Assembly: GCF_030268685.1 (NCBI RefSeq) | Contig: NZ_BSRQ01000018.1 | Span: forward strand, 1 to 64,000 | Origin: Microtetraspora sp. NBRC 13810 | Lineage (GTDB): Bacteria; Actinomycetota; Actinomycetes; Streptosporangiales; Streptosporangiaceae | Direction of reading: 5' to 3' | DNA length: 64,000 nucleotides | Part shown: one piece after another, positions 1 through 64,000 of the stretch | How the letters are laid out: every line of letters starts with the position of its first letter | How positions within the stretch are numbered: position 1 is the stretch's first letter | Made by a program: the position numbers and the translations under genes | The notes under the pieces: generated by a model | Database searches by the model: none | What the model was told of the DNA's origin: nothing | What the model saw: the letters and a program-made list of their open reading frames with translations, nothing else

Positions 1-341
1 TCCTGAAATATCGCCCTATCGGCCACCTAGTCGCCTTCCGTTGGTCTGCTGACGGTACAGACGCATCGGCCACGGCGACGGGTTGCCCGACGGTGGGTGC
101 GATCCAGGGAAATTCGATGGCGGGCGGGGACAAAGGCGTGGGTTGGGCCGCGTAGGCCCAGCCCAGAGCCTCTAGTATTCGTTCCTGAAGCAATTGCCCG
201 AACTCTCGCCAGTGCCGACCCCGACCTTTCTCGTCCCAGGTTCGTCAAGCCCAACCGCGTCCCGCATCACACGCCCGGTCGCGAGGTCCTGGCCCTCGGG
301 GTAAGTGACGGGTTCGAGCCCTCGCAGGTTGGGCCGGCCGT
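1..341. other. No confident gene
   Basis: I see no reading frame with convincing codon bias here. A 7-bp complementary pair (CCCAACC at 250-256, GGTTGGG at 327-333) encloses a TTCGAGC string that recalls a tRNA T-loop, but the T-stem does not pair and no anticodon arm forms, so I do not call a tRNA. Confidence 0.6.
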
Positions 342-464
342 TCACAGATTGCCGTGTTCGCGCATGGCCGCGACCAGCAGGGTGTCCAGGACGTCCTGGG
401 ATGCCTGGAGGCGGGTGACGGTTTCGGTGAGGCGGCCGCGTTCGCGGCGGAGGCCGGCGATCAT
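342..464 (-). CDS. Tiny ORF, 40 aa, unknown
   Basis: I do not recognise this product. The 40-residue ORF starts with an ATG that shares the ATGA junction with the stop of the preceding tiny ORF (461-463). That arrangement is typical of translational coupling. The peptide is charged and looks like one amphipathic helix (RRERGRLTETVTRLQ, then VLDTLLVAAMREHGNL). Its codons are strongly G/C in the third position, like real genes around it. No domain, signal peptide or membrane segment is visible. It may be the last gene of a polX transcript, but the coding status rests only on codon usage and the overlap. Confidence 0.4.
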   Translation of the reverse strand: MIAGLRRERGRLTETVTRLQASQDVLDTLLVAAMREHGNL

Positions 465-637
465 GCCAGGGCAGAGGGAGGGGACCAGGCGGAGGGGACG
501 AGCCGGTCGCCGTCGTCGTGGACGCAGTGCTCGGCCGCCCCCATGGTGGAGGGGGAGGCGGTCGCCGAGGTGGCCATGGTGGGCGGCCTCGGCGACGGGG
601 AACTCGCAGGCGTCGCCGGCGGTTGCCTGAGGCTCAT
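461..637 (-). CDS. Tiny ORF, 58 aa, unknown
   Basis: Unrecognised 58-residue ORF starting 10 nt downstream of the polX stop. The N-terminal half is Ser/Thr/Pro/Ala rich. The C-terminal part (about residues 33-58) looks more protein-like, with GAAEHCVHDDGDRLV and a SPPSALA end. There is no clear ribosome-binding site at this ATG, and internal ATGs at 577 and 544 are alternatives that give 38 or 27 aa. Its stop overlaps the next tiny ORF as ATGA. The C-terminal frame keeps high third-position GC, which argues for coding. Confidence 0.35.
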   Translation of the reverse strand: MSLRQPPATPASSPSPRPPTMATSATASPSTMGAAEHCVHDDGDRLVPSAWSPPSALA

Positions 638-646
638 GCTGAATGG

Positions 647-2356
647 TCAGACGCGGTCCTGGCCGCGGCCGAGGTACGTGAGCAGCCGGTCCAGGGGCCA
701 GGTGTTGATCACGTCGTCGGTGGTGAGCCAGGCCCGCTGGGCGATGCCGACGCCGTAGCGTTGGTTGGCGAGGTGCGGGATCGCGTGTGAGTCGCTGTCG
801 ATGGAGAACTTCACGCCGAGGTGACGGGCCAGGCGCACCAGGTCGGCGGGCAGGTCGGAGCGGTCGGGGTAGGAGTCGATCTCCATGACGGTGCCGGTGG
901 CGGCGGCGCGGCGGAAGACCGCCTCCCAGTCGGCGTCCACCTGAGGCCGCTTGCCGATCTTGCGGGTGGTGGGGTGGCCGATGATGTGGACCTGCGGGTT
1001 GTCGCAGGCGGCGATGAAGCGGGCGGTCATCTCGGCGCGTGACTGGGTGAAGTGCGAGTGCACGCTGGCCACCGTCACGTCGAAGCCGGCCAGGACCTCC
1101 TCCGGCCAGTCCACGGCGCCGTCGGGGCCGATGTTGAGCTCGGTGCCGTGCAGCAGCCGCATCCCCGGATAGCGGTCCTGCAGGCGGGCGATGCGCTCGC
1201 GCTGGTCCAGCGCCTTCTCCAGCGTCATGCGCTGCATGACCAGGTCGGGCGCGTGGTCGGTGATCGCGTAGTAGGAGTAGCCGAGCGCCGCCGCCGCGGC
1301 GACCATCTCCTCCAGGGAGGCGATGCCGTCGGTCAGGTCGGTGTGCGTGTGCAGGTCGCCCCTGAGGTCCTCCAGCGTGACCGGGACCGGGAGCTCCCCC
1401 TTCAGCGCCGCGGCCACCTCGCCGCCGTCCTCCCGCATCGTGGGCGGGATCCACGGCATGCCCAGCGCCTCGTAGATCTCCTCCTCGGTCCGCGAGGCGA
1501 TCACCCGGTCGCCGTCGAACAGGCCGTACTCGGAGAGCTTCCAGCCCTTCTTGACGGCCATCTCGCGGATCCGGACGTTGTGCTCCTTGGATCCCGTGAA
1601 GTACTGCATCGCGGCGCCCCAGGACTCGGCGGGAACGACCCGCAGATCGACCTGGAGCCCGGCGGTGGTGCGGATCGAGGTCTTCTTGTCCCCGGCGGCG
1701 ATCACCTCCGCCACGTAGGGCTGGGCGCGGAAGGACTCCATCAGGGCCGGCGGGTCGCCCGCGACCGCGAGGACGTCGACGTCGCCGACGGTGTCCTTCA
1801 TCCGGCGCAGCGAGCCCGCGTAGGCGATCCGCTCGGTGGCGCCGGACAGCGACGCGATGACCTTCTCGGCGACGTCGGTCGCGACCCCGATGTGCACCCG
1901 TGCCCCGGACTGCTCCAGCTGGTCGATGCCCTTGAGCAGGTTTTCCTCGGTCTTGGCGCCGAAGCCCCTGATGCCGGTCAGCCGCCCGGCCCTGATCGCC
2001 TCGCCCAGCGCCTCGGGGGAGTCGATGCCCAGCTCGGTGAACAGGAAGATCGCCTTCTTGGGCCCGAGCGACGGGATCCTCGTCATCCGCCTGACCCCGG
2101 CGGGCACCCGGCCCCGCAGGTCGTCGAGCTGCCGGAAGCTGCCCCGCTGGAGGAACTCCTCGACCTTCTTGGCGATCGCCTCGCCCACGCCGGGCACCTT
2201 GCGGACGTCGCCGGTCGCGATGTCCTCCGGATGGCCGGAGATCGCCTTCGCCGCCTTCTGGTAGCTGCGCACCCGGAACGCGTCGCCCCCGGTCATGGCG
2301 AACAGATCGGCGTATTCTTCCAGCGCCGCCGCGGCGTCATCGTTTGCCCGAGCCAT
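647..2356 (-). CDS. polX: DNA polymerase/3'-5' exonuclease PolX
   Basis: This is a family X DNA polymerase with a C-terminal PHP domain, which does gap-filling repair synthesis and 3'-5' exonuclease trimming in base-excision repair. It has 569 aa, the usual bacterial PolX length. A helix-hairpin-helix region lies at about residues 54-64 ([11 protein letters not shown]) with a second around 94-105. The nucleotidyltransferase site shows GDVD (Asp192, Asp194) and a third acidic residue in QVDLRV (about 237). The PHP metal site begins with GDLHTHTD at 333-340 and continues with HGTELNI and IGHPTTRK. All expected catalytic motifs are present. The ATG start follows a short GGAG. Confidence 0.95.
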
Positions 2357-2411
2357 GGCTCCAGCCTAGGCGCCGCCCCCGACAGTTTCCGTCCTGCCGC
2401 TCCCGGGACGA

Positions 2412-3536
2412 TCAGTTGCATCCGCAGTCGCAGGAGCACCCGTCGCACCCGTCGCATCCGTTGCAGCACTCGCCGCACGACGAGCACGCCTGGCAGCAGT
2501 CCCCGCAGGAACCGCAGGCGTCGCAGCAGTCGCCGCACCGGTCGGTGCAGGACCGGCGCTCCTCCTCCATGCCCGGCGACTCGTAGAGGCCGCACGTGCA
2601 GCAGGTGAGGGCGCCCGCCAGGCAGCCGAGCGCGGGACCGCCCTGCCGCCGGGGCGTCTCGGTGCCGGGCTGCCCGGTACCGGGTCCGGCGGCGAAGACG
2701 CGGTCCACCGTACGCGCGACCTCGGTGACCAGGAGCGCGCGTACCAGGGCGCTCCTGCGCAGGTCGAGGTCGGCGACGGCCAGGGCGAGACCGCGGGCGG
2801 CGTCGTCGCACAGGCGGCGGGCCTGCGCCGGGCCGGTGCCGGTGGCGGCGAGCGGGTTGTAGGAGCCGCTCGCGCGGTCGGCGGCGAGGTCCTCCACGGC
2901 GTCGAGCAGGTGGGCGAGACGGCCGAAGAAGCGGCCCGCCTCCGCCAGCGCGGGGACATTGTGCGGCCGGCCGGTCAGCACCCCGGTGTGCGCGAACACC
3001 GCGGCGACCGCGCTCTCCGCCGGCTCGGTCAGGTCCAGGACGGAACCCGCGGGACGCGCCTCCAGCACCGGCTGCCGCGCCAGGGCCCCGGCCAGGACGG
3101 TTGTGTCGAAGGCCAGCTCCGCCGCGTCCGCCGCGCCCGCCCGGTCCCAGCGCCGCGCCGCCCACGCCGCGCCCCTGGCCACCGCGGGCCGCCCGTAGAG
3201 CCCGTCGCCGTCGCGCACGTGGTCGCCGATCTTCCCCGCGGCGAGGATCAGCGAGGCCGCCGCCGCCAGCCGCGCCCCCTCGGCCCGCGCGTCCACCACG
3301 TCGGCCGCCGCGAACCCCCGCAGGGCGCACGGCGCGGCCCTGCGCCGCGGGTACGGCGAGCGCGCCTGGGCCTCGGTGAGCACCGAGACGAGCAGCCCGT
3401 CGTAGTTGGTGACGAGCCGGGCCGCGTGCCCGTGCCGATCCCGCAGGGTCAGGCAGAGCCCGCACAGGTGGGACAGCCACTCCCGATGCAGCCCGCCGCA
3501 CAGACTGTGCCGGCAAGGCCGGACGATTCCGAACAC
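2412..3536 (-). CDS. DUF5685 family protein with Cys-rich tail
   Basis: Matches the actinobacterial DUF5685 family of unknown function. The N terminus carries paired cysteines in a metal-site-like pattern (Cys8, Cys13, Cys24, Cys27 around CGLC). The middle of the 374-aa protein is alpha-helical and Ala-rich. The last 45 residues contain 18 cysteines arranged as three 10-residue units of the form CG[DE]CCx[AG]C, then alternating C-x-C. Such a tail could bind Zn, Cu or an Fe-S cluster, which is inference. There is no signal peptide. An AT-rich TATATA lies about 40 nt upstream of the ATG and may be the -10. Confidence 0.8.
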   Translation of the reverse strand: MFGIVRPCRHSLCGGLHREWLSHLCGLCLTLRDRHGHAARLVTNYDGLLVSVLTEAQARSPYPRRRAAPCALRGFAAADVVDARAEGARLAAAASLILAAGKIGDHVRDGDGLYGRPAVARGAAWAARRWDRAGAADAAELAFDTTVLAGALARQPVLEARPAGSVLDLTEPAESAVAAVFAHTGVLTGRPHNVPALAEAGRFFGRLAHLLDAVEDLAADRASGSYNPLAATGTGPAQARRLCDDAARGLALAVADLDLRRSALVRALLVTEVARTVDRVFAAGPGTGQPGTETPRRQGGPALGCLAGALTCCTCGLYESPGMEEERRSCTDRCGDCCDACGSCGDCCQACSSCGECCNGCDGCDGCSCDCGCN

Positions 3537-3600
3537 GCGGCCACTTTATTGACGATCACTGTGCGAGGTGGCCTATATACGACTATTCGGTCGTCCGGAA

Positions 3601-3635
3601 CCGGTCATCGGGGGCGACGGCCACCCGATGACCGG
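3601..3635 (-). terminator. Perfect 12-bp stem-loop after aldo/keto reductase
   Basis: CCGGTCATCGGG (3601-3612) pairs exactly with CCCGATGACCGG (3624-3635) around an 11-nt loop. It lies just downstream of the reductase stop on the minus strand. There is no long T-run, as is common for actinobacterial terminators. Confidence 0.6.
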
Positions 3636-3648
3636 ATGGGTACGGGGC

Positions 3649-4620
<972 letters not shown>

Positions 4621-4639
4621 GTACGCACTTTAGGCAGCG

Positions 4640-6256
4640 TCACTTGCAGCGTGTTCCGTCGGCCGGGACCTTCCCGTCCAGCAGATAGCCGTCCACGGCG
4701 GAGCGGATGCACGGGTCGCCGGTGTCGTAGGCGCCGTGGCCCTCGCCTTCCAGCGTGATCAGCACGCCCACGCCCAGTTCCTTGGCCAGCGCCGGTGCCC
4801 ACGCGTACGGCGTCGCGGGGTCGCCGATGTTGCCCACGACGACGATCGGCGGCGCTCCCTGCGCGTTGACGTCCTGCCCGGCGTTCTCTCCGGCGACCGG
4901 CCAGCCGGTGCACTGCAGCAGGTTCCACACCATGCTGCTGCCGAAGACGGACGAGACGTTGCGGAACTTCTGCGTCGCACCCTTGACGTCCTCCACGGTG
5001 AACCGCTCGTTGGTGTCGTCGCAGGTCACCGCGGTGTTCGCGGCGATGATGTTGTTGTAGCGGCCGTTCTCGTCGCGGCCGTTCTGGGCGTCGGCGAGGC
5101 TGAGCAGGATCGTGCCGTCGCCCTCGTAGGCCATCATCAGGCCCTGTGCGAGCGCGGGCCACAGTTTGGTGGAGTAGAGGCCGGTGGCGACGCCGGTGAC
5201 CCCGAGGGTCTGGCTGAGCTTGCGGCCCTGGGCGGTGTCGAGCGGGTGGGCGTCCAGCTTCTGGATCAGGGCGGCGACGTCGGACACGATCGCGTCGGCG
5301 TCCTTGCCGCCCGCGCTGAGCGGGCACCGGCGCGGGCCGGACTCCACGCAGTGCCGGGCGAAGTCGCCGAGCGCCCGCTGGAAGGCCGCCGTCTGCTGGA
5401 GGGTCAGCGCCTCGGTGCCGAGCTTGGTGTCCACGGCGCCGTCGAGCACCATCCTGCCGACGTTCGTGGGGAACTGATGCGCGTAGTTGGCGCCGAGCTC
5501 GGTGCCGTACGAGATGCCGAAGTAGTGCATCTTGGTGTCGCCCAGGGCGGCGCGCAGCCGGTCCATGTCCTTGGCGGCGTTGCTGGTGCCCACGTACGGG
5601 AGCACCTTGCCGGACCTGCTCTCGCACGCCTGGACGAACGCCCGCTGCTCCGCCGTGTAGATCGCCTCTTCCCTGGAGTCGTCGGGAGAGGAGTCGGACT
5701 GCTGCATGGCGTCCATCTGGCGGTCGTCCAGGCAGAGCACGGGGGAGCTCCTGCCGATGCCGCGCGGGTCGAAGGAGACCAGGTCGTAGCGGGTGTTGAG
5801 CTTCTTGAAGTCGGACGCCGCCTGGACGAGCGTGTCCACCCCGGAGGCGCCGGGCCCGCCGAAGTTGAAGATCAGCGACCCGATCCGCTGTCCGGGGCCG
5901 GTGGCCCTGGCCCTGATCACCTCGATCTCGATGGTGTCGCCGGTCGGCTTCGCGTAGTCCAGCGGCACGGTGAGGCGGGCGCACTCGTACCGCGCCGCCT
6001 TCGGGTCCCTGCCCGGTTTGGTGTCCCCCGGATCCGAGGAGGAGGAGGCCGGTGAGGCGGATGGCGACGCCTGCGCCGCGGACCGGTCCTTGCACGGCGC
6101 CCACGACAGCGGCTCGGTCATGGACAGATCGCCGTGCGCCGCCACCTGCGCCGCCGGGCCCCCGTCCGGCCCCTGCCCGCCGCATCCCGCCACGGCCGGC
6201 CCGAGCATGGCGACCAGCGCCCCGGCCGCGACGATCGGCCTGCTCACAACAGTCAT
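4640..6256 (-). CDS. Secreted tripeptidyl aminopeptidase-like alpha/beta hydrolase (lipoprotein)
   Basis: Exported alpha/beta-hydrolase of the SlpD/SlpE/Tap family (MEROPS S33), 538 aa, which removes tripeptides from peptide N termini outside the cell. The N terminus is a lipoprotein signal with lipobox AVAGC (Cys25). An acidic, Pro/Ser-rich spacer (about residues 60-80) precedes the catalytic domain. The nucleophile is Ser249 in GISYG, the acid is likely in GDPATPY (about 479) and the base is His507 in GEGHGAY. The oxyanion strand FNFGGPGASG is also present. A C-terminal TAP-like lid with Cys pairs completes the family layout. Confidence 0.9.
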   Translation of the reverse strand: MTVVSRPIVAAGALVAMLGPAVAGCGGQGPDGGPAAQVAAHGDLSMTEPLSWAPCKDRSAAQASPSASPASSSSDPGDTKPGRDPKAARYECARLTVPLDYAKPTGDTIEIEVIRARATGPGQRIGSLIFNFGGPGASGVDTLVQAASDFKKLNTRYDLVSFDPRGIGRSSPVLCLDDRQMDAMQQSDSSPDDSREEAIYTAEQRAFVQACESRSGKVLPYVGTSNAAKDMDRLRAALGDTKMHYFGISYGTELGANYAHQFPTNVGRMVLDGAVDTKLGTEALTLQQTAAFQRALGDFARHCVESGPRRCPLSAGGKDADAIVSDVAALIQKLDAHPLDTAQGRKLSQTLGVTGVATGLYSTKLWPALAQGLMMAYEGDGTILLSLADAQNGRDENGRYNNIIAANTAVTCDDTNERFTVEDVKGATQKFRNVSSVFGSSMVWNLLQCTGWPVAGENAGQDVNAQGAPPIVVVGNIGDPATPYAWAPALAKELGVGVLITLEGEGHGAYDTGDPCIRSAVDGYLLDGKVPADGTRCK

Positions 6257-6579
6257 ACGACACCCCCAAGACAGTCACAGCGGGGGATTTCACCACCCTA
6301 CGCCGCGCCCGCCACCGACCGCCCGAGACGCGCCGGACACACCTCCGGGCCCCGTCCCGGACTCCCCTCCCGTCCCCGGAGGACTGGGGGCCGGGCTTCC
6401 ACGGAGACGACTCCCAGGTCCGGCGCAGGGGCCGGAGACCCGCTCCGTCCGGCCGAAGGTCGGGGAATTTCGCCGGGTGCGACACGGCTTCCAGTCATTT
6501 GAAAGTGGTATGCACAAGCTTGACTGCGAGTGGCTTGCGAAGTTTCGCGCGTTCTATGGTGATCGTTGGGCGGAGTGAC
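6257..6579. other. Divergent intergenic region, no gene
   Basis: This 323-bp stretch separates the divergent lipoprotein hydrolase and ankyrin genes. The right third (about 6490-6560) is less GC-rich and contains a TTGACT at 6520-6525 that may belong to the ankyrin promoter. I cannot assign a matching -10 with confidence. Nothing else is evident. Confidence 0.5.
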
Positions 6580-7554
6580 ATGGACGGTTGGGGCCTTGAC
6601 TGGGCGGCGTGGCAGCGCATCACACCGGAGGTGCTCGGTGAGCGGCTGGCCGCCGGGGCGAACCCCGACGCGGGCCTGCCTGCCCTCGGCAACACCCCGC
6701 TCTTCGAGGTGCTGAACCGGCCGGCCGCCCGGGAGATGATCGAGTTGCTCGTCGCCTACGGCGCCAAGGTCGACGCGGTGAACCTGCTCGGCCAGACGCC
6801 GTTGTGGGAGGCCGTCCGGATCGGGCGGCGCGACGCCGTGACCGCGCTGCTGAGGGCCGGGGCCGACCCGTGGCGCAGACTGTTCGGCCAGTGGTCGCCC
6901 GGCCTGCTCGGACTGTGCGGGCCGTTCGCGGACCTCTTCGAGGACCTGCCGGGCGGCCTGCGTCTCGGGCCCAACATGAGGGAGCTCCAGGACTACGCCG
7001 ACGTGCTGATCGACTCCTACGGCACCTGGAAGTTCGAGGGGAACCCCGCCTTCGGCTTCATCTCCGGCGTCCGGGAGGAGGAGGTCGTCCGCCGCCTCGG
7101 CGCCGACCCGGACGCCTGCCCGCCGATCCCGCAGGGCGGGCACCCCTCCGGTTGCCGCTCAGGCGGCGCCGGCCACGAGACCATCCACCTGGCCACCTCC
7201 CCGTGGGGCGGCGTCGTGCTCCACCAGTACGACGGCGTGGCGCTGGTCGTCGAGCGGATCTGCCGAGCCCTGACCACCCCCTACGGCCTGATGGCCAGCG
7301 TCCTCGACGACCCCGGCGGCCGGGCGTACGTGCACGTCTGGCAGGACGGCCGCCGGGTCCGCCAGATCGAGCCCGGCCAGGAGCCCGGCGCGGAGGGCCG
7401 CATCGAGGAGTGGTTATGCCGTTTCGGTGACCTGAGCGGCGTCTACGGCCGGATGGAACGCGCCCTCGCCTGCATGAGCATGATCACCGGCGTCGCGGCC
7501 GAGGAACAGTGGACCCACGAGGCCCCCCACCGCCGGATCAAGGTCTCCCGCTGA
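6580..7554 (+). CDS. Ankyrin-repeat protein with unknown C-terminal domain
   Basis: Cytoplasmic 324-aa protein. Residues 20-105 form two to three ankyrin repeats (GNTPLFEVLNRPAAREMIELL, then GQTPLWEAVRIGRRDAVTALLRAGADP). The rest (about 110-324) is a globular domain I do not recognise, with GGVVLHQYDGVALVVERICRA and HVWQDGRRVRQ. I chose the ATG at 6580 because GGAG lies four bases upstream; an ATG at 6556 has no such site. Lone ankyrin proteins of this shape in actinomycetes are sometimes immunity or partner-binding proteins, but nothing nearby shows a toxin. Confidence 0.8.
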   Translation: MDGWGLDWAAWQRITPEVLGERLAAGANPDAGLPALGNTPLFEVLNRPAAREMIELLVAYGAKVDAVNLLGQTPLWEAVRIGRRDAVTALLRAGADPWRRLFGQWSPGLLGLCGPFADLFEDLPGGLRLGPNMRELQDYADVLIDSYGTWKFEGNPAFGFISGVREEEVVRRLGADPDACPPIPQGGHPSGCRSGGAGHETIHLATSPWGGVVLHQYDGVALVVERICRALTTPYGLMASVLDDPGGRAYVHVWQDGRRVRQIEPGQEPGAEGRIEEWLCRFGDLSGVYGRMERALACMSMITGVAAEEQWTHEAPHRRIKVSR

Positions 7555-7764
7555 CGCCTGTCAAGCCTGTCAAGCGCCTTGCAAGCGTCCCGTGTCACTC
7601 CGCGATAAACGGCCGCCGGGTTCGGTTCCGCCGTCCCGGCCGGCCGATATGCGGTTCCAATTCCATATTGCCTGGTGAATACGGAGTCATATGGAGAATG
7701 GTCACAGATTCCCGCCTGGGAGTATTTCCAGGCGGCAAGACGTGAACAAGGGAAAGGGGCGGGG

Positions 7765-8481
7765 TCAGCCGACGGCCTGGCCGACGAGGTGGCCTATGCC
7801 GTAGGTGATGGCGGCGGCGGCCGCGCCGAGGGCCAGCTGCCGGGTGCCGCCGAAGAGGGGGGATCGGGTGGTGAGGCGGGCCACCAGGGCGCCGGCGGCG
7901 AAGAGGGCGAGGGCGGTCAGGACGATCGCGGCGGCGACCGAGCCTACGCCGAGCAGGAAGGGCAGCACCGGGATGAGCGCGCCGACGGCGAAGGCGGCGA
8001 ACGACGAGCCGGCCGCGACCCACGGGGAGGGCAGGTCGTCGGGGTCGAGGCCGAGCTCCTCGCGGGCGTGCACCCGCCAGGCGACCTCGTCGTTCTTGTG
8101 CAGCTCCTCGGCCACCTGCCGGGCGAGCTGAGGGGACAGGCCGCGGGACTCGTAGACTAGCGCGAGCTCCTCCCGCTCCGCCTCCGGATTCCTGGCGATC
8201 TCCCGGCGTTCGACGGCGATCTCGGCCCGGGTCAGCTCCGTCTGGGAGGCCACCGACGTGTACTCGCCGACGGCCATCGAGAACGCGCCCGCGGCCAGGC
8301 CCGCGAGGCCGGCGACGGTGACCGCCGCCCCGGAGCCGCCGCCGCCCACGACGCCGGCGATCAGCGCCGAGTTGGAGACCAGGCCGTCCATGACGCCGAA
8401 CACGGCGGGGCGCAGCCAGCCGCCGGTGACGTCCCGGTGATGTTTGTGCTGCTCCGCCACCTGCTCCTGCAGGGTGGTCAT
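7765..8481 (-). CDS. VIT1/CCC1-type iron/manganese transporter
   Basis: Membrane transporter of the VIT1/CCC1 family, 238 aa, which moves Fe2+/Mn2+ out of the cytoplasm. The first helix carries the family motif GVMDGLVSNSALIAGV, followed by GAFSMAVGEYTSVASQTE. A charged cytoplasmic metal-binding segment (about residues 90-145, rich in Glu and with HKNDEVAWRVHAREELG) precedes the last three helices. The start at 8481 has GGAGGA seven bases upstream, and longer in-frame extensions lack a site. Two palindromes in the upstream gap may be its operators. Confidence 0.9.
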   Translation of the reverse strand: MTTLQEQVAEQHKHHRDVTGGWLRPAVFGVMDGLVSNSALIAGVVGGGGSGAAVTVAGLAGLAAGAFSMAVGEYTSVASQTELTRAEIAVERREIARNPEAEREELALVYESRGLSPQLARQVAEELHKNDEVAWRVHAREELGLDPDDLPSPWVAAGSSFAAFAVGALIPVLPFLLGVGSVAAAIVLTALALFAAGALVARLTTRSPLFGGTRQLALGAAAAAITYGIGHLVGQAVG

Positions 8482-8593
8482 CTGAGTTCCTCCACGTCTG
8501 GACGACGCCGGGGGGCCGCTTGGCACGCCAAGGCCGCGAGAACCCGTGGCGGCCGGCCGTACGGCTGTGCGGTGCCCCGGTCCCGTCATCATG

Positions 8594-8605
8594 TAACAGT
8601 TGTTA
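8594..8605 (-). promoter_or_regulatory. TAACA-GT-TGTTA palindrome upstream of VIT1 gene
   Basis: A perfect 12-bp inverted repeat lies in the AT-rich part of the gap, 113 bases upstream of the transporter start. It is a candidate repressor site; the binding protein is unknown. Confidence 0.4.
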
Positions 8606-8623
8606 GATTGTGCTCTTATTTCA

Positions 8624-8638
8624 TTGTACTGGGTACAA
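8624..8638 (-). promoter_or_regulatory. TTGTAC-TGG-GTACAA palindrome upstream of VIT1 gene
   Basis: A perfect 6+3+6 inverted repeat lies 30 bp from the first palindrome (centre to centre about 31). It does not match the IdeR or Zur consensus I know. It may be an operator or core-promoter element for the metal transporter. Confidence 0.4.
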
Positions 8639-8663
8639 GTTGGGATAGGACAGGCTAAGACAG

Positions 8664-10022
8664 TCAGGAGGCGGCCTGGGCGGCTCCCGCCAGGAGGGAG
8701 CCGTACTGGATGGCGACCAGATGGCCGATCGGGATCGTCTCCGCCGGGGTGCCGGACTCCGCCTCCGCGCACCACGCGGCGTACGTCCCGGCGAGGGAGG
8801 CGGCGTGGCCGCGGATGGCCGGGGTGCCGTTGCCGATGGCCAGCTCGCCCTCCAGGGCGCGCAGCAGCATGCCGCCGAACCTCAGCCGGAAACTGTGCAC
8901 GATCTCCCGTCCCGACTGGCGCTCGGCGACCGTGGCCGGGCGTTCCGCGGCGGGCTGGGCGGCGCGCAGCTCGTTGGTCACGGCGGTGGCGTCGATGAGC
9001 GGCACGAAGAACCTGCTCGCCCGCAGGAAGGGCGAGTCGCTCACCACGTCCCCGCGCACCTCCTCCATGACCCGGCCGAGCACGGCGGACGTGGCGCGCA
9101 TGTCCGCCGCCTGCGCCAGCAGCAGGTCACGGTAGACGTCGCCGGTCGCCGAGAGGTCGGCGGCCGACGGGTCGCGCCAGTAGGGCAGCTCGGCGGCGAT
9201 CGAGAGCGTGCCGTACCTGGCCGCGTAGGAGTCGCTGCCCCCGCCGCCGCCGACCGCCGCCGCCGGATCCTGGCCCATCTTCTCCGCGTAGTCGTAGGAG
9301 TCGCGCATGTCAGGGAGCTGGAAGACCGACTCCTCGAACCGGCGCATCGAGGGGTGCTCGGGCTCGCCCGCGTGCAGCGGCACGCCGTACCGGCGGGCGA
9401 GGTCCTTGAGCACCCCGTGCAGCGCGGGCTCGGGCCGGTTGAGGTAGAAGAAGGCCCCGCCCAGCTCCGCGTTGTGCAACGTGGTCATGAACGCGGGCCG
9501 GGTGTCGTCGATCAGCCGCATCAGCGCCAGCGTCTCCGGCAGCACCCGGTCGAAGTACGCCCCCTTGTAGGCGAAGGGGAAGGTCCACTCCACCTGCTCG
9601 TGGCCCGCCGGCCGGTAGAAGTGCCTCCCGTAGTGCGACTTGGTGAAGGGACCGGCGAACCAGCCCTCGTTGAGCCTGGTCCCGTCCGGGTCCAGGCAGG
9701 CCACGATGTGCCAGGTGTAGCCGGTGCGGGCGCGCAGCCCCGGGTCGGCGCACAGCCGGGCGGCGAGGTGCACGACGGTCAGGCCGCCGATGGGCTCGTT
9801 GGGGTGCGGCATGGCCGCGACCAGCGCGTGCCGGGGACCGTCGCCGACGGTGAGGCACCACATCGGCTCGCCCAGCCGGGAGGTGCCGACGCGGCGCAGG
9901 GCGGCGACGTCCTGCCGGTCCGCCGCGAGCCGGGTGAGGCCGGCGGTGACCTCGTCCACGGTGGAGAACCGGGTGTAGCCGGGGACGGTGTCGAGTTCGC
10001 CGGCCAGCCATGATTCGAGCAC
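8664..10022 (-). CDS. M14-family zinc carboxypeptidase-like peptidase
   Basis: Metallopeptidase of the M14 family, 452 aa, with no signal peptide. The first zinc ligands are in MPHPNEPIGG (His73, Glu76). A later histidine in TTLHNAELGG (about 182) fits the third ligand. RFEESVFQL and SIAAELPYWRDPSAAD resemble the substrate and catalytic-Glu region. It is likely a cytosolic peptidase or amidase acting on small peptides. The GTG start follows GAAGGGG by seven bases. The C-terminal 110 residues look like a helical domain. Confidence 0.85.
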   Translation of the reverse strand: MLESWLAGELDTVPGYTRFSTVDEVTAGLTRLAADRQDVAALRRVGTSRLGEPMWCLTVGDGPRHALVAAMPHPNEPIGGLTVVHLAARLCADPGLRARTGYTWHIVACLDPDGTRLNEGWFAGPFTKSHYGRHFYRPAGHEQVEWTFPFAYKGAYFDRVLPETLALMRLIDDTRPAFMTTLHNAELGGAFFYLNRPEPALHGVLKDLARRYGVPLHAGEPEHPSMRRFEESVFQLPDMRDSYDYAEKMGQDPAAAVGGGGGSDSYAARYGTLSIAAELPYWRDPSAADLSATGDVYRDLLLAQAADMRATSAVLGRVMEEVRGDVVSDSPFLRASRFFVPLIDATAVTNELRAAQPAAERPATVAERQSGREIVHSFRLRFGGMLLRALEGELAIGNGTPAIRGHAASLAGTYAAWCAEAESGTPAETIPIGHLVAIQYGSLLAGAAQAAS

Positions 10023-10208
10023 TTTCGACCCCTTCGTCGGTGTTGTATCCAGTGTGCAAAAACCCCGTTGTGGCTACCAAGGCGAACATGCGGCTCTTGT
10101 GGTGATCTATCAACCGGCCCTTTCCGGTTCGTGGCGTCCGGCAGGTGTGGGGCGGCGTGGAGAGGACAGAAGGGGGAGGGACTATTACGCCGCCGAGGGG
10201 ACGTGTTC

Positions 10209-11672
10209 ATGGGGCAGAAAGTGGAGAAGGAGCGGTTCGAGGAGGCGGAGTACGCCCGTTTCACCGAACGGCTGGAATCTTCGCTGACCGCTTTGCGTGA
10301 GCTTCTCGCCCGGCCGGGTTTCGGCGCGGGCCCCGCCTCGATCGGCGCGGAGCTCGAGCTTTTCCTGGTCACCGCGGAGGGCCGGCCGATGCCCCGCAAC
10401 CTGGAGGTCCGCGACCACGCCGACGACGAGCGGGTGGTGCTGGAGCTGGGCAGGTTCAACCTGGAGTGCAACCTGACGCCGGTGCCGCTGGCCGGGCGGC
10501 CGTTCAGCGCGCTGGCCGAGGAGACCCGCGAGGCGATGGACCTGGTGGACGCCGCCGCGGCCAAACTGGGCGGCGGGGTGGTGCCGATCGGGATCCTGCC
10601 CACGCTCACCGAGTTCGACTTCACCAGGGACGCGATCAGCGACGAGACGCGGTACCGGGCGCTGAGCCACGGGGTCCGCCGGCTGCGGGTGGAGCCCTTC
10701 AGGGTCCGCATCCACGGCGCCGAGCTGATCGAGCTGGAAGTGGAGGACGTGATCCTGGAGAGCGCCAACACCTCCTGGCAGATCCACCTGCGCGCGGAGC
10801 CGGAGAAGTTCGGCCGGGTCCACAACGCCGCCCAGCTCGCCATGGCCCCGGTGCTCGCCGTCTCCGGCAACTCCCCGTACTTCTTCGGCCGCGAGCTGTG
10901 GGAGGAGACCAGGATCGCGCTGTTCGAGGAGTCGGCGGACGACCGCGACATCGAGCGCCGCTGGCGCAGGGAGGGCAGGGTGGCCTTCGGCACGGAGTGG
11001 GCGGCGGGCGGGGCCGAGGAGCTTTTCGCCCGCTGCGTCCGCGACTACGAGCCGATCCTGCCCGTGGTCGGCGACGAGGACCCGGTGGCCGTGGTCCGCG
11101 CGGGCGGCGTGCCCGAACTCGCCGAGCTGCGGCTGCACCAGGGCACCGTGTGGCAGTGGAACCGCGCCGTCTACGACCCCGCGGACGGCGGTCACCTGCG
11201 GGTGGAGCTGCGCGCGCTGCCGGCCGGGCCGACCGCCGCCGACATGGCGGCCAACGCCGCCTTCCTGGTCGGCCTGGTGAAGGCGCTGGCCGACGAGCCG
11301 GACTGGGTGGACGACTTCCCCTTCGCGCACGCCTACCGCAACTTCTACCGGGCCGCGCGCAGCGGGCTGGACGCGCCGCTGTGCTGGCCGGGCCGCGAGG
11401 GCGAGACGCCCGGCGGCGTGCTGGCGCTGAGCCTGCTGCCGATGGCCGCGGCCGGGCTGGCGCGGGCGGGCGTGGACCCGGCGGAGGCCGAGGCCGCGCT
11501 CGGCGTGATCAGGGACCGGGTCGAGCGACGCCGTACCGGGGCGATCTGGCAGCGCCGCGCGATGGCCGCCCTGCGCGACGCACCCGGCTCGACGGGACGG
11601 ATGGTCACCCGATACCGGGAGCTAGCCCTCGAAGGCTCCCCTGTTCACACATGGCCGGATATGTCGGTGTGA
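10209..11672 (+). CDS. Glutamate-cysteine ligase (GCS2) family protein
   Basis: Carboxylate-amine ligase of the GCS2 superfamily, 487 aa, ATP-dependent. IGAELELFLV (about residues 40-49) carries the metal-binding Glu pair. LELGRFNLECNLTPVPL and VEDVILESANTSWQIHLRAEP form the nucleotide and substrate pocket. The length and the ANTSWQIHL region are closer to the long actinobacterial glutamate-cysteine-ligase-like proteins than to YbdK (about 370 aa). The substrate is unproven. The ATG at 10209 has GAGGGG eight bases upstream; the longer in-frame extension lacks a site. Confidence 0.85.
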   Translation: MGQKVEKERFEEAEYARFTERLESSLTALRELLARPGFGAGPASIGAELELFLVTAEGRPMPRNLEVRDHADDERVVLELGRFNLECNLTPVPLAGRPFSALAEETREAMDLVDAAAAKLGGGVVPIGILPTLTEFDFTRDAISDETRYRALSHGVRRLRVEPFRVRIHGAELIELEVEDVILESANTSWQIHLRAEPEKFGRVHNAAQLAMAPVLAVSGNSPYFFGRELWEETRIALFEESADDRDIERRWRREGRVAFGTEWAAGGAEELFARCVRDYEPILPVVGDEDPVAVVRAGGVPELAELRLHQGTVWQWNRAVYDPADGGHLRVELRALPAGPTAADMAANAAFLVGLVKALADEPDWVDDFPFAHAYRNFYRAARSGLDAPLCWPGREGETPGGVLALSLLPMAAAGLARAGVDPAEAEAALGVIRDRVERRRTGAIWQRRAMAALRDAPGSTGRMVTRYRELALEGSPVHTWPDMSV

Positions 11673-11679
11673 GTGGCTT

Positions 11680-11696
11680 GAGTACCTCGGGTACTC
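11680..11696 (+). promoter_or_regulatory. GAGTACC-TCG-GGTACTC operator-like palindrome
   Basis: A perfect 7+3+7 inverted repeat lies 62 bases upstream of the TTG start at 11759. A TATAGG about 30 bases closer to the gene may be its -10. The palindrome is a plausible operator. Confidence 0.45.
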
Positions 11697-11758
11697 ATGC
11701 GTCCCATGCATCCGTAGGGTCAAGCTATAGGGAGACTTGACGCGGAGAGGGAAGAATC

Positions 11759-12823
11759 TTGGCGACGGCGATGACCTCGGTGGACACGGCGCCCTTCACG
11801 TTGCGGCGGGCCGGCGGCGAGCTGGCCGAGGCGGCCGGCGTGCTGGAGCGCGACCTGGAGCGGGCGGATCTCGCGGCCGTGCTCGCGGGCGCCAACCGCA
11901 CGGTGGCCAGGAAGAAGGCCAGCGACGCCTTCGACGGGATGACCGGCGCACCGGACGACTGGTACGTGTTCAACGCCGGCGACAACGACACCACCGACTG
12001 GTACCCGCAGGGCGTGAGCTGCGCCTCCGACGCCGGGCTCGACGTGCGGGCCTTCGCGGTCAGCTGGTACTGGAAGCCGGAGGAGGGGGAGCGCGGCGCC
12101 CGGATCAGCCTCCTGGACCTCACGACGCTGAAGTACCGGCACGTGCTCCTCGTCCTGCCGACCCCCGACGGCTCCTTCAGGCCGATCGACATCCACGCCG
12201 GCGGCATCGCCTGGTACGGCGGGCACCTCTACGTCGCCGACACCACCCGCGGCCTGCGCGTCTTCGCGATGGACCGGATGCTGGACATGCGGACCGGCCG
12301 CGACGACGTGGGCGACGAGACGAAGATCGGCCGCCACGGCGGCGCCCTGCACGCGTACGGCTACCGCTACGTGCTGCCGCAGATCGGCTCCTGGCAGGTC
12401 GTCACGCCCGGCCCGCGCTTCTCCTTCGCCGCCGTGGACCGCTGCGGGGACGGCGACCTGCTGATCTCCGGGGAGTACACCGACGGCCCCGATGGCGCGC
12501 CGGGCAGGGTCGCCCGGTGGCCGCTGGCCGCTGACGGCACGCTCGCCGCCGACGGGTCGGGCACGGCCACCGCCGCGGACGCCTTCAGCCTCCCCGGCCA
12601 CCGGATCCAGGGCGCCCTCAGCCACGAGGGCCGCTGGTACTGCAGCCAGTCGGCCGGTTCGGGCGGGAACGGCACGCTGATCGTCGCCAGGCCCGGCGAG
12701 GAGCCGGAGAGCAGGTCCTACCCGGTCGGCCCGGAGGACCTCACCTGCTGGGGCGAGCAGAAGACGCTGTGGAGCGTGACCGAGTTCAAGGGCAGGCGCG
12801 CGCTGTTCTGCGTGCGGTACTAG
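11759..12823 (+). CDS. Conserved hypothetical, propeller-like 354-aa protein
   Basis: I recognise no named family. The protein has repeated Trp/Gly/Asp-rich strands (GGIAWYGGHLYVADTTRGLRV, YRYVLPQIGSWQV, EGRWYCSQSAGSGGNGTL), which suggests a beta-propeller or secreted-enzyme-like fold. No signal peptide is seen at the chosen start. A TTG start at 11759 is used because GAGAGGGAAG precedes it; ATG at 11771 is the alternative. Cysteines are few but conserved-looking (VSCASD, DRCGDGD, LTCWGE). It is monocistronic and convergent with the CbiX-like gene, which ends 4 bp away. Confidence 0.7.
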   Translation: MATAMTSVDTAPFTLRRAGGELAEAAGVLERDLERADLAAVLAGANRTVARKKASDAFDGMTGAPDDWYVFNAGDNDTTDWYPQGVSCASDAGLDVRAFAVSWYWKPEEGERGARISLLDLTTLKYRHVLLVLPTPDGSFRPIDIHAGGIAWYGGHLYVADTTRGLRVFAMDRMLDMRTGRDDVGDETKIGRHGGALHAYGYRYVLPQIGSWQVVTPGPRFSFAAVDRCGDGDLLISGEYTDGPDGAPGRVARWPLAADGTLAADGSGTATAADAFSLPGHRIQGALSHEGRWYCSQSAGSGGNGTLIVARPGEEPESRSYPVGPEDLTCWGEQKTLWSVTEFKGRRALFCVRY

Positions 12824-12827
12824 CCGG

Positions 12828-13652
12828 TCAGAAGATCTCCTCGACCGCCGCTCCGAAGAGGCCCGCGGCGAGCTGCACCACCGCGTAGTGGGCGCCGATC
12901 GTGTCCGCGTAGCCCGCGCCGACGGCCTCCGCCGCGTCCGCGACCTTCTGGATGTCGGCCTCGGGACCGATCACGTAGGGCGCCACCGCGAGCTTGGAGG
13001 CGCCGATCCGGTGCAGCCTCTCCGCGGCGTCGCCGATGCTGGGCGCGGAGTCGATGGACGCGGCCACCACCGGCAGCGCCAGGCGGGCGGCCAGCAGGAC
13101 GGCGGTGGTCTCGGCGGCCCTGGCCGCCTCCTCGCCGCCCGCGGTGGCGACGATGACGCCGTCCACCGGCGCGGCGATGTTGAACAGCCGCATCCGGTCG
13201 ACCCGGGCGAGGCCCTTGTCGGCCAGCCGGACGTGCAGCGCCTCGGCGAGCATCGGGTGCGGGCCGAGCGGCTCGCAGACCGTGGCGAGAATGCCGCTCT
13301 GCGCGACCGCCTCCCGTACCGTCCGGTAGATCCGCGGGTGCGGGCCGGTGACCAGCGGGATCACGATGGCGGCCAGCGCCTCCTTCGGGCGGTCGGCGCC
13401 GAGCTCGGCCAGCAGCTTGCCCACGCCCTCGGCGCCGTCGCCGAGGTAGGCCAGGCGGACTTCCACGTGCGGGTTCTCGACGGAGAGGACGCTGGCCACG
13501 TCGGCGGACGCCTCGTCGCCCGCGCCGGGCACGGCCAGCACCAGCGCGGGCGCGCCCGGCGGCAACTGGGCCGGCACGGGCCTCCGGTGCCGGCCCGTCG
13601 TCGCTCTCGGCGACCGCTCGCGTATCGGCAACCTCTCGGGAGATTGGTTCAC
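12828..13652 (-). CDS. Sirohydrochlorin chelatase-like (CbiX/SirB) protein
   Basis: A 274-aa protein of the CbiX/SirB family, which inserts Co2+ or Fe2+ into sirohydrochlorin. Two half-domains are visible. The first has VLAVPGAGDEAS, VEVRLAYLGD and VIPLVTGPHPRIYRTV. The second has EPLGPHPMLAEALHVRL and VAASIDSAPSIGDAAERL, ending with VAPYVIGPEAD. The usual first-strand GHGS is replaced by PGAGD and a canonical metal-binding His is not obvious there, so activity is uncertain. I chose the GTG at 13652; upstream codons are low-quality. No ribosome site is seen, and a -10-like TAAAAT ends 8 bases before the GTG, so the mRNA may be leaderless. Confidence 0.75.
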   Translation of the reverse strand: MNQSPERLPIRERSPRATTGRHRRPVPAQLPPGAPALVLAVPGAGDEASADVASVLSVENPHVEVRLAYLGDGAEGVGKLLAELGADRPKEALAAIVIPLVTGPHPRIYRTVREAVAQSGILATVCEPLGPHPMLAEALHVRLADKGLARVDRMRLFNIAAPVDGVIVATAGGEEAARAAETTAVLLAARLALPVVAASIDSAPSIGDAAERLHRIGASKLAVAPYVIGPEADIQKVADAAEAVGAGYADTIGAHYAVVQLAAGLFGAAVEEIF

Positions 13653-13660
13653 ATCGGCGG

Positions 13661-13666
13661 ATTTTA
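13661..13666 (-). promoter_or_regulatory. Putative -10 (TAAAAT) for leaderless CbiX-like mRNA
   Basis: On the minus strand TAAAAT stands 8 bases before the GTG start, the spacing expected when transcription begins at the start codon. No good -35 is seen. Confidence 0.35.
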
Positions 13667-13725
13667 GGTGGATTTGTGGGTCACGGTGTACCAAAAAGAT
13701 CCGGACGTCTGTGACCTGGGGTAAC

Positions 13726-14916
13726 TTAGGCCCTCTCGCCGCCTCCGGTGGCGGCCCTGAAGAGGGTGCCCTCGCCGGACAGCTCCAGGGGCCCGGCCGA
13801 GGCGGGGACGAAGACCGAGTTTCCCGGTGGAACCCGGTGCTCCGTCGTGCCCTCACCCTGCCCGCCCGCCCGCCGTACGGACACCTCGCCCGCCACGGAC
13901 AGCAGGATCTGCGGGCCGGCCGCCGGAAGCGTCACGGGCCCGTCCAGCGGGATCCTGGACAGCCGGAACTCCCGGGCGGGGGTGTCGTAGACCTCCTCGG
14001 ACCCGGTGTCGCGGGCGTGCACCAGGGCGGGCTCGGACGCCTCGGGGGACAGGATGCGCAGCAGTTCGGGCACGTCGATGTGCTTTCCGGTCAGGCCGCC
14101 CCTGAGCACGTTGTCCGACGCGCCCATGATCTCCACGCCGGTGCCGCTCAGGTAGCTGTGCGGCTGGCCGGCCGGCACGTACATCGCCTCGCCCGGCGCC
14201 AGCCGTACCCGGTGCATCAGCAGTGCGATCACCACGCCGGGGTCGCCCGGGTAGTGACCGGCCAGGCCGGCCGCCCAGGCCAGCTCGGCGTCGCGGGCGC
14301 AGGCCGCCGTCACGTCGGCCACCAGCGGGGCGCGCTCGGCGGCCGGCAGCGTGAGGAGCTCCGACACCACCGCGTGCAGCCGCCCGGCGGCCAGCAGCTC
14401 GACCGCCGGGCCGAGCGCGGGCACGCCGAGCCCGGCCAGCCGCGCCGCCGACCGTGCGGGCTCCTGAAAGCCGCTGAGAGCCTCGAAGGGCTCCAGGGCA
14501 CAGATCAACTCCGGCTTGGCGTACGGGTCGCGGTAGTTGCGATCAGCGGCCTCCAGGGGGATCCCCGCGGCGTCCTCCCGCGCGTACCCCTCCGCCGCCT
14601 GCTCCGGCGCCGGATGCACCTGCAACGACAGCGGCTCGTCGGCGGCCAGCACCTTCAGCAGGTACGGCAGGCGCGGGCCGAACTCCGCCAGCGCCGCCGC
14701 GCCGAGCGTCCCCGCCGGATCGGCCGCCACCAGCTCGCCCAGCGGCACCGGCCCGCCCGGCGTGGCCAGCACCGAGGGCGCCGCCGGATGCGCCCCCATC
14801 CACAGCTCGGCCTCCGGCTCCGCCGCGGGCGCGCGCCCCTGGAGCGCGGCGATGGCGACCCGTGACCCCCAGGCGTAGGGCCGGACGGGGTTGGTCATGG
14901 GCAGGACGGCGGTCAT
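13726..14916 (-). CDS. manA: Mannose-6-phosphate isomerase, class I
   Basis: Zinc cupin enzyme that interconverts mannose-6-phosphate and fructose-6-phosphate, feeding GDP-mannose and cell-wall mannan synthesis. It has 396 aa, typical of the actinobacterial type. The opening PVRPYAWGSRVAIAAL and AELWMGAHPAAPS are diagnostic. The zinc site includes LSLQVHPAPEQA, KPELICALEPFEALSGF and YVPAGQPHSYLSGTGVEIMGASDNVLRGGLT. AGGAG lies five bases before the ATG. It follows the ROK kinase gene with an 85-bp gap on the same strand, so the two may form a hexose-phosphate operon. Confidence 0.95.
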   Translation of the reverse strand: MTAVLPMTNPVRPYAWGSRVAIAALQGRAPAAEPEAELWMGAHPAAPSVLATPGGPVPLGELVAADPAGTLGAAALAEFGPRLPYLLKVLAADEPLSLQVHPAPEQAAEGYAREDAAGIPLEAADRNYRDPYAKPELICALEPFEALSGFQEPARSAARLAGLGVPALGPAVELLAAGRLHAVVSELLTLPAAERAPLVADVTAACARDAELAWAAGLAGHYPGDPGVVIALLMHRVRLAPGEAMYVPAGQPHSYLSGTGVEIMGASDNVLRGGLTGKHIDVPELLRILSPEASEPALVHARDTGSEEVYDTPAREFRLSRIPLDGPVTLPAAGPQILLSVAGEVSVRRAGGQGEGTTEHRVPPGNSVFVPASAGPLELSGEGTLFRAATGGGERA

Positions 14917-15001
14917 CGGAGCTCCTGGTGCGTGCCGGGGAGGTTCGTCCCGCAGGCCCTCGGGCCGGGCCGCGGGATGGTCGGGCGGGTTCGCCGTGCC
15001 G

Positions 15002-16420
15002 CTAGGGCCGGCCGGCGGGAACGAGCAGGTCGAGCGCGACCCTCGCGGCGCCGACCAGGCCGGCGTCGGTGCCGAGGGCGGCGGGGGAGATCGTCAGCCT
15101 CCGGACGTAGCCCAGGTGGGCGCGTTCCCGCACGTGCCGCAGGAGCGGCTCGAACAGGATCTCACCCGACTTGGAGACTCCGCCGCCGACCACCACCTGG
15201 TCCAGGTCGCAGATCGTCGCGACCGCGACGATACCGGTCGCGAGCGCCGCCGCGCCCCGCTCGAAGGCGGCCAGCGCGAGAGGGTCGCCCGCCCGCGCGT
15301 CCGCCGCCAGCACGCCCGCGTCGGGCGGCCCGGCGGGACCGCCTCGCTCACCGGTGCCGCCGGCCGCCGAGGAGACGGCCACTGACGCGGTCACGGACGC
15401 GGTCACGGACGCGGCCACCGTCGCGGTGACGGCGTCGCCGGAGGCCGTGTGCCCCACGGCGGCGGTGACGTGCTCGGTGGTGGTCCGGCTGCCGATCCGG
15501 CCGTATACATCGGAGGTCTCGTCTGTGGGCTGCCGGTGTGCGCCCGCCCCTCCCGGGGAGCCGGCGGCGGTTCCGGCGGCGGCCCGGCTCGACGTGGAGG
15601 CGTTTCCTGAGGCGGCCCGGCTCGACGTGGAGGTGGTTCCCGGGGCGGTGCGGCCGGTCGCGGCGGTCTGCTCATCGGCGTGCCCGGCGGTCTGCTTTGC
15701 GTCGTGCTCAGTGGCGTGCCCGGTGGATTGCCCGGCCGCGTGTTCGGCTGCCGCGAAGTCGGCGGCGCGCCAGCCCTGGGCGCGGGCCCAGCGGACCAGG
15801 GAGGGGCCGCTGGAGAGCGTCTCCACGCAGCCGCGCCCGCCGCACGCGCACACCGGGCCGGTGGGATCGACGGTGATGTGACCGAAGTGCCCGGCGTTGC
15901 CGGTCGGTCCCGGGTACGGCCGCCCGTCCAGGACGAGGCCGCCGCCGATGCCGGTGGACACGACGATGCCGAGCAGCGCCGTGGCGTCCGCGCCCGCGCC
16001 CCGCCAGTGCTCGCCGACCGCCGCGGCCACCGCGTCCCCGACCAGCGCCGCGGGCACGCCCGGTACGGCGGCGCGCACGTGCTCCATGAGCGGGAAGTCC
16101 CGCCAGGCCGTGATGTTGACCGGGCTGACCGTGCCGCGCACCGGATCGATCGGCCCGGCCGACGCCACGCCGACAGCCGCCGGGGCGACCCCCTCCGACA
16201 CCTCGGCGATCAGCCCGGTCAGCGCCCCGGCGACACGCATTCCGTCCGTGGAGACCGGCGTCGGCACCTGGCCGCGCCGCAGCACGGCGCCCTCGGCGGA
16301 CACGATCGCGGCGGCGAGCTTGGTACCCCCGATGTCGATCGCCAGCACCGGAGCCCCGCCGGGGCCGGCGCCGGAGCCGGAGGCGGGAGAGGACGCGGAC
16401 GGAGGGTCGAAGGGCGTCAT
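15002..16420 (-). CDS. ROK-family sugar kinase with large low-complexity insertion
   Basis: ATP-dependent sugar kinase of the ROK family, probably glucokinase. VLAIDIGGTKLAAAIV (about 25-40) is the phosphate-binding loop. TGNAGHFGHITVD and the zinc motif CACGGRGCVE (about 191-200) follow, and VVVGGGVS is the second ATP motif. At 472 aa it exceeds the usual 300-320. Residues 224-368 are an in-frame Thr/Ala/Ser/Gly-rich tract inserted between the zinc motif region and the conserved VLAADARAGDPLALAAFERG helix. The flanking domains look intact. The ATG start has AAGGA ten bases upstream. The neighbour manA supports a hexose role. Confidence 0.85.
   Translation of the reverse strand: MTPFDPPSASSPASGSGAGPGGAPVLAIDIGGTKLAAAIVSAEGAVLRRGQVPTPVSTDGMRVAGALTGLIAEVSEGVAPAAVGVASAGPIDPVRGTVSPVNITAWRDFPLMEHVRAAVPGVPAALVGDAVAAAVGEHWRGAGADATALLGIVVSTGIGGGLVLDGRPYPGPTGNAGHFGHITVDPTGPVCACGGRGCVETLSSGPSLVRWARAQGWRAADFAAAEHAAGQSTGHATEHDAKQTAGHADEQTAATGRTAPGTTSTSSRAASGNASTSSRAAAGTAAGSPGGAGAHRQPTDETSDVYGRIGSRTTTEHVTAAVGHTASGDAVTATVAASVTASVTASVAVSSAAGGTGERGGPAGPPDAGVLAADARAGDPLALAAFERGAAALATGIVAVATICDLDQVVVGGGVSKSGEILFEPLLRHVRERAHLGYVRRLTISPAALGTDAGLVGAARVALDLLVPAGRP
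15317..15751 (-). repeat. In-frame low-complexity insertion in ROK kinase
   Basis: This segment codes residues 224-368 and is built of short repeated motifs, such as TSSRAA units and TASV/TVAASV units. At the DNA level, GGTCACGGACGC-like units recur near 15380-15420 and GGCTCGACGTGGAGG near 15587-15632. It has no similarity to the ROK fold and looks like repeat expansion inside a surface loop. Confidence 0.7.
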
Positions 16421-16767
16421 GCGGTGCCGATCCTTGGCTGATCGAGGTGGGTCATGTCTGAGGGGGCGCGTCGGAAGGGATGAGGCGGGGGTGAAGGAGG
16501 CGCGCCGGAAGGGGTGGGCGGTTGGAGTGAGGTGGTCGCGTCGGAGGTCACCGATCCCGGCGATCCGCCCTTCGCCCAGCACATGGTGCCGGAACCGGCC
16601 GACTATGTAAAACAATCCCCACTCCACACGCGGGGAATTCGCCCGCCCGCCGCGACCACCCCGCTGACCAGCGAAGGAACCGGCCGTACCGGGCACATGG
16701 GAGCCCGGCCCGCAGTCCGGGCCGATCCGGCCGCCGAGTGAGAAGGATCACTGAGCCGGTGCCCCGG
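16421..16767. other. Gene-free gap upstream of ROK kinase
   Basis: 347 bp between the alcohol dehydrogenase stop and the ROK kinase start, both minus strand. A short AT-rich patch (about 16604-16622, TTTTACATAGT on the minus strand) could hold a -10. Repetitive GGAAGGG(A/G)TGAGG-like strings lie near 16475-16530. No coding frame is convincing. Confidence 0.5.
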
Positions 16768-17862
16768 TCAGGCGGGGACGATCATGGTGACGCCGGGGGA
16801 GGAGCCCATGGTGGTGAGGGCGGCGCCGGCCTCCTCCAGGGAGATCGTCCGGGTGACGAGGAGGTCGGGCCGGAGGGCGCCCGAGGCGATCATGTCCATC
16901 ATGGCGGGGTAGGTGCGTGCCGCCATGCCGTGGCTGCCGAGGATCGCCAGCTCGTGGCCGATGACCCGGCCCATCGGCAGGGTGGTGAGCCCGGGGAGCA
17001 GGCCCACCTGGACGTGCCTGCCCCGGCGGCGGAGCCCGTCGATCGAGGCGGAGCAGGTCGCGGCGGACCCGAGGGCGTCGAGGGAGAGGTGCGCCCCGCC
17101 CCCGGTCAGCTCCCGGATCCGCTCGGCCACGACGCCGGGCGGGAGAAACGCCCCCTGCGTGACCCCGGCGGACGCCACCGGGCCGGTGGATGCCGGGGCG
17201 GTGGGGGAGGCGGGGTTGAGCGTGGCGGTGGCGCCGAAGGTGCGGGCCAGGGCGAGGGCCGCGGGGGAGACGTCGACGGCGATCACGCGGGCGCCCGCGG
17301 CGGCCGCGATCATGACGGCGGAGAGGCCCACGCCGCCGCAGCCGTGCACCGCGACCCACTCGCCGGCCGCGACCGCGCCGACCTGGACCACCGCCCGGAA
17401 GGCCGTCGCGAAGCGGCAGCCCAGGCTCGCGGCGGTGACCGAGGTCATCGTCTCGGGGACGGCGACCAGGTTCACGTCGGCGTGCTCGATCGCGACGTAC
17501 TCGGCGAAGGAACCCCAGTGGGTGAACCCCGGCTGGGACTGCCGTTCGCAGACCTGCTGCTCCCCGGCGGCGCAAGCCGTACAGCTGCCACAGGCGCACA
17601 CGAACGGGACCGTCACCCGGTCGCCGGGCCGCCAGCCGGTCACGGACCCGCCCACCGCCTGCACCGTGCCGGCCAGTTCGTGACCGGGCACGTGCGGGAA
17701 GCGGCGGATGTCCGGATCGTGGCCCCGCCAGCCGTGCCAGTCGCTTCTGCACAGCCCCGTGGCCTCGACCCGGATGACGGCGCCACCCGCCGAGGGGGTG
17801 GGGTCGGGCACCTCGCCGAGGACCGGTTCGCCGTCGAATTCGTGATACATCACCGCACGCAC
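16768..17862 (-). CDS. Zinc-dependent alcohol dehydrogenase (MDR)
   Basis: Medium-chain NAD(P)-dependent alcohol dehydrogenase, 364 aa. The catalytic zinc ligands are Cys38 ([11 protein letters not shown]), His61-Glu62 (PGHEL) and probably the Cys of LGCRF (about 149). The structural zinc loop is [17 protein letters not shown] (about 89-105). The Rossmann glycines are GCGGVGL (174-180). A Pro/Ala/Thr-rich stretch at about 217-243 extends the coenzyme-domain loop beyond the usual family length and again looks like a small repeat expansion. The start is a GTG at 17862; ATG at 17850 is the alternative. The substrate is unknown. Confidence 0.9.
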
Positions 17863-17967
17863 CCGGTCACGGTACCGATCCCGGCCCCAGAGGTCACCCG
17901 GCGGGGCGGGGAGCCTGCTACCGGGGCCGCACCGGCCCGCCCACCGGGGTGAGGTGGTGGGGGAGGG

Positions 17968-19137
17968 TCAGCCGGCCGGGGTGAGGATGTCCGGGGTGAG
18001 GGTGTCCACGCCGGTGTGGCCGGAGAGGGCGACGGTGAGGTCGAGTTCGGCGAGCAGGCAGCGCAGGACGTGCCGTACGCCCTCCTCGCCGCCGAGGGCG
18101 AGGCCGTAGGCGTAGGGGCGGCCGACGAGGACGGCGCGGGCGCCGAGGGCGAGGGCCTTGGCCACGTCCGCGCCGGTGCGCACGCCGCCGTCGAACAGCA
18201 CCTCGGCCCGGTCGCCCACGGCGGCGGCCACCGCGGGGAGGGCGTCCAGGGCGGCGATCGAGCCGTCCACCTGCCGGCCGCCGTGGTTGGAGACGAGCAC
18301 GCCGTCCATGCCGGCGTCCACCGCGCGGCGGGCGTCGTCCGGATGCAGGATGCCCTTGAGCACAATGGGGCCCTGCCAGTGCTCGCGCAGGAAGGCGAGG
18401 TCCTCCCACGTCTTCGTGGGGTCGGCGAACTGCTCCGACCAGCACAGCACGGCGGCGTTCGGATCCTCCTCGACCGGTTTGTCGAGCATCGCCCGGAAGA
18501 CCGGGTCGGCGAAGTAGTTGGCCACGCCGACTCCGCGCAGGAACGGCAGATAAGCCTGGTCCAGGTCGGCGGGACGCCAGCCGAGCAGCCAGGTGTCCAG
18601 CGTGACGACGAGCGCCGTGTAACCGGCCGCCGCGGCCCGGCCGAGCATGCTGACCGCGAGTTCACGGCTCCTGGGCCAGTAGAGCTGGAACCAGCGGGGC
18701 CCTTCGCCGCCGGCCGCCGCCACCTCCTCCAGGGTGTGCGAGGACGACGTGCTGAGGACCATCGGCACCCCGAGCGCGGCGGCGGCCCGCGCGACCGCGA
18801 GTTCGCCCTCGGGGTGGGCGATGGACAGCACGCCGACCGGGGCCAGCATCACCGGGGCGGGCATCGGCGTCCCGAGCACGGTGCGGCCGAGGTCGCGGCG
18901 GGACACGTCGCGCAGCATGCGCGGCACGATCCGCCGGCGGTCGAAGGCGTCCCGGTTCGCGCGCACGGTGCTCCCCGCGCCCGCGCCCCCGGCGATGTAG
19001 CCGAAGACGGCGGGGTCGGTCCGCCCGCGGGCGACGTCCTCCAGCGTGGTCAGGTCGGTGGGGAACCGCGGGCGCTCCCCGGCCAGCCCCTTGAGGTAGA
19101 TCTCGAACTGGTAGGCGCTCGGTGGCCCGGCGTTCAT
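17968..19137 (-). CDS. FMN alpha-hydroxy-acid oxidase (lactate 2-monooxygenase-like)
   Basis: FMN-dependent alpha-hydroxy-acid oxidising enzyme, 389 aa, which oxidises lactate-like 2-hydroxy acids. FGYIAGGAGAGST is the entry motif, MLAPVGVLSIAHPEGE and STSSSHTLEE bind FMN, and WFQLYWPRSRE carries the Tyr. VLKGILHPDDA has the FMN Lys, and VSNHGGRQVDGSIAALDALP has the catalytic His-Gly-Gly-Arg. RRIVPRMLRDVSRRDL and the overall pattern resemble lactate 2-monooxygenase. I chose the ATG at 19137 because GGGAG is six bases upstream; an ATG at 19155 lacks this. Two CACGTGATC repeats sit directly upstream. Confidence 0.9.
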   Translation of the reverse strand: MNAGPPSAYQFEIYLKGLAGERPRFPTDLTTLEDVARGRTDPAVFGYIAGGAGAGSTVRANRDAFDRRRIVPRMLRDVSRRDLGRTVLGTPMPAPVMLAPVGVLSIAHPEGELAVARAAAALGVPMVLSTSSSHTLEEVAAAGGEGPRWFQLYWPRSRELAVSMLGRAAAAGYTALVVTLDTWLLGWRPADLDQAYLPFLRGVGVANYFADPVFRAMLDKPVEEDPNAAVLCWSEQFADPTKTWEDLAFLREHWQGPIVLKGILHPDDARRAVDAGMDGVLVSNHGGRQVDGSIAALDALPAVAAAVGDRAEVLFDGGVRTGADVAKALALGARAVLVGRPYAYGLALGGEEGVRHVLRCLLAELDLTVALSGHTGVDTLTPDILTPAG

Positions 19138-19152
19138 GCCGTCTCCCTTCTG

Positions 19153-19172
19153 CACGTGATCTTCACGTGATC
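19153..19172 (-). promoter_or_regulatory. CACGTGATC direct repeat, 11-bp period
   Basis: Two exact copies (19153-19161 and 19164-19172), each containing the CACGTG palindrome, lie one helical turn apart, 16-35 bases upstream of the oxidase ATG. They overlap its likely transcription start, so they look like an operator for this gene, perhaps shared with the divergent F420/FMN oxidoreductase gene. Confidence 0.5.
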
Positions 19173-19248
19173 AGAACGTATGTCGGCGGCTCCGCCGGGA
19201 GGAGACCCCGAACCGGGTTCGGTTCATGAATCGTGATCTGATGGACGG

Positions 19249-20136
19249 ATGAAGGTTCGGATCGGAGTGGCGCCTCCGCCGGGCGACGGCGCGGACCGCC
19301 TCGCCGCGGTCGCCGGGCGCGCCGAGGCGCTGGGCATCGACTCGCTGTGGCTGTCCGAGATCGTCTACGGGCCGTCGGCCGAGCCGTTCGTCGGCATGGC
19401 CTGGGCGCTGGCGGCGACCGAGCGGCTCAAGGTCGGCACCGGCGTGGCCATCCTGCCGGGCCGGCACCCCGTGCTGGTCGCCAAGCAGCTCGCCACGCTG
19501 GCCGCCCTCGCCCCGAAACGGGTGCTTCCCGCCTTCGGGCTGCTGCCCGCGAGGCCCGAGGAGCGGGCGGTGTTCCCGCTGCCGGGCGGCGGGCCGCGCG
19601 GGGCCGTGTTCGACGAGGCCATGACGTTGCTCCGGCTGCTGCTGCGGCAGGAGAGCGTGACCTTCAAGGGCGAGTTCTACAGCGTGTCGGACGCCAGGGT
19701 CGGGCCGCTGCCGCCCAGGCCGCTGGACATCTGGCTCGGCGGCAGCGGCCCGGAAGCGCTGCGCCGGGTCGGCCGCCTCGCCGACGGCTGGCTGGCCAGC
19801 CTGCTCACCCCGCGGGAGGCGGAGGCCGGGCGGCTGCGCATCCAGGAGCACGCGGCCGAGGCGGGCCGTGAGGTGGAGGCCGACCACTTCGGGATCAGCG
19901 TCCCCGTCGCCGTGGACGCGGTGCCCGCCGAGCTGGCCGCCGCCGTGGCCCGCCGCCGCCCAGGCACCGACCCCGCCACACTGGTCCCCGTCGGCTGGGC
20001 CGCGGCCCGCGACCTCATCGGGCGCTACGTCGAGGCCGGCCTGACGAAGTTCGTGGTACGGCCGGCCGCCCCGGTGCGCTCGGCGGAGGGGTTCCTGGAG
20101 GAGTTCGCCGCCGAGCTCAAGCCCCTGGAGAACTGA
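19249..20136 (+). CDS. LLM-class (F420/FMN-dependent) oxidoreductase
   Basis: Luciferase-like monooxygenase-fold oxidoreductase, 295 aa, of the F420-dependent group common in actinobacteria. MKVRIGVAPP, SLWLSEIVYG, LKVGTGVAILPGRHPVLVAKQLATL and PRPLDIWLGGSGPEALRRVGRLADGWL are the family blocks. F420 use is inferred from relatives and not visible as a unique residue. The 3' end overlaps the convergent uxaC 3' end by 20 bp (20117-20136). The gene is divergent from the alpha-hydroxy-acid oxidase, with the CACGTGATC repeats between them. Confidence 0.85.
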   Translation: MKVRIGVAPPPGDGADRLAAVAGRAEALGIDSLWLSEIVYGPSAEPFVGMAWALAATERLKVGTGVAILPGRHPVLVAKQLATLAALAPKRVLPAFGLLPARPEERAVFPLPGGGPRGAVFDEAMTLLRLLLRQESVTFKGEFYSVSDARVGPLPPRPLDIWLGGSGPEALRRVGRLADGWLASLLTPREAEAGRLRIQEHAAEAGREVEADHFGISVPVAVDAVPAELAAAVARRRPGTDPATLVPVGWAAARDLIGRYVEAGLTKFVVRPAAPVRSAEGFLEEFAAELKPLEN

Positions 20137-21550
20137 TCCCGAACGCCCGGCGGGGCAGGTCGTAGGCGAGGTCGACGGCGGTCTCGACGGCCTCCGCCAG
20201 GGTGAGGCGGTGTTCGGCGACGAGGCGGGCCAGGTGCCCCGCGTCGGCGCGCCTGGCCAGGTCGTGCCGGGCCGGGATGGACAGGAAAGCCCGGGTGTCG
20301 TCCACGAACCCGGTGGTGTTGTAGAACCCGGCGCTGTCGGTGACCGCCTCCCGGTAGCGGCGCAGGCCGTCCGGGCTGTCCAGGAACCACCACGGCGCGC
20401 CCAGCCGCAGCGCCGGGTAGACCCCGGCCAGCGGGGCCAGCTCGCGGCTGTAGGTCGTCTCGTCCGTGGTGTAGACGATCAGCCGCAGCCCGGGGTCGCG
20501 GCCGAAGGACGCCAGCAGCGGCCGGAGCGCCCTGGTGAACTCCGCCCCGGCCGGGATGTCGAACCCGCGGTCCGGGCCGTAGGCCGCCAGCACGCCCGGG
20601 TCATGGTCGCGCAGCACACCGGGATGGATCTGCATGACCAGCCCGTCGTCCCGCGACATCTCCGCCATGACGTGCAGCATGTGCCCGGCGAACGCGCCGG
20701 CCGCCGCCGGGTCCGCGCCGCCGGCGAGCGCCTCGGCGTAGATCCGCGCCGCCTCGGCGGCGGGGAGCCGCTCGGAGGCGGCGGTGGCGTGGCCGTGGTC
20801 GGTGGCCAGCGCCCCGGCCTCGGCGAAGGCGCGCCGCCTGGCCCGCAGCGCCGCGAGGAACCCGTCGTAGGAGCCGGTGTCCACCCCGGTCAGCCCGGCC
20901 AGCGCGGCGATCTCGGCGGGCCAGCCGGTCCGGCCGGGATGCAGCAGCGAGTCGGGCCTGAAGGTGGGCACGACCTCGCCCCGCCAGCCGTCCGCCCTGA
21001 TCCGGGCGTGGTCGGCGAGCGTGGACAGCGCCGAATCGGTGGTCGCCAGCACCTCGATGCCGAACCGCTCGAACAGCGCCCTGGGCCGGAACGCGGGCTC
21101 GGCCAGCCGCGCGGCGATCTCGTCGTAGAGCGCGTCCGCCGTCTTCCTCGACGGCGTCCCGGTCACGCCCAGCACCTCGACCAGCTCGTACTCCAGCCAG
21201 AACCGGGTGGGCGTGCCGCGGAAGAGGTGCCAGTGCTCGCAGAACGTGCGCCAGATCGCCCGCGGGTCGGTCTCGGCGGGCAGCGCGGCCGGGTCGCGGC
21301 CCGCGATGCCCAGCGCCTCCATCGCCACGCCCTGGGAGACGAGCATCCGGGTGAGGTAGTGGTCCGGCGTGACGAAGAGCTCCGCCGGGTCGCCGAACGG
21401 GGCGTCGTCGGCGAGGAGGGACGCCTCGACGTGCCCGTGCAGGCACAGCAGCGGCAGGTCGCGGGTCGCCGCGTGGATCTCGCGGGCGGCGGCGCGGGTC
21501 GCCGGATCGGCCGGCAGCGCGCGGTCGGGATGCAGCTTCGGATGCGTCAC
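20117..21550 (-). CDS. uxaC: Uronate isomerase
   Basis: Glucuronate/galacturonate isomerase, 477 aa, first step of hexuronate catabolism (D-glucuronate to D-fructuronate). It is an amidohydrolase-fold enzyme: LLCLHGHVEASLLAD carries the first metal-binding histidines, and HWHLFRGTPTRFWLEYEL and GIEVLATTDSALSTL follow the family pattern. VMQIHPGVLRDHDP and WWFLDSPDGLRRYREAVTDSAGFYNTTGFVDDTRAF complete the active site. The start is either GTG 21550 or TTG 21559; neither has a good ribosome site. A LacI-type site 23 bases upstream points to control by the divergent regulator. Confidence 0.9.
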   Translation of the reverse strand: MTHPKLHPDRALPADPATRAAAREIHAATRDLPLLCLHGHVEASLLADDAPFGDPAELFVTPDHYLTRMLVSQGVAMEALGIAGRDPAALPAETDPRAIWRTFCEHWHLFRGTPTRFWLEYELVEVLGVTGTPSRKTADALYDEIAARLAEPAFRPRALFERFGIEVLATTDSALSTLADHARIRADGWRGEVVPTFRPDSLLHPGRTGWPAEIAALAGLTGVDTGSYDGFLAALRARRRAFAEAGALATDHGHATAASERLPAAEAARIYAEALAGGADPAAAGAFAGHMLHVMAEMSRDDGLVMQIHPGVLRDHDPGVLAAYGPDRGFDIPAGAEFTRALRPLLASFGRDPGLRLIVYTTDETTYSRELAPLAGVYPALRLGAPWWFLDSPDGLRRYREAVTDSAGFYNTTGFVDDTRAFLSIPARHDLARRADAGHLARLVAEHRLTLAEAVETAVDLAYDLPRRAFGISSPGA

Positions 21551-21572
21551 ACCTCGCAAGCCTGACCGGGAT

Positions 21573-21586
21573 CACAAACGATTGCA
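21573..21586. promoter_or_regulatory. LacI-family operator, site 1
   Basis: CACAAACGATTGCA (reverse TGCAATCGTTTGTG) fits the LacI-family pattern TGNAANCGNTTNCA at nearly all fixed positions, with the central CG. It lies just upstream of uxaC. Confidence 0.65.
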
Positions 21587-21628
21587 AGCCTGTCGAATGG
21601 GCGAGAAGCCACCATGGTTGACTTCTCC

Positions 21629-21642
21629 TACAAACGATTTCA
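21629..21642. promoter_or_regulatory. LacI-family operator, site 2
   Basis: TACAAACGATTTCA shares CAAACGATT with site 1, 56 bp away, and lies 35 bases upstream of the LacI-family ATG. Two sites between divergent genes suggest co-repression of both directions. Confidence 0.6.
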
Positions 21643-21676
21643 CACTGGGCGCGCGACGAGCGCAGGGGAGGCGGGC

Positions 21677-22693
21677 ATGGGAGCGACGATCCGTGACGTC
21701 GCCCGCGCGGCGGGCGTCTCGCCCTCGACCGTCTCCCGGGCCCTGGCCGGCTCCGCCGTGGTCAGCCCCGCCACCACCGAGCGGGTACGGCGGGCCGCGG
21801 CCGGCCTCGGCTACGAGCCGAACCCGGTGGCCAGAGGGCTCATCACCGGCAGGACGGGCAACCTCGGCATGATCGTCCCCGACCTGGCCAACCCGTTCTT
21901 CCCCGGCGTCGTCAAGGGCGTGCAGGCCAGGGCCCGCGAGGCCGGGTACGCGGTCTTCGTCGCCGACACCGACGAGGACCCGCTGCTGGAGGCCCGGCTC
22001 GCACGCAGGCTCGCCAGGCAGGTGGACGCCCTGGTGCTGTGCTCGCCCCGGCTGAGCGAGGAGGAGCTGCTCGCCCTGGCCGGCGACGTCACCCTCGTCC
22101 TGCTCAACCGCAGGGCGGGCGCCGTCCCGGCGATCACCGCGGACAACGCCGGCGGCACCCGCCGGGCGATCGCGCACCTGGCCGCGCTCGGCCACCGCAG
22201 GGTCGGGCTCGCCGCCGGCCCGGCCACCTCCTGGTCCAACGCCGAGCGCGCCGCCGGGCTGCGCGCCGCCGCCGCGGAGAGCGGCGTGGACCTGGCCGAG
22301 CTGGGCGGCTACGCGCCGACCTTCGAAGGCGGGGTGGCCGCCGCCGACGTGGTCCTCGCCGCGGGGGTGAGCGCCGTCGTCGCGTACAACGACGTGATGG
22401 CGCTGGGACTGGTGAGCCGTTTCGCCGCGCGCGGCGCCGCGGTGCCCGGCCGGATCAGCGTCGTCGGCTGCGACGACATCCCGCAGGCCGTCATGGCCAC
22501 CCCCGCGCTGACCACGATCGCGGTGCCGAAGGAACGGATCGGCAGGGCCGGGGTCGACCTCGTGCTCAGCCTCCTCGGCCACCCGGGCGCGAGCGGCCCG
22601 CCCGTACGCGAGCTGGACACCCAGCTCCTCGTCCGGGGCAGCACCGGCCCCGCCGCGGCCACCGAACGACCAAGGAAGCGAGCGCACCAGTGA
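21677..22693 (+). CDS. LacI-family transcriptional regulator
   Basis: LacI/GalR repressor, 338 aa. It opens with the DNA-binding helix-turn-helix [36 protein letters not shown] periplasmic-binding-protein-like sensor follows ([66 protein letters not shown]). I start at ATG 21677, which has GGGGAGG seven bases upstream; the longer frame from 21614 would run through operator site 2. Its stop overlaps the manD GTG (GTGA), so regulator and enzymes are one operon. A uronate or mannonate inducer is likely. Confidence 0.9.
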
Positions 22694-23898
22694 GAATCAC
22701 CGACGCCCGGGTGATCGTGACCAGCCCCGGCCGCAACTTCGTCACCCTGAAGATCGTCACCGACGAGGGGGTGACCGGGGTCGGCGACGCCACCCTCAAC
22801 GGCCGCGAGCTGGCCGTCGCCTCCTACCTGACCGACCACGTGATCCCGCTGCTGATCGGCCGCGACCCCGCCCGCATCGAGGACACCTGGCAGTACCTCT
22901 ACAAGGGCGCCTACTGGCGGCGCGGCCCGGTGACGATGAGCGCGATCGCCGCCGTCGACACCGCCCTGTGGGACATCAAGGGCAAGGTCGCCGGCCTCCC
23001 CGTCTACCAACTCCTCGGCGGGCGCTCCCGGGAGGGCGTGACCGTCTACGGCCACGCCAACGGCGAGAACGTGGACGACGTGCTCACCGAGGTCGCCCGC
23101 TACCGCGACCTCGGCTACCGCGCGGTCCGGGTGCAGACGGCCGTGCCGGGGCTCGAAGGCACCTATGGCGTGAGCAAGGACAAGCTGTTCTACGAGCCGG
23201 CCGACGCCGCGCTGCCCGGCGAGACCGCCTGGTCGACCGAACGCTACCTCGGCTTCACGCCCTCCGTCTTCGCCCGGGTGCGCGAAGAGTTCGGCCCGGA
23301 GCTGCGGCTGCTGCACGACGTGCACCACCGGCTCACGCCGATCGAGGCCGGCCGCCTCGGTCTCGCCCTGGAGCCTTACGCGCTGACCTGGATGGAGGAC
23401 CCGGTCCCCGCCGAGCTGCAGGAGGGCTTCCGGCTCATCCGGGCGCACACCCGCACCCCGATCGCGGTGGGCGAGGTGTTCAACTCCGTCTGGGACTGCC
23501 ACACGCTGATCACCGAGCAGCTCATCGACTACATCAGGGCCACCGTCGTGCACGCGGGCGGCATCACCCACCTGCGGCGCATCTTCGACCTCGCCGCCCT
23601 GTACCACGTGCGCAGCGGCTCGCACGGCGCGACCGACCTCTCCCCGGTGTGCATGGCCGCCGCGCTGCACCTCGACGTCAGCATCCCCAACTTCGGCCTC
23701 CAGGAGTACATGCGGCACACCCCGGAGACCGACGCCGTCTTCCCGCACGGCTACCACTTCGAGGACGGCTACCTGCACCCCTCGGAGGAACCCGGCCTCG
23801 GCGTCGACATCGACGAGGAACTCGCCGCGGCCTACCCCTACAAGCCCGCCTACCTCCCGGTCAGCAGGCTCATGGACGGCACGGTGCACAGCTGGTGA
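22690..23898 (+). CDS. manD: D-mannonate dehydratase (enolase superfamily)
   Basis: Enolase-superfamily D-mannonate dehydratase (ManD/RspA group), 402 aa, which converts D-mannonate to 2-keto-3-deoxygluconate. The metal-binding acids lie in [20 protein letters not shown] and [11 protein letters not shown]. The general base region [15 protein letters not shown] and the His of [19 protein letters not shown] match the ManD subgroup. The last ~60 residues ([21 protein letters not shown]) are the usual capping tail. The GTG start overlaps the regulator stop, and the stop overlaps the next GTG in the same GTGA fashion. Not all ManD-like proteins are efficient dehydratases, but the uxaC context supports it. 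Confidence 0.9.
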
Positions 23899-25361
23899 CC
23901 GCGGAGAGGCTGAGCCTGGCCGAGCTGCCGCGGCTCAGGCGCGAAGGCCGGGTACGGCTGCCGCCGTACGATCCCGCCGAGCTGGCCGTCGGCATCGTCC
24001 ACCTGGGAGTCGGCGGCTTCCACCGGGCCCACCAGGCGCTCTACACCGAGGACGCCGTCCGGGCCGGCGACGACCCGCGCTGGGGGATCTGCGGGGTGAC
24101 CCAGCGCTCGGCCGGCGTGGTGCGGCTGCTGCGCCCGCAGGACGGGCTCTACACGGTGCTCGACCGGGGCCCCGGCCACCTGTCCGCCCGGGTCGCCGGG
24201 CCGCTCCGCGAGATCGTGCACGCGGGCGACGAACCGGACCTCGTCCGCGGCCGGATCGCCTCCCCGGCCGTGTCGATCGTCACGCTGACCGTGACGGAGA
24301 AGGGCCACCGGCGCGCCGGGGACGGCGGGCTCGACCTCGCCGACCCGGTGGTCCTGGCCGACCTCGCCGGCGGGCCCGCCGTCAGCGCCGTCGGCAGGCT
24401 GGCCCGCGGCCTCCAGGAGCGGATGCGGCGCGGCGGGGCGCCGATCACCGTGATGTCGTGCGACAACCTCGTCGCGGGCGGCGCCGTGCTGCGCCGCCTC
24501 GTGCTCGACTTCTGCGCGGCGCTGCCGGCCGCGGAGGGCGGTCCGCTGGCCGGGTGGATCGAGGACGCCGTGCGGTTCCCGTCCAGTGTGGTGGACCGCA
24601 TCGTGCCCGCCGCCACCGACGCCGACCGGCGGGACGCGGCCGGGCTGCTGGGCGTGCGGGACGAGGGTGCGGTGGCGGCGGAGCCGTACCGGCAGTGGGT
24701 GATCCAGGACGACTTCGCCGCCGCCCGGCCGCGCTGGGAGCTGGCCGGCGCGGTGCTCACCTCGGACGTGGCGCCCTACGAGGCGGTGAAGCTGCGGCTG
24801 CTCAACGCGTCGCACTCGCTGCTGGCCTACCTCGGGGCGCTGGCCGGGTACGACACCATCGCCGAGGCGGTGGGCGACCCCGGCCTCGCGGCGGCGGCGC
24901 GGCGGCTGATGGAGGAGGACGCCGGGCCCACCCTCACCGTGCCGCCCGGCGTGGACCTCGCCGGATACCGGCAGGCTGTCCTGGAACGGTTCGCCAACCC
25001 GGCGCTGCCGGACCGCACGGTCAGGGTGGCGATGGACGGTTCCCAGAAGCTCCCGCTGCGACTCCTCGGCACCGCCCGCGACCGGCTGGCCGCCGGGGCC
25101 ACCCCCGAGTGGGCCGCGCTCGGCGTGGCGGCGTGGATGGTCTACGTCGCCCGCGGCCGGGACGCCAGGGGACGCCCGCTGCCCCTGGACGACCCCCTCG
25201 CCGACCGCCTGCGCGCCGCGGCCTCCGGCGTCACCACCCCACGAACCCTGGTGGAACGCCTCACCGCCATCGAGCCCATCTTCGGCCGCGACCTCCCCGA
25301 GACCGACTCCTTCACCACCGCCGTCACCACCCACGTCACCCACCTCCTCCACACCCCCTGA
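23895..25361 (+). CDS. Mannitol dehydrogenase family / D-mannonate oxidoreductase
   Basis: NAD-dependent long-chain polyol dehydrogenase family member, 488 aa. The N-terminal Rossmann segment is [17 protein letters not shown]. The catalytic signature is [17 protein letters not shown], with Lys, Asn and His as in UxuB and mannitol dehydrogenase. [16 protein letters not shown] is also diagnostic. Between uxaC and manD genes it most likely reduces D-fructuronate to D-mannonate, so that uxaC, this gene and manD form a complete glucuronate-to-KDG route. The GTG start overlaps the manD stop. Confidence 0.88.
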
Positions 25362-25384
25362 CCCCACCCCCGCCCCAAGCACCC

Positions 25385-25530
25385 CGCCTTCGCGCCTTCG
25401 CGCGCAGGGGTGGGCACCCACCTCTCCCCGGCCTCCGCGCAGGGGTGGACACCCACCCCCGCCTTCGCGCGCCGGGGTGGGCGGCCACCTTCCCCCGCCT
25501 CCGCGCGCCGGGGTGGGCGGCCCCCCGCCT
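25385..25530. repeat. Degenerate tandem repeat after the oxidoreductase stop
   Basis: Four imperfect units of 32-36 bp, each containing CCTTCGCGCGC or CCTCCGCGCGC followed by GGGGTGGGC and CCACC. GGGGTGG occurs at about 25407, 25442, 25474 and 25510. The repeats fill the gap before the amidohydrolase gene and contain no gene. Confidence 0.65.
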
Positions 25531-25596
25531 TCTCTGCTGTGGCGGCGGGGCGGCGGGGCGGGGGATGATGGGGGGCATGAGTTGGGGAGGGGTTCG

Positions 25597-26478
25597 ATGA
25601 GCGGGCTGGAGGGCGGCGTGGTGGGCGATGCGGTGACGCGGGTGGACGCCCACCACCATGTGTGGGATCTGAGCGTCCGCGACCAGCCGTGGATCACCGG
25701 TGAGGAGATGGCGGCGATCCGGCGGGACTTCACGCTGGACGACCTCGCACCGCACGCCCGGCGGGCCGGCGTCTCGCGGACGGTCCTGGTGCAGACGGTG
25801 GCCGACCCGAAGGAGACGCCCGAGTTCCTCGCGCTCGCCGCGGGCTCGTCGCTGGTGGCGGGGGTGGTCGGCTGGGTGGACCTCACCGCGCCGGACGTGC
25901 CGGGGGCGCTCGCGGCCCTGCGCGCCGGGACGGGCGGGGAACTGCTGGCCGGGATCAGGCACGGCGTGCAGGGCGAGCCGGACCTCGCCTGGCTGTGCCG
26001 TCCCGACGTACGCCGGGGGCTGGCCGCCGTGGCGGACGCGGGGCTCGTCTACGACCTGCTCACCCTCCCGCATCAGTTGCCCGCCGCGATCGAGACCGTC
26101 CGCGCGCTCCCCGGGCTCACCTTCGTCCTGGACCACCTGTCCAAGCCGCCGATCGCGAGCGGCGAGCTGGAGCCGTGGGCCTCCGGCGTGCGCGAGCTCG
26201 CCCAGTCGCCCAACGTGTACTGCAAGCTGTCCGGCATGGTCACCGAGGCGCGGATCCCCGGCTGGACCGTCGAGGACCTGCGTCCCTACGCCGACGTGGT
26301 GCTGGAGGCGTTCGGCCCGGAGCGGGTCATGTTCGGCTCCGACTGGCCCGTCTGCCTGCTGGCCGCGTCCTACGCCGAGGTGACCGACGCGGCGGAGCGG
26401 CTCACCGCGGGCCTGTCCGAGCCCGAGCGCGCGAGCGTCTTCGGCGGCGCCGCCGTACGCGCCTACAGGCTCGGCTAA
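25597..26478 (+). CDS. Lactonase-type amidohydrolase
   Basis: Amidohydrolase-2 family protein, 293 aa, close to L-fucono-/L-rhamnono-/galactono-lactonases. VDAHHHVWDLS gives the first metal-site histidines, and LLAGIRHGVQGEPDLAWL and FVLDHLSKPPI line the barrel. YCKLSGMV and the final VMFGSDWPVCLL with its conserved Asp are diagnostic. It probably hydrolyses a sugar-acid lactone, which suits the neighbouring uronate genes. GGGGAGGGG stands about five bases before the ATG. The 3' end of this gene, including its stop, is the first unit of a 46-bp tandem repeat. Confidence 0.85.
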   Translation: MSGLEGGVVGDAVTRVDAHHHVWDLSVRDQPWITGEEMAAIRRDFTLDDLAPHARRAGVSRTVLVQTVADPKETPEFLALAAGSSLVAGVVGWVDLTAPDVPGALAALRAGTGGELLAGIRHGVQGEPDLAWLCRPDVRRGLAAVADAGLVYDLLTLPHQLPAAIETVRALPGLTFVLDHLSKPPIASGELEPWASGVRELAQSPNVYCKLSGMVTEARIPGWTVEDLRPYADVVLEAFGPERVMFGSDWPVCLLAASYAEVTDAAERLTAGLSEPERASVFGGAAVRAYRLG

Positions 26479-26640
26479 GCCGGCCCCAACAGGCGCCGCC
26501 GTACGCGCCTACAAGCTCGGCTAAGCCGGCCCCAACAGGCGCCGCCGTACGCGCCTACAAGCTTGGCTGGGCCGGCCCCAACCGGCCCGCGGCCGGACGG
26601 GCGCCGTCGTACGCGCCCGCGGGCTCGCGTAGGCGGCGCC
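26446..26640. repeat. 46-bp tandem repeat that copies the gene 3' end
   Basis: Units start at 26446, 26492 and 26538 with exactly 46-bp spacing. A degenerate fourth copy ends near 26637. Unit 1 is the last codons and TAA stop of the lactonase gene (GAAVRAYRLG-stop) plus the following CCGGCCCCAACA. Units 1-3 differ at only a few bases; in unit 3 TAAG has become TGGG. Confidence 0.85.
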
Positions 26641-26704
26641 GCGTTCTCCGGATCGAAGCCCTTGTCCTGACGGGACCCGCGGCTTACTGTGGTCGTGTGA
26701 CCGC

Positions 26705-26729
26705 GTGACCAGATTTCTCATCCGGTCAC
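26705..26729. promoter_or_regulatory. GTGACC/GGTCAC inverted repeat upstream of TetR gene
   Basis: GTGACC (26705-26710) and GGTCAC (26724-26729) form an inverted repeat with a 13-bp spacer. Further GTGACC and GTCAC half-sites flank it (26697-26702 and 26733-26737). It is a likely self-operator for the TetR gene 26 bases downstream. Confidence 0.45.
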
Positions 26730-26754
26730 GAAGTCACGAGGGGGAGGGCGGCGC

Positions 26755-27471
26755 ATGCGGAAGACGGCGGACCCGAGGGCGGACCGGAGGCGGCGGGCGG
26801 AGCGGATCCTCGACGCCGCCGGGGAGCTGCTGGTGTCGTGGGGATACCGCCGGGTGACCGTCGACGAGGTGGCCCGCCGGGCGGGGGTCGGCAAGGGGAC
26901 CGTCTACCTGCACTTCGAGACCAAGGAGGCGCTGTTCCTCACGGTCCTGATGCGCTCGCAGCTCGCGCTGGCCGAGCGGTTCCTGGACGACATCCGGCGT
27001 GATCCCGAGGCGGTCCTGCTCAGCAGGATCGTCGCCACGGCGTTCAGATGGGTGCACGAGGACCCCATCCTGCGCGCGGTCCTGATCGGCGACACCGAGA
27101 CGCTCGGCACGCTCTCCCGCAGCGCGCCGGATGTCGCGGGCGACATCCTCGACGAGCGGTGGCGCGTCGTCGACGCCTACCTCGACGTGCTCCGCGAGCA
27201 CGGGCTCGTCCGCGCGGACGAGTCGCGGGAGGCGCAGCGCCACGCGCTCGGCGCGATCATCACCGGTTACCTGACCGCCGACGCCCTGATGCCCCCCGGC
27301 GGCCCGGATGTCGAGGGTAGGGCCGCCATGCTCGCGCACGTCGTCAGGGCGGCCTTCGAGACCCCCGGCGATCGCGCTGCGGTCCACACCGTCGTGCCCC
27401 GGGTCGTCGCCCTCTACCAGCACATGCTCGACCGCCTGCGGCAGGAGATCGGCAGGCGGGATCTCAGCTGA
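26755..27471 (+). CDS. TetR/AcrR-family regulator
   Basis: TetR-type regulator, 238 aa. Residues 12-58 hold the helix-turn-helix (RRAERILDAAGELLVSWGYRRVTVDEVARRAGVGKGTVYLHFETKEALF). The C-terminal ligand domain is helical and does not identify the ligand. GGGGGAGGG precedes the ATG. It is 20 bp upstream of and co-directional with a cytochrome P450 gene, so it probably controls that gene together with itself. Confidence 0.9.
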   Translation: MRKTADPRADRRRRAERILDAAGELLVSWGYRRVTVDEVARRAGVGKGTVYLHFETKEALFLTVLMRSQLALAERFLDDIRRDPEAVLLSRIVATAFRWVHEDPILRAVLIGDTETLGTLSRSAPDVAGDILDERWRVVDAYLDVLREHGLVRADESREAQRHALGAIITGYLTADALMPPGGPDVEGRAAMLAHVVRAAFETPGDRAAVHTVVPRVVALYQHMLDRLRQEIGRRDLS

Positions 27472-27491
27472 CCACCGATGGAGGACAGATC

Positions 27492-28751
27492 ATGAGCATG
27501 ACCGGCTCCGGCGCGGAGATCGTCGACCTGATGGACCCCGCGCTGCTGAGCGACCCGTTCGGCGGCTTCGCGCGGATCAGGGAGGAGTCGCCGACGGTCC
27601 TCGGCAAGATCTTCGGCGTTGAGGCGCCCATCTGGATCGTCACCCGGTACGACGACATCAAGGCCGTGCTGAGCGACCAGCGGTTCGTGAACAACCCGGC
27701 CAACGTGCCCGGCGCGGACACGGAGAACCTCCGGGTGAAGATACTCAAGTCCCGCGGCATACCCGACGAGTACGCCCCCTACGTCCTGGACACCATGCTC
27801 GACACGGACGGCACCGACCACGTGCGGCTGCGCCGGCTGGTGTCGCGGGCGTTCACCGCGCGCCGGGTGGCGGAGATGCGGCCACGGGTCGAGGAGATCA
27901 CCGAGGAACTGCTCGACCGGCTGGAGGAGTCCGCCGTGGACGGCGTCGCCGACGTCATCGACGGCTTCGCCTACCCGCTGCCGATCACCGTCATCTGCGA
28001 GCTGGTCGGCGTCCCCGAGGAGGACCGCCCGCAGTGGCGGGACTGGGGCAAGGGGCTGACGTCGATGAAGCCGCAGGACGCCGGGGACGCGCTGGTCGGC
28101 ATGATCGAGTACATCGAGGCGCTGGTCGCCCGGCGCCGCGCGGAGCCCGCGGGGGACCTGCTGACCGAGCTGATCCGGGTGCACGAGGAGGAGAGCGACC
28201 GGCTCAGCGACACCGAGCTGACCACCATGGTCCTCACCCTCGTGTTCGCCGGGCACGAGACCACCGCGCACCTGATCGGCAACGGCACCGCCGCGCTGCT
28301 CACCCACCCCGCGCAACTGGCCCTGCTGCGCGCCGAGCCGGAGCTGATGCCGCGCGCGGTGCACGAGCTGATGCGCTGGTGCGGCCCCGTCCAGATGACC
28401 AGGACCAGGTACGCGACGGAGGACATCGAGATCGGCGGGGTCACGGTGCGGCGCGGCGAGCCGGTGATGGCCATCCTGGTGTCGGCCAACCACGACCCGC
28501 GCGAGTTCGACGGGCCGGAGCGGCTCGATCTCGCCCGTGAGCAGGAAGGCCGCAAGGAGACCCACGTCGGGTTCGGGCACGGGCTGCACTACTGCCTGGG
28601 CGCGGCGCTGGCCCGCCAGGAGGGCGAGGTGGCGTTCGCGGCGCTGCTGCGCCGCTTCCCCGGCCTCGCCCTCGCGGTCCCGCCGCAGGACCTGGAGCGC
28701 GAGCCGGTGCCGGGGACCTGGCGCCTGGCCCGGCTGCCGGTCCGGCTCTGA
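27492..28751 (+). CDS. Cytochrome P450
   Basis: Soluble bacterial P450 monooxygenase, 419 aa. The I-helix oxygen-binding motif is AGHETTAH (about 252-259), the ExxR pair is ELMR, and the heme thiolate is Cys368 in FGHGLHYCLGAALAR. HVRLRRLVSRAFTARRV is the C-helix block. The sequence looks like the CYP105/CYP107 style of actinobacterial P450, but the substrate is unknown. No ferredoxin gene is adjacent. GGAGGA precedes the ATG. The TetR gene upstream is its likely regulator. Confidence 0.93.
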   Translation: MSMTGSGAEIVDLMDPALLSDPFGGFARIREESPTVLGKIFGVEAPIWIVTRYDDIKAVLSDQRFVNNPANVPGADTENLRVKILKSRGIPDEYAPYVLDTMLDTDGTDHVRLRRLVSRAFTARRVAEMRPRVEEITEELLDRLEESAVDGVADVIDGFAYPLPITVICELVGVPEEDRPQWRDWGKGLTSMKPQDAGDALVGMIEYIEALVARRRAEPAGDLLTELIRVHEEESDRLSDTELTTMVLTLVFAGHETTAHLIGNGTAALLTHPAQLALLRAEPELMPRAVHELMRWCGPVQMTRTRYATEDIEIGGVTVRRGEPVMAILVSANHDPREFDGPERLDLAREQEGRKETHVGFGHGLHYCLGAALARQEGEVAFAALLRRFPGLALAVPPQDLEREPVPGTWRLARLPVRL

Positions 28752-28887
28752 CCAGCGGCCCGGCCGTACGGCTCCGGGCGGGCTGACCAGCGGTCCCGCC
28801 GTACGACTCCTGGCGGGCTGACCAGCGGTCCCGCGGTACGGCTCCTGGCGGGTGACCCGTGGCCGCGCCGGTCCGGCTCCGGGCGGA
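28748..28887. repeat. 35-bp tandem repeat starting at the P450 stop codon
   Basis: Three units begin with CTGACCAGCGG at 28748, 28783 and 28818, exactly 35 bp apart. A fourth degraded unit starts near 28853. Each carries CCGTACGGCTCC-like sequence. Unit 1 begins inside the P450 stop region. Confidence 0.8.
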
Positions 28888-28916
28888 CGCGGTTCGCCCG
28901 GAGCCGGACCCGAGGC

Positions 28917-29546
28917 TCAGCAGCGGTCGAGCATCTCCTCCAGTGCCGCCTTCTCCGCGCTGTCGACGGACAGGCCGTACTCGTTCTTGACCTCGATCCA
29001 GGATCGGGCGTAGGTGCAGTGGAAGCTCCGCTGCGGCGGCTTCCACACCCCGGGGTCCTTGTCACTCTTGGCCTGGTTCACGTTGTCGGTGACGGCCCAC
29101 AGCTGACTGGTGTCCAGGTCGTTGGCGAACGTACGGCGGCGCTGGGTGGACCAGTCCGCCGCGCCCGACCGCCACGCCTCGGCCAGCGGGACCATGTGGT
29201 CGATGTCGATGTCGGCGGCGTCCGTCCAGGTCTCCCCGTCGTAGGGCGAGTGCCACTCGCCGCGGACCGCGCGGCACTCGTTGTCCGCGACCACGTCCTG
29301 ACCGTCACGCCGCAGCACGATCTCCCTGGTGTCACAGCGTCCCTCGACCCGGTCCCAGTGCGGGAACAGGTCACGCTTGAAGCCGGCCATGCTGTCGGCC
29401 GGGGCCACGGTGAGACCTTTGAGCTGGATCCGGGCGGTGGACAGGGTGGGCGGCGGGGGCGGCGCGGCGACGGCCGGCACGGTGAGGAGGGAAAGGGCGA
29501 CGGCGAACGTGGATGCGCTCGTGACGAGCGGTGCACTGAGTTTCAC
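28917..29546 (-). CDS. Secreted HNH-type nuclease (DUF1524-like)
   Basis: Small exported protein of 209 aa with a signal peptide at residues 1-28 (hydrophobic TFAVALSLLTVPAVA, cleavage near AVA-A). The HNH nuclease core is DIDIDHMVPLAEAWRSGA (Asp-His-Met-Val), then RTFANDLDTSQLWAVTDNVNQAKSDKDPGVWKPP, which carries the conserved Asn and Lys. CTYARSWIEVKNEYGL follows. This is the secreted DUF1524/HNH group frequent in Streptomyces, probably for extracellular DNA degradation. The GTG at 29546 is chosen because the signal peptide starts there; the frame extends much further without coding features. Confidence 0.88.
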   Translation of the reverse strand: MKLSAPLVTSASTFAVALSLLTVPAVAAPPPPPTLSTARIQLKGLTVAPADSMAGFKRDLFPHWDRVEGRCDTREIVLRRDGQDVVADNECRAVRGEWHSPYDGETWTDAADIDIDHMVPLAEAWRSGAADWSTQRRRTFANDLDTSQLWAVTDNVNQAKSDKDPGVWKPPQRSFHCTYARSWIEVKNEYGLSVDSAEKAALEEMLDRC

Positions 29547-29925
29547 GCGCCGGACGGTAGAGACGCGCCCACGGGCGGTTCGATGCTCCACGCGGTCCTT
29601 GACGATCATTGGGGCAGGTGCTGCCGCTTTCCTGACGAACGGGCGTCCAGGCTTTCCGAGCCCGGTACGAGGCGTGCCCGCACGGCCGGTTGACGGTCGC
29701 CGGGAGGCGGGAGACGGCGGGGCGAAGGTCCGGCCCGCCCGGCGCGTGGCCGCGGACGGCCGGAGGCCGGGTCCAGGGACTGACCGGCCGCCCACGGTGC
29801 CGATAGGATCCGTCATCTCGGAACGCATCCGGCTCGAAGAGGTGAAACGCGGCATTCGACGCGATGCGCACGGGATCCCCGGGACGCCCAGCGTCGCCCC
29901 CTTCGAGTGACGGAGTGCCGCCCCC
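29547..29925. other. Divergent gene-free region
   Basis: 379 bp between the divergent HNH nuclease and nitrilase genes, presumably holding both promoters. I see a TTGACG near 29690 and a TTGACGATCATTG near 29598, but no matching -10 I would defend. No coding frame stands out. Confidence 0.45.
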
Positions 29926-31611
29926 ATGACCTCATCCCGGCGCGCCGAACGGCGCACGGTCACCGTCGGCGTCGTGCAGCTCACCGCGGCCCACGGAGAC
30001 GTGGCCGCCAACCTGGACGCCATCGAGGAACTGGCCGCGGCCGCCGCGGCGGACGGCGCCCGGGTGGTGGTGACCCCGGAGCTGGCGCTGACCGGCTACC
30101 TGTGGCCGGACGAGGACGCGGTGCGCGGCCTCGCCGAACCGGTGGACGGGCCGTCGGTCCGCCGCCTGGCGAAGCTGTGCCGGAGCACCGGGACCTGGCT
30201 GGTGCTCGGCCTGCCGGAGCTCGACCCCGGCCTCGGCACCCTGCACAACACGTGCGTGCTCGTCGGCCCCGACGGCCCCGCCGGCGCCTACCGCAAGGCG
30301 CACTCCTTCGTCGCCGATCCGCTGTGGGCGGTGGACGGGCACGCCCCGCCCCCGGTGTGGGACACCCCCGCGGGCCGGGTCGCCCCGCTGATCTGCGCGG
30401 ACGCCGACTACCCCGAGACGGCCCGGTACGCCGCGCTGGCCGGGGCCGACTGGGTCGCGCTGCCCACGGCCTGGGTGTTCGAACCGGGGCCGAGCGCCGT
30501 CTGGCGGCTGCGCGCCTGGGAGAACGGGCTGCCGCTGGTCGCCGCCGACCAGGCCGGGGCGGAGAGACTGGGCGCCCGCACCGTGCAGTTCGCCGGCGGG
30601 AGCTGCGTGCTCGACCACACCGGGACCGTGCTCGCCGCGCTGGACGACGGCCCGGGCCACCGTACGGCGACGCTCGACCTCGACGCCGCGGCGGCGGCCA
30701 GACGCGCCCGCCTCGCGGCCCGCCGCCCGGCCGAGTACCGCCCCCTCGCCCGCGCCACCGTCTGGCCCCGCCCCGACCGCGACGCCCTCCTCGGCGCCGC
30801 CGCCCGTTCCGGCGACCTCACTCTCGCGGTCCTGTCCGCGTCCCCGATCCGGCCGGGGACGGCGGCGGCTCCGCCGCCTCCGGAGGGCACCGGGCTCGCG
30901 GTGCTGCCCGCGTTCCACCTGACCGGCGGGGTGCCCGAGGCCGCGCGGGCGGGGCGGGCGGTGGACGGGCTGCGGGAGTGGTGCGCGGAGCACGGGTGCG
31001 AGGCGGTCACCGCGCTCGCCGTGCCCGCGGACGGCGGGGCGGCGCGGTACGCCGTGGTGCTCGTCGGCGCGGCGGGTGAGATCGCGCGCCGGGAGGTGAC
31101 GCACCTCGGGGCGCACGCGGCGTGGGCGGAGCCGGGGGAGGAGGGCCCGCGCACGGTCGCGCGGCCGTGGGGGAGCCTGGGGCTGCTGGCGGGTGAGGAG
31201 CTGGAGCCCTTCGAACCGTCGCGGGCGCTCGCGGTGCTCGGCGCCGACGTGCTGGCGGTGCCCGCGGCGGTGGACTGGCCCTTCCCGGTGCCGTTCGCCG
31301 GTACCAGGGTGCCGCTCAACCCGGCGGAACTGCGGGCGCCGCAGGAGGTGTTCGCCCATCCCGCGCGGCTGCGCGCCGGAGACTCGCACGTCTGGGTCGC
31401 GATGGCGAACGCGGGGCCGGTGCCGGGCGGGGTGTTCTCCCCGGACGCGGTGACGGTGCCGCGCGGCGAGGCGCTCGCCAGGGGAGAGGGCTGGGCCTCC
31501 CTGCGGGCCGACCTGGGCGGCGCGGCCGGACCGGGCGCGGCGTGCGCCGCCAAGCCCCAGCTCGCCCGCCGCCGTACGGACCTGTTCGGCGCCGCGATGC
31601 TGCGGCGCTGA
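29926..31611 (+). CDS. Tandem carbon-nitrogen hydrolase (nitrilase) protein
   Basis: A 561-aa protein with two nitrilase-like halves. The N-terminal half (about 10-260) has the complete Glu-Lys-Cys triad: Glu in VVTPELALTGYLWP, Lys in AYRKAHSF, and Cys in PLICADADYPETARYAAL. It should hydrolyse an amide or nitrile. The C-terminal half (about 290-550) follows the same strand order but has AVLPAFHLTGG, HLGAHAAWAE and LLAGEELEP at the corresponding places, so the triad seems lost. That half may be structural or regulatory. Most nitrilases have one domain of about 270 aa. The ATG has GGAG about ten bases upstream. Confidence 0.85.
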   Translation: MTSSRRAERRTVTVGVVQLTAAHGDVAANLDAIEELAAAAAADGARVVVTPELALTGYLWPDEDAVRGLAEPVDGPSVRRLAKLCRSTGTWLVLGLPELDPGLGTLHNTCVLVGPDGPAGAYRKAHSFVADPLWAVDGHAPPPVWDTPAGRVAPLICADADYPETARYAALAGADWVALPTAWVFEPGPSAVWRLRAWENGLPLVAADQAGAERLGARTVQFAGGSCVLDHTGTVLAALDDGPGHRTATLDLDAAAAARRARLAARRPAEYRPLARATVWPRPDRDALLGAAARSGDLTLAVLSASPIRPGTAAAPPPPEGTGLAVLPAFHLTGGVPEAARAGRAVDGLREWCAEHGCEAVTALAVPADGGAARYAVVLVGAAGEIARREVTHLGAHAAWAEPGEEGPRTVARPWGSLGLLAGEELEPFEPSRALAVLGADVLAVPAAVDWPFPVPFAGTRVPLNPAELRAPQEVFAHPARLRAGDSHVWVAMANAGPVPGGVFSPDAVTVPRGEALARGEGWASLRADLGGAAGPGAACAAKPQLARRRTDLFGAAMLRR

Positions 31612-31638
31612 CAGCCGCCCGGCGGCGGGCGCGGCGGG

Positions 31639-31767
31639 TCAGCCGACGAACAACTGGGTGAGCTTCAGGATCAGCTCGTAGACGCCGTAGGCGAGGGGCA
31701 GCCCCACCCACAGCCACGCGAGCACCATCAGCCCGGTACGGCGCGAGCCGTGATCCGCGGTCGTCAT
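31639..31767 (-). CDS. MFS transporter small subunit (OFA-associated), 42 aa
   Basis: Small one-helix membrane protein. After a short basic N terminus (MTTADHGSRRTG) it has a hydrophobic helix (LMVLAWLWVGLPLAYGVYELI) and a short tail. NCBI families describe such small proteins next to oxalate/formate-type antiporter genes in actinobacteria. Here its ATG overlaps the antiporter stop as ATGA, so the two should be made together. It probably stabilises or regulates the transporter; its exact role is unproven. Confidence 0.8.
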   Translation of the reverse strand: MTTADHGSRRTGLMVLAWLWVGLPLAYGVYELILKLTQLFVG

Positions 31768-33161
31768 GACGCGTCCCCCTTCGTGACCAGCGGCTCACGC
31801 TCCTCCGCGGGAGCGGGCTCGTGGAACCGGGAGTTCACCGGCCGGATCAGCTCGTTGGCCACGAACCCCACGGCGAGCAGGCCGATCATGATGTACAGCG
31901 ACGTCGTGTACAACGCGGGCCCGGTACGGCCGGCGTGCTCCTGCGCGTCGGCGATGGCGTTGACGATCAGCGGCCCCAGCACGCCGGCGGTCGACCAGGC
32001 GGTCAGCAGCCGGCCGTGGATCGCGCCCACCTGGTAGGTGCCGAACAGGTCCTTCAGGTAGGCGGGGACGGTCGCGAAGCCGCCGCCGTAGAAGGACAGG
32101 ATGCCCAGCGCGCAGATGATGAAGATCGGCTTGGAGTTGTCGCCGAAGTGCGCGATCGACAGGTACAGCAGGGCGCCCACGCCGAGGTAGACCCGGTAGA
32201 TGTTCTTGCGGCCGATCAGGTCGGAGGTCGAGGACCACACGATCCGGCCGGCCATGTTGGCCAGCGACAGCAGGGCGACGAAGCCCGCCGCCGCGCCGGC
32301 CGCGACCGGCGTGGCCGTGTCGGCGAAGAAGTCCTGGATCATGGGGGCGGCCTTCTCCAGGATGCCGATCCCCGCCGTGACGTTGAAGCACAGCACGATC
32401 CACAGGCACCAGAACTGCGGGGTGCGGATCGCGTTCCTGGCCGACACGTTGGCGGTGGTGACCAGGCGGCGCACGGTGGTCCTGGCGGGTGACCAGCCGG
32501 GCGGCGTCCAGCCGTCCGGCGGCACGCGGATCAGGAAGACGCCCAGCGACATGAAGACCGCGTAGACCAGGCCGTGCACGAGGAAGGCGGTGGCGATCCC
32601 GCCGGTGTCGGTGCCGAAGGACGACAGCATCTGCGCCGACCAGGGCGAGGCGATCAGGGCGCCGCCGCCGAAACCCATGATCGCGATTCCGGTGGCCATT
32701 CCGGGCCGGTCCGGAAACCATTTGATCAGCGTGGAGACGGGCGAGATGTAACCGATACCGAGGCCGATACCGCCGACGAAGCCGTATCCCAGCACCACGA
32801 GCCAGTACTGGTGGGTGTAGACGCCGAGGGCGGAGAGCAGGAAGCCGGAGGAGAAGCAGATCGCCGAGACGAACATCGCCCAGCGCGGGCCGTTGCGCTC
32901 GACCAGCGTGCCGCCGAAGGCGGCGGACAGGCCGAGCATGACTATGCCCAGCTGGAAGGGCAGGGCGCTGAGCGTGCCGGACAGGCCGAGCGCCGATTCC
33001 AGTGGGGGCTTGAACACACTCCAGGCGTAGGCCTGGCCGATGGCCAGGTGCACCGACAGCGCCGCGGGGGGTACGAGCCAGCGGCTCCAGGTGGGGGGCG
33101 CAACAGTGTGCGATCGATCGAGGAAACCGAAATTGGGTCTTTGACCCACTTCGTCACGCAT
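31764..33161 (-). CDS. OFA-family MFS transporter (oxalate/formate antiporter-like)
   Basis: Twelve-helix major facilitator of the oxalate:formate antiporter family, 465 aa. IGQAYAWSVFKPPLE in helix 1, RNGPRWAMFVSAICFSSGFLLSALGV, and GGIGLGIGYISPVSTLIKWFPDRPGMATGIAIMGFGGGALI are family-typical. DLIGRKNIYRVYLG is the central loop. The substrate may be another carboxylate, since no oxalate decarboxylase or formyl-CoA gene is nearby. I start at ATG 33161; TACTGT six bases upstream resembles a -10, so the mRNA may be leaderless. The last codons overlap the small-subunit gene. Confidence 0.9.
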   Translation of the reverse strand: MRDEVGQRPNFGFLDRSHTVAPPTWSRWLVPPAALSVHLAIGQAYAWSVFKPPLESALGLSGTLSALPFQLGIVMLGLSAAFGGTLVERNGPRWAMFVSAICFSSGFLLSALGVYTHQYWLVVLGYGFVGGIGLGIGYISPVSTLIKWFPDRPGMATGIAIMGFGGGALIASPWSAQMLSSFGTDTGGIATAFLVHGLVYAVFMSLGVFLIRVPPDGWTPPGWSPARTTVRRLVTTANVSARNAIRTPQFWCLWIVLCFNVTAGIGILEKAAPMIQDFFADTATPVAAGAAAGFVALLSLANMAGRIVWSSTSDLIGRKNIYRVYLGVGALLYLSIAHFGDNSKPIFIICALGILSFYGGGFATVPAYLKDLFGTYQVGAIHGRLLTAWSTAGVLGPLIVNAIADAQEHAGRTGPALYTTSLYIMIGLLAVGFVANELIRPVNSRFHEPAPAEEREPLVTKGDAS

Positions 33162-33262
33162 GCCGGAACAGTATGTCAAAAGCTGGGTAAGCGTCGAGAT
33201 CTTCGTCAATATCCGGCAAGATCCACGGTGACGTGCGGTCAAAGGAGAGGGCGAGGATCGAC

Positions 33263-34069
33263 GTGGAAGAGATCGGCGTACCCGCGGGCGTGGACCCGAC
33301 TGTGCCCAGTGTGGCCCGGATGTACGACTATTACCTGGGCGGCAAGGACAACTTCGCGGCCGATCGGGCGGCCGCCGACAAGATCATCGAGATTTTACCC
33401 AACGTCGGTGACATCGCCAGGGAGAACCGCGCCTTCCTGGTCCGCACGGTGACCCATCTGGCCGGGCTGGGCGTCCGCCAGTTCCTCGACATCGGCGCCG
33501 GCCTGCCGACCAGGCGCAACGTGCACGAGGTCGCCCAGGAGGCCGCCCCCGGGTCACGGGTCGTCTACGTGGACAACGACCCCATCGTGCTCGCGCACGC
33601 CCGCGCCATCCTCGCCGAGAACGCCGACGTGATCGCCCTCGACGCCGACATGCGCGACCCGGCGGCCCTCCTCGCCCACCCCGGGATCCGCGCCCACCTC
33701 GACTTCTCCCGCCCCGTGGCCATCCTCATGCTGGGCGTCCTGCACTTCGTCCCCGACGACGCGGAGGCGTCCGCGATCGCCGGGACCTTCAGGGCGGCCC
33801 TCACCCCCGGCGGCTACCTCGTCGTGTCGCACGGCTCCCTCGGCGAGCTGACCGAGGAACAGGAGAAGGAGGGCCGCTCGGTCATCGGCCGCACCTCGGT
33901 CCCCGGCGCCACCTCCCGCACCCCCGCCCAGGTGCTGTCCTTCTTCGACGGCCTCGACGTGCTGGACCCCGGCGTCGTCCCGCTCCAGGACTGGCGGCCG
34001 GAGGACCGGGCGCCGTTCCACGAGCCGGGCCAGGCGGGGGCGGTCGGCGGGGTGGGGCGGATGCCCTAG
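33263..34069 (+). CDS. SAM-dependent methyltransferase (PF04672)
   Basis: S-adenosylmethionine-dependent methyltransferase of the actinobacterial PF04672 (formerly DUF574) family, 268 aa. VARMYDYYLGGKDNFAADR is the family hallmark. The SAM-binding glycine loop is FLDIGAGLPTRRNVHEVAQ, and YVDNDPIVLAHARAIL binds the ribose. LMLGVLHFVPDDAEA closes the pocket. The methyl acceptor is not known for most members. I prefer the GTG at 33263 because GAGGA stands five bases upstream; a GTG at 33233 is also in frame. It is divergent from the OFA transporter. Confidence 0.88.
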   Translation: MEEIGVPAGVDPTVPSVARMYDYYLGGKDNFAADRAAADKIIEILPNVGDIARENRAFLVRTVTHLAGLGVRQFLDIGAGLPTRRNVHEVAQEAAPGSRVVYVDNDPIVLAHARAILAENADVIALDADMRDPAALLAHPGIRAHLDFSRPVAILMLGVLHFVPDDAEASAIAGTFRAALTPGGYLVVSHGSLGELTEEQEKEGRSVIGRTSVPGATSRTPAQVLSFFDGLDVLDPGVVPLQDWRPEDRAPFHEPGQAGAVGGVGRMP

Positions 34070-34182
34070 GAGGTGTGCGCAGTGAGCCGCGGCAGACCGG
34101 CCGGCACGTCGGCCCCTGCCCCGGCCGGCCCGCTCGACTCGCGCCGTTCTGCGACCCGCCGCCGCTCGGGACGACCGGTGCG

Positions 34183-35181
<999 letters not shown>

Positions 35182-36396
35182 TCAGAACAGGCCGTTCACC
35201 GGGGGCTCGGCGCCGGTGAGATGGTGGGCGCCCACCACGGCGGCCTTCCACTGGCGGGGGTTGTGGCTGGCCACGGTACGCGCGTTGCGCCAGTGCCGGT
35301 CCAGGTTGTGCCCGCGCAGCGTCGCCGAGCCGCCGGCCACGTCGAACAGCAGCTCGCCCGCCTTGAGCGCGGCCTCGGCGGCGAAGAACTGCGCCTGGGC
35401 CACCTCGACGGACGCCCCGGTCAGCGAGGCGGGGGAGAGGCCGTCCCGCCAGGCGCGGTCGATCGCCCCGGCCGCGCGCAGCACCGCCGCCTCGGCCGCG
35501 TAGGCGCGGGCGGAGATCTCGCCCACCGCCTGCCGGACGTAGGGGTCGTCCACCGAGCGGACGGCGCCGCTGTGCTGGATGGGCCTGGCCCGCTCGCGGG
35601 CGAAGGCGACCGCGTCGGCGAGGGCGTTCCTGGCGATGCCCGCCTGCACCGCGGCCAGGTAGAGCTGCAGGAACGGGGTGACCGGAGAACGCCCCTCCCC
35701 GGCGTCCCGGTGCACGATCTCCTCCGGGTGGACGGTGACGTCGTCCAGTTCGGTGGTGCCGCTGGCGGTCAGCCGCTGGCCGATGCCGTCGAAGTCGTCC
35801 ACCAGGCGCAGCCCCGGACGGTCGCGCGGCACGGTGAAGAACACCTTCCGCCCCTCCTCGTCCACCGCGACGCTGCCGATCCAGTCGGCGAACAGCGCGC
35901 CCGTACTGTAGAACTTCACCCCGTTGACCTTGTAGTGGTCGCCGTGCCGGGTGATCCGGGAGCCGACGGCGCCGTTCGGCCCGCCGGTCTCCCAGCCGGC
36001 GTTGCCGAAGACGTCGCCGGCCAGGAACCTGGGGAACCACACCTGCCGGTCGGTCTCCGGCCCGGCCAGCAGCGCCTCCACCCGCCCGAAGCAGGGCCGG
36101 ACCGCCTGGGCGATGTTGGAGTCGGCCGCGGCCAGGTCCACGACGAAGCCGATCACCTCCTCGACGGAGGAGCCGGCGCCGCCGTACCGGGCCGGGACGC
36201 GGAAGGTGAACAGGCCGGCCTCGGCGAGTCGGCGGACCTCCGCGCGCGGCAGCTCGCGCAGCCGTTCGCGGTCGGCCGCGCCCGCGGCCAGCTCGGCCAG
36301 GAGCGCGCCGGCGCGCTCGCGCAACCCGGTCACGCCGGAAGCAGGGGACATCTCGGGGTCCTTCTCGACAAGCTGTGCTGGAACGGTACGTGTCAT
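35182..36396 (-). CDS. DszC/SfnB-like flavin-dependent monooxygenase
   Basis: Acyl-CoA-dehydrogenase-fold flavoprotein, 404 aa, of the SfnB/DszC group that uses reduced FMN to oxidise sulfur compounds. AGLFTFRVPARYGGAGSSVEEV, VNGVKFYSTGALFADW, DDFDGIGQRLTASGTTELDDV and the C-terminal HNLDRHWRNARTVASHNPRQWK are the characteristic blocks. The lack of an acyl-CoA catalytic Glu pattern and the RHWRNART tail separate it from true dehydrogenases. It neighbours a remnant paralogue and an organosulfur-type ABC locus. A reduced-flavin supplier is not seen nearby. Confidence 0.88.
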   Translation of the reverse strand: MTRTVPAQLVEKDPEMSPASGVTGLRERAGALLAELAAGAADRERLRELPRAEVRRLAEAGLFTFRVPARYGGAGSSVEEVIGFVVDLAAADSNIAQAVRPCFGRVEALLAGPETDRQVWFPRFLAGDVFGNAGWETGGPNGAVGSRITRHGDHYKVNGVKFYSTGALFADWIGSVAVDEEGRKVFFTVPRDRPGLRLVDDFDGIGQRLTASGTTELDDVTVHPEEIVHRDAGEGRSPVTPFLQLYLAAVQAGIARNALADAVAFARERARPIQHSGAVRSVDDPYVRQAVGEISARAYAAEAAVLRAAGAIDRAWRDGLSPASLTGASVEVAQAQFFAAEAALKAGELLFDVAGGSATLRGHNLDRHWRNARTVASHNPRQWKAAVVGAHHLTGAEPPVNGLF

Positions 36397-36407
36397 GGCG
36401 AGCCGGG

Positions 36408-36710
36408 TCAGAGCAGGCCGTGCCGGGGTGGTAGCTGACCGTTGAGGACGTAGCGGCCGATGTGCTGGAGCTTCCAGCGGGCCGGGTCGTGCAGGGTGTG
36501 CGTCCTGGCGTTGCGCCAGTGCCGGTTCAGGTTGAGCGGCTCCAGGCTGGAGCGGGTGCCGCCGAGCTCGAAGACCGCGCCGCCCAGCTCGACGGCCACC
36601 GGCTCGGCGTACGCCTTGGCGGCGGCGACCGCGATCGAGGCGGCGCCGTCGTCGGCGATCACGCGGACGGCCGGCCGGTCGGCCACAGGCGGAGCGCTTT
36701 CGGTACTCAT
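36408..36710 (-). pseudogene. Internally deleted SfnB/DszC-like remnant, 100 aa
   Basis: The ORF is open but too short for the fold. Residues 1-30 look like the start of an SfnB protein (PAVRVIADDGAASIAVA). Residues 31-100 match only the last part of the same family (AAAKAYAEPVAVELGGAVFELGG, then LNLNRHWRNARTHTLHDPARWK and the end NGQLPPRHGLL). About 300 central residues carrying the flavin site are missing, with the frame kept. It lies 11 bp upstream of the intact DszC/SfnB-like gene. No clear ribosome site precedes the ATG. It is probably a relic, though a short assembly partner cannot be excluded. Confidence 0.7.
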
Positions 36711-36788
36711 GGGGGTCTTTATCCGTTCTGCGAAGGAAGCTACGATCTACCCTAATCCCTCAAAACAGGTAGGCAATATATGCAATAC

Positions 36789-36818
36789 GTCACATTGCAA
36801 TGACACACATCACATTGC
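36789..36818. promoter_or_regulatory. TCACATTGC direct repeat with CATTGCAATG palindrome
   Basis: TCACATTGC occurs at 36790-36798 and 36810-36818, 20 bp apart, and CATTGCAATG (36793-36802) is a 10-bp palindrome. They sit in an unusually AT-rich stretch between the divergent remnant and ABC operon, 20-49 bases before the first lipoprotein ATG, so they probably mark promoter and operator. Confidence 0.5.
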
Positions 36819-36837
36819 CCCTTTAAGGTCTGGGCCC

Positions 36838-38508
36838 ATGACCCGAGGCACCCCCTCCCGACCATTCCTGCTCTCCGCACTGCTCACCCTGTCCCTGGCC
36901 GCCTCGCTGGCCGCCTGCGGCGGCGCCGTCACCGGCGCGGGCGCCGGCGGCGGCGCCGGTGACGGCGCCTCCGGCACGCCGCGCCGGGGCGGCACGCTGG
37001 TGCTCGGCGAGAACGGCGACGAGCCGGCCTGTCTCGACCCGCACCAGCTCAGCGCCACCAACACCACCGTCGTCGACCGTCCGATCTTCGACTCCCTGCT
37101 CTGGCAGGACCCCGCGGGCAAGCTGCACCCCTGGCTGGCCTCCTCCTGGAAGGTCTCGCCCGACGGGCTCACCTACACCTTCGAACTGCGCCACGGCGTG
37201 AAGTTCCACGACGGCTCCGCGTGGAACGCCGAGGCGCTCAAGGCCAACTTCGAGCACATGCGGGACCCGGCCACCAAGTCCCCGCTGGCCGCGGCGTACA
37301 TCGCGCCCTACAAGGACGCCGAGGTGACCGGCGAGTACACGCTGGAGGTGCGCCTCGCCACGCCGTACTCGGCCTTCCTCAACGTGCTGGCGCAGTCCTA
37401 CCTGGGGATGATCTCCGCCAAGCAGATCAAGGAGGCCCCGCAGACCACCTGTGAGCACCCGATCGGCTCCGGCCCGTTCGTCTTCGGCAAGTGGGTCAAG
37501 GGGCAGAACATCACCTACCGCCGCAACCCCGACTACACCTGGGGCCCGCCGGGAGCCGCGCACACCGGGCCCGCCTACCTGGACGGGCTGGAGATCCGCT
37601 TCCTCGCCGAGGACGCCACCCGCTACAACGCGCTCGCGTCCGGCGAGGTGAACGTCATCGACAACACCCCGCCGGTCAACGTCCCCGACGTGAAGAGCGA
37701 CCCCGGTCTGCGCTTCGCGTCGATCGAGCGGCCCGGCCACCCCTTCTCCATCTGGCTGAACACCTCCCGCGCGCCCTTCGACGACGTCCGGGTACGGCGG
37801 GCGATCACGCTCGCCGTGGACCGCCGGGCGATCGTGGACAGCGTGTCCTTCGGCCAGTGGAAGGTGGCCGGCGGCTTCGTCACCCCCTCCACCCCCGACT
37901 ACGCCGGCGACCCGGAGGGGAAGATCTCCCACGACGAGGCCGAGGCGAACCGGCTGCTCGACGAGGCCGGCTGGAAGCGCGGGCCGGACGGCATCCGGGT
38001 CAAGGACGGCAGGCGGCTGACCGCGGTCGCCCTGGACACCGGCGCCGTCCCGCAGAACACCCAGATCCTCGTGCAGGCCCAGGCCGCCGCGGCGAAGGCC
38101 GGCCTGCAGGTGAAGATCGAGAGTGTCACCTCGCAGGTCCAGTCGGACCGTACGGCGAGCGGCGACTTCGACATCTCCGTCGGCATCTGGACCACCAACA
38201 CCGCCGACGTGCTGTGGATCCAGTACTCCTCGGCGAACATCACCACCCCCGACCGGCGCGGCCAGAACACCACCCGGCTGGACGACCCCGAGCTCGACCG
38301 CCTCCTCGACGACGCCCGCAAGGCCACCGACGAGAAGACCAGGGCCGGGCTCTACACCCGGGCGCAGGCGAGGCTGATCGACCTCGCGCCCGCCATCCCG
38401 CTGTACAACCGGCCGAGCCTCGTCTCCCGTCAGAGCACGGTCCAGGGGCTGGGCTGGGACAACGCCTACGGCGCCGTCAACTTCTACGACACCTGGCTGG
38501 ATCGATGA
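36838..38508 (+). CDS. ABC transporter substrate-binding lipoprotein 1 (SBP_bac_5)
   Basis: Exported solute-binding lipoprotein of the peptide/nickel/opine family, 556 aa. The signal ends with lipobox LAAC-GG (about residue 28). RRGGTLVLGENGDEPACLDPHQ, SSWKVSPDGLTYTFELRHGVKFHDGSAWNAEALKANFEHMRDP and DDVRVRRAITLAVDRRAIV are family blocks. It is the first gene of a plus-strand operon. Its stop overlaps the ATG of a paralogue with which it shares a 122-bp identical stretch. Given the neighbouring monooxygenases, the ligand is more likely an organosulfur compound or small peptide than a nutrient peptide. Confidence 0.9.
   Translation: MTRGTPSRPFLLSALLTLSLAASLAACGGAVTGAGAGGGAGDGASGTPRRGGTLVLGENGDEPACLDPHQLSATNTTVVDRPIFDSLLWQDPAGKLHPWLASSWKVSPDGLTYTFELRHGVKFHDGSAWNAEALKANFEHMRDPATKSPLAAAYIAPYKDAEVTGEYTLEVRLATPYSAFLNVLAQSYLGMISAKQIKEAPQTTCEHPIGSGPFVFGKWVKGQNITYRRNPDYTWGPPGAAHTGPAYLDGLEIRFLAEDATRYNALASGEVNVIDNTPPVNVPDVKSDPGLRFASIERPGHPFSIWLNTSRAPFDDVRVRRAITLAVDRRAIVDSVSFGQWKVAGGFVTPSTPDYAGDPEGKISHDEAEANRLLDEAGWKRGPDGIRVKDGRRLTAVALDTGAVPQNTQILVQAQAAAAKAGLQVKIESVTSQVQSDRTASGDFDISVGIWTTNTADVLWIQYSSANITTPDRRGQNTTRLDDPELDRLLDDARKATDEKTRAGLYTRAQARLIDLAPAIPLYNRPSLVSRQSTVQGLGWDNAYGAVNFYDTWLDR
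37186..37307. repeat. 122-bp segment identical to 38841-38962
   Basis: The tandem binding-protein genes share this block without a single base difference, including third positions, while flanking codons diverge. It codes LRHGVKFHDG through AAAYIA and is spaced 1655 bp from its partner. This suggests recent gene conversion. Confidence 0.85.
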
Positions 38509-40169
38509 GAACGACTGTACGCATGGCCGCCGTGACGATCGGGGCCTCCCTCCTCCTCGCGGCCTGCGGCTCCGGCGGCGACACCGGCGACACCGGCGGC
38601 ACCGCGACCGGCGGCTCGCCGGACACCGGCACCCCGCGCCACGGCGGCACCCTGGTGCTCGGCGAGAACGGCCAGGAACCCACCTGCGCCGACCCGCACG
38701 GCAACGCCAGTTCCGACGGCCCCGTGGTCACCGTCCCGGTGTCGGACTCGCTGGTCTGGTTCGACCAGGACGGCACGATCGAACCGTGGCTGGCCGACAG
38801 CTGGACGATCTCGCCCGACGGCCGCACCTACACCTTCAAGCTGCGCCACGGCGTGAAGTTCCACGACGGCTCCGCGTGGAACGCCGAGGCGCTCAAGGCC
38901 AACTTCGAGCACATGCGGGACCCGGCCACCAAGTCCCCGCTGGCCGCGGCGTACATCGCGCCGTACAAGGACAGCAAGGTGATCGACGAGTACACGCTGG
39001 AGGTTCATCTCTCCTCGGCCTACTCGCCGTTCCTCAACGTGCTCGCGCAGGGCTACCTGGGGATGATCTCCGCCAAGCAGATCAAGGAGGCCCCGCAGAC
39101 CATCTGCGACCACCCGATCGGCTCCGGCCCGTTCGTCTTCGACAAGTGGGTCAAGGGACAGAGCATCACCTACCACAAGAACCCGGACTACAACTGGGGT
39201 CCGAAGGGCGCCAAGCACACCGGGCCCGCCTACCTGGACGGGCTGGAGATCCGCTTCCTCGGCGAGGACGCCACCCGCTACAACGCGCTGGCCTCCGGCG
39301 AGGTGGACGCGATCGACTTCACGCCGCCGCAGAACGTCGAGGACGTCAAGGCCAACCCCGACCTCGCCTTCCTCAGCGCGATCCGCCCCGGCCACCCGAT
39401 GTCCTTCTGGCTGAACACCTCCCGCGCCCCGTTCGACGACGTCCGGGTACGGCAGGCGCTGCTCTACTCGGTGGACCGCGAGTCGATCATCAAGGGCATC
39501 TCCTTCGGGCAGTACCGGGTGGCCTCCGGGTTCATCAACTCCTCCACCCCCGACTACGCCAGCGGTCTCGAAGGCAAGATCGAGTACAACCCGGACAAGG
39601 CCGGCAAGCTCCTCGACGAGGCCGGCTGGACCACCAGGGGCGCCGACGGCATCCGCACCAAGGACGGCAAGCGGCTGGTCGCCTACTTCCCGATCGACCC
39701 GACCTTCCCCGCGCAGCGCATGCAGATCGCGGTCCAGACACAGGCCGCGGCCAGGAAGGCCGGCATCGACATCCAGATCCAGACGCCGTCCACCCAGGAG
39801 GTCAGCGACCGCGCGCTGGCCGGCGACTACGACCTGACCTCCGGCCTGTGGGCCACCAACACCGCCGACGTGCTGTGGATCCAGTACTCCTCCAAGAACA
39901 TCACCACCGACGAGCGGCGCGGCCAGAACGTCGCCCGGCTCTCCGACGACGAGGTGGACCGCCTCGTCCAGGAGGCCAGGGAGACCACCGACAAGGCCCG
40001 GCAGACCGAGCTGTACAACCAGGTCCAGGCCAGGCTGATCGAGCTGGTGCCGGCGATCCCGTACTACGAGGACCCGCGGCCGGTCTCCTACAACAGGAAG
40101 GTCCACGACCTGGTCCTGCCGCCCGCCTACCCCTCGCCCTACTTCTACGACACCTGGCTGGACGAATGA
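38505..40169 (+). CDS. ABC transporter substrate-binding lipoprotein 2 (SBP_bac_5)
   Basis: Paralogue of the preceding gene, 554 aa, also a lipoprotein (lipobox LLAAC-GS, about residue 20). A Gly/Thr/Asp-rich linker (residues 23-40) precedes RHGGTLVLGENGQEPTCADPHG. The family blocks VKFHDGSAWNAEALKANFEHM and DDVRVRQALLYSVDRESI are intact. Its ligand pocket residues differ from copy 1 (for example SFWLNTSRAPF against SIWLNTSRAPF, and AIDFTPPQNVEDV against VIDNTPPVNVPDV). Two receptors may therefore feed one permease with different ligands. The start and stop both overlap neighbours as ATGA. Confidence 0.9.
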   Translation: MRTTVRMAAVTIGASLLLAACGSGGDTGDTGGTATGGSPDTGTPRHGGTLVLGENGQEPTCADPHGNASSDGPVVTVPVSDSLVWFDQDGTIEPWLADSWTISPDGRTYTFKLRHGVKFHDGSAWNAEALKANFEHMRDPATKSPLAAAYIAPYKDSKVIDEYTLEVHLSSAYSPFLNVLAQGYLGMISAKQIKEAPQTICDHPIGSGPFVFDKWVKGQSITYHKNPDYNWGPKGAKHTGPAYLDGLEIRFLGEDATRYNALASGEVDAIDFTPPQNVEDVKANPDLAFLSAIRPGHPMSFWLNTSRAPFDDVRVRQALLYSVDRESIIKGISFGQYRVASGFINSSTPDYASGLEGKIEYNPDKAGKLLDEAGWTTRGADGIRTKDGKRLVAYFPIDPTFPAQRMQIAVQTQAAARKAGIDIQIQTPSTQEVSDRALAGDYDLTSGLWATNTADVLWIQYSSKNITTDERRGQNVARLSDDEVDRLVQEARETTDKARQTELYNQVQARLIELVPAIPYYEDPRPVSYNRKVHDLVLPPAYPSPYFYDTWLDE

Positions 40170-41137
40170 ACCGCGTCCTGCGGCTGATCGGGTGGCGGCT
40201 GCTCGCCGGCGCCGGCGTGCTGTGGGGCGCGGCGACCCTGAGCTTCCTGGTCATCCAGTTCACCCCCGGCGATCCCGCCCAGGCGATCGTCGGCGGGGAG
40301 AACGCCGCGCCCACCCCCGAGGTGATCGCCCAGGTCACCCGGGAGTACGGCCTGGACCGGCCGTGGTACGAGCAGTACCTGTCCCACCTGGGCCGGGTGC
40401 TGCACGGTGACCTCGGCACCTCCTACCGGCTGCACGAGCCGGTGACCCAGGCGATCGGCGAGCAGGCGGGCGCCACCGTCGAGCTCGCGCTGGCCGCCGC
40501 GGTCGTCGCGCTGACGCTGTCGGTGGCGGTCGCCCTGGCCACGGCCAGGCGGCGCCGCTGGGTCCGCGGCGCCGCCTCCGGGGCCGAACTGCTCGTCGCC
40601 TCGACGCCGTCGTTCTGGCTCGGCATCCTGCTGCTCACGGTCTTCTCCTTCGGGCTGCGGATCCTGCCGGCCACCGGCAGCCACGGGTTCCGGTCGCTGA
40701 TCCTGCCCGCCTTCGCGCTCGCGCTGCCCATCGCGGGCGTGCTCGGCCACGTGCTGCGCGAGGCGCTGGAGGAGGTGCTGGAGGAGCCGTTCATCGTCAG
40801 CGCCCGCACCCGCGGCCTGGCCGACCTCACCGTGCGGCTCCGGCACGCCCTGCGGCACGCGCTGACCCCGCTGGTCACGATGTCGGGCTACTGGGTGGGC
40901 GCGCTGCTCGGCGGCGCGGTGATCACCGAGACGCTCTTCACCCGGCAGGGGATCGGCCGGCTCCTGATCAGCGCGGTGGACGCCAAGGACCTGCCCGTCG
41001 TGCTCGGCGTCGTGCTGCTCTCCGCCGGGATCTACGTCCTGGTCAACCTCGTGGTGGACCTGCTGTACCTGGTCATCGACCCGCGGCTGCGGGAGGTCCC
41101 GGCGGCGGCCGGACGAGTCGTGGAGGGAGCCGCGTGA
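40166..41137 (+). CDS. ABC transporter permease (DppB-like)
   Basis: Inner-membrane permease of the dipeptide/nickel class, 323 aa, with six predicted helices. The N-terminal block WGAATLSFLVIQFTPGDPAQAIVGG and the later LDRPWYEQYLSHLGRVLHGDLGTSYRL are typical of DppB. The EAA loop is in EPFIVSARTRGLADLTVRLRHALRHALTPL, which docks to the ATPase. GGAVITETLFTRQGIGRLLISAVDAKD is the conserved final periplasmic region. ATG overlaps the upstream stop, and its stop overlaps the next GTG. Confidence 0.93.
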   Translation: MNRVLRLIGWRLLAGAGVLWGAATLSFLVIQFTPGDPAQAIVGGENAAPTPEVIAQVTREYGLDRPWYEQYLSHLGRVLHGDLGTSYRLHEPVTQAIGEQAGATVELALAAAVVALTLSVAVALATARRRRWVRGAASGAELLVASTPSFWLGILLLTVFSFGLRILPATGSHGFRSLILPAFALALPIAGVLGHVLREALEEVLEEPFIVSARTRGLADLTVRLRHALRHALTPLVTMSGYWVGALLGGAVITETLFTRQGIGRLLISAVDAKDLPVVLGVVLLSAGIYVLVNLVVDLLYLVIDPRLREVPAAAGRVVEGAA

Positions 41138-41943
41138 AGGGGATCAGACCGGGAGTGTGGCTGGCCGCGCTGGTCCTCGTCCTGCTCGTGGCCGCCGCCC
41201 TCGCCCCGCACCTGTTCACCGGGCAGGACCCGCTCGCGGTGGACAGCGCGCGGACCCTCCAGCCGCCCAGCGCCGAGCACCTGCTCGGCACCGACGAGAA
41301 CGGCAGGGACGTCTACAGCCGGATCGTCTTCGGCACCAGGACCTCGCTGCTGCTCGGCTTCGGCGCGATCGCGATCGCGCTGGTCGGCGGCGGCCTGCTC
41401 GGGGTGCTGGCCGGGCTCGGCAACCGCTTCGTCGAGGGCCTGATCATGCGCCTGTCCGACGTCGGGCTCGCCTTCCCCGAACTGCTGCTCGCCCTGGTGG
41501 TGATCACCGTGGCCGGCGGCGGCACGTGGAACGCGCTGGTCGCCATCGGCGTGGCCAACATCCCGAACTACGCGCGGGTGGTCCGCGCCCAGACGCTCTC
41601 CATCCGGCGGTCCACCTACGTCGAGGCCGCGCACGCCCTCGGCCTGTCCGGTCCCCGGGTGGTGCTGCGGCACGTGCTGCCGAACGCGGTCAAGCCCGTG
41701 CTCATCCTCGCCACCATCGGCGTCGGCACCGCGCTGGTCGCCGGCTCGGCGCTGAGCTTCCTCGGCCTCGGCACCCCGCCCCCCGAACCCGAATGGGGAT
41801 CGATGCTCTCCACCGCCCGCAACTTCATCTCGCGCGCCTGGTGGTACGGCGTCTTCCCGGGCGCCGCCATCACGCTCACCGTGATCAGCGTGACCGTCGT
41901 CGGCAGATGGCTGCGGCTGCGGTCGGAAGGGAGGACCTCGTGA
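41134..41943 (+). CDS. ABC transporter permease (DppC-like)
   Basis: Second inner-membrane permease, 269 aa, of the DppC class. HLLGTDENGRDVYSRIVFGTRTSLLLG is diagnostic. The EAA loop is in RSTYVEAAHALGLSGPRVVLRHVLPNAVKPVL, and GSALSFLGLGTPPPEPEWGSMLSTARNFI is the usual end. It pairs with the DppB-like protein. The GTG start overlaps the previous stop and the stop overlaps the ATPase GTG. Confidence 0.93.
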   Translation: MKGIRPGVWLAALVLVLLVAAALAPHLFTGQDPLAVDSARTLQPPSAEHLLGTDENGRDVYSRIVFGTRTSLLLGFGAIAIALVGGGLLGVLAGLGNRFVEGLIMRLSDVGLAFPELLLALVVITVAGGGTWNALVAIGVANIPNYARVVRAQTLSIRRSTYVEAAHALGLSGPRVVLRHVLPNAVKPVLILATIGVGTALVAGSALSFLGLGTPPPEPEWGSMLSTARNFISRAWWYGVFPGAAITLTVISVTVVGRWLRLRSEGRTS

Positions 41944-43541
41944 CGGCGGTGCTGCGGGTGGAGAACCTGCGCATCGGATTCGGCGCGGGCACCGTCGTGG
42001 ACGGGATCTCCTTCGAGGTCCGCCGCGGCGAGTGCCTCGCCCTGGTCGGCGAGTCCGGCTCGGGCAAGAGCGTCACCGCGCGCACCCTGGTCGGGCTCAC
42101 CGGCGACGGCGCCACCGTGCGCGCCGACGCGCTCACCTTCGACGGCCGGGACCTCACCCGGCTGCGCGAACGCGACTGGCGCGCGATCCGCGGCGGCCGG
42201 ATCGGCTTCGTGCTCCAGGACGCCCTGGTCTCCCTGGACCCGCTGCGCAGGGTGGGCAAGGAGATCGACGAGGTGCTGGCCGCGCACACCCCGCTGTCCC
42301 GGCGGGCCCGCGCGGAGCGGATCGCCGAACTGCTCGCCCAGGTGGGCGTGCCAGAACCCGGGCTGCGCGCCAGGCAGCTCCCGCACGAGCTGTCCGGCGG
42401 GCTCCGGCAGCGCGCGCTCATCGCCACCGCCATCGCCGGCGAGCCCGAGCTGATCATCGCCGACGAGCCCACCACCGCGCTGGACGTGACCGTCCAGGCC
42501 CAGGTGCTCGACCTGCTCGCGAAACTGAAGAGCGAGGACAGGTCGCTGCTGATCATCAGCCACGACCTGGCCGTGGTGTCCAGGCTCGCAGACCGGGTCG
42601 CGGTGATGAAGGACGGCCGCATCGTCGAGCAGGGGCCGGTCCACCAGGTGCTGCGCGCCCCCGCGCACGACTACACCCGGAGCCTGCTCGCCGCGATCCC
42701 CGCCGAGCACACCAAGGGCACCCGGCTGTCCGGCACCCCGGCGCCCCCGGGGGAACGCCGCCCGCCGGGCGACGTCGTGATCCGGGTGGACGCGGTGACC
42801 AAGTCCTTCCGCGGCCCCGACGGCGTCGCCCGGCAGGCGGTCCGCGACGTGTCCTTCACGCTGCGCGCCGCCGAGACCGTCGGCATCGTGGGCGAGTCGG
42901 GTTCGGGCAAGACCACCACGGCCAGGATCGCGCTCGGCCTCACCGAACCCGACTCCGGCTCGGTCCAGGTGGGCGGCCAGGCGTGGTCCGAGGTCACCGG
43001 CCGGGACCGCCGCGCCCTGCGCCGGAGCGTCCAGGTGGTCTACCAGGATCCGCTGGCGTCCTTCGACCCCCGTTACACCGTCGCCAAGGTGCTCGACGAG
43101 GCGCTCGCCGTCGCCGCCGTGCCCCGCGAACGGCGCAGGGACCGCGCCGTGGAACTCCTCGAACTCGTCGGCCTCGACGCGCGGCACCTGCCCAGGCGGC
43201 CGTTGCAGCTGTCCGGCGGGCAGCGCCAGCGGGTCGCCGTCGCGCGTGCGCTCGCCCCGCGGCCCGCGGTGATCGTCTGCGACGAGCCGGTGTCCGCCCT
43301 GGACGTCTCGGTACAGGCCCAGGTGCTGGACCTGCTGGACGACGTGCAGCGGCGGACCGGCGTCGCCTACCTGTTCATCTCGCACGACCTCGGCGTCGTC
43401 CACCACGCCTGCGACCGGGTCCTGGTGATGAAGGACGGCCAGGTGGTCGAGCAGGGACCGGTGGAGACGGTCTTCACCTCGCCCGAGCACCCGTACACCC
43501 GCGAGCTCATCGCGGCCATTCCCCGGCTGACCGCGGCGTAA
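41940..43541 (+). CDS. Double ATP-binding protein of peptide-type ABC importer
   Basis: Fusion of two ATPases (DppD and DppF type), 533 aa. Domain 1 has Walker A GESGSGKS, signature LSGGLRQRALIA, Walker B LIIADEPTTALDV and the H-loop ISHD. Domain 2 starts near residue 280 and has GESGSGKTTTARIALG, YQDPLASFDPRYTVAKVL, LSGGQRQRVAVARAL and VIVCDEPVSALDV. Both sites look active. Most peptide importers have two separate ATPase genes, though such fusions (GsiA-like) are known for glutathione-type systems, in keeping with sulfur scavenging. The GTG start overlaps the permease stop. Confidence 0.93.
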   Translation: MTAVLRVENLRIGFGAGTVVDGISFEVRRGECLALVGESGSGKSVTARTLVGLTGDGATVRADALTFDGRDLTRLRERDWRAIRGGRIGFVLQDALVSLDPLRRVGKEIDEVLAAHTPLSRRARAERIAELLAQVGVPEPGLRARQLPHELSGGLRQRALIATAIAGEPELIIADEPTTALDVTVQAQVLDLLAKLKSEDRSLLIISHDLAVVSRLADRVAVMKDGRIVEQGPVHQVLRAPAHDYTRSLLAAIPAEHTKGTRLSGTPAPPGERRPPGDVVIRVDAVTKSFRGPDGVARQAVRDVSFTLRAAETVGIVGESGSGKTTTARIALGLTEPDSGSVQVGGQAWSEVTGRDRRALRRSVQVVYQDPLASFDPRYTVAKVLDEALAVAAVPRERRRDRAVELLELVGLDARHLPRRPLQLSGGQRQRVAVARALAPRPAVIVCDEPVSALDVSVQAQVLDLLDDVQRRTGVAYLFISHDLGVVHHACDRVLVMKDGQVVEQGPVETVFTSPEHPYTRELIAAIPRLTAA

Positions 43542-43550
43542 GGAACGACA

Positions 43551-44774
43551 GTGACTCACGTGATCAAGACCGACGAGGAGGCCGTGGAGGTCGCCCGCAC
43601 GCTGGCCCGCGGGTTCGCCGAGGGCGCGGCCCGCAGGGACGCCGAGCGGATCCTGCCGGTGGCCGAGTTGGACGCGCTGTCGGCCAGCGGCCTGCTCGGC
43701 ATCACCGTCCCCGCCGCGTACGGCGGGGCCGGCGTCCGCACGGCCACCCTCGGCGCCGTCATCAGGGAACTGTCCGCCGCCGACGGCAGCATCGGGCAGA
43801 TCCCGCAGAACCACTTCTGGTACGTCGAGGCGCTCAAGGAGAACGGCGCCCCCGAGCTCCAGGAGTTCCTCTTCGCCGAGGTGCTGGCCGGCAAGCGGCT
43901 GGGCAACGCGGCGGTGGACGACCGGGCGCCCGACGGCACCCGGCTCCGCACCCGGCTGCGACCGGCGCCGGACGGCTCCTTCCTCATCTCCGGGCGCAAG
44001 ATCTACTGCACCGGCGCGCTGTTCGCGCACTGGATCCCGGTGATCGCCGTGGACGACGAGGACCGCCACCACACGGCGTACGTGCCACGCGACAGCCCCG
44101 GCCTGACCGTCGTGGACGACTGGGACGGCATGGGACAGCGCACCACGGCCAGCGGCACCGTGGTGCTGCGGGACGTACGGGTGAGCGCCGGGCGGATCGT
44201 GCCCAGCCACCTCACCCACCGGCGGGCGAGCACGTTCCGCAGCTTCGGGCTGCTCATGCACGCCGCCATCGACACCGGGATCGCCGAAGGCGCGCTCGCC
44301 GACGCCGCGGCCTTCCTGCGCGGCTACACCAAGGGCGGCTGGCCGGGGAACGAGGCCACGAGGGTCGTCGAGGATCCCGTGGTGGTCCAGCGGTTCGGCG
44401 AGCTGGCCGTACTCGTCCGGGCCGCGCGCGCCCTGCTGGAGAGCGCCGGGGACGTCGTCGACGAGGCCCGCGAGGCCATCGCCGGCACCGCGGACCCCGA
44501 GGAGGCGGCCCGCTGGGAGGGCGAGGCGGCGGTGGCCATGGCCGCCGCGCGGGCGCAGGCCGACACCGCCGCCCTGCGCGTGACCGGCGAGTGGTTCGAG
44601 CTCGCCGGCGCGGGCTCCTCGCTGCGCGCGCACAACCTGGACCGGCACTGGCGCAACGCGCGCACCCACACCGTGCACGACCCGCGCCGCGCCAAGGTGC
44701 ACGACGTCGGCGACTTCCACCTCAACGGCATCCTCCCCGCCCGCCCCTACGAAACGCGGAGCACACGACCGTGA
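43551..44774 (+). CDS. SfnB-like sulfur-acquisition flavoprotein
   Basis: SfnB/DszC-family oxidoreductase, 407 aa. GLLGITVPAAYGGAGVRTATLG, GSIGQIPQNHFWYVEALKENG and ISGRKIYCTGALFAHWIPV are the family blocks. VVDDWDGMGQRTTASGTVVLRDV and the C-terminal HNLDRHWRNARTHTVHDPRRAK follow. The GSIGQIPQNHF string is typical of SfnB-type proteins that act in organosulfur use. AAGGA lies six bases before the GTG. Its stop overlaps the next gene, so the two monooxygenases are made together and probably act on imported compounds with reduced FMN. Confidence 0.9.
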   Translation: MTHVIKTDEEAVEVARTLARGFAEGAARRDAERILPVAELDALSASGLLGITVPAAYGGAGVRTATLGAVIRELSAADGSIGQIPQNHFWYVEALKENGAPELQEFLFAEVLAGKRLGNAAVDDRAPDGTRLRTRLRPAPDGSFLISGRKIYCTGALFAHWIPVIAVDDEDRHHTAYVPRDSPGLTVVDDWDGMGQRTTASGTVVLRDVRVSAGRIVPSHLTHRRASTFRSFGLLMHAAIDTGIAEGALADAAAFLRGYTKGGWPGNEATRVVEDPVVVQRFGELAVLVRAARALLESAGDVVDEAREAIAGTADPEEAARWEGEAAVAMAAARAQADTAALRVTGEWFELAGAGSSLRAHNLDRHWRNARTHTVHDPRRAKVHDVGDFHLNGILPARPYETRSTRP

Positions 44775-46135
44775 CCGGCATCATCCACTTCAACCTGTTC
44801 GAGATGAACACCGTGGGCCACATCCAGCACGGCCTGTGGACCCACCCCGCCAACCAGCGGCACCGCTACACCGACCTGGAGTACTGGACCGGCCTCGCCC
44901 AGCTGCTGGAACGCGGCCTGTTCGACGCCGTCTTCCTCGCCGACGTGGTCGGCCTCTACGACCGCTACCGGGGCGGCGCGGACACCGCGATCAGCGAGGC
45001 GGTGCAGGTGCCGGCGAACGACCCGCTGCTCGTGGTGCCGGCGATGGCCGCGGTGACCCGCCATCTCGGGTTCGCGGTGACCTTCTCCACCACCTACGAG
45101 CCGCCCTTCGCGCACGCCCGCCGGATGTCCACGCTGGACCACCTGACCAAGGGCCGGGTGGCGTGGAACGTGGTGACCTCCTACCTGCGCGGCGCCGCCA
45201 GGAACTTCGGCCTCGACGACGAGATCGAGCACGACCTGCGTTACGAGATCGCCGAGGAGTACCTGGAGGTGCTCTACAAACTGTGGGAGGGGAGCTGGGA
45301 GGATGGCGCCGTGGTCCGCGACCGGGAGCGCGCCGTTTACACCGATCCGGCCAAGGTGCACCCGATCGACCACGTGGGCAAGCACTTCAGGGTGGCCGGG
45401 CCGCACCTGTCGGAGCCCTCGCCGCAGCGCACCCCGGTCCTCTACCAGGCGGGCAACTCCGAGCGCGGCAAGGACTTCGCGGCCAGGCACGCGGAGGCGA
45501 TCTTCACCGGGGCCCCGTCGCTCGCGGCGCTGCGCGAGGAGATCGCCGACATCAGGCGCCGCGCCGCCGCCTTCGGCCGCGACCCCGACCACGTGAAGGT
45601 CTTCCCCGGCGCCTCGATCATCGTCGGCCGCACCCAGGAGGAGGCCGACGCCAAGGTCGCCGACCTGCAACGGCACATCCGGGTGGAGGGCTTCCTCGCC
45701 CAGCGCGGCAGCGGCATCGACTTCGCGGCCTACGACCCGGACGAGCGGATCGACGACCTCGTGGCCCGCGGCGGCGACTTCACCGAGCGGGCCGTCCGCC
45801 ACCTGGTGGGCAGGGATCTGCGGGTGCGTGACGTGCTCGACTCCATCGGCCGGATCGGCGCGGGCGGCCCGCTCTTCGTCGCCGGCGACCCGGGCACGGT
45901 GGCCGACGAGATCGAGCGCTGGGTGGACGAGACCGGCGCGACCGGCTTCAACCTCATGCAGTACCTGTCCCCGGGCACCGCGGAGGACTTCGTCGACCTG
46001 GTAGTCCCCGAACTCCAGCGCCGCGGCCGCTACCGCACCTCCTACGAGGACACCACCCTCCGCGAACGCCTCCTCGGCCCCGGAATCCACCACCTCCCCC
46101 CCACCCACCCCGGCTCCACCCACCGCAACCTCTGA
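44771..46135 (+). CDS. NtaA/SnaA/DszA-family FMNH2 monooxygenase
   Basis: Luciferase-like FMN-dependent monooxygenase, 454 aa, of the NtaA/SnaA/DszA family that cleaves C-S or C-N bonds. FLADVVGLYDRYRG, PANDPLLVVPAMAAVTRHLGFAVTFSTTYEPPFAHARRMSTLDHLTKGRVAWNVVTSY is the core. RTPVLYQAGNSERGKDFAARHAEAIF and FVAGDPGTVADEIERWVDETGATGFNL complete the family pattern. The substrate cannot be named, since DszA and NtaA-like proteins act on very different molecules. The last ~15 residues (PTHPGSTHRNL) may be part of the repeat-rich DNA that follows the stop. The GTG start overlaps the SfnB stop. Confidence 0.9.
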   Translation: MTGIIHFNLFEMNTVGHIQHGLWTHPANQRHRYTDLEYWTGLAQLLERGLFDAVFLADVVGLYDRYRGGADTAISEAVQVPANDPLLVVPAMAAVTRHLGFAVTFSTTYEPPFAHARRMSTLDHLTKGRVAWNVVTSYLRGAARNFGLDDEIEHDLRYEIAEEYLEVLYKLWEGSWEDGAVVRDRERAVYTDPAKVHPIDHVGKHFRVAGPHLSEPSPQRTPVLYQAGNSERGKDFAARHAEAIFTGAPSLAALREEIADIRRRAAAFGRDPDHVKVFPGASIIVGRTQEEADAKVADLQRHIRVEGFLAQRGSGIDFAAYDPDERIDDLVARGGDFTERAVRHLVGRDLRVRDVLDSIGRIGAGGPLFVAGDPGTVADEIERWVDETGATGFNLMQYLSPGTAEDFVDLVVPELQRRGRYRTSYEDTTLRERLLGPGIHHLPPTHPGSTHRNL

Positions 46136-46724
46136 CCCCCCTCCCCCCACCCATCCCGCTCACCGCCACCTCTGACCCCACCATCCGCCTCCCCGCCACC
46201 TCTGCCCCCACTTCCACCCACCCGCCCCGCTGACCGCCGCCTTTGCCCCCACTTCCACCCACCCGCCCCGCTGACCGCCGCCTTTGCCCCCCACTCCGCC
46301 CCTCCCGCTGACCGCCCCCTCTGGCCCCATTTCCGCTCATCCGTTCTGCCTGCGCCACCTCTGACCCACCGGCCCCCCACAACCCACCGGCCCCTCGCAA
46401 CCCACTGGCTCCACGTCTGCGGCCAGTTCCGCCCGCCCGTCCGCTCCCCGCCTCGTCCCCTTCCCACAGGCCCCTCCGCCCCCGGCTCCTCGCTCTCGCC
46501 GCCCATATCCCCGCCCCCGCCCTGCCCCGGTTCCCGTCCGCCCGGGGCGAGGAGCCCTCTCCCCGGGGATAGGCATGCACGTTTTATGCATAGATGTCTT
46601 GTTTTGCACGAAATGAGCAGTATGGTGGGTTCGGTGTCGGGGGAGGGTGTCCTCCGCGACAGGAGGTGGCTAAGAGGATGGTGAGGAAGAAGCGAGGTCG
46701 CGTAGCCGCTGGGCCGGAGCGGGC
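46136..46724. repeat. 589-bp gene-free gap with tandem repeats
   Basis: The left half is a C-rich, strand-skewed tandem repeat. Units of about 41 bp (such as CTTCCACCCACCCGCCCC then CTGACCGCCGCC at 46211 and 46252) grade into shorter CCACCTCTGACCCC units on both sides (about 46140-46400). Beyond 46560 the DNA becomes more AT-rich (TTTTATGCATAGATG) and probably holds the promoter for the sugar-acid kinase operon. No gene is evident. Confidence 0.7.
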
Positions 46725-48362
46725 GTGACGCAGGTCGTGACACAGGTCGTGACACAGGTCGTGATCGTGGCCGACGATCTGACGGGAGCGGCCGACGCCG
46801 CGGCGCCGTTCGCGGCCCGGATGCCCACCGTCGTGTCGGTGGCCCCGGCGGCATGCCGGCCGGACGCGCAGGTCGTCGCCGTGGACACGGACACCAGGTA
46901 CGCGCCCGGTCACATCGCCGCGGAACGCGTCCGCGCCGCCGTACTGCGCGCTGCGGGCTCCGGGGCGCGGGTCGTGAAGAAGATCGATTCCACGCTCCGC
47001 GGCAACGTCGCCGCGGAGGTCGCGGCCGCGGCGGCCGTCCTCGGCGGCGCCCGCCCGGCGCTCGCCGTGATCGCCCCGGCGTTCCCCGCCACGGGACGGA
47101 CCACCCTCGGGGGCGTGGTCCACCTGTACGGCGTGCCGTCCGGGGGCGACATCGCCGCACTGCTGGCGGCGGAGGGGCTCGGCACGCGGCTGACCGGCCT
47201 CGCCGTGGTGCGCGACGCGGACGCGCTCGGTGCGTGTTTCGCGCACGCGTACCGGACCGGTGTGGACGCGGTGGTCTGCGACGGTGAGACCGACGACGAC
47301 CTCGCCGCGATCACGGCCGCGGGCCTGGCCTGTGCCCATCCGGTCCTCCTCACCGGCTCCGCGGGCCTCACCACCGCCCTGGCCCGGCACATGGCCCGGC
47401 ACATGCGCGCGCAGGGGGAGCGCGCCGGACGCCGGACCTCGCGAAGGACCTGGGGGAGGTCCTTCGCGGCAGGGGGGGAAACGGGCCGGGAGGCGGTTCA
47501 CGTGCCTCCCGGCCCCGCCCTGGCCGTCATCGGCAGCCGCTCCGGCACCGCCCGCGCCCAGCGCGCCGCCCTCGTCGCCACCGGCTGGACTCCGGTCACC
47601 ATCCCCCCGGCCACGTCTTCGAACATGGCTTCGGCCGTGCCTGGGGCCATGTCCCGGCCCACCGTGGGGGTCGCCGAGTCCGGCGGCCTCGACGCCGAAG
47701 CCGTGGTGCGCGCGGTCGGGGAGGGGCTGGCCGTGGGGGACGTGGTGCTCTCCGTGGATCCGGACGCGGGGGTGGACGGGGGCCGCGCGGGGGAGACGGC
47801 CGGGGTGCTGGCCGCGGTGGCGGCGGCTGTCGCGGACCGGGTCGCCGTGCTCGCGGTGACCGGCGGGGAGACCGCCCGCGCGCTGATGACCCGCCTCGGT
47901 GCCACCGAACTGCGCATAGCGGGCGAACTGGAGCCAGGCGTGGTGGCGGGCCACCTCACAAGCCGCCCGGAAGAAGACCCACCGCGTGCCGGGCACCCGG
48001 AAGAGGGCTCAGAGCGTGCGGGACGGCCGGATGAGGACGTGCCGCACGCTGAGCAGTCGGGAGAGGATGTGTCGCGTGCGTGGCGGTGGGGAGAGGGCTC
48101 ACCGCATAAGAGGCGGCCGGGAAAGGACGTATCGCACGCAGGGCGACTGAGGGAGGACGTGTCGCACGCGGGGCAATCGGGTGAGGACGTGTCGCACGCG
48201 GGGCGGTCGGGGGAGACGTCGTTGTGCGTGGGGCCGCCCGGGGGAGGGGAAGGGCTTTTCGTCACCAAGGCGGGTGGGTTCGGGGACCCGGGGACGTTGG
48301 TGCGGGTGTTGCGGGCCGTACGGCGGGCGGGGCGCGCCGGGGCCGGATCGGCGCGGGCGTGA
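46725..48362 (+). CDS. Four-carbon acid sugar kinase (OtnK/DUF1537) with in-frame repeats
   Basis: Kinase of the DUF1537 family that phosphorylates erythronate, threonate or related acids. VIVADDLTGAADAAAPFA, VKKIDSTLRGNVAAEV, VIAPAFPATGRTT and VLLTGSAGLTTALA are the N-terminal domain. VVLSVDP, LAVTGGETARALMTRLGATELRIAGELEPGV and LFVTKAGGFGDPGTLVRVL are the C-terminal domain. It has 545 aa where about 420-440 is usual. The excess is residues 415-509, a run of 10-residue EDVSHAGxSG-like repeats just before the last motif, and a basic insert at about 225-262. Start codons are repeated as GTGACACAGGTC at the 5' end. Confidence 0.85.
   Translation: MTQVVTQVVTQVVIVADDLTGAADAAAPFAARMPTVVSVAPAACRPDAQVVAVDTDTRYAPGHIAAERVRAAVLRAAGSGARVVKKIDSTLRGNVAAEVAAAAAVLGGARPALAVIAPAFPATGRTTLGGVVHLYGVPSGGDIAALLAAEGLGTRLTGLAVVRDADALGACFAHAYRTGVDAVVCDGETDDDLAAITAAGLACAHPVLLTGSAGLTTALARHMARHMRAQGERAGRRTSRRTWGRSFAAGGETGREAVHVPPGPALAVIGSRSGTARAQRAALVATGWTPVTIPPATSSNMASAVPGAMSRPTVGVAESGGLDAEAVVRAVGEGLAVGDVVLSVDPDAGVDGGRAGETAGVLAAVAAAVADRVAVLAVTGGETARALMTRLGATELRIAGELEPGVVAGHLTSRPEEDPPRAGHPEEGSERAGRPDEDVPHAEQSGEDVSRAWRWGEGSPHKRRPGKDVSHAGRLREDVSHAGQSGEDVSHAGRSGETSLCVGPPGGGEGLFVTKAGGFGDPGTLVRVLRAVRRAGRAGAGSARA
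47440..47468. repeat. Perfect 12-bp hairpin inside the kinase gene
   Basis: CGCGAAGGACCT (47440-47451) and AGGTCCTTCGCG (47457-47468) flank a GGGGG loop. The hairpin lies in the extra basic segment of the kinase (about residues 239-248), so it may be a small palindromic insertion. Confidence 0.7.
47966..48252 (+). repeat. 30-bp in-frame mini-satellite
   Basis: About nine degenerate 30-bp units, clearest at 48090-48215 (GAGGACGTGTCGCACGCGGGGC). Each codes ten residues with the pattern EDVSHAG plus three. Because the unit is a multiple of three, the frame stays open and the conserved VTKAGGFGDP block is kept after it. Confidence 0.8.
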
Positions 48363-49411
48363 AGGCCGGCGGGCGGGAGCGGGCGGGGCGGCCGATCGTG
48401 GCGATCACGATGGGCGACGCGGCGGGCATCGGACCCGAGATCATCGTCAGGGCGCTCACCGAGCGCTGGGTGTACCGCGGCAGCAGGCCGCTGGTCGTCG
48501 GGGACGCCGAGCGGCTGCGCAGGGCCGTCGCGATCGTCGGCGGGCAGGGGTGCGTGCACCCGGTGGACGGACCGGAGGACGGTGCCTACACGCGAGGCGT
48601 GATCGACTGCGTGGACCTGGCCTGCATCCCCGCCGACCTGCCGTTCGGCGTGCTGAGCGCGACGGCGGGAGAGGGCGCCTACCGTTTCGTCGAGCGCGCC
48701 GTGGAACTGGCCATGGCGGGCCGGGTCGAGGCGATCTGCACCGCCCCGCTGAACAAGGAGGCGCTGCACACCGCCGGGCACCGCTATCCCGGGCACACCG
48801 AACTGCTGGCCGCCCTCACCGGCACCCCCGAGGTGTCGATGATGCTGAGCGCCCCCGGGCTGCGGGTGATCCACGTCACCACGCACCTCGGCCTGCTGGA
48901 CGCGGTCTCCAGGATCGACCCGGGACTCGTCGAGCGCACCGTGCGCCGCGGGCACGCCGCCCTGCTCAGGGCCGGGGTCCGCGCGCCGCGCGTCGCCGTG
49001 TGCGGGATCAACCCGCACGCCGGGGAGAACGGCCTGTTCGGCCGGGGCGAGGACACGGAGAAGATCGTCCCCGCGATCCGGCGGCTCAACGCCGCCGGCA
49101 TAGACGCCCGCGGCCCGCTGGCCGCGGACACGGTCTTCTTCCGGGCGGTACGCGGCGACTTCGACCTCGTCGTCGCGATGTACCACGACCAGGGGCACGC
49201 GCCGGTGAAGGTCATGGGCCTGGAGGAAGGGGTGAACATCACCCTCGGCCTGCCCGTCGTACGCACCAGCGTGGACCACGGCACCGCGTTCGACATCGCG
49301 GGCACCGGCCGCGCCGGGCACGCGAGCATGGTGGAGGCGATCCGCCAGGCCGTGGAACTCGTCCCCCGTCACCCGGACCCGGGGGAGATCGAAGGGGGAG
49401 GGAAGCCGTGA
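48359..49411 (+). CDS. PdxA-family 4-phospho-tetronate dehydrogenase
   Basis: PdxA-type NAD-dependent dehydrogenase, 350 aa. VAITMGDAAGIGPEIIVRAL is the N-terminal signature, AICTAPLNKEALHTAGHRYPGHTELLAALTG holds catalytic Lys and His, and VCGINPHAGENGLFGRGED and VAMYHDQGHAPVKVMGLEEGVNITLGLPVVRTSVDHGTAFDIAG hold the metal histidines. In contrast to vitamin B6 PdxA, genes beside a DUF1537 kinase usually encode PdxA2, which oxidises 4-phospho-D-erythronate or -threonate. The kinase-dehydrogenase coupling here (GTGA) supports that reading. Confidence 0.88.
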   Translation: MKAGGRERAGRPIVAITMGDAAGIGPEIIVRALTERWVYRGSRPLVVGDAERLRRAVAIVGGQGCVHPVDGPEDGAYTRGVIDCVDLACIPADLPFGVLSATAGEGAYRFVERAVELAMAGRVEAICTAPLNKEALHTAGHRYPGHTELLAALTGTPEVSMMLSAPGLRVIHVTTHLGLLDAVSRIDPGLVERTVRRGHAALLRAGVRAPRVAVCGINPHAGENGLFGRGEDTEKIVPAIRRLNAAGIDARGPLAADTVFFRAVRGDFDLVVAMYHDQGHAPVKVMGLEEGVNITLGLPVVRTSVDHGTAFDIAGTGRAGHASMVEAIRQAVELVPRHPDPGEIEGGGKP

Positions 49412-50169
49412 AAGCCGAGCAACGCCGCGCCAGGATCGGGAACCTGCTCCAGGCGCATCCCGTCACGGTGGAGGAGATGGCCACGATGTTCGCCGTCTCA
49501 CCGTCGACGATCCGCCGGGACCTCGCGGAGCTGAGCTGCCGGGGCGCGATCGTGCGCACGTACGGCGGGGCGCTGTCCGCGGCGCCCGGCGAGCAGTCGG
49601 TGCGCGAACGGGAACGGCTGGCCCGCGCCCACAAGGCCGCCATCGCCAAGGTGGCCGAGGGCCACGTACGCCAGGGCGCGTTGCTGCTGCTCGACGCGGG
49701 CACCACGGTCGGCGCGCTGGCACAACGCCTGGCCACCTGGTCGGGCATCACGGTCGTCACGAACGGCCTCACCACCGTGGACGCGCTGGCCGACAGCGAG
49801 GGCGTCGAACTCGTCGCGCTCGGCGGCGCCGTACGGCACGTCAGCCTGGGCATGATCGGCCCCATCGCGGAGGGCGCGCTGCGCTGCATCACCGCCGACG
49901 TCGCCTTCATCGGCGGGGACGGCGTCGTCGCGGACCGCGGAGTCTGCGAGGGCACCGCGGAGCAGGCCGCGCTGAAGCGGCTCATGGTCGAGCGGGCCCG
50001 CGACGTCTACGTGCTGGCCGACTCCACCAAGCTCGGCCTGGCCGGCGGCCACTGGTGGACCACGCTGGACCGCCCGTGGACGCTGGTCACCGACAGCGAG
50101 GCGGACCCGGAGCGGCTGGCCCCCTTCCGGGCGTGTCCCGGGGTCACCGTGGAGATCGCCTCGCTCTGA
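49408..50169 (+). CDS. DeoR/GlpR-family regulator
   Basis: DeoR-family transcriptional regulator, 253 aa. Residues 3-55 are the winged helix (RRARIGNLLQAHPVTVEEMATMFAVSPSTIRRDLAEL, then GAIVRTYGGAL). The sensor domain has LLLLDAGTTVGALAQRL, VVTNGLTTVDAL, LGGAVRHVSLGMIGPIAEGAL and CEGTAEQAALKRLMVERA with the conserved ADSTKLG. These proteins bind phosphorylated sugar metabolites. It is the third gene of the kinase-pdxA operon (GTGA overlap), so it likely represses that operon until a phospho-tetronate builds up. Confidence 0.92.
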   Translation: MKAEQRRARIGNLLQAHPVTVEEMATMFAVSPSTIRRDLAELSCRGAIVRTYGGALSAAPGEQSVRERERLARAHKAAIAKVAEGHVRQGALLLLDAGTTVGALAQRLATWSGITVVTNGLTTVDALADSEGVELVALGGAVRHVSLGMIGPIAEGALRCITADVAFIGGDGVVADRGVCEGTAEQAALKRLMVERARDVYVLADSTKLGLAGGHWWTTLDRPWTLVTDSEADPERLAPFRACPGVTVEIASL

Positions 50170-50181
50170 ACGGTGGTCCGG

Positions 50182-50484
50182 TCAGTGCTCGTCCCAGTGG
50201 TCGTCGTGCATCGCGTGGCGGTGGCCGTCGTGCACGAAGTCCACGTGGTCCCCGTGCGGCACGGCGACGTGCCCGCAGCCCATCTCGTGCCGGTGCTCGT
50301 GCCGCTGGTGGACGGTGTGCCCGCCGCCGCCGCACTCGTCGGCGTGGTCGCCGTGTGCTCGGTGCAGGCATCCGTCGTGGACGTAGTCGACGTGGCCCTG
50401 GTGCGGCACGGCCACGTGCCCGCAGCCCTCGCCGTGCCGGTGCTCGTGGCCGGTGTGCGGGTGGTGTTCCGTGGACGCCGTCAT
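50182..50484 (-). CDS. His-rich duplicated metal-binding protein
   Basis: A 100-aa protein made of two 39-residue repeats (13-51 and 62-100) joined by a Gly-rich linker. Each has the pattern HEHRH, CGHVAVPH, GDHVD or QGHVD, VHDG and further His-His spacing. About 30 residues are histidine. It has no signal peptide or membrane helix. Related sequences in actinobacteria are often called zinc-transporter-like, which this soluble peptide is not. It probably buffers Zn, Ni or Co. The ends of the two repeats differ most (CLHRAHGDHADEC against HRHAMHDDHWDEH). Confidence 0.8.
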   Translation of the reverse strand: MTASTEHHPHTGHEHRHGEGCGHVAVPHQGHVDYVHDGCLHRAHGDHADECGGGGHTVHQRHEHRHEMGCGHVAVPHGDHVDFVHDGHRHAMHDDHWDEH

Positions 50485-50780
50485 GGTTCCCCCCGTGAAA
50501 GCCGTGATTGCCCCACATCACCTCATACCCGGATTTATGGCATGAAACGGCCCTTATGTGGGATGACGTGGCACGTGCCTCATCGGGACCCTCGCCCGGC
50601 CGGACGCGACGGGCGTGGAGTAGCGTCCTCGCCGGGCCGCATCCCTGGCGGACCGGGGGCAGACCGGGGGCACGGGAGTGTGGCGGCGTACGGATCCCGG
50701 GCGGATCGAGGAGACCGAACAATGGGTGGAGTCGATCTCCGGTGCACCGTGCTCGTTGTCGAACGTAGAAAGCAGGGTCA

Positions 50781-52154
50781 ATGACACAGAACGCGAAGTT
50801 CCTCTGGGGCGTCGCCACCTCGTCGTACCAGATCGAGGGGGCCGTCGGTGAGGACGGGCGCACCCCGTCGATCTGGGACACCTTCTGCGCCACACCGGGC
50901 GCCGTGGCGGACGGCGACACCGGCGCGGTCGCGTGCGACCACTACCACCGGATGCCCGAGGACGTCGCGCTCATGGCCGGGCTGGGCGTGGACGTCTACC
51001 GTTTCTCCCTCGCCTGGCCCCGGGTTCAGCCGGACGGCAAGGGCGCCGGCAACCCGGCCGGGATCGCGTTCTACGACCGCCTGGTGGACGAGCTGCTCGC
51101 CAAGGGCATCCTGCCGTGGATCACGCTCTACCACTGGGACCTGCCGCAGGCGCTGGAGGACGCGGGCGGCTGGCCGGCCAGGGACACCGCCTACCGGTTC
51201 GCCGAGTACGCCGAGATCGCCTACAACGCCCTCGGTGACCGGGTGCGCCAGTGGACGACCATGAACGAGCCGTGGTGCTCGGCCATGCTCGGCTACGTGT
51301 TCGGCCAGCACGCGCCGGGCCGCAAGGACGCCCGCGCCGGCATGGCGGCCGTCCACCACCTGCTGCTCGGGCACGGCCTCGCGTCCCGGACGATCCGCGA
51401 CGCCGCCGCGAGCCGGGGCCGCTCAGAAGGGCTGGAGGTGGGCATCACGCTCAACCTCTCGCACAAGATCCCGGCCAGCGACTCGCCCGCCGACCTGGCC
51501 GCCGCCCGCTGGGACGACGGCATGAGCAACCGGCTCTACCTCGACCCGCTGCTGCGCGGCGAGTACCCCGCCGACATCGCGGGCAAGCTGGCCGAGCTGG
51601 GCTGCCCGCTCCCCGTCGAGGAGGGCGACCTGGGGCTGATCAACCAGCCGGTGGACGTGCTGGGCGTCAACTACTACACCTCCCGGGTGGTGCAGGCCGC
51701 GCCGGTGGGAGGCAACGGCTGGCCGGCGTCCAGGAGCGTCCCGCGCGACGTCGAGCGCACCGCGATGGACTGGGAGGTCACCCCCGAGGCCCTGACCGAC
51801 CTGCTGCTGCGCCTGGAGCGCGACTACCCCGGCCCCGCCTGGTACATCACCGAGAACGGCGCCGCCTACCCCGACGTCGCGGACGAGTCGGGCTACGTGC
51901 GGGACACCGCCAGGGAGAACTACCTGCGCACGCACATCGACGCCGCGCTGGAGGCCCGGGGCAAGGGCGTCAACCTGCGGGGCTACTTCGCCTGGTCGCT
52001 GCTCGACAACTTCGAGTGGGCCTACGGCTACGACCGCAGGTTCGGCATCGTGCGCGTCGACTACGACACCCAGAAGCGCACCCCCAAGCGGTCCGCGCGG
52101 TACTTCGCCGAGCGGATCGCGGCGGAGAAGGCCGGGCAGTTCCCGCAGTCCTGA
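50781..52154 (+). CDS. GH1 beta-glucosidase
   Basis: Glycoside hydrolase family 1 retaining beta-glucosidase, 457 aa, cytoplasmic. FLWGVATSSYQIEGAVGEDGRTPSIWDTF is the N-terminal signature. The acid/base is Glu163 in TMNEPW and the nucleophile is Glu358 in YITENGA. GYFAWSLLDNFEWAYGYDRRFGIVRVDY is the conserved C-terminal block. It probably hydrolyses cellobiose or aryl-glucosides taken up by another locus. No sugar transporter is adjacent. A ribosome site AAGCAGGG stands just upstream. The 3' flank carries a 15-bp tandem repeat. Confidence 0.95.
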   Translation: MTQNAKFLWGVATSSYQIEGAVGEDGRTPSIWDTFCATPGAVADGDTGAVACDHYHRMPEDVALMAGLGVDVYRFSLAWPRVQPDGKGAGNPAGIAFYDRLVDELLAKGILPWITLYHWDLPQALEDAGGWPARDTAYRFAEYAEIAYNALGDRVRQWTTMNEPWCSAMLGYVFGQHAPGRKDARAGMAAVHHLLLGHGLASRTIRDAAASRGRSEGLEVGITLNLSHKIPASDSPADLAAARWDDGMSNRLYLDPLLRGEYPADIAGKLAELGCPLPVEEGDLGLINQPVDVLGVNYYTSRVVQAAPVGGNGWPASRSVPRDVERTAMDWEVTPEALTDLLLRLERDYPGPAWYITENGAAYPDVADESGYVRDTARENYLRTHIDAALEARGKGVNLRGYFAWSLLDNFEWAYGYDRRFGIVRVDYDTQKRTPKRSARYFAERIAAEKAGQFPQS

Positions 52155-52157
52155 CCG

Positions 52158-52241
52158 GCCACCTCCCGCAACCTCCCGGCGGCCACCTCCCCGGCGGCCA
52201 CCTCCCCGGCGGCCACCTCCCCGGCGGCCACCTGGCCGGCG
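52158..52241. repeat. 15-bp tandem repeat after beta-glucosidase stop
   Basis: Exact units GGCCACCTCCCCGGC at 52182, 52197 and 52212, with variant units before (52158) and after (52227). The array begins four bases after the stop and ends 16 bases before the GNAT start. Confidence 0.85.
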
Positions 52242-52257
52242 TCCTGGAAAGGCGACG

Positions 52258-52869
52258 ATGCCCACGATCCGCCCGTACGACCTCGCAGACCTGCCCGGCA
52301 TGTACCGGGTGTGCCTCCAGACCGGCGACTCGGGCCGGGACGCCACCCGCCTCTACCGCGACCCGGACCTGCTCGCGCACATCTACGCCGGGCCGTACCC
52401 GGTCGCCGACCCCGGTCTCACCTGGGTCGCCCGCGACGACCAGGGGGTGCTCGGGTACATCGTCGCCACCGCGGACACGCCGGCGTTCGAGCGGTGGCTG
52501 GAGGACGCCTGGTGGCCGGGCCTGCGCGAACGGTATCCGGCGGAGCTCGCCGCCGACCCGGGCGACGGCACGGAGGACTGGCGGCGCGTCGCTCACATCC
52601 ACCGGCCCCGGCGCTTCGCCGACCCGCTGCACGAGCCGTACCCCGCGCACCTGCACATCGACATCCTGCCCCGGGGCCAGGGCGCGGGGCTGGGCCGCAG
52701 GCTCGTCGAGACGCTGACCGGGGCCCTGCGCGCCCGCGGTGTGCCGGGCCTGCACCTGGGTGTCGGCAGCGGCAACCCGCGGGCCCTCGCCTTCTACCTG
52801 GCGGTGGGCTTCCACGAGGAGCGCCGGGGCGAGCGGGGCAGCACCATGACCATGGACCTGCGGACCTGA
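52258..52869 (+). CDS. GNAT-family N-acetyltransferase
   Basis: GNAT acetyltransferase, 203 aa. Acetyl-CoA binding is shown by LHIDILPRGQGAGLGRRLVETL (pattern R/Q-G-x-G-x-G) with the following helix, and GVPGLHLGVGSGNPRALAFYLAVGFHEERRG is motif B. An extended segment (about 60-120) between motifs resembles the human OGA-C-terminal-like (NagJ/MGEA5 acetyltransferase-like) group that sits next to glycosidase genes. The acceptor is unknown. AAAGG about seven bases before the ATG is the ribosome site. Confidence 0.85.
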   Translation: MPTIRPYDLADLPGMYRVCLQTGDSGRDATRLYRDPDLLAHIYAGPYPVADPGLTWVARDDQGVLGYIVATADTPAFERWLEDAWWPGLRERYPAELAADPGDGTEDWRRVAHIHRPRRFADPLHEPYPAHLHIDILPRGQGAGLGRRLVETLTGALRARGVPGLHLGVGSGNPRALAFYLAVGFHEERRGERGSTMTMDLRT

Positions 52870-52873
52870 CCGC

Positions 52874-53359
52874 TCACGCCTCGCCGGTCGCCTGCCCGGG
52901 GATCCGCTCCCGCCAGGCGACCTGGAGCTCGGCGATCCGCTGGAAGGCGCGCTTGAAGCCGGCGTACACGTCCTCGCCCAGCTCCTCCGCGTGCCGCCGC
53001 TCGATCCCGGCCACGATGGCGTCCGAGGTGGACATCATGTCCAGGCCCAGCGCGGTGGGCACCACCAACTTGGCCCGCCGGTCCTGCGGGTCGGGCTCCC
53101 GCCGCACGTAGCCGAGCGCGGTCAGCTCGTCGACGAGCGTGCTGATGACCTGCTTGTGCTGGCCGGACTGCTGCGACAGCTCGGTGGCCCGGCTGCCCTC
53201 GGCGTCGAGGTACACCATCACCGCGCCGTGCCTGGGACGCAGTCCCGGATGGCCGCGCCGGGCCAGCGTCTCGAACAGTTCCTTCTGCAGGTTGAACAGC
53301 ACCCGGCCGGTCAGCATCCCCAGATCGGGATCCGCCTGCTTGCCTACGCTGCGCCGCAT
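52874..53359 (-). CDS. MarR-family regulator
   Basis: MarR winged-helix regulator, 161 aa. VLFNLQKELFETLARRGHPGLRPRHGAVMVYLDAEGSRATELSQQSGQHKQVISTLVDELTALGYVRREPDPQDRRAKLVVPTALG covers the dimer helix, recognition helix and wing (DPQDRRAK). I start at ATG 53359, with GGAGAGG six bases upstream; the upstream frame to 53461 is Arg/Pro rich and unlikely. It is convergent with GNAT (4-bp gap). Its target is not obvious. Confidence 0.9.
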   Translation of the reverse strand: MRRSVGKQADPDLGMLTGRVLFNLQKELFETLARRGHPGLRPRHGAVMVYLDAEGSRATELSQQSGQHKQVISTLVDELTALGYVRREPDPQDRRAKLVVPTALGLDMMSTSDAIVAGIERRHAEELGEDVYAGFKRAFQRIAELQVAWRERIPGQATGEA

Positions 53360-53576
53360 CGGCCGCCTCTCCACATTCGCCTGGCGTGAAGGACGGGCCG
53401 GCTGCCGTGCCGGCCCGCGTTCTTCTCCATAAGAACGGCGTAGATCACCCACACGGTTCACCTCGGACCGGGCGACTTCGAGAAACTGCCGCGGTCTCGC
53501 GTCACGAGCCGCGTACCCCCGCCGGCGGACCGCCGCGGAAAACGCCCTTCCGGTCTTCCCGGTCGGCTTCTCCCGG

Positions 53577-54842
53577 TCAGCGTGCGATGGCCACCATGAG
53601 CCGGCCGGCGGTCGGCCTCTTCGACGGGTCCTTGTCCAGGCAGGCGGCCACGGGGTCGCGGAGAGGCGGCGGGAGGTCGCGCAGGTCGGGCTGGTGGTGG
53701 AGCACGGACTCGTAGATCTGGAACTGCGTGCCGCCGCCGAAGGCCAGGCGGCCGGTGGCGCCGAAGTACATGGACGATGCCCAGCTGAAGATGTCGGACG
53801 GGGGACCGACGGACCGGCCGGAAACCTGTTCCGGTGACATGTACGCCGGGGTTCCCCTGACGCCGGCGGAGGCCGTGCTCACCTGGTCCAGGGCCCTGGC
53901 GATGCCGAAGTCGATGACCCGGGGACCATCCGGCCCGAGCAGCACGTTGGCGGGTTTGAAATCGCGGTGCACGATCCCGGCGGAGTGGATGGCGTTGAGC
54001 GCGGCCGAGGTCGCGATGGCCAGCCGGATCAGGTGGCCGACATCGAGCGGGCCCTCATGGCGCACCTGCCACTCCAAGGAGTTTCCCTGGACGAACTCGC
54101 TGACGATGTAGGCGACGTCGCCCTCGATGCCCGTGTCGAGGATCCGGGCCGTCGAGAACTGGGGCACGCGCTGAGCGGATGCCACTTCGCGCATTAAGTA
54201 GGCGAGTTCCTCCGATCTGCCGCGAAACCGTTCATGCAGCACCTTGACCGCGACCTGCTGCCCATCCGGCGCTCTTCCGAGATGAACCGCCCCCTGGCCC
54301 CCCTCGCCGATCTTCTGCAGCAGAATGTACGGCCCCAGCCTGCCCGGACCGGTGAAACCGGAGGACGGGGCGGCTCCCCAGGGATCCCAGGTCGGCGACG
54401 GACGTCCGGGCGGTGTACTCGGCGGGTCAGTCGGTCGCGGGCGGTCCGTCGGTGAATCCGGGACCTGCGCCTTCGGCTGGAAAACCTGTTTACGGATGAG
54501 AAACGCGTGCAGCGTCCCTCCGCCGCACATGCCGCCGAACCAGAGCCACATGGCGACCGTGTTCCGCAGTTCGTCCTGCGGCGGATAATCGACGCCTGGA
54601 GCGAGGACCATGACGAAGACGAAGTACCCCAGATAACCACTCGCGGCCAGCCACAGTTTCTGTTGTGCCAACCGTGCGGCGGCGGAGCCGATGACGAACA
54701 CCGTGCCGATACCGAGGGTGAGCAGCGGAAGGAGCGCCCAGACGATACTGAGCGTCTGCCGGGTGGACGACAGCCGAATCGGGGGATGGCTCGGGGGCAC
54801 GATGGAAATCATACGGAGGAGCCGCGAAGGTACGTTCTGCAT
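53577..54842 (-). CDS. Ser/Thr protein kinase with N-terminal membrane domain
   Basis: A 421-aa kinase with unusual topology. Three hydrophobic helices come first (about 31-53, 63-81 and 95-115), then a Pro/Ser/Thr linker (125-165), then a complete Hanks-type kinase domain. It has the glycine loop IGEGGQGAVHLG (178-189), Lys200, HRDFKPAN (292-299), DFG 311-313 and SPEQ in the activation segment. Typical actinobacterial PknB-like kinases have the kinase first and a membrane helix later. There is no extracellular sensor domain. ATG 54842 is a guess; ATG 54812 is possible. It is divergent from a second kinase gene 28 bp away. Confidence 0.88.
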   Translation of the reverse strand: MQNVPSRLLRMISIVPPSHPPIRLSSTRQTLSIVWALLPLLTLGIGTVFVIGSAAARLAQQKLWLAASGYLGYFVFVMVLAPGVDYPPQDELRNTVAMWLWFGGMCGGGTLHAFLIRKQVFQPKAQVPDSPTDRPRPTDPPSTPPGRPSPTWDPWGAAPSSGFTGPGRLGPYILLQKIGEGGQGAVHLGRAPDGQQVAVKVLHERFRGRSEELAYLMREVASAQRVPQFSTARILDTGIEGDVAYIVSEFVQGNSLEWQVRHEGPLDVGHLIRLAIATSAALNAIHSAGIVHRDFKPANVLLGPDGPRVIDFGIARALDQVSTASAGVRGTPAYMSPEQVSGRSVGPPSDIFSWASSMYFGATGRLAFGGGTQFQIYESVLHHQPDLRDLPPPLRDPVAACLDKDPSKRPTAGRLMVAIAR

Positions 54843-54870
54843 CAGGAATTCAGGCTTGCCGGAGTGAACA

Positions 54871-55839
54871 GTGCCGAACAAACGGATGATCATTGACGGG
54901 CGTTACGAACTCGATCCGGATTCTCGGCTCAAGGGCGGTATGGGGGAGGTTTGGTTCGGCCGTGACAAACGTCTGGACCGGCCGATCGCGATGAAGTTCG
55001 TTCGCGTCGATCAACTGCCCGGTGGCGAGCCGGACCCCGAGCTGGTCCGGCGCTTCGTGCGCGAGTCGCGGATCACCGCACGGCTGGAACATCCCGGAGT
55101 GCCGGCGGTCTACGACTGCGGGACCGAGGGGAAGGATCTCTATCTGGTCATGCAGCTCGTCAACGGCCGCTCGATCGCGGACATCCTGGCCGAATCGGGC
55201 ACGGTGCCCGTGCCCTGGGCCGCGGCGATCGCCGCCCAGGTGTGCTCGGTGCTGGCGGTCGCGCACGCCGGCTCGCTGGTGCACCGGGACCTGAAACCGG
55301 GCAACCTCATGCTCTGCCGGGACGGCTCGGTCAAGGTGCTGGACTTCGGTGTCGCCGCAGCGTTGTCCGCCACCAGGCTGACCAGGAGCGGCGTCGTCGT
55401 CGGCACACCGGAGTACATGGCGCCCGAGCAGGCCCGGCACGGAACGACGAGCCCGCGGAGCGACCTCTATTCGCTCGGCGTCGTCCTGGACGAGATGCTC
55501 ACCGGACGTGACCGGTCCGCCGGCCCGACGGCGCCGGCGTCGGCACGCGACCCCTTCCGCCGTGAACCACCCCTCCCGGATCCGGCCTCCGGTCAGGTGC
55601 CCGAAGCGCTGGAACGCCTCCTCGCCCGGCTGCTGGCGGAGAAGCCCGGCGACAGGCCGCCCTCGGCGGAAGCCGTGTACCGGGTCCTGGTTCCGTTCTG
55701 TGAGGATCTGCCGCCGTTCGCCGGCTACGTGGACGCGGAGGAACTGCACCCCGTCCGTATGTACGCGACAGTGCTCGGCCGCGTCCGGTCACCACGGCCC
55801 CGCTACGAATCGGTCCCCTCGGTGACCGACCCGCCCTGA
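54871..55839 (+). CDS. Soluble Ser/Thr protein kinase
   Basis: A 322-aa Hanks-type kinase without membrane segment. RYELDPDSRLKGGMGEVWFGRDK is a slightly unusual glycine loop, Lys42 is in IAMKFV, HRDLKPGN lies at 138-145, DFG at 158-160, and GTPEYMAPEQ in the activation segment. All catalytic residues are present. The last 40 residues (VDAEELHPVRMYATVLGRV) are extra. GGAG stands six bases before the GTG start. It is divergent from the membrane kinase. Its 3' end overlaps that of the convergent NYN-FHA gene by 37 bp, so the three genes form a compact block. Confidence 0.9.
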   Translation: MPNKRMIIDGRYELDPDSRLKGGMGEVWFGRDKRLDRPIAMKFVRVDQLPGGEPDPELVRRFVRESRITARLEHPGVPAVYDCGTEGKDLYLVMQLVNGRSIADILAESGTVPVPWAAAIAAQVCSVLAVAHAGSLVHRDLKPGNLMLCRDGSVKVLDFGVAAALSATRLTRSGVVVGTPEYMAPEQARHGTTSPRSDLYSLGVVLDEMLTGRDRSAGPTAPASARDPFRREPPLPDPASGQVPEALERLLARLLAEKPGDRPPSAEAVYRVLVPFCEDLPPFAGYVDAEELHPVRMYATVLGRVRSPRPRYESVPSVTDPP

Positions 55840-56933
55840 TCATCCAGCTCGGGAAGGACGAGGCCGGAGGAGAACCGGTGGCCGGACTGACGGACGAGCA
55901 CCGCGCCGCCGAGCAGAAGCTCGTCCTTGTCCCCGACGACGACCTCCTCCCCGGAGGTCAGCCGGCGCTCCGCGGGCATGCCGAAGCGCTTGATCGCCGT
56001 ACCGTTGCGCGAGGCCAGATCGACGGCGGTGAGCCGTGGCATCCGCGCCGTCCCGGACATCTGCAACTTCACATGCTGGCGGCTCACCCGGGCGCGGGCT
56101 CGTGGGAACGGCAGGCCGCGTGCGTCGAGATTGATGCCGTAGGGAAGGCGCCCGCGGCCGATGACGAGCGCGAGGTTCTCACTGATCGGGAAACGGATGA
56201 TCTCGCCGCCGGCCCGGTCCGCGACGACGATCACCCTGGTGACCCCGCGCGGCCCGATGTCCTCCAGCGGCCGACGGCAGGACGGGCACAGCACGGCGCC
56301 GTCGCCGCCGAGCCGCGGCCAGGTCAGCAGCCGATCCGGCGAGGACATCGCCTCGATGCACGAAGGCGTGGTGCAACGCCACGCGGAGCGCAGAACCCGT
56401 CGGTGCGCGGCGTCACGCACATTGATCCTGTACGCGAAGCTCAGCTCCTTGGCCTCCTCCTGCCGGGACTTGTCCTGCTCCGGCACCTCGCGGATGCCGC
56501 TCGGCGCGAGGCGGAGTCCCGCTGGGTCGCCCGCTGTGTCGTCCGCTGTGTCGTACGTCCAGCTCAGGAAGCGGTCGGCGGCGCCGGCGATCCACGGGTG
56601 GTCGCGCCGCTGGTCGACGAACCGGTCGGAGCTGATCACATGCAGGCCCCGGTCCCGGGCGAGGGCGAGGAGAACCGGGTCGGCGTAGGGGACCAGACGC
56701 AGCTCCCCGGAGCGGACCGACTCGTGCAACCGGTGCCGATCACCCGGCGGAAGCGTGTGCTGGAGCGAACGATCGCCGATCAGCGTCAACGGCGCCGCCG
56801 TGCCGTACGTGCGGACCCAGCACTCGCGCACCGCCTCCAGCCGGGACAGCAGCGGCACCTGCCGGCCGAGCGGAGGTATCCGCGGTGACCAGCAGACGTT
56901 CGACACGTCGACGACGGCACCCGCTGGTCTCAC
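55803..56933 (-). CDS. NYN/PIN-type RNase domain - zinc ribbon - FHA domain protein
   Basis: A 376-aa protein with three recognisable parts. Residues 5-118 resemble the Zc3h12a/NYN branch of PIN-fold RNases: AVVDVSNVCWS (Asp9, Asn12), then VPYADPVLLALARDRGLHVISSDRFVDQRRDHPW (Asp85, Asp103). Residues 187-219 hold two cysteine pairs (CTTPSC and CPSC) like a zinc ribbon. Residues 253-350 are an FHA domain with GR at 259-260, SRQH at 284-287 and NG at 310-311, all needed for phosphothreonine binding. It is inferred to be an RNase controlled by or tethered to phosphorylated kinases next door. The GTG start is at 56933. Confidence 0.75.
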   Translation of the reverse strand: MRPAGAVVDVSNVCWSPRIPPLGRQVPLLSRLEAVRECWVRTYGTAAPLTLIGDRSLQHTLPPGDRHRLHESVRSGELRLVPYADPVLLALARDRGLHVISSDRFVDQRRDHPWIAGAADRFLSWTYDTADDTAGDPAGLRLAPSGIREVPEQDKSRQEEAKELSFAYRINVRDAAHRRVLRSAWRCTTPSCIEAMSSPDRLLTWPRLGGDGAVLCPSCRRPLEDIGPRGVTRVIVVADRAGGEIIRFPISENLALVIGRGRLPYGINLDARGLPFPRARARVSRQHVKLQMSGTARMPRLTAVDLASRNGTAIKRFGMPAERRLTSGEEVVVGDKDELLLGGAVLVRQSGHRFSSGLVLPELDDQGGSVTEGTDS

Positions 56934-57193
56934 CGGGAGGACACCTCTTCCGTATGTGCCCGCGCCGGCTCGAACGTCATGCGGAACGCCGGGCGGGGGC
57001 GCTGCTCAGGGGCGCTTCGTCCTTGCCGCCACTTTCAACGTACAGGTGGGAGGGGGGCTTGCGGCAAGACCCCGGTGATCCCGCAGAATCGGGGGCCGTG
57101 AGCCGGCCGGGCCCGGTACGGATGCCGATCCCGGCTCATGTCCACCAGCCGGCCCTTCGGCCGTGTTCCATGCCGTCACCAGGGGGATTTCCT

Positions 57194-58444
57194 ATGCGCG
57201 TGCTGCTGTCCACCATCGGGTCGCGTGGCGACGTCCAGCCGTTGGTGGCACTCGCCTTGGAGTTGCGGAAGCTCTGCGAGGTCCGGATGTGTGTGCCGCC
57301 CGACTTCCGCGAATGGATCGAAGGGCTCGGCATCCCCGTCGTGCCCATCGGCCCCGAACTGCGCGCGACCGCCGCCGGCCGCGCGACCGCGTCAGCACCG
57401 TCGGCCGCGTCAGCACCGTCGGCCTCGGCGGCTCCGGCGGCTCCGCCTTCGCCCGAGCAGCGGCGGCAGATGGCGGAGGCCACGATCGCCGCCCAGTTCC
57501 CCGCGATCACGTCGGCGGCCGAGGGCTGTGACGTCATCGTGGCCGCCACGGCCCTGCAGATGGCCGCCCGCTCGGTGGCGGAGACGATGGGGATCCCCTA
57601 CGTCTTCGCCGCCTACTGCCCCGCGGTGCTGCCGTCGCCGTACCACGCCCCGCCGCCCGGACCGGGGCAGCCGCCCGCGACCGCCGGCAACCGCGAGCTG
57701 TGGGCGCGGGACGCCGAGCGCTTCAACGAGCTGTTCGGCGCCGCGCTCGACTCCCATCGGGCGTCGATCGGCCTGGCGCCGGTCGGCGACGTGCGAAGCC
57801 ACGTCTTCACCGACCGGCCCTGGCTGGCCGCCGACCCGGTGCTGGGGCCGTGGCCCGAGGACGGCGAGCGGACCGTGGTCCAGACGGGCGCCTGGATCCT
57901 GCGTGACGAGCGTCCGCTGTCTCCTGAGCTGGAGGCGTTCCTCGCGGCCGGCGAGCCACCCGTCTACTTCGGCTTCGGCAGCATGCGCGCACCTGGGGAC
58001 CTCGCCCGGGTGATGGTCGGATCGGCCCGTGCGCTCGGCCGCCGGGCGATCCTGTCCCGCGGCTGGGCGGGGCTGGCACCGGTGGACGGCGAACCCGACT
58101 GCCTGTCCGTCGGCGAGGTCAACCAGCAGGCGCTGTTCGGCCGGGTCGCCGCCGTCGTCCACCACGGCGGGGCGGGCACCACGACCGCGGCCGCGCGGGC
58201 CGGTGCGCCCCAGGTCGTCATCCCCCAGCTCTACGACCAGCACTACTGGGCGGGGCGCGTCCAGGACCTCGGGATCGGAGTCGCGCACGCGCCCGGCGCC
58301 CCGGCCGCCGGCTCGCTGACGAGCGCCCTCAAGCAGGCCCTCCGGCCGGACGTGGCGGCCCGCGCCCGGACCGTCGCCGCCCGGGTGCGGATCGACGGCG
58401 CCAGAACCGCCGCGCAGCGCCTGATGACCCTGGCCCAGGGATAG
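57194..58444 (+). CDS. GT1-family glycosyltransferase
   Basis: UDP- or dTDP-sugar-dependent glycosyltransferase of the MGT/UGT family (GT1), 416 aa. MRVLLSTIGSRGDVQPLVALALEL is the N-terminal Rossmann start. The C-terminal nucleotide-sugar region has VYFGFGSM, VNQQALFGRVAAVVHHGGAGTTTAAARAGAPQVVIPQLYDQHYWAGRV. It resembles the glycosyltransferases that decorate macrolides, sterols or peptide antibiotics. An Ala/Ser/Pro-rich stretch at about 62-92 contains an 18-bp duplicated unit at the DNA level. AGGGGG stands before ATG 57194. The acceptor is unknown. Confidence 0.9.
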   Translation: MRVLLSTIGSRGDVQPLVALALELRKLCEVRMCVPPDFREWIEGLGIPVVPIGPELRATAAGRATASAPSAASAPSASAAPAAPPSPEQRRQMAEATIAAQFPAITSAAEGCDVIVAATALQMAARSVAETMGIPYVFAAYCPAVLPSPYHAPPPGPGQPPATAGNRELWARDAERFNELFGAALDSHRASIGLAPVGDVRSHVFTDRPWLAADPVLGPWPEDGERTVVQTGAWILRDERPLSPELEAFLAAGEPPVYFGFGSMRAPGDLARVMVGSARALGRRAILSRGWAGLAPVDGEPDCLSVGEVNQQALFGRVAAVVHHGGAGTTTAAARAGAPQVVIPQLYDQHYWAGRVQDLGIGVAHAPGAPAAGSLTSALKQALRPDVAARARTVAARVRIDGARTAAQRLMTLAQG

Positions 58445-58533
58445 ACACCGGTCGGTGATCAGCCGGTGTGGCCGGCGGCGGAACGAGGGCAGGGTGTCCA
58501 GAGGACCAGTTGCATCGAATCTGCCCTGCGGGC

Positions 58534-58565
58534 TTGACCCTGACGCTGCGTCAACCCTCCATGCT
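58534..58565 (+). promoter_or_regulatory. MerR-type promoter for the ABC exporter
   Basis: TTGACC (58534-58539) and CATGCT (58560-58565) are separated by 20 bp, the long spacer typical of MerR-controlled promoters. Within the spacer lies the perfect inverted repeat TGACG-CTG-CGTCA (58541-58553). The start codon at 58573 is seven bases after the -10, so the mRNA should be leaderless. Confidence 0.7.
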
Positions 58566-58572
58566 GACAGGC

Positions 58573-59385
58573 ATGAGCATCCCGCCTGATCAGGTCCGGG
58601 GGTCTGCGATCCACGTGCAGGGCCTGGAGAAGTCGTACAAGGAGTTACAGGTGCTGCGCGGCGTGGACTTCGACGTGGCGCGGGGCGGCATCTTCGCCCT
58701 GCTCGGCTCCAACGGGGCGGGCAAGTCCACAGTCGTGAAGATCCTGTCCACGCTGCTCAAGGCCGACGCGGGGACTGCCCGAGTCAACGGTTTCGATGTC
58801 GCCACGCAACCGGCGGAGGTGCGGGAGTCCATCAGCCTCACCGGGCAGTTCGCCGCTGTGGACGAGATCCTCAGCGGGCGGGAGAACCTCGTGCTGGTCG
58901 CCCGGTTGCGGCACCTCAAGGAACCGGGCAAGATCGCGGATGACCTGCTGAGACGCTTCTCGCTGGCCGAGGCGGGCGCCCGGAGGGTGGCGACGTATTC
59001 GGGTGGCATGCGCCGCCGCCTGGACATCGCGATGAGCCTGATCGGTGATCCGCCGGTCATCTTCCTCGACGAGCCGACGACCGGGCTCGACCCGGAGGCG
59101 CGCATCGAGGTGTGGCAGGCCGTCAGGGAACTCGCCGGGCAGGGGACGACGGTGCTGCTCACCACCCAGTATCTGGACGAGGCCGAACAACTCGCCGACC
59201 GGATCGCGATCCTGCACGAGGGCCGGATCATCGTCAACGGCACCCTCACCGAACTCAGGCAACTGCTCCCGCCCGCCAAGGTCGAATACGTCGAGAAGCA
59301 GCCGACCCTGGAGGACGTCTTCCTCGCCCTCGTCGGCGACAACGGCAAGAACGGCCATGACCGCAACGTCGGCGCGGACGCGTAA
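58573..59385 (+). CDS. ABC-2 exporter ATP-binding protein (DrrA-like)
   Basis: ATPase of a drug/antibiotic-type ABC-2 exporter, 270 aa. Walker A is GSNGAGKST, the Q-loop is in SLTGQFAAVDEILSGRENL, the signature is YSGGMRRRLDIAMSL, and Walker B is VIFLDEPTTGLDPEAR. The C-terminal EKQPTLEDVFLALVGD is the DrrA-type regulatory end. I start at ATG 58573, seven bases after the predicted -10; no ribosome site is present. It precedes the permease gene by 9 bp and a MerR regulator, forming an inducible efflux module. Confidence 0.93.
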   Translation: MSIPPDQVRGSAIHVQGLEKSYKELQVLRGVDFDVARGGIFALLGSNGAGKSTVVKILSTLLKADAGTARVNGFDVATQPAEVRESISLTGQFAAVDEILSGRENLVLVARLRHLKEPGKIADDLLRRFSLAEAGARRVATYSGGMRRRLDIAMSLIGDPPVIFLDEPTTGLDPEARIEVWQAVRELAGQGTTVLLTTQYLDEAEQLADRIAILHEGRIIVNGTLTELRQLLPPAKVEYVEKQPTLEDVFLALVGDNGKNGHDRNVGADA

Positions 59386-59394
59386 GGGACCACG

Positions 59395-60156
59395 ATGAAC
59401 AAGCATTTCTTCGGCGACACCGCCGTCCTGCTGGGACGTTCCCTGCGTCACATCACGCGCAGCCTGGACACCATCATCACGACGGCGATCACGCCGATCG
59501 CCATGCTGTTGTTGTTCGTCTACGTGTTCGGCGGCGCGATCAACACGGGGTCGGATTCGTATGTGAACTACCTGCTGCCCGGCATTCTGCTCATCACGAT
59601 CGCCTCGGGCATCGCCTACACCACCTTGCGGCTCTTCCTGGATATGAAGAGCGGCATCTTCGAGCGTTTCCAGTCCATGCCGATCGCGCGGTCGTCGGTG
59701 CTGTGGGCGCACGTGCTGACCTCGCTGGCCGCCAATGTGATCTCGCTGGTGGTCGTCGTGCTCGTCGCCCTCCTCATGGGCTTCCGCTCGGAGGCGGGAG
59801 TGCTCGCCTGGCTCGCGGTCGCCGGCATCCTGATCCTCTTCACCCTGGCGTTGACCTGGATCGCCGTCATCCCCGGCCTCACCGCGAAGAGCGTGGACGG
59901 CGCGAGCGCGTACTCCTACCCGCTCATCTTCCTGCCGTTCCTCAGCTCGGCCTTCGTACCCACCGCCACCATGCCCGGCCCGGTACGCGCCTTCGCCGAG
60001 AACCAGCCGGTGACCTCCATCGTCAACACGATCCGCGACCTGTTCACCCGGCAGCCGGTCGGCACCGACATCTGGATCGCCCTCGCCTGGTGCGTCGGCA
60101 TCCTCGTCGTCGCCTACATCTTCGCCGATATCTCCTACCGTCGCAGGATCTCCTGA
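59395..60156 (+). CDS. ABC-2 type permease (DrrB-like)
   Basis: Integral membrane permease, 253 aa, of the daunorubicin-resistance DrrB type. Six hydrophobic segments are visible: TAITPIAMLLLFVYVFGG, YLLPGILLITIASGIAYTTL, SLAANVISLVVVVLVALLMG, LAWLAVAGILILFTLALTWIAV, SYPLIFLPFLSSAFVP and WIALAWCVGILVVAYIFADI. The MKSGIFERFQSMPIARSSVL loop and the ENQPVTSIVNTIRDL stretch are diagnostic. It forms the exporter with the preceding ATPase. The substrate is probably a lipophilic drug or metabolite. Confidence 0.93.
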   Translation: MNKHFFGDTAVLLGRSLRHITRSLDTIITTAITPIAMLLLFVYVFGGAINTGSDSYVNYLLPGILLITIASGIAYTTLRLFLDMKSGIFERFQSMPIARSSVLWAHVLTSLAANVISLVVVVLVALLMGFRSEAGVLAWLAVAGILILFTLALTWIAVIPGLTAKSVDGASAYSYPLIFLPFLSSAFVPTATMPGPVRAFAENQPVTSIVNTIRDLFTRQPVGTDIWIALAWCVGILVVAYIFADISYRRRIS

Positions 60157-60200
60157 GCCGGTGTCGACCGGTCCGGGCGAGTTGAGGGCATGATCAGAGC

Positions 60201-60968
60201 ATGCTGACGATCGGTCAACTGGCGGCGTACGCCGGCGTCACGGTGCGGGCGGTGCGGCACTATCACCAGATCGGACTCCTGCCCGAGCCGGAGCGGGACG
60301 CTTCGGGGTACCGGCGGTATGGCGCGAAGGCAGTCGTGTCCCTCATCAAGATCCGCACCCTCGCCAACGCCGGCGTGCCGCTGTCCCAGATCGGTCAGAT
60401 GCTCGACGCCGACGCATCGACCTTCGCCGAAGCGGTCCAGAGGATCGACGGCGACCTGCGCGACGAGATCGAACGGCTTGAGATCAGCCGCAAGCAGATC
60501 GCGCAGCTCGCTGCCGGGGACAGCCTGGCGCTCCAGCCGGAGGTGGTCTCCTATCTCGATCGGCTCCGGGAGATCGGGGTGTCAGAGCGGTTGGTGGAGG
60601 GTGAGCGGGACGGGTGGATCCTGGTCTCGGCTCGCTGGCCCGATCAGATCTGCGAGATCATGCCCGCGAAGTTCGCGCAGCTCGATGACCCGGAATTCGT
60701 TCGGCTCTATCGGGTCCTGTCGGAAATGTCCGAAAGCGACGCAGACGACGACCCGCGTCTGGACGAAGTCGCCGACCTCATGGCCGCCGGCCTGGCCGAG
60801 CACGCATACGCCTCCGGCGAGGTGGCGCACGACGGTCTGCCGTTCGACCTCCTGGACGCGCTTGCCCTGGAGTACGACCCGCGGGCGCAGCGGCTTCTGG
60901 ACCGGATACGCGAGCGTGGCTGGGCCAGCTGGACCCGGGCGGAGCGGCTGACGGAGCCACCCGGCTGA
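60201..60968 (+). CDS. MerR-family regulator
   Basis: MerR-type activator, 255 aa. LTIGQLAAYAGVTVRAVRHYHQIGLLPEPERDASGYRRYGAKAVVSLIKIRTLANAGVPLSQIGQML is the winged helix plus dimer helix. The long C-terminal domain (about 85-255) resembles the drug-sensing domains of TipAL-like or BmrR-like regulators but has no clear cysteine or GyrI motif. It most likely activates the exporter promoter at 58534-58565. The GC-rich gap from the permease is 44 bp, so it may also be co-transcribed. No ribosome site is strong. Confidence 0.92.
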   Translation: MLTIGQLAAYAGVTVRAVRHYHQIGLLPEPERDASGYRRYGAKAVVSLIKIRTLANAGVPLSQIGQMLDADASTFAEAVQRIDGDLRDEIERLEISRKQIAQLAAGDSLALQPEVVSYLDRLREIGVSERLVEGERDGWILVSARWPDQICEIMPAKFAQLDDPEFVRLYRVLSEMSESDADDDPRLDEVADLMAAGLAEHAYASGEVAHDGLPFDLLDALALEYDPRAQRLLDRIRERGWASWTRAERLTEPPG

Positions 60969-61091
60969 CCTCCGGCCGCCGTCTCACCCCTGGACGCCGA
61001 CGGCGGTCATCCAATGTTGGACGTCATGGCTGCGACCATCGCCTTGCTATCCGAACCGGCAAGAACCGTCCTTCCGGTGAACGGCTGTCTG

Positions 61092-62081
61092 TCAGGGCCA
61101 TGTGACGTAACGGAAACTGATGCTTCCGCTCGCCTCAGTGGCGCGGCGTGTGATCGTCAGCATGCTAAGCCTGCCTTCATCTGTTTTCACGCACACGTTC
61201 CGGCCCTCGGTCAGGGTGTAGACGTGGGCGTACCAGCGCACGTAGCCGGTGGCCTGCGCGCAGTGATGCCGTTGCTCGGGAACCGGAGCCGGTAGCGCGA
61301 CGTAAGAAACGCGCGTGGACATCGCGTCCAGGTGTGTCGACGAGGACGAGAACGAGATGTCGACACCCGCCGCGTTCTGGTCGGGATTGCGCTGCCCGGT
61401 GTCCAGGTCCATGCCTTCCTTGGTGCCTAGCGCCTCTACGGCGCCGCTGGCCAACACCGCCGAAGCCGGCCCGGCCACCTCCGAGGCTGCGAGGTCGGGA
61501 GCGGCGCCGAAGACCCCGGCGCGCACCGCGACGACCACCCCTCCAGCCAGCACAGCCACAGCGACGGCACCGACCCACCACCACGACCGGGCCGACTGTG
61601 CACGCCTGGGGCTCTCCCCATCGGGGGCCGCGCCGCCGGGGGTTTCGGGCGGGTGAGGTGGGCTCGCGGGTGGGGCGAGTGTGGGCACCGCGTCGGGAAC
61701 CGGCACGGCACCCTCGGGCGGCGGGGCGGTGTGGTGGGCCGGCTCCGGTGAGGCGGTGGCGGGTCCGGCGGTGCGATGGCGGTCGGTGTAGGTCCATGCC
61801 CGCTGCCAGTGGACCAGCTCGGCGTCGAGCTGGGCGCGCGTGGCCTGCGGGAGCCGGTGCCGCAGGCACACCACCACGAACTCGGCCACCCATTCGTAGC
61901 GGGGCCATGCCTTACCGCGCTCATAGTCCGATGTGGTGGTGATCGGTAGCCGGTCGCTGCGGTCCCGCATGCCCGCCAAGGTCAGCCCGGCCCACCCGCG
62001 CAGCGCTTCCCCGAACTCCACAGCGCTGGCGGGGACCGGGTACGGGCGCGGCGCCGGCCCCAGCGGCTGACTTGACGACAT
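61092..62081 (-). CDS. HTH-like, single-pass membrane protein
   Basis: A 329-aa protein of the actinobacterial group with an N-terminal Xre-like helix-turn-helix. FGEALRGWAGLTLAGMRDRSDRLPITTTSDYERGKAWPRYEWVAEFVVVC lies at residues 23-72. A Pro/Ala-rich linker (105-165) leads to one membrane helix (167-188). The rest is outside the membrane, with two cysteines (HHCAQ, NVCVK) that may pair and a beta-rich look. It could sense an external signal and act on DNA or a partner, which is inference. AAGGAG lies nine bases before the ATG. It is divergent from an unknown membrane protein. Confidence 0.8.
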   Translation of the reverse strand: MSSSQPLGPAPRPYPVPASAVEFGEALRGWAGLTLAGMRDRSDRLPITTTSDYERGKAWPRYEWVAEFVVVCLRHRLPQATRAQLDAELVHWQRAWTYTDRHRTAGPATASPEPAHHTAPPPEGAVPVPDAVPTLAPPASPPHPPETPGGAAPDGESPRRAQSARSWWWVGAVAVAVLAGGVVVAVRAGVFGAAPDLAASEVAGPASAVLASGAVEALGTKEGMDLDTGQRNPDQNAAGVDISFSSSSTHLDAMSTRVSYVALPAPVPEQRHHCAQATGYVRWYAHVYTLTEGRNVCVKTDEGRLSMLTITRRATEASGSISFRYVTWP

Positions 62082-62176
62082 CGTTCGTGACTCCTTGCGG
62101 CTGCTCGTGCGCATTGTGCGAGCAACCATGATGCCCGCGCGGGTCGTGCCCTCGCCCCGGCTTTCCGTGCCCGCCC

Positions 62177-62204
62177 CCGGAATTCCGGGAAAGCGCCCCG
62201 GAAT
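62177..62204. promoter_or_regulatory. CCGGAAT repeat and hairpin in divergent promoter region
   Basis: CCGGAAT occurs at 62177-62183 and 62198-62204, 21 bp apart (two helical turns). ATTCCGGG (62182-62189) and CCCGGAAT (62197-62204) also form an 8-bp hairpin. It lies between the HTH-membrane gene and the divergent membrane protein, so it may be the binding site of the HTH protein. Confidence 0.5.
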
Positions 62205-62294
62205 CCCGGATTCGTCGCCGGAACCATCACCCACTGTGACTGTGATGCCACGACGCGGGGACAGGCCCCGCGCCCCGGCACGAACGGAGCACGC

Positions 62295-63041
62295 ATGCCG
62301 GATATCTTTCTCGGATGGTGGCGCGCGCGGACGGTGCGGCCACTGCTGTGGTGGACGCTCGGCGTCATCGGCTCTCTTCTGCCCGTCCCGCAGCACCTGG
62401 TGCTCGCGCTGATCGTGTGGCTGGGGGTCGCGCTCACGATCACGGTCAGGCGCATCCGCGAGTCCGGCCGTCAAGCTCTCGACACGGCCGGGCGGGTACG
62501 GGTCATCGCCGATCGGATCGCCGACGCCGTCACCGGCCGCGTCCGCCACACCGGCCCGCCGCCGGCGCGCGACTACGGGCACCCCGCAGCCGCGGCCGGC
62601 TACGCCTCGCCCGCGCCCGAGCTTCCGCGGGTGGCGGTGTACTGCCCCGGCGTCCTGCTCGCCGCCGTGAGGGCGGTGTTGGCCGCCGAAGGCATCCCCA
62701 CCCACAGCGGACCCGCGCCGGCTGAGTGCGCGCAGCTACTCACCCGGCACGGCATCGCACTGCTACCCGGCGCGCCCGGCCCCACCGCCCGCACCCTGGC
62801 CGGCCTGCGCCCAGGTGCGGCCCGCCCCTACCGCGCCGCACCTCCGGCACTGCTGGCCGCAGCAATCGCGGCCATCCTCGCCGCCGACGGGGTACTACCG
62901 GCCCGGCTGCACCCCGCCGACGCCGACGCGCTCACCGCCGACACCGCCGCGCTACTCGACGCGCTCGATATCGTGCCGCACCCCGGCGCTGGACCATCGC
63001 AGGCGTGGCCCGTCCTGGCCGACATCGCCGGCGGCTGGTGA
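62295..63041 (+). CDS. Unknown membrane protein
   Basis: I do not recognise this 248-aa protein. Two hydrophobic segments occur near the N terminus (about 14-30 and 32-50, TVRPLLWWTLGVIGSLL and HLVLALIVWLGVALTITV). A basic helix follows and then an Ala/Pro-rich cytoplasmic tail. The tail has two weakly repeated helix-rich halves (PGVLLAAVRAVLAAEGIPTH and PPALLAAAIAAILAADGVLPARL). The ATG is preceded by AACGGAGC, a fair ribosome site. It is divergent from the HTH-membrane gene and might be regulated by it. Confidence 0.7.
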   Translation: MPDIFLGWWRARTVRPLLWWTLGVIGSLLPVPQHLVLALIVWLGVALTITVRRIRESGRQALDTAGRVRVIADRIADAVTGRVRHTGPPPARDYGHPAAAAGYASPAPELPRVAVYCPGVLLAAVRAVLAAEGIPTHSGPAPAECAQLLTRHGIALLPGAPGPTARTLAGLRPGAARPYRAAPPALLAAAIAAILAADGVLPARLHPADADALTADTAALLDALDIVPHPGAGPSQAWPVLADIAGGW

Positions 63042-63224
63042 TGCGCACAGGCGATTCGCGCTGTTCCTGGAAGGAATGACTTCCGCTGATGTAGTTCTTG
63101 ACGAAACGGGCCATCGGATGTGAGCTGACCGCCCACGCGTGGGTGACGCGGCATCGTGAAGAGCTTCATTGACCAGTCGGGCCTCGCCCTCTGGACGCCG
63201 GCACATCCGCCACCAGGCGTTTAT

Positions 63225-63252
63225 CTCAGTAGTTACCGGCTACTCGGAGTAG
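63225..63252. promoter_or_regulatory. AGTAG/CTACT palindrome cluster, copy 1
   Basis: CTCAGTAGTTA followed by CTACTCGGAGTAG, a perfect 6-bp inverted repeat (63240-63252). It shares CTCAGTAGTTA with a second cluster at 63652. It lies just downstream of the 79-aa ORF stop. Confidence 0.5.
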
Positions 63253-63316
63253 TCCAAGACTGTGGCGCCCTCGAAGTAAAGCCCGGTCACCGAGGACAAC
63301 TACACCGGGATTCAAT

Positions 63317-63556
63317 CTATTGGTCGGGCAGAACGTCAACGCCGCCCCCGTCGAGTCCGACATATACCATCAGCTGCATGATCTCATTGATGGCGTCGAA
63401 AGTGGCGGGATCGTTGGGGTCCAGCCTTACGGACCAATGCCGGTCATCGGTGGTATTGGTCATCCCCCATCTTTTGAAGGTGTCCACCTGCTGTTGAACA
63501 TACTCCGGCTCTACTTGGGTGTTAGTCGTGGCCAACACCAGCACCTTGAAGGTCAT
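63317..63556 (-). CDS. Small hypothetical protein, 79 aa
   Basis: Unrecognised ORF of 79 aa. The sequence is less GC-rich than the rest of the window, and residues such as FDAINEIMQLMVYVGL look helical. It has WSVRLDPNDPATFDAINEIM in the middle and an acidic end. There is no cysteine, signal peptide or membrane helix. No strong ribosome site precedes the ATG (AACTAGATC). The atypical composition suggests horizontally acquired DNA. It is enclosed by the two GTAGT/ACTAC clusters. Confidence 0.5.
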   Translation of the reverse strand: MTFKVLVLATTNTQVEPEYVQQQVDTFKRWGMTNTTDDRHWSVRLDPNDPATFDAINEIMQLMVYVGLDGGGVDVLPDQ

Positions 63557-63651
63557 GATCTAGTTCTACGCCACAGCTGCGAAGAGGTCAACGGCGGCCA
63601 GGTCCACGGCCGGGGCCGGGGCCGGCCGGATAGCCGAGTCGGACAATGTCC

Positions 63652-63680
63652 CTCAGTAGTTAGCCACTACTCCTCGTAGT
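63652..63680. promoter_or_regulatory. GTAGT/ACTAC palindrome cluster, copy 2
   Basis: GTAGT (63656-63660), ACTAC (63666-63670) and GTAGT (63676-63680) alternate at exactly 10-bp spacing, forming two overlapping inverted repeats. The cluster begins with CTCAGTAGTTA as in copy 1, and lies upstream of the 79-aa ORF start. Confidence 0.5.
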
Positions 63681-63702
63681 TCGGGCGACCTGCGAAAACG
63701 AA

Positions 63703-63960
63703 CTAATTTGCAGTTTGTACGGAGAAGAAACGTCGACATGATTTGTTTACCAGTCTCAGATGGCTCTCTCGAGTTGTGTTGGTGGGACAGTCCGGCAAGG
63801 GACGGAACGGCACCGCCACCTCTGCGGCCATGCGCCTCATTGAAATAACCACTGAGCTTGCGCCGGTTACTCGGATCGGTGTCAGCGCTCTGTGTGCGTG
63901 ATTTGGGAAACGTACGGCGGGCCAGGCCGGTCGGGCGGAAGCGAAGAGGTCGGTTGCCAT
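63703..63960 (-). CDS. Doubtful ORF, 85 aa
   Basis: I do not recognise it. The only support is an AGGGAGA seven bases before the ATG. The translated sequence is rich in Arg, Ala and Pro with no motif, and codon bias is weak. It may be a fragment of a decayed gene or a chance ORF. Confidence 0.2.
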   Translation of the reverse strand: MATDLFASARPAWPAVRFPNHAHRALTPIRVTGASSVVISMRRMAAEVAVPFRPLPDCPTNTTRESHLRLVNKSCRRFFSVQTAN

Positions 63961-64000
63961 TGCCGGATCTCCCTTGAGAGGGAGAACACGCGGGCTTGTC

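Follow-up and report, generated by a model that had tools for sequence, protein, structure and literature searches.

The window, a stretch of 64,000 nucleotides from Microtetraspora sp. NBRC 13810, encodes a protein that combines a predicted NYN-type nuclease domain with a Cys cluster and an FHA domain, and its gene is packed against the genes of two Ser/Thr kinases (Table 1). The predicted link between such proteins and Ser/Thr kinases is borne out across the family: with a kinase profile built from kinases of these same loci and refined in iterations over loci plus background, the adjacent gene is a kinase in 37 of 63 family members (21 of 44 in the first set and 16 of 19 further proteins from Streptomyces), compared with 2 of 352 background genes from 20 regions of 20 kb in 20 non-Streptomyces genomes. 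One weak background match (L122_8), judged spurious, had been dropped from the first set (45 to 44), and three proteins of L171 and L172, repeats of L011 and L013, from the second (22 to 19). The kinase adjacency of the relatives suggests that RNA cutting may be switched by phosphorylation. In our judgement the case is evenly balanced for a metal-dependent endoribonuclease that carries its own reader of Ser/Thr phosphorylation, the FHA domain, through which its activity, partner or location is controlled. Ser/Thr kinases are numerous in actinobacteria, most of them without targets known to us, and a predicted RNase with a phosphothreonine reader beside kinases would tie kinase signalling directly to RNA decay. 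The family offers kinase-substrate pairs testable in Streptomyces. No description of the NYN-FHA architecture came up in the searches made of open-licence PMC papers.

Gene arrangement and predicted domains

Three packed genes had been claimed for this locus, and all three open reading frames were found (Table 1) and called as coding by a codon-usage gene finder trained on the same DNA. The gene finder placed the start of the NYN-FHA gene later, at 56858; the alignment of relatives favours the GTG at 56933. The 37-bp tail-to-tail overlap of the kinase 2 and NYN-FHA genes is present as predicted (55803-55839). The kinase 2 gene is head to head with the kinase 1 gene, the start of which is uncertain (54893, 54842 or 54812), with no deciding ribosome-binding site seen by eye. 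The predicted distance of 28 bp between the two kinase starts holds only for the inner ATG at 54842, whereas with the first ATG at 54893 the divergent reading frames overlap by 23 bp. Both kinases match Pfam PF00069 (141.2 and 133.9 bits, cut-off 31.7) and keep HRDxKPxN and DFG, and the hydrophobic N-terminal segment of kinase 1 starts near residue 48.

Table 1. Features of the kinase and NYN-FHA locus (positions in the window)
Feature	Position	Strand	Description
Ser/Thr kinase, hydrophobic (likely membrane) N-terminal segment (kinase 1)	53577..54893	(-)	438 aa; catalytic motifs intact
Soluble Hanks-type Ser/Thr kinase (kinase 2)	54871..55839	(+)	322 aa; catalytic motifs intact
NYN-Cys cluster-FHA protein gene	55803..56933	(-)	376 aa, GTG start; ORF, Pfam, alignment, AF2
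NYN/Zc3h12a-type nuclease domain	56553..56933	(-)	~residues 1-127; D9, N12, D54, D85, D103 near-invariant; alignments and fold match
Cys cluster C187-x4-C192 ... C216-x2-C219	56277..56375	(-)	possible zinc ribbon; putative metal binding
FHA domain	55869..56243	(-)	residues 231-355; G259-R260, S284-R285-x-H287, N310-G311; Pfam and VIA-align
C-terminal tail	55806..55862	(-)	residues 358-376; predicted disordered (pLDDT < 50)

The AF2 model of the protein, made with eight sequences, has a pLDDT of 83.8. Comparison of model residues 1-146 with the PDB in VIA-align gave matches to the ZC3H12A and ZC3H12C nucleases at Z 12.2-13.0 (ZC3H12C, 7ndk: Z 13.0, rmsd 2.7, 131 aligned residues), and ZC3H12C was also recovered from the PDB (E 1.8e-4), its catalytic motifs in register, by a profile of 19 NYN domains. 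The Pfam RNase_Zc3h12a (PF11977) score of the window protein, 15.1 bits, is under the cut-off of 23, which is passed by the relative at L059 (23.2 bits) and by an HSP70-NYN protein of L067 (35.7 bits). Residues D9, N12, D54, D85 and D103 do not vary in either the 20-row or the 19-row alignment and are kept in 32 or 33 of 34 family members. The model and the PDB comparisons thus agree on the predicted PIN/NYN fold of the N terminus, and neither a different fold nor loss of the acidic cluster in homologues was seen. Fold and acidic cluster are common to the Zc3h12a/Regnase-1-type NYN RNases (ZC3H12A-C, KHNYN and the PRORP nuclease domain). In contrast to these, the window protein is bacterial and carries a Cys cluster and an FHA domain on the same chain, with no CCCH finger seen.

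For the C-terminal part, the AF2 model and PDB comparison likewise agree on an FHA fold. The Pfam FHA profile (PF00498) scores 24.8 bits (cut-off 20.7), and VIA-align superimposes the domain on 3gqs with Z 14.3 and rmsd 2.1 over 100 aligned residues; the region of about residues 229-355 matches GarA (7rj3) at Z 12.5 and OdhI (4qcj) at Z 12.6. FHA domains contact phosphothreonine through G-R, S-R-x-H and N-G. All three motifs are found in the window protein, and the predicted phosphothreonine-binding residues are near-invariant in 34 family members. In the 20-row alignment G259, R260, R285 and H287 are invariant, and N-G is replaced in the four aligned copies from the KVP operons described below. 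A chance match of the NYN and FHA domains was considered and is ruled out by the AF2 fold, the PDB comparison and the conservation. Between the domains, C187, C192 and C216 are invariant in 20 rows and C219 is His in many relatives, a pattern of Cys/His conservation that makes zinc binding possible; the fold-search matches listed are FHA and NYN chains, which barely cover the Cys cluster and linker (residues 147-228). The residues named in the original prediction (D9, N12, D85, D103, both Cys pairs, GR, SRxH and NG) are all present and mostly conserved, with variation at the second Cys of pair two and at N-G.

Tail threonines, partner genes and a possible phospho-switch

In the family, 32 of 43 tails have, within their last 12 residues, a Thr followed by a hydrophobic residue no more than 3 residues later, compared with 15.0 expected from shuffling (maximum 26 in 1000), in a test chosen after seeing the data and made on hand-corrected tails (43 of 53 left after near-duplicates were removed). 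Nine other residues showed no excess in the same shuffling test. A criterion set in advance picked out 12 of 14 new tails (6.6 expected) and 30 of 38 tails already seen (18.5 expected), and was helped by related tails and by a conserved PTEL-like tail start. The tail finder assigned no tail to 6 of the 44 proteins already seen, the window protein included, or to 5 of 19 new proteins (L176, L177, two tail-less copies and the truncated L189), and it counted two tail-less copies (L055_7 and L059_3) as tailed. The window tail carries T371, which is aligned in 8 of 8 rows of the close-relative alignment and has its codon (55821-55823) within the kinase 2 overlap, and T374; it is outside the family pattern because no hydrophobic residue follows either of them. 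The recurrent tail Thr is a hint, from sequence, of a GarA-like switch, into which the window's own tail fits poorly.

Nine loci, here called KVP loci, encode a kinase, an NYN-FHA protein, a vWA protein and a PP2C. Eight of the nine carry a second NYN-FHA gene, one copy being tailed and the other tail-less. The KVP kinases have altered catalytic motifs (HAD or HGD; DYD, DYA or DLS; two gave no match in the motif scan) and their activity is therefore less sure, whereas HRDxKPxN and DFG are intact in each of the 28 adjacent kinases from other loci. The TerY-P triad consists of the same vWA, PP2C and Ser/Thr kinase components, which the KVP loci encode side by side. Unlike in TerY-P, an NYN-FHA gene is part of the KVP cluster, and the window locus has kinases only, with no vWA or PP2C gene detected within six genes. 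No Pfam match to a C-terminal zinc ribbon or OB fold fused to the kinase was obtained in one KVP kinase or in the window kinases.

The closest parallels for a switch are GarA and OdhI with the kinases PknG and PknB, which likewise comprise an actinobacterial FHA protein with a flexible Thr-bearing end and a Ser/Thr kinase link. Their phosphosite is reported in the N-terminal region, whereas in the window family it would be in the C-terminal tail and the cargo is a predicted RNase; to our knowledge, GarA and OdhI carry no enzyme domain. In the ArnA-ArnB module of Sulfolobus, the zinc finger-FHA protein ArnA is reported to bind a vWA protein phosphorylated at its C-terminus, and kinases are involved. 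The ArnA FHA domain matches the window model at Z 12.5 and rmsd 2.9 (VIA-align), and zinc finger and FHA domain are a further likeness, but ArnA is described with these two parts only and acts on archaellum expression. The vWA-MoxR ternary conflict systems include PIN and FHA domains within vWA components, alongside a MoxR ATPase (Kaur et al. 2020, PMC7159879), and combine a PIN-like RNase and FHA in one polypeptide as the window protein does. In contrast, the NYN-FHA family is without vWA fusion and its linked genes are kinases; Pfam found no MoxR ATPase or vWA component among the nine proteins of 52258-60968.

In the most likely course of events, a neighbouring kinase would autophosphorylate and dock the FHA domain, a domain reported as a kinase docking site in OdhI (PMC8546545). 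The docked kinase would then phosphorylate the NYN-FHA enzyme, probably on its C-terminal tail, and the phospho-tail would bind an FHA domain, either its own or that of a second NYN-FHA molecule, in the manner of GarA/OdhI. Such binding may open or close the presumed nuclease or its RNA-binding surface. We put forward more tentatively, and consider somewhat less probable, that the family is an undescribed actinobacterial class of phospho-switched endoribonucleases, in which FHA domains would take up phosphorylated tails, in cis or across the two copies of a pair, and the nuclease would be assembled or locked; in the KVP loci PP2C would reset it.

It is less probable still that the FHA domain serves solely to hold a constitutively active RNase at an autophosphorylated kinase, for example kinase 1, or at another phosphoprotein, in which case phosphorylation would set location or substrate access and the tail would be no switch. 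The hydrophobic segment of kinase 1, at least one such segment in 16 of 37 adjacent kinases (by a crude hydropathy scan), the tail-less copies in the KVP loci and the poor fit of the window's own tail all favour such an anchor. For PknG with OdhI/GarA, FHA docking on an autophosphorylated kinase extension is reported. Tethering alone, however, leaves the recurrent C-terminal Thr in otherwise dissimilar tails unexplained.

Distribution and flanking genes

The family has a scattered distribution in the actinomycetes. Matches covering both domains, from residue 60 or earlier to residue 290 or later, were found in at least 21 of 341 genomes from the window's family and in at least 20 of 392 Streptomyces genomes. 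These counts are minima, since no more than five first-look candidates were scored in each genome, and one match among the 20 from Streptomyces (G728) contains an internal stop. This scatter would suit an anti-phage or abortive-infection module in which the kinases sense infection and release an RNase toxin, a role that is compatible with the phospho-switch mechanism and that we regard as unlikely. TerY-P-like kinase-PP2C-vWA modules are reported to be active against phages (PMC11090510). PADLOC matches at E 1e-10 were obtained for at most 14 of 100 flanking genes, compared with at most 7 of 99 background genes, both being small upper bounds that include generic families, with no clear enrichment and a weak excess possible. 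The flanks were 100 of 199 eligible genes, kinase, vWA, PP2C and NYN-FHA genes having been removed beforehand, and the background was without one kinase gene; the flank matches include one Cas11e, one type IV restriction enzyme and one ZorD-like protein. Against a defence role, no homologues were found in the plasmid and phage collections, the vWA and PP2C proteins of a KVP locus matched no PADLOC model at E 0.01, and the six window neighbours scanned with Pfam are regulators, a glycosyltransferase, an ABC transporter pair and an acetyltransferase. The partners in KVP and GTVK (operon-type) loci gave kinase matches and one weak LeoBC hit in PADLOC. The window kinases match its PD-T4-6 profiles, which are generic, since an unrelated background kinase matches them too.

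Conservation of the gene neighbourhood

The original prediction also held that the block is inherited as a unit, which was not borne out, as no other locus in the context tables has the kinase-kinase-NYN-FHA arrangement. A conserved three-gene block was rejected on this absence together with the kinases' best non-self matches, none of which exceeds 55% identity to either kinase among the matches listed in 14 genomes. What is conserved beyond the strain is the linkage to kinases, not the exact trio. In one of 13 other genomes (G974), kinase 2 has its best listed match in the kinase encoded next to the NYN-FHA gene (42% identity, E 1.1e-52), with a paralogue at 39% identity (E 1.4e-51) close behind. 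The window's clade comprises 16 proteins, of which three have an adjacent kinase, seven belong to an operon that also encodes a vWA protein and a kinase, and six have neither, some of these last loci being cut by contig ends. The tree is a quick one that leaves out L189_1, flags L011_2 and L118_4 as long branches and gives the KVP group, not starred, a support of 93.

That the two kinase genes are chance neighbours of the NYN-FHA gene in this strain, the protein being regulated by other kinases or not at all, would accord with the 65 kinase matches among those listed for the window genome (22 to 78 per genome across 14 genomes), with the missing trio, with the different operon of the sister protein in the tree (L170) and with an orientation, convergent with a 37-bp overlap, unlike the co-directional kinases of most relatives, but is very unlikely because of the kinase adjacency of the family relative to background, and L016 of the same clade also has convergent kinases. 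At an assumed 8,000 genes, 65 kinases would place a kinase beside about 1-2% of genes. Among the seven other FHA genes of the window genome, none is adjacent to a kinase and five lie within five genes of one.

Fold and conserved residues of the NYN-FHA protein

The AlphaFold2 model of the window protein, built from an input alignment of 8 sequences, has a pLDDT of 83.8 and a pTM of 0.65, with pLDDT below 50 for residues 358–376 only. Foldseek matched the model to FHA domains and ZC3H12 nucleases. Residues 1–146 superpose on ZC3H12C (7ndk; VIA-align Z 13.0, rmsd 2.7, 131 residues) and about residues 229–355 on FHA domains such as 3gqs (Z 14.3, rmsd 2.1, 100 residues) and those of GarA, OdhI, and ArnA, in agreement with the original prediction of a NYN-like N terminus and an FHA fold. 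When a profile of 19 NYN domains was run against the PDB, it also matched ZC3H12C (E 1.8e-4), and its D-x-S-N, A-D, and D-x-F motifs lined up with their ZC3H12C counterparts. The Pfam score of the window protein exceeds the cut-off for the FHA domain and lies under it for the Zc3h12a-like NYN domain.

Near-invariant in 34 family members including the window protein are D9, N12, D54, D85, and D103 in the NYN domain, together with C187, C192, C216, G259-R260, and S284-R285-x-H287. In a 20-row alignment D9, N12, R31, D54, D85, and D103 are invariant, together with the three cysteines, G259, R260, R285, and H287. Because these key residues are conserved, the NYN enzyme is probably active and the FHA domain probably binds phosphothreonine. 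An HSP70 fusion protein that ends in a NYN domain likewise retains the catalytic set.

The conserved cluster encoding this fusion was found in six fetched loci (L065, L066, L067, L069, L070, and L071), and similar C-terminal NYN matches occur in L077 and L119. It also encodes two proteins, of 539 and 205 amino acids in L067, for which no Pfam match was obtained in that locus.

Coordinates of genes and clusters in the window and in fetched loci (L numbers)
Feature	Location	Strand	Detail
Kinase 1, probable membrane kinase gene	window 53577-54893	-	438 aa
Kinase 2, soluble kinase gene	window 54871-55839	+	322 aa
NYN-FHA gene	window 55803-56933	-	376 aa
His-rich ORF	window 50182-50484	-	100 aa
NYN-FHA family member, NYN domain and two FHA-like matches	L118:8669-10543	-	624 aa; KVP locus
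Kinase, NYN-FHA, vWA, and PP2C (KVP) cluster	L059:1476-10796
Cluster with HSP70 fused to C-terminal Zc3h12a-type NYN domain	L067:5577-9891		Pfam 35.7 bits, above cut-off (L067 scanned)
Operon downstream of NYN-FHA gene	L049:10598-17188

Linkage to kinases and exchange of partners

The coordinates predicted for the three window genes were confirmed, as was the 37-bp tail-to-tail overlap of kinase 2 with the NYN-FHA gene; the 28 bp proposed between the kinase starts depends on the true start of kinase 1. A gene finder based on codon usage and trained on the DNA analyzed here called all three genes coding, and the two genes beside the NYN-FHA gene's block end encode protein kinases by Pfam. The His-rich ORF, likewise called coding, repeats HGDHVD-like segments and is possibly a metal binder.

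A kinase gene directly adjoins 21 of 44 family members and 16 of 19 fetched later, compared with 2 of the 352 genes in the 20 regions taken as background; within five genes the counts are 33/44, 19/19, and 10/352. A stricter control was provided by the seven other FHA matches of the window's own genome, five of which have a kinase within five genes and none an adjacent one. FHA genes thus generally live near kinases, and adjacency is the stronger signal. Outside the KVP loci there are 28 adjacent kinases, every one of which keeps HRDxKPxN and DFG; in the nine KVP loci these motifs are altered or were missed by the motif scan.

In a tree of 62 proteins, made by a quick method with SH-aLRT support only, nine KVP proteins group together (support 93, two long branches). 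A second group of 37 comprises 24 proteins adjoining a kinase, 7 KVP-locus partners, and 6 of neither kind. The clade that includes the window protein has 16 members: a vWA gene and a kinase gene lie downstream in 7, an adjacent kinase is present in 3, and 6 have neither arrangement within the DNA examined. L170, the sister of the window protein, is of the vWA-kinase type. Since neighborhoods differ across clades, and even in the sister, the NYN-FHA genes are linked to kinases in general, and partners have been exchanged. The suggestion that the block is inherited together was not borne out, given this sister and the lack, among the matches listed from 14 genomes, of any non-self match to the window kinases above 55% identity. 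In one of these genomes (G974), the best match of kinase 2 adjoins that genome's NYN-FHA gene (42% identity).

The L049-type operon, also present in L012, L013, L015, L047, L048, and L052, encodes a YbdK carboxylate-amine ligase-like protein (weak, 34 bits against a cut-off of 176.4), a Cys-rich 429-residue protein, a vWA protein, and a kinase.

The best reading of the computed fold, conservation, and kinase linkage is a metal-dependent RNase controlled by kinase phosphorylation through its FHA domain; that it cleaves RNA, that it is phosphorylated, and which way phosphorylation switches it are what we infer. The kinase would phosphorylate, and the FHA domain would read the phosphate, setting RNase activity or assembly. 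The kinase may dock through the FHA domain, in the way reported for OdhI (PMC8546545). The closest described systems found are TerY-P triads, the ArnA-ArnB module, GarA/OdhI, and the PIN+FHA effectors of vWA-MoxR systems, which, in the portions of their descriptions available, differ in having no NYN-Cys-FHA protein beside kinases. Novelty is not proven, because the literature searched comprised open-licence PMC papers only.

Distribution and the question of defense

Of the 341 genomes in the window's family, at least 34 have a match (at least 21 spanning both domains, read from match coordinates); among 392 Streptomyces genomes, at least 29 have one (at least 20 spanning both). A class-wide draw of 394 genomes gave some match in at least 342, but beyond the best dozen genomes most of the listed matches cover just the FHA part. 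The relatives that carry names come from Streptomyces, Kitasatospora, and one Trebonia MAG; the plasmid and phage records searched gave no match. PADLOC matches account for no more than 14 of 100 flanking genes, with one each of Cas11e, a type IV restriction enzyme, and a ZorD-like protein, compared with no more than 7 of 99 genes in the background, and the commonest Pfam families in the flanks are ordinary chromosomal ones. These results neither establish nor refute an anti-phage or abortive-infection role for the locus, which has a rather low probability.

C-terminal tails and paired copies

Most members outside the KVP group carry a short tail with a threonine near the C terminus; the prediction of disorder covers the tail of the window protein alone. 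A threonine followed within three positions by a hydrophobic residue occurs in the last 12 residues of 32 of 43 non-redundant tails (15.0 when shuffled), a criterion picked after data inspection, and nine other residues in place of threonine gave no excess. With the criterion set beforehand, 12 of 14 new tails conformed against 6.6 expected, these tails being partly related and a PTEL-like start contributing. In the window tail T371 is aligned in 8 of 8 rows, yet the following hydrophobic residue is absent.

In the KVP loci (L011, L055, L058, L062, L063, L118, L179, and L185, besides L059) the operonic copy has no Thr-bearing tail. Eight of the nine have a second, tailed copy; in the ninth, L118, both FHA-like matches fall in one protein. 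L055, L058, L059, L062, and L063 have in common a protein of at most about 1250 residues, with no Pfam match in the L059 copy scanned. Two flanking proteins have an FHA Pfam match, and in L053, L054, L176, L177, and L187 an extra gene partly matching the NYN-FHA profile lies two to three genes from the NYN-FHA gene on the opposite strand, encoding 140–156 residues in L053 and L054.
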